Shown here: in pieces, positions 1 to 11,655 of the stretch
Position numbering within the stretch: the stretch's first letter is position 1
Layout: each line of letters starts with the position of its first letter
From: Campylobacteraceae bacterium
GTDB taxonomy: Bacteria; Campylobacterota; Campylobacteria; Campylobacterales; Sulfurospirillaceae
Reading direction: 5' to 3'
Assembly: GCA_027040375.1 (NCBI GenBank)
Contig: JALUMJ010000063.1
Coordinates: 1 to 11,655, forward strand
DNA length: 11,655 nt
Position numbers and translations under genes: made by a program
The notes under the pieces: model-generated
What the model was told of the DNA's origin: nothing
The model's database searches: none
Seen by the model: the letters and a program-made list of their open reading frames with translations, nothing else

Positions 1-1
1 A

Positions 2-130
2 CAACCTTGGAGAATTATGTACAAAGTTGAAAATGATACTGTTTATGTTATGGCTATTTTTGATTCAAGACAAAATGTAGAAGAGTTATTATTGCAAAAA
101 CTATTAAGAGGGTATATGTTAACAAAATAG
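2..130 (+). CDS. RelE/ParE-type toxin, C-terminal part (cut by window edge)
   Basis: Frame 2 stays open from the window edge to a TAG at 128-130 and gives 42 residues, including YKVENDTVYVMAIFDSRQN. This is the last beta hairpin of the RelE/ParE toxin fold: a short acidic turn, then a VYVMAIF strand and an R-Q/R-N-like end, followed by a short helix. In this family the product is the toxic half of a type II toxin-antitoxin pair, acting on gyrase (ParE) or on ribosome-bound mRNA (RelE); the fragment cannot say which. The start, most of the fold and the antitoxin lie left of the window, so it cannot be judged intact or broken. Its stop is followed after two bases by a 13-bp inverted repeat. Confidence 0.7.
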   Translation, partial: QPWRIMYKVENDTVYVMAIFDSRQNVEELLLQKLLRGYMLTK

Positions 131-132
131 AG

Positions 133-168
133 TAGCCAATAAATTACCTAACGGCAATTTATTGGCTA
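133..168. terminator. 13-bp inverted repeat after the ParE-type toxin
   Basis: Positions 133-145 and 156-168 are perfect reverse complements (TAGCCAATAAATT), separated by a 10-base loop that can add a CC/GG pair inside. It begins two bases after the toxin stop, where a transcript-end hairpin is expected. The stem is AT-rich and no T-run follows on the plus strand, so a classic Rho-independent terminator is doubtful; it may act as an mRNA 3'-end stabiliser. The loop bases AACGGC (150-155) are complementary to GCCGTT at 175-180. Confidence 0.45.
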
Positions 169-294
169 TCTTCAGCCGTTGTAGCGTGTGCCACCTGCTT
201 TTGATTCGTTCTACGCTACGAACAACAAAACTAGCGAATAGCGGTTTGCAGCATAAAGGAGTCAGTATCGGGAATAACCTTTTTTATTTGCTAT
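169..294. other. Non-coding stretch with further inverted repeats
   Basis: No credible gene is seen between the toxin hairpin and the brnA stop. GTAGCGT at 181-187 pairs with ACGCTAC at 213-219, and GTT at 178-180 can pair with AAC at 224-226 across a 4-base bulge. The stretch from about 175 to 260 looks richer in G and C than its surroundings. It sits at the convergent end of two toxin-antitoxin loci and may be a recombination scar, an RNA structure or debris of an older insertion. No function can be assigned. Confidence 0.35.
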
Positions 295-546
295 CTATAG
301 TCTTAACTGTTTTTGCAATACCATTTTTATGAAGGATTGGTATGGTATATCTAAGGCATTTGCATTTACTTTTATCTTCTCTAGCATATCTTCGGGTAAT
401 CTTAATGATATAGTCTTAGTGCTTTTTTTTAGATTTGGAAATCTTACAACTTTTGCATTTGACATATCAAAATAGTCTGTAGCATCATGCTTATCCCAAA
501 AATTTATCTCATCTTGTTGATTGTTAAACTTTGGTAAATTTTTCAT
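295..546 (-). CDS. brnA: BrnA-type antitoxin (ribbon-helix-helix)
   Basis: An 83-residue protein with the two-part build of BrnA/CopG-family antitoxins. The N-terminal half, with FWDKHDATDYFD at residues 16-27, matches the segment that in this family wraps around the toxin. The C-terminal half from about residue 43 (KTISLRLPEDMLEKIK) is a ribbon-helix-helix DNA-binding domain. It should neutralise BrnT and, as a complex with it, repress their shared promoter. ATG at 544-546 is preceded by AAGGAGAG at good spacing, which lies inside the 3' end of brnT. The gene overlaps brnT by 23 bases, and the toxin-first order is usual for BrnTA. Family assignment is firm; autoregulation is inferred from the family and from the inverted repeat upstream of brnT. 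Confidence 0.85.
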   Translation of the reverse strand: MKNLPKFNNQQDEINFWDKHDATDYFDMSNAKVVRFPNLKKSTKTISLRLPEDMLEKIKVNANALDIPYQSFIKMVLQKQLRL

Positions 547-841
547 AAAATTTTCTCTCCTTTTTACTTATTGCTCTTGCGGAAATTACTCGTATCTTAT
601 CGCCTCTTTTGGTAAAAATTACACTAATTAACCGACCATCATCTATATGTCCAAGAGCCAAACACCTACACTCGGTTTCGTCTGAATGCTTTTTATCTTC
701 CACCGCTACTAACGGCTCATTAAAAAACAGCTCTTCGATAGTTTGCCACTTTAGTTTGTGTCTAATTTCATTTTTAAGCATATTGCCATCATCCCAATCA
801 AATCCAACAATACTATCGATATCTAGACAATCAAACTCCAT
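524..841 (-). CDS. brnT: BrnT-type ribonuclease toxin
   Basis: A 105-residue protein matching the BrnT family over its whole length: FDWDDGN near the N-terminus (residues 14-20), a helix with RHKLKW, an EPL segment, ALGHIDDGRLISVIFT (62-77) and the C-terminal RGDKIRVISARAISKKER (79-96). BrnT toxins have a RelE-like fold and cleave RNA, stopping growth when the antitoxin is lost. A TTG two codons upstream is in frame, but the AAGG ribosome site lies directly against that TTG and six bases before the ATG at 839-841, so the ATG is preferred. It is followed, with overlap, by brnA. It shares its strand with the redox operon that ends at 975, so read-through is possible because no terminator is visible between them. 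Confidence 0.88.
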   Translation of the reverse strand: MEFDCLDIDSIVGFDWDDGNMLKNEIRHKLKWQTIEELFFNEPLVAVEDKKHSDETECRCLALGHIDDGRLISVIFTKRGDKIRVISARAISKKERKFYEKFTKV

Positions 842-853
842 GAACAACCTTTT

Positions 854-880
854 TGTATATGTTCATTATATACATATACA
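854..880 (-). promoter_or_regulatory. brnTA promoter with overlapping inverted-repeat operator
   Basis: Read on the minus strand, TATAAT (plus-strand 865-870) is a consensus -10 box 23 bases before the brnT ATG. It is enclosed by perfect 8-bp inverted arms, TGTATATG at 854-861 and CATATACA at 873-880, 11 bases apart. A symmetric site straddling the -10 box suits binding by a ribbon-helix-helix antitoxin and would explain autorepression. No good -35 box is seen, which is common in epsilonproteobacteria. The sequence is seen directly; the operator role is inferred. Confidence 0.55.
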
Positions 881-974
881 GTTTAATCTAATCTTAAAAC
901 AACATAACTATTAACAAAATCTCCACCCCACTCATTCAATCTCCACTTTTAGCAGTTCATGATATGGTGACAAC

Positions 975-3236
975 CTATGCCGGTATCTTTACTTTTTTAC
1001 TCTTTATGTACTCATCTATTTCTTTAGCAGCTTTTTTACCTGCTCCCATAGCTTGTATCACTGTGGCAGCTCCTGTTACGATATCGCCACCAGCAAATAC
1101 TCCTTCTCTTGTTGTTTCTGTAATTTTCCCTTCTTCGATTACGATAGTGCCTTTTGGAGTAGTATCCATGCCCCCAGTTGTGGAAGTTACCAAATCATTT
1201 GGTTTGGTACCGATTGAGATGATGACGGTATCAGCTTCTATTATAAATTCTGAGCCTTCTATCTCTGTTGGTCTTCTTCTGCCACTTTCATCTGGTTCTC
1301 CTAGTTCCATTTTTGCACATTTTAAGCCTTTTACCCTGCCTTTTTCATCTGCTAAAATTTCTATAGGATTTGTTAAAAGTTTAAAATCAATACCTTCTTC
1401 TTTAGCATGTTTTGTTTCTTCAGCACGAGCTGGTATATCTTCATAGCTTCTTCTATAAATGATGCTAGTTTGTGCACCTAATCTTTTAGCAACTCTTGCT
1501 GAGTCCATTGAGACATTTCCAGCTCCAATGACGGCTACTTTATCGCCTATGGTAGTTGGAGTGTGATAGTCTTTTTTGTTTCCACCCATAAGGTTAACTC
1601 TTGTTAAAAATTCATTTGCAGAGAGCACGCCCATAGAATTCTCACCTTTGATCCCTAAAAAGTTTGGAAAACCTGCTCCACTTCCTACAAAAACAGCTTC
1701 GTACCCTTCGTCAAATAATTCATCTATCGTTATAGTCTTTCCGATAACTACATTTGTGTGAAATTTTACACCTAATTTTTTGATTCTATCTATCTCAGCT
1801 TTTACTATTTCTTTAGGTAATCTAAATGATGGAATTCCATAGGCTAATACACCACCAAGTTTGTGTAATGATTCAAAAACATCAACCTCGTACCCATATT
1901 CTGAAAGTTGAGCAGAAGCGGCAAGACCAGATGGTCCACTACCTACAATGGCCACTTTTTTGCCATTTTTCTTTGGTACTTTTGTTTCCATATGCTGAAG
2001 TGACCAGTCACCAACAAATCTTTCCAATAGTCCAATAGCCAAAGGCTCTCCTTTTTTCCCTGAGATGCAGCTTCCTTCACACTGTTTTTCTTGAGGGCAA
2101 ACTCTGCCACAAATAGAAGCCAATTTTGTGTGAGCTAACAATACGCTTGCGGCTCCTTCTATGTCTTCTTCTCTTAATTTTTTGATAAAAGTAGGTATAT
2201 CTATGCCAACTGGACAAGAATTAACACATTTTGGATGTTTGCATATGAAGCAACGATTTGCTTCAGCTACAACTTCTTTAAATGTATAACCAAGGCTAAC
2301 TTCATCGAAAGTATGAGCCCTGTGAAGTGGCTCCCTGACATACGGAAGTGATCTTTTTTTGGCATCTTGCACTTCCTCGTGTTCTATTGGGCATTCTTCA
2401 TTTTCATGTTCGTCTTCTAGTGTGTTTTCTTGGCGCATTCTAAGACGCATTTGAGCTTCGTCAAAATTGACTTTAAAACCATCAAATTCTGGCCCATCCA
2501 CGCAAGCAAATTTTACTTTACCATCTATCTCAACTCTACAAGCCCCACACATTCCAGTTCCATCCACCATAAGAGGATTTAGACTTACTGTGGTCGGAAT
2601 GTTGAGTTTTTCAGTCATCAAAGTTGCAAATTTCATCATAATCATAGGGCCAATCGCAACTGCATGTGTAAATTTTTTACCATCCTCAAGCACAAGTTTT
2701 TCTAATACATTTGTTACATTGCCATGCAAGCTATATGAGCCATCATCTGTACACACATGTACATTTGGAGTTAGTTTTTTAAACTCCTCTTCTAATATTA
2801 ATAAATCTTTCGAGCGAGAACCCAAGATGACATCCATTTTTAAGCCCTGCTGTGAAAACCATTTGATTTGTGGATGTATAGGGGCAGCGCCAACACCTCC
2901 AGCAATAAATACAAAATGCTGTTTTTTAAGTTCTTCTATATCATCATGCATAAATTCACACATTTGCCCAAGAGGACCAACTAGATCTTCAAAGCTATCA
3001 CCAACATTGAGTTTTTCCATGTCTTTTGTGCTTTCACCAACGATTTGGAATATTATATTAACGCTTCCAACTTTTTTATCATAATCGCAAATTGTAAGTG
3101 GAATTCTCTCAGCAAATTCATCCATCTTGACGATTAAAAATTGACCAGGCATCGCTTTTTTAGCAACTCTTGGTGCTAATATATCCATTGACAATATATT
3201 TGATGATAAATATTTTTTACTTAATACCTTATACAT
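975..3236 (-). CDS. NfnAB-like fused NADPH oxidoreductase (PyrK/NfnA-like domain + GltD/NfnB-like domain)
   Basis: A 753-residue single chain joining two proteins that are separate subunits in NfnAB or SudBA. Residues 1-260 form a ferredoxin-reductase-like FAD/NAD(P)-binding unit (GGVGAAP at 113-119) with a [2Fe-2S] motif C230/C233/C245 followed by the VDGPEFDG block. An acidic linker of about 265-295 follows. The rest is like glutamate synthase small subunit/NfnB: two four-Cys clusters (C329, C332, C337, C341 and C376, C380, C386, C390), an FAD Rossmann motif GSGPSGLAA at 432-440, an NADPH-type motif GAGNVSMDSAR at 571-581 with YRRS, and a closing GDIVTGAATV. Nfn interconverts NADH, NADPH and ferredoxin by flavin-based bifurcation; SudBA relatives also reduce sulfur. 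The ATG at 3234-3236 has GGGGAG just upstream and is preferred to one seven codons earlier. The gene overlaps etfBA by 8 bases, so the two are translated together. The specific reaction is unproven. Confidence 0.87.
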   Translation of the reverse strand: MYKVLSKKYLSSNILSMDILAPRVAKKAMPGQFLIVKMDEFAERIPLTICDYDKKVGSVNIIFQIVGESTKDMEKLNVGDSFEDLVGPLGQMCEFMHDDIEELKKQHFVFIAGGVGAAPIHPQIKWFSQQGLKMDVILGSRSKDLLILEEEFKKLTPNVHVCTDDGSYSLHGNVTNVLEKLVLEDGKKFTHAVAIGPMIMMKFATLMTEKLNIPTTVSLNPLMVDGTGMCGACRVEIDGKVKFACVDGPEFDGFKVNFDEAQMRLRMRQENTLEDEHENEECPIEHEEVQDAKKRSLPYVREPLHRAHTFDEVSLGYTFKEVVAEANRCFICKHPKCVNSCPVGIDIPTFIKKLREEDIEGAASVLLAHTKLASICGRVCPQEKQCEGSCISGKKGEPLAIGLLERFVGDWSLQHMETKVPKKNGKKVAIVGSGPSGLAASAQLSEYGYEVDVFESLHKLGGVLAYGIPSFRLPKEIVKAEIDRIKKLGVKFHTNVVIGKTITIDELFDEGYEAVFVGSGAGFPNFLGIKGENSMGVLSANEFLTRVNLMGGNKKDYHTPTTIGDKVAVIGAGNVSMDSARVAKRLGAQTSIIYRRSYEDIPARAEETKHAKEEGIDFKLLTNPIEILADEKGRVKGLKCAKMELGEPDESGRRRPTEIEGSEFIIEADTVIISIGTKPNDLVTSTTGGMDTTPKGTIVIEEGKITETTREGVFAGGDIVTGAATVIQAMGAGKKAAKEIDEYIKSKKVKIPA

Positions 3237-5190
3237 CTTTACTCCCCTTATCCCCATTTTGTTTTAAGCCAAAGGCAAAACCTTTTTTTACTCTGTCTAT
3301 CAACTCTGGTATTATGTCTTCATAGTCACCAACTAATGCAAAATCTGAGTGTGAAAATATACTTGCATTTGAATGTTTATTGATTGCAATTATAGTGTCT
3401 GATTCTTTCATGCCAGCTATATGTTGTATCGCCCCAGAAATGCCAACAGCTACATAAACCTTTGGTCTAACAGTTTTTCCTGTCTGGCCAACTTGCCTTG
3501 CGTATTCGCAAATACCCTCATCTACCATAGGCCTACTAGATCCATATTCTGCACTGATTCCTTTGTCTTTTAGTGTGTTAACCAAATCTTTTATCAATTT
3601 CATCTCATCACCTATGGTGCCTCTACCGCCAGATATGATGATGTCAGCATCAAATAAGTTTGCTAATCCCCCATCTCCTCTAACAGTTTTTATGATTTGT
3701 GTTATGAAATCTTTTTCTTCTAAAACTGGTTTAAAAGTTGTTATCTTTCCTTTTGCGCTCTCATCTCTTGGTGGAACTTCAAATGTACCAGCTCTTGCAG
3801 TTGATATTTGCGGGCAATGAAAACCAAGTATAGTGGCTAGTTTAGATTCCCCATAAGTTGGTCTTCTTGATTCTAAAATCGGAGAAAAAATTCTTTTGTT
3901 TTTTCTATCAAGATGCTCACCAATTTCTAGTGAAGTACAATCAGCCGTTACTCCACTTTGAGTTTTAACAGCCGTCCTAGGTGCGAGTTCTCTCCCAGCA
4001 GTTGTAGCTGAAAATAGAGCTATCTCAGGATTGTATTTTTTGATAATTTGCTCAAAGATGGAGGAAAATGGAAGTATTCTATACTCTTCAAGCCTCTCAT
4101 CATCTACCACGATAACTTCATCACTTCCGTGATAAATCAACTCTTTTGCTAAGTGTTCAACCTTGCTTCCTATAAGCAAGGTAGTAACTTTAGTTCCAGA
4201 TTCTAGAGAATTCGCCAAATTTCGAGCTGGTGTTAAAAGTTCAAGCGATGGTCTAGTGATTTCGCCATTTGCAAGTTCTGCCCAAGTGAGAATTCCGCTT
4301 GCGCCTTTTCTAAAATCTACTCTTTCATAATCTTCGGGCATCTCTTTTTTCTTAATCTCTTTTTTTACTGTTTCTTCTAAGCTGTTTTTTCCTTTTTTGA
4401 TATTTTCTATCAAGCTTTCGACTAAGTCTGAAGTGCCCTCGCCATCGCAAAATATTGCAGGAGCTCTCTGGCTTTTAATATTTGCAACTTTAGCAACGAT
4501 TGTAGGAGAACCCGAGAGCCCAATCTTTTCATCGCTTAAATTTACATCATCTATGCTAAATACAGTAACCTTGGTTTCCCTAGCCCTCACGGTTCCTGCT
4601 AAACTAGGTCTCCTAGGAGGAATTCCAGTTGGAGTGAGTGAGAGTGTGCAAGGTTTTGGTAATTTTAGTATTTGATAACCACCCTCTATGATTCTCCTTG
4701 CTATTATGTGTCCATCCTCATACTGTATATCTTCTATAAAAGTAGCTTGTGGTATTCCCATATTTTCTGCGACTTGAGATGGTATATGAGCAGTGTCTCC
4801 ATCACTTGTTTGTCGCCCAGCTACTATGATAAAATCTTCATTTGCACCTTTGCCAAAGCCCAAATGCTTAAGCATGGTTGATATCGCAAGACCTGTAGCA
4901 AAAGTATCAGAACCTCCTAGCTTTCTATCTGAAAGCAAGTAAGCTTCATCATAACCCATCGATATCGCTTTTTTTAGGGATTGATTAAATGATGGCGGCC
5001 CCATAGAACATACTATGAGCTTTGCTCCGCTAATCATAGATTTTAGCTGTAACCCCGCTTCTAAAGCAAAAGAGCAATCTATATTTATGATTGATTTGGC
5101 TTTTGTTCTATCCATGAGTCCATCATCTCCCATCCTCATCTGAGACGGAAGAGGAACTTGTTTCATCAAGCTTATTATTGTTGTTGCCAT
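3229..5190 (-). CDS. Fused electron transfer flavoprotein (EtfB-EtfA single chain)
   Basis: A 653-residue fusion. Residues 1 to about 265 are the beta subunit (MATTIISLMKQVP, INIDCSFALEAGLQLK, SMGPPS, GGSDTFATG, GRQTSDGDTAHI). A lysine- and glutamate-rich linker of about 268-295 follows. The alpha subunit runs from about 298 to 640, with its FAD site SGGRG at 520-524 and QTGKTVRPKVYVAVGISGAI at 569-588, then QH and NK. The GDTA motif (131-134) and the alpha LAPR/TADCT blocks (402-405, 415-419) resemble clostridial bifurcating ETFs rather than mitochondrial ones, which have a D-N-Q-T-type loop there. ETF passes electrons from dehydrogenases to ETF:quinone oxidoreductase, or bifurcates from NADH. 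ATG at 5188-5190 has GGAG eight bases upstream; a longer reading adds 24 residues that overlap the gene before it and is unlikely. It lies 23 bases after the quinone oxidoreductase and overlaps the Nfn-like gene. Confidence 0.9.
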   Translation of the reverse strand: MATTIISLMKQVPLPSQMRMGDDGLMDRTKAKSIINIDCSFALEAGLQLKSMISGAKLIVCSMGPPSFNQSLKKAISMGYDEAYLLSDRKLGGSDTFATGLAISTMLKHLGFGKGANEDFIIVAGRQTSDGDTAHIPSQVAENMGIPQATFIEDIQYEDGHIIARRIIEGGYQILKLPKPCTLSLTPTGIPPRRPSLAGTVRARETKVTVFSIDDVNLSDEKIGLSGSPTIVAKVANIKSQRAPAIFCDGEGTSDLVESLIENIKKGKNSLEETVKKEIKKKEMPEDYERVDFRKGASGILTWAELANGEITRPSLELLTPARNLANSLESGTKVTTLLIGSKVEHLAKELIYHGSDEVIVVDDERLEEYRILPFSSIFEQIIKKYNPEIALFSATTAGRELAPRTAVKTQSGVTADCTSLEIGEHLDRKNKRIFSPILESRRPTYGESKLATILGFHCPQISTARAGTFEVPPRDESAKGKITTFKPVLEEKDFITQIIKTVRGDGGLANLFDADIIISGGRGTIGDEMKLIKDLVNTLKDKGISAEYGSSRPMVDEGICEYARQVGQTGKTVRPKVYVAVGISGAIQHIAGMKESDTIIAINKHSNASIFSHSDFALVGDYEDIIPELIDRVKKGFAFGLKQNGDKGSKDV

Positions 5191-5213
5191 TTTATTACTC
5201 CAAGTTTTTATTT

Positions 5214-6872
5214 TTACATATTTTGATATTGCGGACCATCTCCACCATATGGTGTATTCCAAGTAATCTCATCATTTGGTGTTTTTATGTCGCAAGTTTT
5301 ACAATGAACACAATTTTCGGCGTGTATTTTAAGTGCGTGATTGTTCTGCTTATCTATGTGTTCTTCATATACTGCTGCTGGACAAAAGTATTGACACGGC
5401 ATGCCATACTCTTTTATATTTGAGTTATTAAACTCATCCATATTCTTTACATGTAAGTGCACAAGTTGTTCTTCATCGTGGGCAGTACCAGAATAAAAAA
5501 CACTAGTGTCTTTATCAAAGGTCAATACTTTATCGAACTCTAATTTATCTTTGAATCTGTCTTTAAATAGTTCGCCATTATATTCTTTTAATTTTTTTGT
5601 AGTTTTGCTGTCCTTTGGTAACAATGGTGTTAAGGGACTGTATCCATTTGTAACAAGGCTAATTCCAAATTTATAGCCTCCATAAAATAGACCTTGGCTC
5701 ATGACAGCTCTAAAGTTTCTCACAGGATATAACTCTTTTTTTATCCTACTGTTTTCTATCAATTTTTCATATTTTTTGAGTGTTGCTTCAGTAAAATCAT
5801 CTTTTATAAGAGCGATATATGCTGTTTCAGCTGCGCACATACCAGATGTAACTGCGAGATGCACACCTTTGAGTGCTGGCATCGCTACAAAACCCGCACT
5901 GTCGCCTACTATCAACAAATTATCTATATAGAGTTTCGAAACGCTATTCCATCCACCCTCAGGTATGGTTTTTGCACCATATTCTACAATGTTTCCATCT
6001 TTTAGTATATTTTTTATAAAAGGATGTTGTTTCCAGATTTGCATCAATGCGTTTGGGTCTAGTGTTGGGTCTTCATAATCTAATCCAACAGCAAAACCTA
6101 AAGCGACTTTATTGTCTTTTAGCCCATATAAAAATCCACCGCCAAATTCTTCTTTTGTGTTGAGTGGATAGCCAAATGTATGATACGCTTCCCCTCCTTT
6201 AATACTTCCTTCTTTTACATTCCATAATTCTTTGATACCTAAAGAGTAGGATTGAGGATTTGATTTAGCTCTAAGATTGAATTTGTCTTTTACTTTTTTT
6301 GCTAAACTTCCTCTAGTGCCCTCTGCTAGTACAATCAACTTTGCTTCTACTTTTGTACCTTCTTGGAAATTCTTTTGTTTTTCTCCATTGTGGTTAACTC
6401 CTGTATCCTTGCATTTTATGCCTATTATGTTTCCTTCATCATATATAAAATTATCAACAGCAAAACCAGAGTAAATTTCTACGCCTTTTTCCTCAGCCAA
6501 TTTTGCTAAGTACCTGCATACTTGAGAAAGAGAAATAATTGTACGATTTAAGTTATTCATATATGGTGGATTAAAAGGAAGAGCATACGAACTACTTGGT
6601 GATAGTTTTAGTGTTTTATCTATTATAACTTTACCCTGTGTTGGCAAGTTCTCAAACTCCTCTTCGTTTAATAATTCTTTAAATGCTTCTTCTTTTATGA
6701 GTGCACCTGAGAGTATATGGGCACCAACTTCGCTACCTTTATCTATGACCATGATACGCTTTTTTTCACCACCACAGTTTAATTTGTTTGCTAAGTGTAT
6801 CGCACAACTTAAACCTGAAGGACCAGCACCAACTACCAAAACATCAGTAAAAAGTCTATTTTTATCTTCCAT
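5214..6872 (-). CDS. Electron transfer flavoprotein:quinone oxidoreductase (ETF-QO)
   Basis: A 552-residue protein of full ETFDH length. An N-terminal FAD site DVLVVGAGPSGLSCAIHLA (residues 10-28) is followed by the IDKGSEVGAHILSGA block. The second FAD segment holds VGDSAGFVAMPALKGVHLA, and near residue 400 GLFYGGYKFGI matches the membrane-facing quinone region. The C-terminus is a ferredoxin-like domain with cluster ligands C497 (FCPAAVYE) and C521, C524, C527 (CVHCKTC), ending in the family's GGDGPQYQNM. It should accept electrons from the ETF encoded next and reduce menaquinone as a monotopic inner-membrane protein. Resemblance is to canonical ETFDH rather than to FixC, whose ferredoxin partner FixX is separate. 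ATG at 6870-6872 has GAGG seven bases upstream. It is the first gene of the operon. Confidence 0.93.
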   Translation of the reverse strand: MEDKNRLFTDVLVVGAGPSGLSCAIHLANKLNCGGEKKRIMVIDKGSEVGAHILSGALIKEEAFKELLNEEEFENLPTQGKVIIDKTLKLSPSSSYALPFNPPYMNNLNRTIISLSQVCRYLAKLAEEKGVEIYSGFAVDNFIYDEGNIIGIKCKDTGVNHNGEKQKNFQEGTKVEAKLIVLAEGTRGSLAKKVKDKFNLRAKSNPQSYSLGIKELWNVKEGSIKGGEAYHTFGYPLNTKEEFGGGFLYGLKDNKVALGFAVGLDYEDPTLDPNALMQIWKQHPFIKNILKDGNIVEYGAKTIPEGGWNSVSKLYIDNLLIVGDSAGFVAMPALKGVHLAVTSGMCAAETAYIALIKDDFTEATLKKYEKLIENSRIKKELYPVRNFRAVMSQGLFYGGYKFGISLVTNGYSPLTPLLPKDSKTTKKLKEYNGELFKDRFKDKLEFDKVLTFDKDTSVFYSGTAHDEEQLVHLHVKNMDEFNNSNIKEYGMPCQYFCPAAVYEEHIDKQNNHALKIHAENCVHCKTCDIKTPNDEITWNTPYGGDGPQYQNM

Positions 6873-7152
6873 GTCATATCCTCATTTCTTAACTTCAGAA
6901 GAATACTATCTAAAAGATTACCAAATGACTCAAAAAACTGTATTTTATTTGATATTTTATTGTTATATGTTTCGTTTTGTAACGCTAGAGTATGCTTATA
7001 AAAATTATATAAAGATTATGATTTAATCTAATTATTTTATCTGGTAAAAATTGTTGTTTTAAGTCAAAATTTTGATAGTTTTATCGTCAATATTATGTAA
7101 ATATCATATGTTTAAACTTAGTATAAAAGTGTAACTATTTTATATGGATAAT
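6873..7152. promoter_or_regulatory. Leader and promoter region of the redox operon
   Basis: This very AT-rich 280-base gap holds no credible gene. On the minus strand the best -10 candidate is TATAAT (plus-strand 7004-7009), which would give a leader of about 125 bases; no convincing -35 box accompanies it. A perfect 12-bp palindrome, TCAAAATTTTGA, lies at 7064-7075, about 55 bases upstream of that -10, and could be an activator or repressor site. No riboswitch was recognised. Promoter and operator calls are tentative. Confidence 0.35.
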
Positions 7153-7185
7153 ATGCACGAGAAGGGTTAATCCCTTCTCGTGCAT
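7153..7185 (-). terminator. Hairpin terminator after glnA
   Basis: Perfect 14-bp inverted repeat, ATGCACGAGAAGGG at 7153-7166 and its complement at 7172-7185, with a 5-base loop TTAAT. It starts four bases after the glnA stop and is strikingly GC-rich for this AT-rich gap. The bases that follow on the minus strand are AT-rich, but there is no true T-run, so it may stop transcription inefficiently or protect the mRNA 3' end. Confidence 0.75.
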
Positions 7186-7189
7186 CAAT

Positions 7190-8620
7190 TTAGCAAGAGT
7201 AAGTTGATTTAAATTCAAATGCAGTTGGTCTTCCTTCATCAGGCCAAACTTGTGTTTCAAATTTATATTGCTTGTATGTGCTTAGAAATTTATCACTCAT
7301 AACAGATTTTAAGTAATCTTGGTCTTTTAAAAGCGATTCTAATGCTTCTCTTAAAGTGTGAGGCATTTGCTCTATCCCTTTTTCTCTAATTTCATCAAGG
7401 CTTAATTCAAATAAATCTTCATTCATAGGACCAACTGGCTCAGTTTTGTTTTTGATACCATCAAGTCCAGCTAAAAGAAGTGCTGTAAATGCAAGATAAG
7501 GACAAGCAGTAGAGTCTGGAAATCTCATCTCAGCTCTTACAGCTTTTTCGTTAGCTCCATAAGGGATACGACAACTTGCACTTCTATTTTGGGAAGAATA
7601 AGTCAAGATTGAAGGAGCTTCAAAACCTGGAATCAATCTTTTATAAGAGTTAGTTGATGGATTTGTAAAAGCAGCTACACTTTGAGCATGTTTTAAAACA
7701 CCACCTATATAATGTCTAGCCATATCACTTAGATTTGCATATTCTCCAGCTTTATAGAACAAGTTTTTACCATCTTTCCAGATTGATTGATGAACATGCA
7801 TTCCGTTTCCATTGTCTCCATAAAGTGGTTTTGGCATAAATGTTGCAGTTTTCCCATTTAAGTGAGCTACCATTTTTACAACATATTTGTATATTTGTAC
7901 ATTATCAGCTGCTTCAACAAGTGTTCCAAATTTTACACCTATTTCACCTTGTGCTTGTGCAACTTCGTGATGAACAACAAAAGTTTCTAACCCAACTTGC
8001 TCCAATACTTGAACCATTTCAGCTCTTAAATCAACCATAGAGTCAGTTGGTTGGCAAGGGAAATACCCACCTTTTGTTCCAGGACGATGACCAGAATTAA
8101 AGCCATCAGGATAAGTTGTGTTATTACTCCACTCTCCCTCTTCAGAGTCAACTTCATAGTAAGCGCAGTTTATATCGTCTCTGATTTTAACATCATCAAA
8201 GACAAAAAATTCATTCTCAGGTCCAAAATAAGCAACATCGCCCAAACCAGTTTCGCTTAAATGTTGTAATGCTTTCTTGGCGATACTTCTTGGACACTTT
8301 TCGTACAATTCATTTTTATATATATCAAATACATCACAAAAAACAATGATAGTTGAATCAGCAGTAAATGGATCTAAAAAAGCACTCGGGGCTTCTGGCA
8401 TAAGAATCATATCTGATTCATTGATAGGTTGCCACGCATCTATGCTTGAGCCATCAAATGGGATACCATCTTTAAAAGAATCAGCTTCGATAGCTGACAT
8501 TCTATAAGTCAGATGATGCCAAGTACCTTTTATATCTGAAAAACGAAAATCCACAAATTCTACTTCATTCTCTTCACAATACTCAAAAAACTCCTCCACA
8601 CTATTGACAAACTTGCCCAT
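7190..8620 (-). CDS. glnA: Glutamine synthetase type I
   Basis: A 476-residue enzyme that makes glutamine from glutamate, ammonia and ATP in the cytoplasm as a dodecamer. Family blocks appear in order: the N-terminal beta-grasp domain with [10 protein letters not shown], the metal/glutamate site GNGMHVHQS, the [10 protein letters not shown] and [15 protein letters not shown]/ammonia region, and [17 protein letters not shown] followed by [12 protein letters not shown]. At the usual adenylylation site (NLYDLPPEE in E. coli) the sequence reads DLFELSLDE, with F404 replacing the tyrosine, so control by GlnE should be impossible. A similar loss is known in Helicobacter pylori. ATG at 8618-8620 is preceded by AAGGAG eight bases upstream. 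It follows the PHP gene by 69 bases and ends in a strong hairpin. Confidence 0.97.
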
Positions 8621-8666
8621 ACGAACTCCTTATAAATTTTATTTTAGTTATTTTATCTAAATTATT

Positions 8667-8672
8667 AGTATA
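8667..8672 (-). promoter_or_regulatory. Candidate -10 box for glnA
   Basis: Read on the minus strand this is TATACT, about 46 bases before the glnA ATG, in the short gap after the PHP gene. Another AT-rich box (TAAAAT) lies nearer the start. No sigma-54 pattern (TGGCAC-N5-TTGC) was found here. glnA may also be read through from the PHP gene, since no terminator is visible between them. Confidence 0.3.
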
Positions 8673-8689
8673 TGATGCTTTTAATATGA

Positions 8690-9469
8690 TTAAAAATTAA
8701 CCATTTCTTTCTCTTTATCCCTAAAAACTGCACATTTTTTATACCCAAAAGATTTTGCATATTCTAATGCTTCACTTTTTTTATAATTTATGTCTCCTGT
8801 TTTATGGGCATCTGAGCTAAATGTTATAGGTATATCATACTCACTCATCAGCTCCATTATGCTTGGGCTTGGATATATTTCATTTATAGGTTTTCTTAAT
8901 CCTGCATTGTTTAGCTCTATTACCATATTAGACTTTTTTATCTGTTTTATAGCTTTTTTAGCAATCAACCTTATATCTTTTGTTGGCATAAATTTAAATA
9001 CTTTTATTAAATCAATATGACCAACTATGTCAAAAAATTCACTTTTCGCCATATTTTCTATAGCGGCAAAATAGTCTTCCCAAATCTTGTCTATATTTTT
9101 CTCTTTATACTTGCCTATAAATTCAGGGTTGTCAAATCCCCATTTATTTAAAAAATGAACTGAACCGATAAGATAATCAACTTTGGCATCCAAGACTCTT
9201 TGGTCAACCATATTTGGAAGATAATCAACTTCATATCCTAAAAGAATCTCTATATCTTTTTCATATTTTTTCTTTACATGTAAGACATCAGATTCATATC
9301 TTTTCATATCTTTAAAGCCCATTCTGTATGTTTCATCAAAATACATGGGAGCATGGTCAGCAAATCCAAAGATGTCTATCTTTTTTTCTATTGCGTTTTG
9401 GACAAATTCATCTATGCTACCAGTGGCATGGTTGCATAAAATAGTGTGATTATGTAAATCTACAATCAT
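8690..9469 (-). CDS. PHP-domain phosphatase, histidinol-phosphatase (HisJ/HisK) type
   Basis: A 259-residue single-domain protein with the complete PHP metal-binding set: DLHNHT (H6, H8), H14, FADHAP (D38, H39), GYEVDY (E80), GSVHFL (H105), GHIDLIKVF (H151) and SSDAHKTGD (D220, H222). Length and the GFADHAP and GSVHFL blocks fit the histidinol-phosphatase family, which hydrolyses L-histidinol phosphate in histidine synthesis and is unrelated to the HisB phosphatase. PHP proteins also include other phosphoesterases, and no his genes adjoin it, so the substrate is inferred. ATG at 9467-9469 has AAAGGAA about six bases upstream. It is divergent from cheZ and in tandem with glnA. Confidence 0.82.
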   Translation of the reverse strand: MIVDLHNHTILCNHATGSIDEFVQNAIEKKIDIFGFADHAPMYFDETYRMGFKDMKRYESDVLHVKKKYEKDIEILLGYEVDYLPNMVDQRVLDAKVDYLIGSVHFLNKWGFDNPEFIGKYKEKNIDKIWEDYFAAIENMAKSEFFDIVGHIDLIKVFKFMPTKDIRLIAKKAIKQIKKSNMVIELNNAGLRKPINEIYPSPSIMELMSEYDIPITFSSDAHKTGDINYKKSEALEYAKSFGYKKCAVFRDKEKEMVNF

Positions 9470-9490
9470 ATTTTTTCCTTTTAAAGTAAA

Positions 9491-9496
9491 ATTATA
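9491..9496 (-). promoter_or_regulatory. -10 box for the PHP gene
   Basis: On the minus strand this is a consensus TATAAT, 21 bases from the PHP start codon, leaving a short leader that includes the AAAGGAA ribosome site. The -35 region is weak. It lies back to back with the cheZ -10 box in a 75-base divergent gap. Confidence 0.45.
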
Positions 9497-9508
9497 TGAA
9501 AAGTTCTA

Positions 9509-9514
9509 TATAAT
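9509..9514 (+). promoter_or_regulatory. -10 box for cheZ and the genes behind it
   Basis: Consensus TATAAT 30 bases before the cheZ ATG, with AGGAGA at 9534-9539 as the ribosome site. No clear -35 box precedes it, and no flagellar sigma-28 or sigma-54 motif was recognised. The U32 and purE genes are probably carried on the same transcript. Confidence 0.5.
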
Positions 9515-9544
9515 ATACATAAAACTTACATTTAGGAGAATCTT

Positions 9545-10303
9545 ATGACGCAAGAAGAACTTGATGCATTGATGGCTGGTGGTTTGGATGACCAGGATTT
9601 TGGTGATGAAAATACGAAGACAGAAAAAAAAGATGAAGAAATAGAAAAAGAAGTTGTCTGTGAAAAAGCAGAAGACAAGGAAGTAGAAAAGGAAATCGTC
9701 CCTGAAGAAACAGAAAAGTATGAAGGCGCAAGTGAATACAAAGCTGATCCAAATGTAGCTTGGCCACCACCACCTCCAACTGAAGACCACAAAATGGTTT
9801 CGCAACTTGATGATGTAACAAGAGATTCAGAAGTAAAAGCTGGTGAAATATTTGATAAGCTAGAAACTGTAAACAATGTTTTAATGGACGCTGAATCAGA
9901 TATATCTAAGATAATTCCTGTGATTGAATCCAATATCGCGCTTTTTGAAAAATTAACAGCTAAATTTCCAAAGATAGAACAGTTTAGTAAAGCCCTTGAA
10001 GAAAACAAGGAAGCAAAAGAAAAATTAAGTGCTTTAACCAACAATGCACAAATGGGTGAAGATGAGATTATGATGGCCATGGATATCATGCAGTATCAAG
10101 ATATACATAGACAAAAGATTGAGCGAGTTATAAATGTCATGCGAGCACTTTCAAAATACATCAGTTTGCTATTTGAAGGATCAATTGATGATAAAAGCAG
10201 AGTTAGCTCTGCGGTTCACATCGAAGGAGACGAGGGCACAGATGATCTTGTAACAAGTGAAGATATAGAAGCTATAATTGAAAGTTTAGGTAAAAAGAAA
10301 TAG
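9545..10303 (+). CDS. cheZ: CheZ-type CheY-phosphate phosphatase (epsilonproteobacterial form)
   Basis: A 252-residue protein. Residues 98-215 are long helices of the CheZ four-helix bundle. YQDIHRQKIERV (184-195) aligns with the E. coli catalytic FQDLTGQVIKR helix, placing the acidic residue at D186 and the catalytic glutamine at Q190. It should speed dephosphorylation of CheY-P in the cytoplasm and so set flagellar switching. The N-terminus, TQEELDALMAGG (2-13), resembles the CheY-P-binding tip of FliM. The C-terminus, EDIEAIIESLGKK (239-251), resembles the CheY-binding tail of E. coli CheZ. Residues 24-65 are a charged Lys/Glu-rich linker, followed by a proline run at 74-78. It matches the remote CheZ known from H. 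pylori better than the enterobacterial type. Its stop is directly followed by the next ATG. Confidence 0.85.
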   Translation: MTQEELDALMAGGLDDQDFGDENTKTEKKDEEIEKEVVCEKAEDKEVEKEIVPEETEKYEGASEYKADPNVAWPPPPPTEDHKMVSQLDDVTRDSEVKAGEIFDKLETVNNVLMDAESDISKIIPVIESNIALFEKLTAKFPKIEQFSKALEENKEAKEKLSALTNNAQMGEDEIMMAMDIMQYQDIHRQKIERVINVMRALSKYISLLFEGSIDDKSRVSSAVHIEGDEGTDDLVTSEDIEAIIESLGKKK

Positions 10304-11566
10304 ATGAGTAAAGTCGAATTATTATCTCCTGCTGGAAATTTTGAAAAATTAAAAATTGCGCTAGCTTATGGTGCTGACGCAGTTTATGCGGGAGTAAGTC
10401 ACTTTTCACTAAGGCTTAGAAGTGGAAAAGAGTTCACTTACGAAAGTTTCGAAGAAGCTATTGACTATACACATGCACTTGGTAAGAAACTATATGTTAC
10501 AGTAAATGGATTTCCTTTTAATGCACAAATAGATTTACTAAAAAAACATATAGAAAAAGTAGCTTTAATGAAACCAGATGCTTTTATAGTCGCAGCCCCT
10601 GGCGTGGTAAGACTTGTTCGCTCAATCGCACCTGATATACCAATCCATCTTTCTACTCAAGCAAATGTTTTGAGTTATCTTGATGCTGAGGTTTACTGGG
10701 ATATGGGTGTCAAAAGAATAATCGCTGCACGAGAAGTGAGCCTAAAAGATTTGCAAAAGATAAAAGAACACTTGCCAAAGCTTGAGCTTGAAGTTTTTGT
10801 GCACGGCTCTATGTGCTTTGCATATAGCGGAAGATGCTTGATAAGCTCTTTACAAAGTGGAAGAGTTTCAAATCGTGGAAGTTGTGCAAATGATTGTAGA
10901 TTTCCTTACACGATGTACGCTAAAAACGAAGAGAGTGGCACCCTTTTTAAGGTGCAAGAGAGTGAAGAGGGAACGCATATCATGAACGCAAAAGATTTAA
11001 ATCTTAGCGCACATGTAGATACTATTTTAGATAGTGGCGTGATTGATTCTTTGAAGATTGAGGGTAGAACAAAAAGCACATATTATGTGGGAATTACTAC
11101 TAAAATATACGCTAAAGCTATAGATGATTATTATGGGCAAAAATTTAATGCTACAGAATATGAAGCAGAATTGAACAGCACAAAAAACAGAGGTTTTAAT
11201 GATGGGTATCTAGTGAAAAGACCATTTGAAAAACATGGTACTCAAAATCTAGAAGATTCTATCAGTGAGGGAACTCATCAGGTTTGTGCCATGGTTGATG
11301 AAGATGGAATCGGATGTTTGTGTAAAGATAAATTAGAGCCAAATGAGCCATATGAATTGGTTTTTCCGAATTTTGATATAAAAAATATCGAAAATGAATT
11401 TGGAAAAGTTTATGAAAAAGATGGAAGATGGTATATAGTTTTCGAGAAGCTTCAAGCAAAAAATGGTAAAATATATGATTCAATACACAGTGGAAATACA
11501 AATTCTATTTTGTTGCCAGAAAAACTACCCGCATTCACATTTTTAAGAAGGAAGATAGTAAAATGA
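10304..11566 (+). CDS. U32 family protein, TrhP (YegQ)-like tRNA hydroxylation factor
   Basis: A 420-residue protein with the N-terminal ELLSPAGNFEKLKIALAYGADAVY block and the U32 signature at residues 163-181 (EVFVHGS, C171, GRC178 LIS). C194 and C198 follow, so C171, C178, C194 and C198 could hold an iron-sulfur cluster, as in the related UbiU/UbiV. U32 members were first called peptidases, but the YegQ/TrhP branch acts in prephenate-dependent 5-hydroxyuridine formation at tRNA position 34. Length (E. coli YegQ is about 450) and the DSLKIEGR block (248-255) suit this branch, though RlhA-like or protease roles cannot be excluded. ATG directly abuts the cheZ TAG, with only a weak AGG-like ribosome site, suggesting coupled translation. 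Its end overlaps purE by four bases. Confidence 0.82.
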   Translation: MSKVELLSPAGNFEKLKIALAYGADAVYAGVSHFSLRLRSGKEFTYESFEEAIDYTHALGKKLYVTVNGFPFNAQIDLLKKHIEKVALMKPDAFIVAAPGVVRLVRSIAPDIPIHLSTQANVLSYLDAEVYWDMGVKRIIAAREVSLKDLQKIKEHLPKLELEVFVHGSMCFAYSGRCLISSLQSGRVSNRGSCANDCRFPYTMYAKNEESGTLFKVQESEEGTHIMNAKDLNLSAHVDTILDSGVIDSLKIEGRTKSTYYVGITTKIYAKAIDDYYGQKFNATEYEAELNSTKNRGFNDGYLVKRPFEKHGTQNLEDSISEGTHQVCAMVDEDGIGCLCKDKLEPNEPYELVFPNFDIKNIENEFGKVYEKDGRWYIVFEKLQAKNGKIYDSIHSGNTNSILLPEKLPAFTFLRRKIVK

Positions 11567-11655
11567 AATTCATATCTATTATAATTGGAAGTAAAAGTGA
11601 TTATCCTGTGATGAGCGAATGCTCTAAGATATTGGAAAAGTTTGGTGTTATGCAC
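11563..11655 (+). CDS. purE: PurE, N5-carboxyaminoimidazole ribonucleotide mutase (5' part)
   Basis: The first 31 codons are present; the rest lies beyond the window. IIIGSKSDYPVM (residues 6-17) is the PurE N-terminal signature with the conserved S-D-x-P-x-M that binds the substrate phosphate and carboxylate. The enzyme moves the carboxyl group of N5-CAIR to give CAIR in purine synthesis. The ATGA overlap with the U32 stop signals translational coupling. The start is supported by the GAAGGAAG stretch upstream. Confidence 0.9.
   Translation, partial: MKFISIIIGSKSDYPVMSECSKILEKFGVMH

Follow-up and report, generated by a model that had tools for sequence, protein, structure and literature searches.

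A conserved two-gene unit, encoding an ETF:quinone oxidoreductase (QO) and a fused electron-transfer flavoprotein (EtfBA), was identified in the window, that is, the whole 11,655-nucleotide stretch of Campylobacteraceae DNA analysed here, where it is followed by a gene for a fused NfnA-NfnB protein (Nfn); the conserved unit is QO-EtfBA and not the full trio. We consider it somewhat probable that QO-EtfBA, in the manner of EtfABCX, bifurcates electrons from NADH to ferredoxin and menaquinone in support of the (reductive) TCA cycle, and that Nfn makes NADPH from the products.

The three open reading frames all lie on the minus strand, in the transcript order QO (5214..6872, 552 aa), EtfBA (3229..5190, 653 aa, with the EtfB half N-terminal and the EtfA half C-terminal) and Nfn (975..3236, 753 aa, an NfnS domain followed by an NfnL domain), and the names of all three proteins are backed by Pfam, NCBIfam and PDB matches. 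Upon reading of the junction sequences, a gap of 23 bases was found between the QO stop and the EtfBA start (5191..5213, minus strand) and an overlap of 8 bases between the EtfBA stop and the Nfn start (3229..3236, minus strand), and thus the trio, its order and both junctions as given in a preliminary description of this DNA are borne out by the open reading frames and the family matches. EtfBA starts with the ATG at 5190, the corresponding database protein having the same length of 653 aa, while the start of Nfn was placed at the in-frame ATG at 3236, near the point where homologues begin to align, giving the 8-base overlap; an alternative ATG at 3257 would give 760 aa and an overlap of 29 bases with EtfBA. 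The spacing of the three genes suggests a single transcript; promoter-like and terminator-like sites were no commoner than in shuffled sequence. Since the adjacency of QO and EtfBA and that of EtfBA and Nfn recur in relatives, the gene arrangement is not due to chance. The gene glnA for type I glutamine synthetase (7190..8620, minus strand; TIGR00653, 638.5 bits), located 317 bases upstream of QO, is probably transcribed separately. It is also found upstream of QO, at distances of 264-535 bases, in all four relatives having both EtfBA identity of at least 80% and upstream sequence, and is not ahead of QO in the four more distant Nfn-bearing loci.

QO matched the ETF-QO family over its full length, and includes FAD, quinone-binding and C-terminal 4Fe-4S domains (Pfam ETFQO_UQ-bd and Fer4_ETF_QO). 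A separate 4Fe-4S protein of the EtfX type is absent, the Fe-S domain being part of the QO chain, and the five Cys within the last ~100 residues are too few for two 4Fe-4S clusters. The PDB comparison gave 364.5 bits for 2gmh and 103.5 bits for the FixC/EtfC chain 7koe_C, and the NCBIfam FixC models stayed far under their cut-off on QO. Judged by its sequence, QO is a FixC+FixX-like fusion that is nearer to mitochondrial ETF-QO than to FixC.

EtfBA gave Pfam matches to ETF (two stretches) and ETF_alpha. Its EtfB half scored 159-107 bits against five bifurcating EtfB chains versus 63-42 bits against five non-bifurcating ones, and the whole protein likewise matched bifurcating ETFs better. The residues near the bifurcating FAD (b-FAD), R31, D133-G134-D135-T136, P232, V235 and R446, are kept in 81 of 81 alignment rows among the matches listed (residue numbers follow a 656-aa reading; three should be subtracted for the ATG-start protein). 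Among these, R31, P232 and V235 align with R38, P239 and V242 of TmEtfA and R446 with R140 of TmEtfB, as numbered in PMC10734219; G134 aligns with Gly123, described in PMC12630350 as the small residue leaving room for b-FAD; and DGDT aligns with the start of the b-FAD motif DGDTAQVGP given in PMC9232219. The motif is, however, kept in part only, reading DGDTAH(I/V)P versus DGDTAQVG: in the rows displayed DGDTA is retained and H(I/V)PS stands in place of QVGP; the H and P of DGDTAHxP are found in 81 of 81 rows among the matches listed. EtfBA has RTKA where RXGV is expected, and an insertion of about 10 residues is present in the EtfA half immediately ahead of R446; in one known ETF an insertion is suspected to block ferredoxin (PMC9232219). 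Three presumed-canonical plasmid EtfBs are without the Gly and without the SPTxV stretch. Since E. coli FixA is also without the Gly and without the SPT stretch, the motif is an imperfect guide. The fold model had a mean pLDDT of 73.7 and was poor around the flavin loops. The preliminary description noted that bifurcators occur in the ETF family; this ETF has residues of the bifurcating type, from which bifurcation itself may be predicted.

Nfn includes the Pfam domains Fer4_20, Pyr_redox_2 and DHODB_Fe-S_bind, and its best PDB relatives are the Nfn chains 4ylf and 5jca. The 2Fe-2S loop of NfnA is present (DGTGMCGACR and FACVDGPEF, aligning with 5jca_S and 4ylf_A), as are the two 4Fe-4S motifs of NfnB and Arg187 (CFICKHPKCVNSCPV, CGRVCPQE and FRLPK, aligning with 4ylf_B). 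The NCBIfam model of the fused form, NF009414, gave 1022.4 bits, below its equivalog cut-off of 1103, and TIGR01316 gave 547.3 bits, above its cut-off of 471.75. The possibility that Nfn is a glutamate synthase small subunit, which the preliminary description had named as a case against its own reading, was rejected, the GltB of this genome having its own GltD adjoining on another contig (C209). A second NfnAB, which is split, is also encoded in the genome.

The gene neighbourhoods were compared for 80 loci among the matches listed, of 195 relatives, and the counts in this paragraph all refer to these matches. QO is located directly ahead of EtfBA in 80 of 80 loci, being cut by the contig start in five. 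The loci split into 42 from Campylobacterota, of which 40 are readable downstream, and 38 from Bacteroidota; relatives of QO-EtfBA include the database-named Sulfurimonas gotlandica GD1. The gene after EtfBA in the 40 readable loci belongs to the malate dehydrogenase (MDH) family in 28 and is Nfn in 11, both families having been verified on examples. Both of these neighbours are pyridine-nucleotide enzymes. TCA genes besides MDH are present near 13 of the 28 loci of the MDH type, including 2-oxoglutarate:ferredoxin oxidoreductase in four; in the other 15 the stretch examined has no TCA gene but MDH, and fused Nfn is found in none of the 28. Near QO-EtfBA in the 42 Campylobacterota loci, fumarase was identified in 11, isocitrate dehydrogenase in seven, and SucCD together with OorDABC (2-oxoglutarate:ferredoxin oxidoreductase) in four; none of these TCA gene families was found at the 38 Bacteroidota loci. 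In an Arcobacter locus (L073), EtfBA and MDH are followed by a split Nfn, which is placed outside the fused clade (100/100), and the EtfBA of this locus is nested among MDH-type rows of the tree; it is probably a second, separate joining of Nfn, the deep branches of the tree being unresolved. A count of this kind had been proposed for the trio: its EtfBA-Nfn junction recurs, but the trio is confined to one clade, with MDH the commoner neighbour. New here are MDH or Nfn as the gene after EtfBA, and the TCA genes around QO-EtfBA in relatives.

The family of the window was represented by 44 genomes, many of them drafts, 77-100% complete. QO and EtfBA are present in the same 16 and the pair is absent from 28, and fused Nfn is located downstream of EtfBA in 15 of the 16. 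The claim that the electron route is encoded without an acyl-CoA dehydrogenase holds beyond the window: PF00441 was found in none of the 16 EtfBA genomes and in one of all 44, a genome without this ETF; three acyl-CoA dehydrogenase queries gave no match against loci L001 to L105, and the Pfam family was found in none of the eight window proteins scanned. ATP citrate lyase is present in 9 of the 16 genomes with EtfBA versus 8 of the 28 without (Fisher p=0.11), indicating no tight link of QO-EtfBA to this enzyme and only a loose tie to autotrophy. The earlier idea of a role in the reductive TCA cycle is therefore favoured by the TCA neighbours in relatives but not by association with ATP citrate lyase. 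PntB is found in none of the 44 genomes. Since complex I genes NuoE and NuoF and the second, split NfnAB are present in the genome, no carrier relies on the operon alone.

In the mechanism that we propose, QO and EtfBA would form a membrane-associated complex working like EtfABCX/FixABCX. NADH would reduce the bifurcating FAD in the EtfB half, from which one electron would reach QO (FAD, 4Fe-4S) and menaquinone (MQ) via the EtfA half with its mobile FAD, and the other would pass to ferredoxin (Fd), giving 2 NADH + MQ + 2 Fd(ox) -> 2 NAD+ + MQH2 + 2 Fd(red). With potentials of -320 mV for NADH, -74 mV for MQ and about -450 mV for Fd (PMC10734219), about -22 kJ per 2 NADH is calculated for this bifurcation. 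The role would be to balance the carriers of the (reductive) TCA cycle, in which malate dehydrogenase uses NADH, fumarate reductase menaquinol and 2-oxoglutarate:ferredoxin oxidoreductase ferredoxin. In the clade of the window, the fused bifurcating transhydrogenase Nfn would add NADPH as a fourth carrier, by NADH + 2 Fd(red) + 2 NADP+ -> NAD+ + 2 Fd(ox) + 2 NADPH. The predicted sum, 3 NADH + MQ + 2 NADP+ -> 3 NAD+ + MQH2 + 2 NADPH, would amount to a transhydrogenation driven by quinone, in which ferredoxin shuttles electrons internally. We infer the cofactors, NADH as the donor, bifurcation, its direction and one ferredoxin common to both enzymes. A direct passage of electrons between Nfn and the ETF, in either direction, as first thought, is unsupported, and exchange via ferredoxin and NADH is simpler.

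The residues that depart from the b-FAD motif (Q to H, G to P, P to S) and the insertion just ahead of R446 would also fit a route in which both electrons of NADH pass to QO and menaquinone, the complex being an extra NADH dehydrogenase and Nfn acting independently. The Arg alone proves no bifurcation, as an Arg of the R446 type occurs in non-bifurcating ETFs too (PMC6405883), and a neighbouring MDH requires NADH only. This route is nevertheless unlikely: in all 81 rows among the matches listed, Gly occupies the Gly123 position and the SPTxV loop retains its P and V, such a dehydrogenase would waste energy alongside a complex I with NuoEF, and ferredoxin is implied by Nfn in 11 of 40 and by Oor genes in 4 of 42 loci among the matches listed.

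EtfBA might instead serve as an ordinary ETF hub, passing electrons to QO from a flavin dehydrogenase encoded elsewhere, for instance of the GlcD/lactate-dehydrogenase type, pairs of a flavin lactate dehydrogenase with an ETF being described for Acetobacterium and Fusobacterium (PMC9232219, PMC12630350). All 44 family genomes have PF02913, the GlcD-type family, but these include all 28 without EtfBA, and thus PF02913 proteins do not depend on this ETF. As, in addition, no acyl-CoA dehydrogenase was found in the 16 EtfBA genomes, none of the neighbour families common to several loci resembles such a dehydrogenase, and the EtfB half resembles NADH-using ETFs, a hub of this type is quite improbable. 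Least probable, and hardly to be expected, is that the complex runs mainly in reverse, forming NADH from reduced ferredoxin and menaquinol for consumption by Nfn or MDH. The entry of electrons at the quinone level in sulfur oxidisers would suit this direction. Ldh-EtfAB is also reported to be bidirectional, with confurcation the faster of the two reactions (PMC9232219), but the reaction here would cost about +22 kJ per 2 NADH, calculated from the potentials in PMC10734219, and the problem point of reductive TCA bacteria is the supply of ferredoxin (PMC10052474).

The bifurcating complex proposed here resembles EtfABCX/FixABCX of Thermotoga maritima and Azotobacter vinelandii in its group-2-like EtfB and EtfA halves, flavin quinone reductase, Fe-S domain and predicted NADH, ferredoxin and quinone chemistry. 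It differs in consisting of two polypeptides instead of four, with EtfB fused to EtfA and the quinone part to the Fe-S part, in having a quinone subunit of the ETF-QO family instead of FixC, in Cys for one cluster where EtfX has 4Fe-4S clusters in the plural (PMC10734219), and in the EtfBA motif DGDTAHxP. QO is of the same family as in mitochondrial and proteobacterial ETF/ETF-QO systems (2gmh), but EtfBA is without the canonical motif and an acyl-CoA dehydrogenase was not found. The preliminary description knew of no system of this composition; the combination of a bifurcating ETF with Nfn in one transcription unit has a precedent in rex-crt1-bcd1-etfB1A1-hbd1-nfn of Clostridium kluyveri (PMC6405883), where the high-potential acceptor is butyryl-CoA dehydrogenase, whereas here it is probably menaquinone via ETF-QO, acyl-CoA dehydrogenase not being found in the genome. 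Nfn follows pattern B of fused NfnAB in the order NfnA-NfnB within a single chain and in its Fe-S ligands and Arg, but that pattern is recorded in PMC6405883 from Firmicutes, Bacteroidetes and Fusobacteria, and here it occurs in Campylobacterota within a QO-EtfBA operon. NfnAB-2 of Desulfovibrio alaskensis is alike in that its fitness effect concerns malate and fumarate, and is described without ETF or ETF-QO in the available text of PMC4215793.

The supply of reduced ferredoxin in reductive TCA bacteria was called 'still unresolved' in 2023 (PMC10052474). In Nitrosophilus labii, two proteins bearing the names ETF alpha and ETF-QO increased after N2O addition (PMC11539149), and a system of this kind, to which the two may belong, may well be expressed. 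It is possible, although rather doubtful, that in the Campylobacterota carrying it QO-EtfBA has been overlooked as the supplier of low-potential electrons to the reductive TCA cycle, being a two-protein NADH:ferredoxin:menaquinone bifurcator within a TCA gene cluster, which together with Nfn would interconvert NADH, menaquinol, ferredoxin and NADPH and be reversible in its role when the cycle runs oxidatively. If QO-EtfBA bifurcates, it would be a two-gene answer to ferredoxin supply in some Campylobacterota, with cultured relatives; the quinone arm of a bifurcator would be provided by the ETF-QO fold, familiar from beta-oxidation, and coupling of Nfn to respiration would be possible without a membrane transhydrogenase.

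The three-gene layout of the preliminary description was confirmed on the minus strand of the window (contig C63, 11,655 bases, of a 1.67 Mb draft genome) by open reading frames and family matches: the gene for ETF:quinone oxidoreductase (QO; 5214-6872; Pfam and PDB family matches) is followed by that for a single-chain ETF with the EtfB half first (EtfBA; 3229-5190; Pfam and structure alignments) and by that for fused NfnA-NfnB (Nfn fusion; 975-3236; Pfam, NCBIfam, and PDB matches). Both junctions, read directly in the sequence, gave the 23-base gap and 8-base overlap claimed there. The operon is preceded by glnA in the same orientation (7190-8620), as in the closest relatives with upstream sequence (loci L027, L029, L030, and L031). 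Downstream, a BrnT-type ribonuclease toxin gene (Pfam BrnT_toxin) and then an 83-aa gene, which we take to resemble the BrnA antitoxin, occupy 295-847 on the minus strand. On the plus strand, at 9545-11563 and divergent from the glnA-operon side, a CheZ-like gene stands immediately before one of the U32 peptidase family (TrhP-like).

The EtfB half aligned better with bifurcating chains (6fah_B, 159 bits; 5ol2_B, 128; 4kpu_B, 119; 7qh2_B, 108; 7koe_A, 107) than with non-bifurcating chains (1o94_C, 63; 1efp_B, 44; 2a1t_S, 43; 1efv_B, 5ow0_B, 42 each). Residues R31, D133, G134, D135, T136, H138, P140, P232, V235, and R446 of EtfBA were invariant in 81 of 81 aligned rows (numbered on the 656-aa reading used for searches; subtract 3 for the ATG-start protein). 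Beyond DGDTA, the motif departs from DGDTAQVGP, which R. etli FixA carries in full; the Gly and the SPTxV stretch of EtfBA are both missing from E. coli FixA, and three presumed-canonical plasmid EtfBs are likewise without them. In alignments, QO retains the cluster-region cysteines of ETF-QO, and the Nfn fusion retains DGTGMCGACR, FACVDGPEF, CFICKHPKCVNSCPV, CGRVCPQE, and the FRLPK arginine, which corresponds to NfnB Arg187 by position count along the alignment.

A total of 195 relatives were identified in a scan of named genomes, and neighborhoods were counted for the best 80, which by record label comprise 38 Bacteroidota and 42 Campylobacterota loci, the latter including L037 (labeled just "bacterium") and L053 (a MAG labeled Helicobacter pylori, of which the EtfBA adjoins the Bacteroidota clade in the EtfBA tree). 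QO was located directly 5' of EtfBA in all 80 loci; in five of them the contig begins within QO. Neighboring genes were assigned to families by clustering, with one example per family checked. On the 3' side, the 42 Campylobacterota loci carried a malate dehydrogenase (MDH) family gene in 28, Nfn in 11 (whole in nine, partial in L032 and L035), an opposite-strand gene in one (L036), and a contig end in two. Additional TCA genes were found within the available stretch in 13 of the 28 MDH-type loci and in none of the other 15; among all 42, fumarase was present in 11, monomeric isocitrate dehydrogenase in seven, and SucCD with OorDABC in four (L040, L062, L077, and L097). A second MDH-family gene, a paralogue of the one on the other side of QO-EtfBA, was located upstream of QO in 12 loci (L037, L038, L043-L045, L047, L059, L062, L069, L075, L077, and L097), immediately so in 11, and the two flanking proteins of L077 are 53% identical. 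The 38 Bacteroidota loci yielded none of these Campylobacterota neighbor families, to which the search there was limited; Bacteroidales such as L067, L091, and L101 keep QO-EtfBA without the TCA families or Nfn alongside. In the EtfBA tree, of which the root is not fixed, Nfn-bearing rows formed one side of a branch with 100% SH-aLRT, and Bacteroidota one side of another with 99%.

The Arcobacter locus L073 is arranged as QO, EtfBA, MDH, NfnA, and NfnB, and L047 carries an NfnA-like stretch after MDH and fumarase genes. EtfBA of both is nested among MDH-type rows, and the Nfn of L073, which has a long branch, is separated from the fused clade (bootstrap 100, SH-aLRT 100); the tree does not settle the branching order around it. 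Judging from these sequences, Nfn likely joined QO-EtfBA loci a second time. A second, split NfnA-NfnB pair is present in the window genome (L115:1362-3592, contig C132) and in its congener G255 (L118:1892-4122), on a long, distant branch apart from the fused Nfn of the operon.

Within the 44 genomes of the window's family, EtfBA was detected in 16 and QO in the identical 16. The Nfn fusion, whole or as pieces at contig ends, was found, always adjoining EtfBA, in 15 of these 16 (all except G174) against one (G276) of the 28 without EtfBA (Fisher p about 1e-9, related genomes not being independent). This search (E <= 1e-40) would miss separate NfnA genes, as it did the second NfnA of the window genome; matches in the remaining genomes began at residue 301 or later and represent GltD/NfnB-like proteins. 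The Nfn fusion of G276 (L119:4792-7026) lies downstream of genes that, judged by eye, resemble part of a respiratory molybdoenzyme cluster, and the 633-aa gene on its 3' side has the same length as that following Nfn in L034. EtfBA of G249 (contig C43; L024/L025) is read in two frames (residues 2-348 and 373-647), so that either the EtfA half is interrupted or the assembly is at fault. The cassette is patchy, being present in five of five genera of the family, yet within the largest genus in only four of the 24 species; across the order, 35 of 398 genomes carry it, in 18 of 87 genera, and it was found in three of 249 genomes, including the window's own, from an evenly drawn sample of the phylum (E <= 1e-20), where five more partial matches, 33-41% identical, were counted as other ETFs.

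An acyl-CoA dehydrogenase (ACAD) would be a rival as the true ETF partner, and its absence from the operon had been claimed. The family PF00441 was found in one of the 44 genomes (positive in nine of 14 control genomes), and that genome, G165, is without the QO-EtfBA ETF; ACAD queries matched none of loci L001-L105, whereas the positive controls matched. A PF01012 search of the window genome detected no ETF besides EtfBA. The alternative of the Nfn-like protein as a glutamate synthase subunit is opposed by a 1475-aa GltB followed by its own 460-aa GltD. PntB was detected in none of the 44 genomes (four of 14 controls positive), the GlcD-type family PF02913 was present in all 44, and the window genome has NuoE and part of NuoF. 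The window genome has ATP citrate lyase (by the citrate-binding family PF16114), which occurs in 17 of the 44: nine of 16 with EtfBA versus eight of 28 without.

The operon is composed of ordinary parts of known families, but their arrangement is unusual and informative. Clostridium kluyveri is already known to encode Nfn together with a bifurcating ETF in a single transcription unit (PMC6405883); in the literature searched, no description was found of a fused group-2-like ETF combined with ETF-QO, located either beside TCA genes or with Nfn, and with no ACAD found. The simplest reading using all the evidence is that QO-EtfBA may catalyze an EtfABCX-like reaction, with Nfn (or MDH) either using or supplying its NADH and ferredoxin. 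With the potentials given in PMC10734219 (NADH -320, menaquinone -74, ferredoxin about -450 mV), our arithmetic indicates that two electrons from NADH to menaquinone release 47.5 kJ and two from NADH to ferredoxin cost 25.1 kJ, giving a net of about -22 kJ per 2 NADH. In an autotroph, complex I in reverse could supply the NADH, by which quinol and proton-motive force would be turned into reduced ferredoxin. If Nfn takes part, these electrons would end as NADPH, either for NADP-dependent isocitrate dehydrogenase, as reported from an epsilonproteobacterial reductive TCA cycle (PMC4674564), or for glutamate synthesis; glnA lies upstream in the closest relatives, a possible link to nitrogen assimilation via NADPH.
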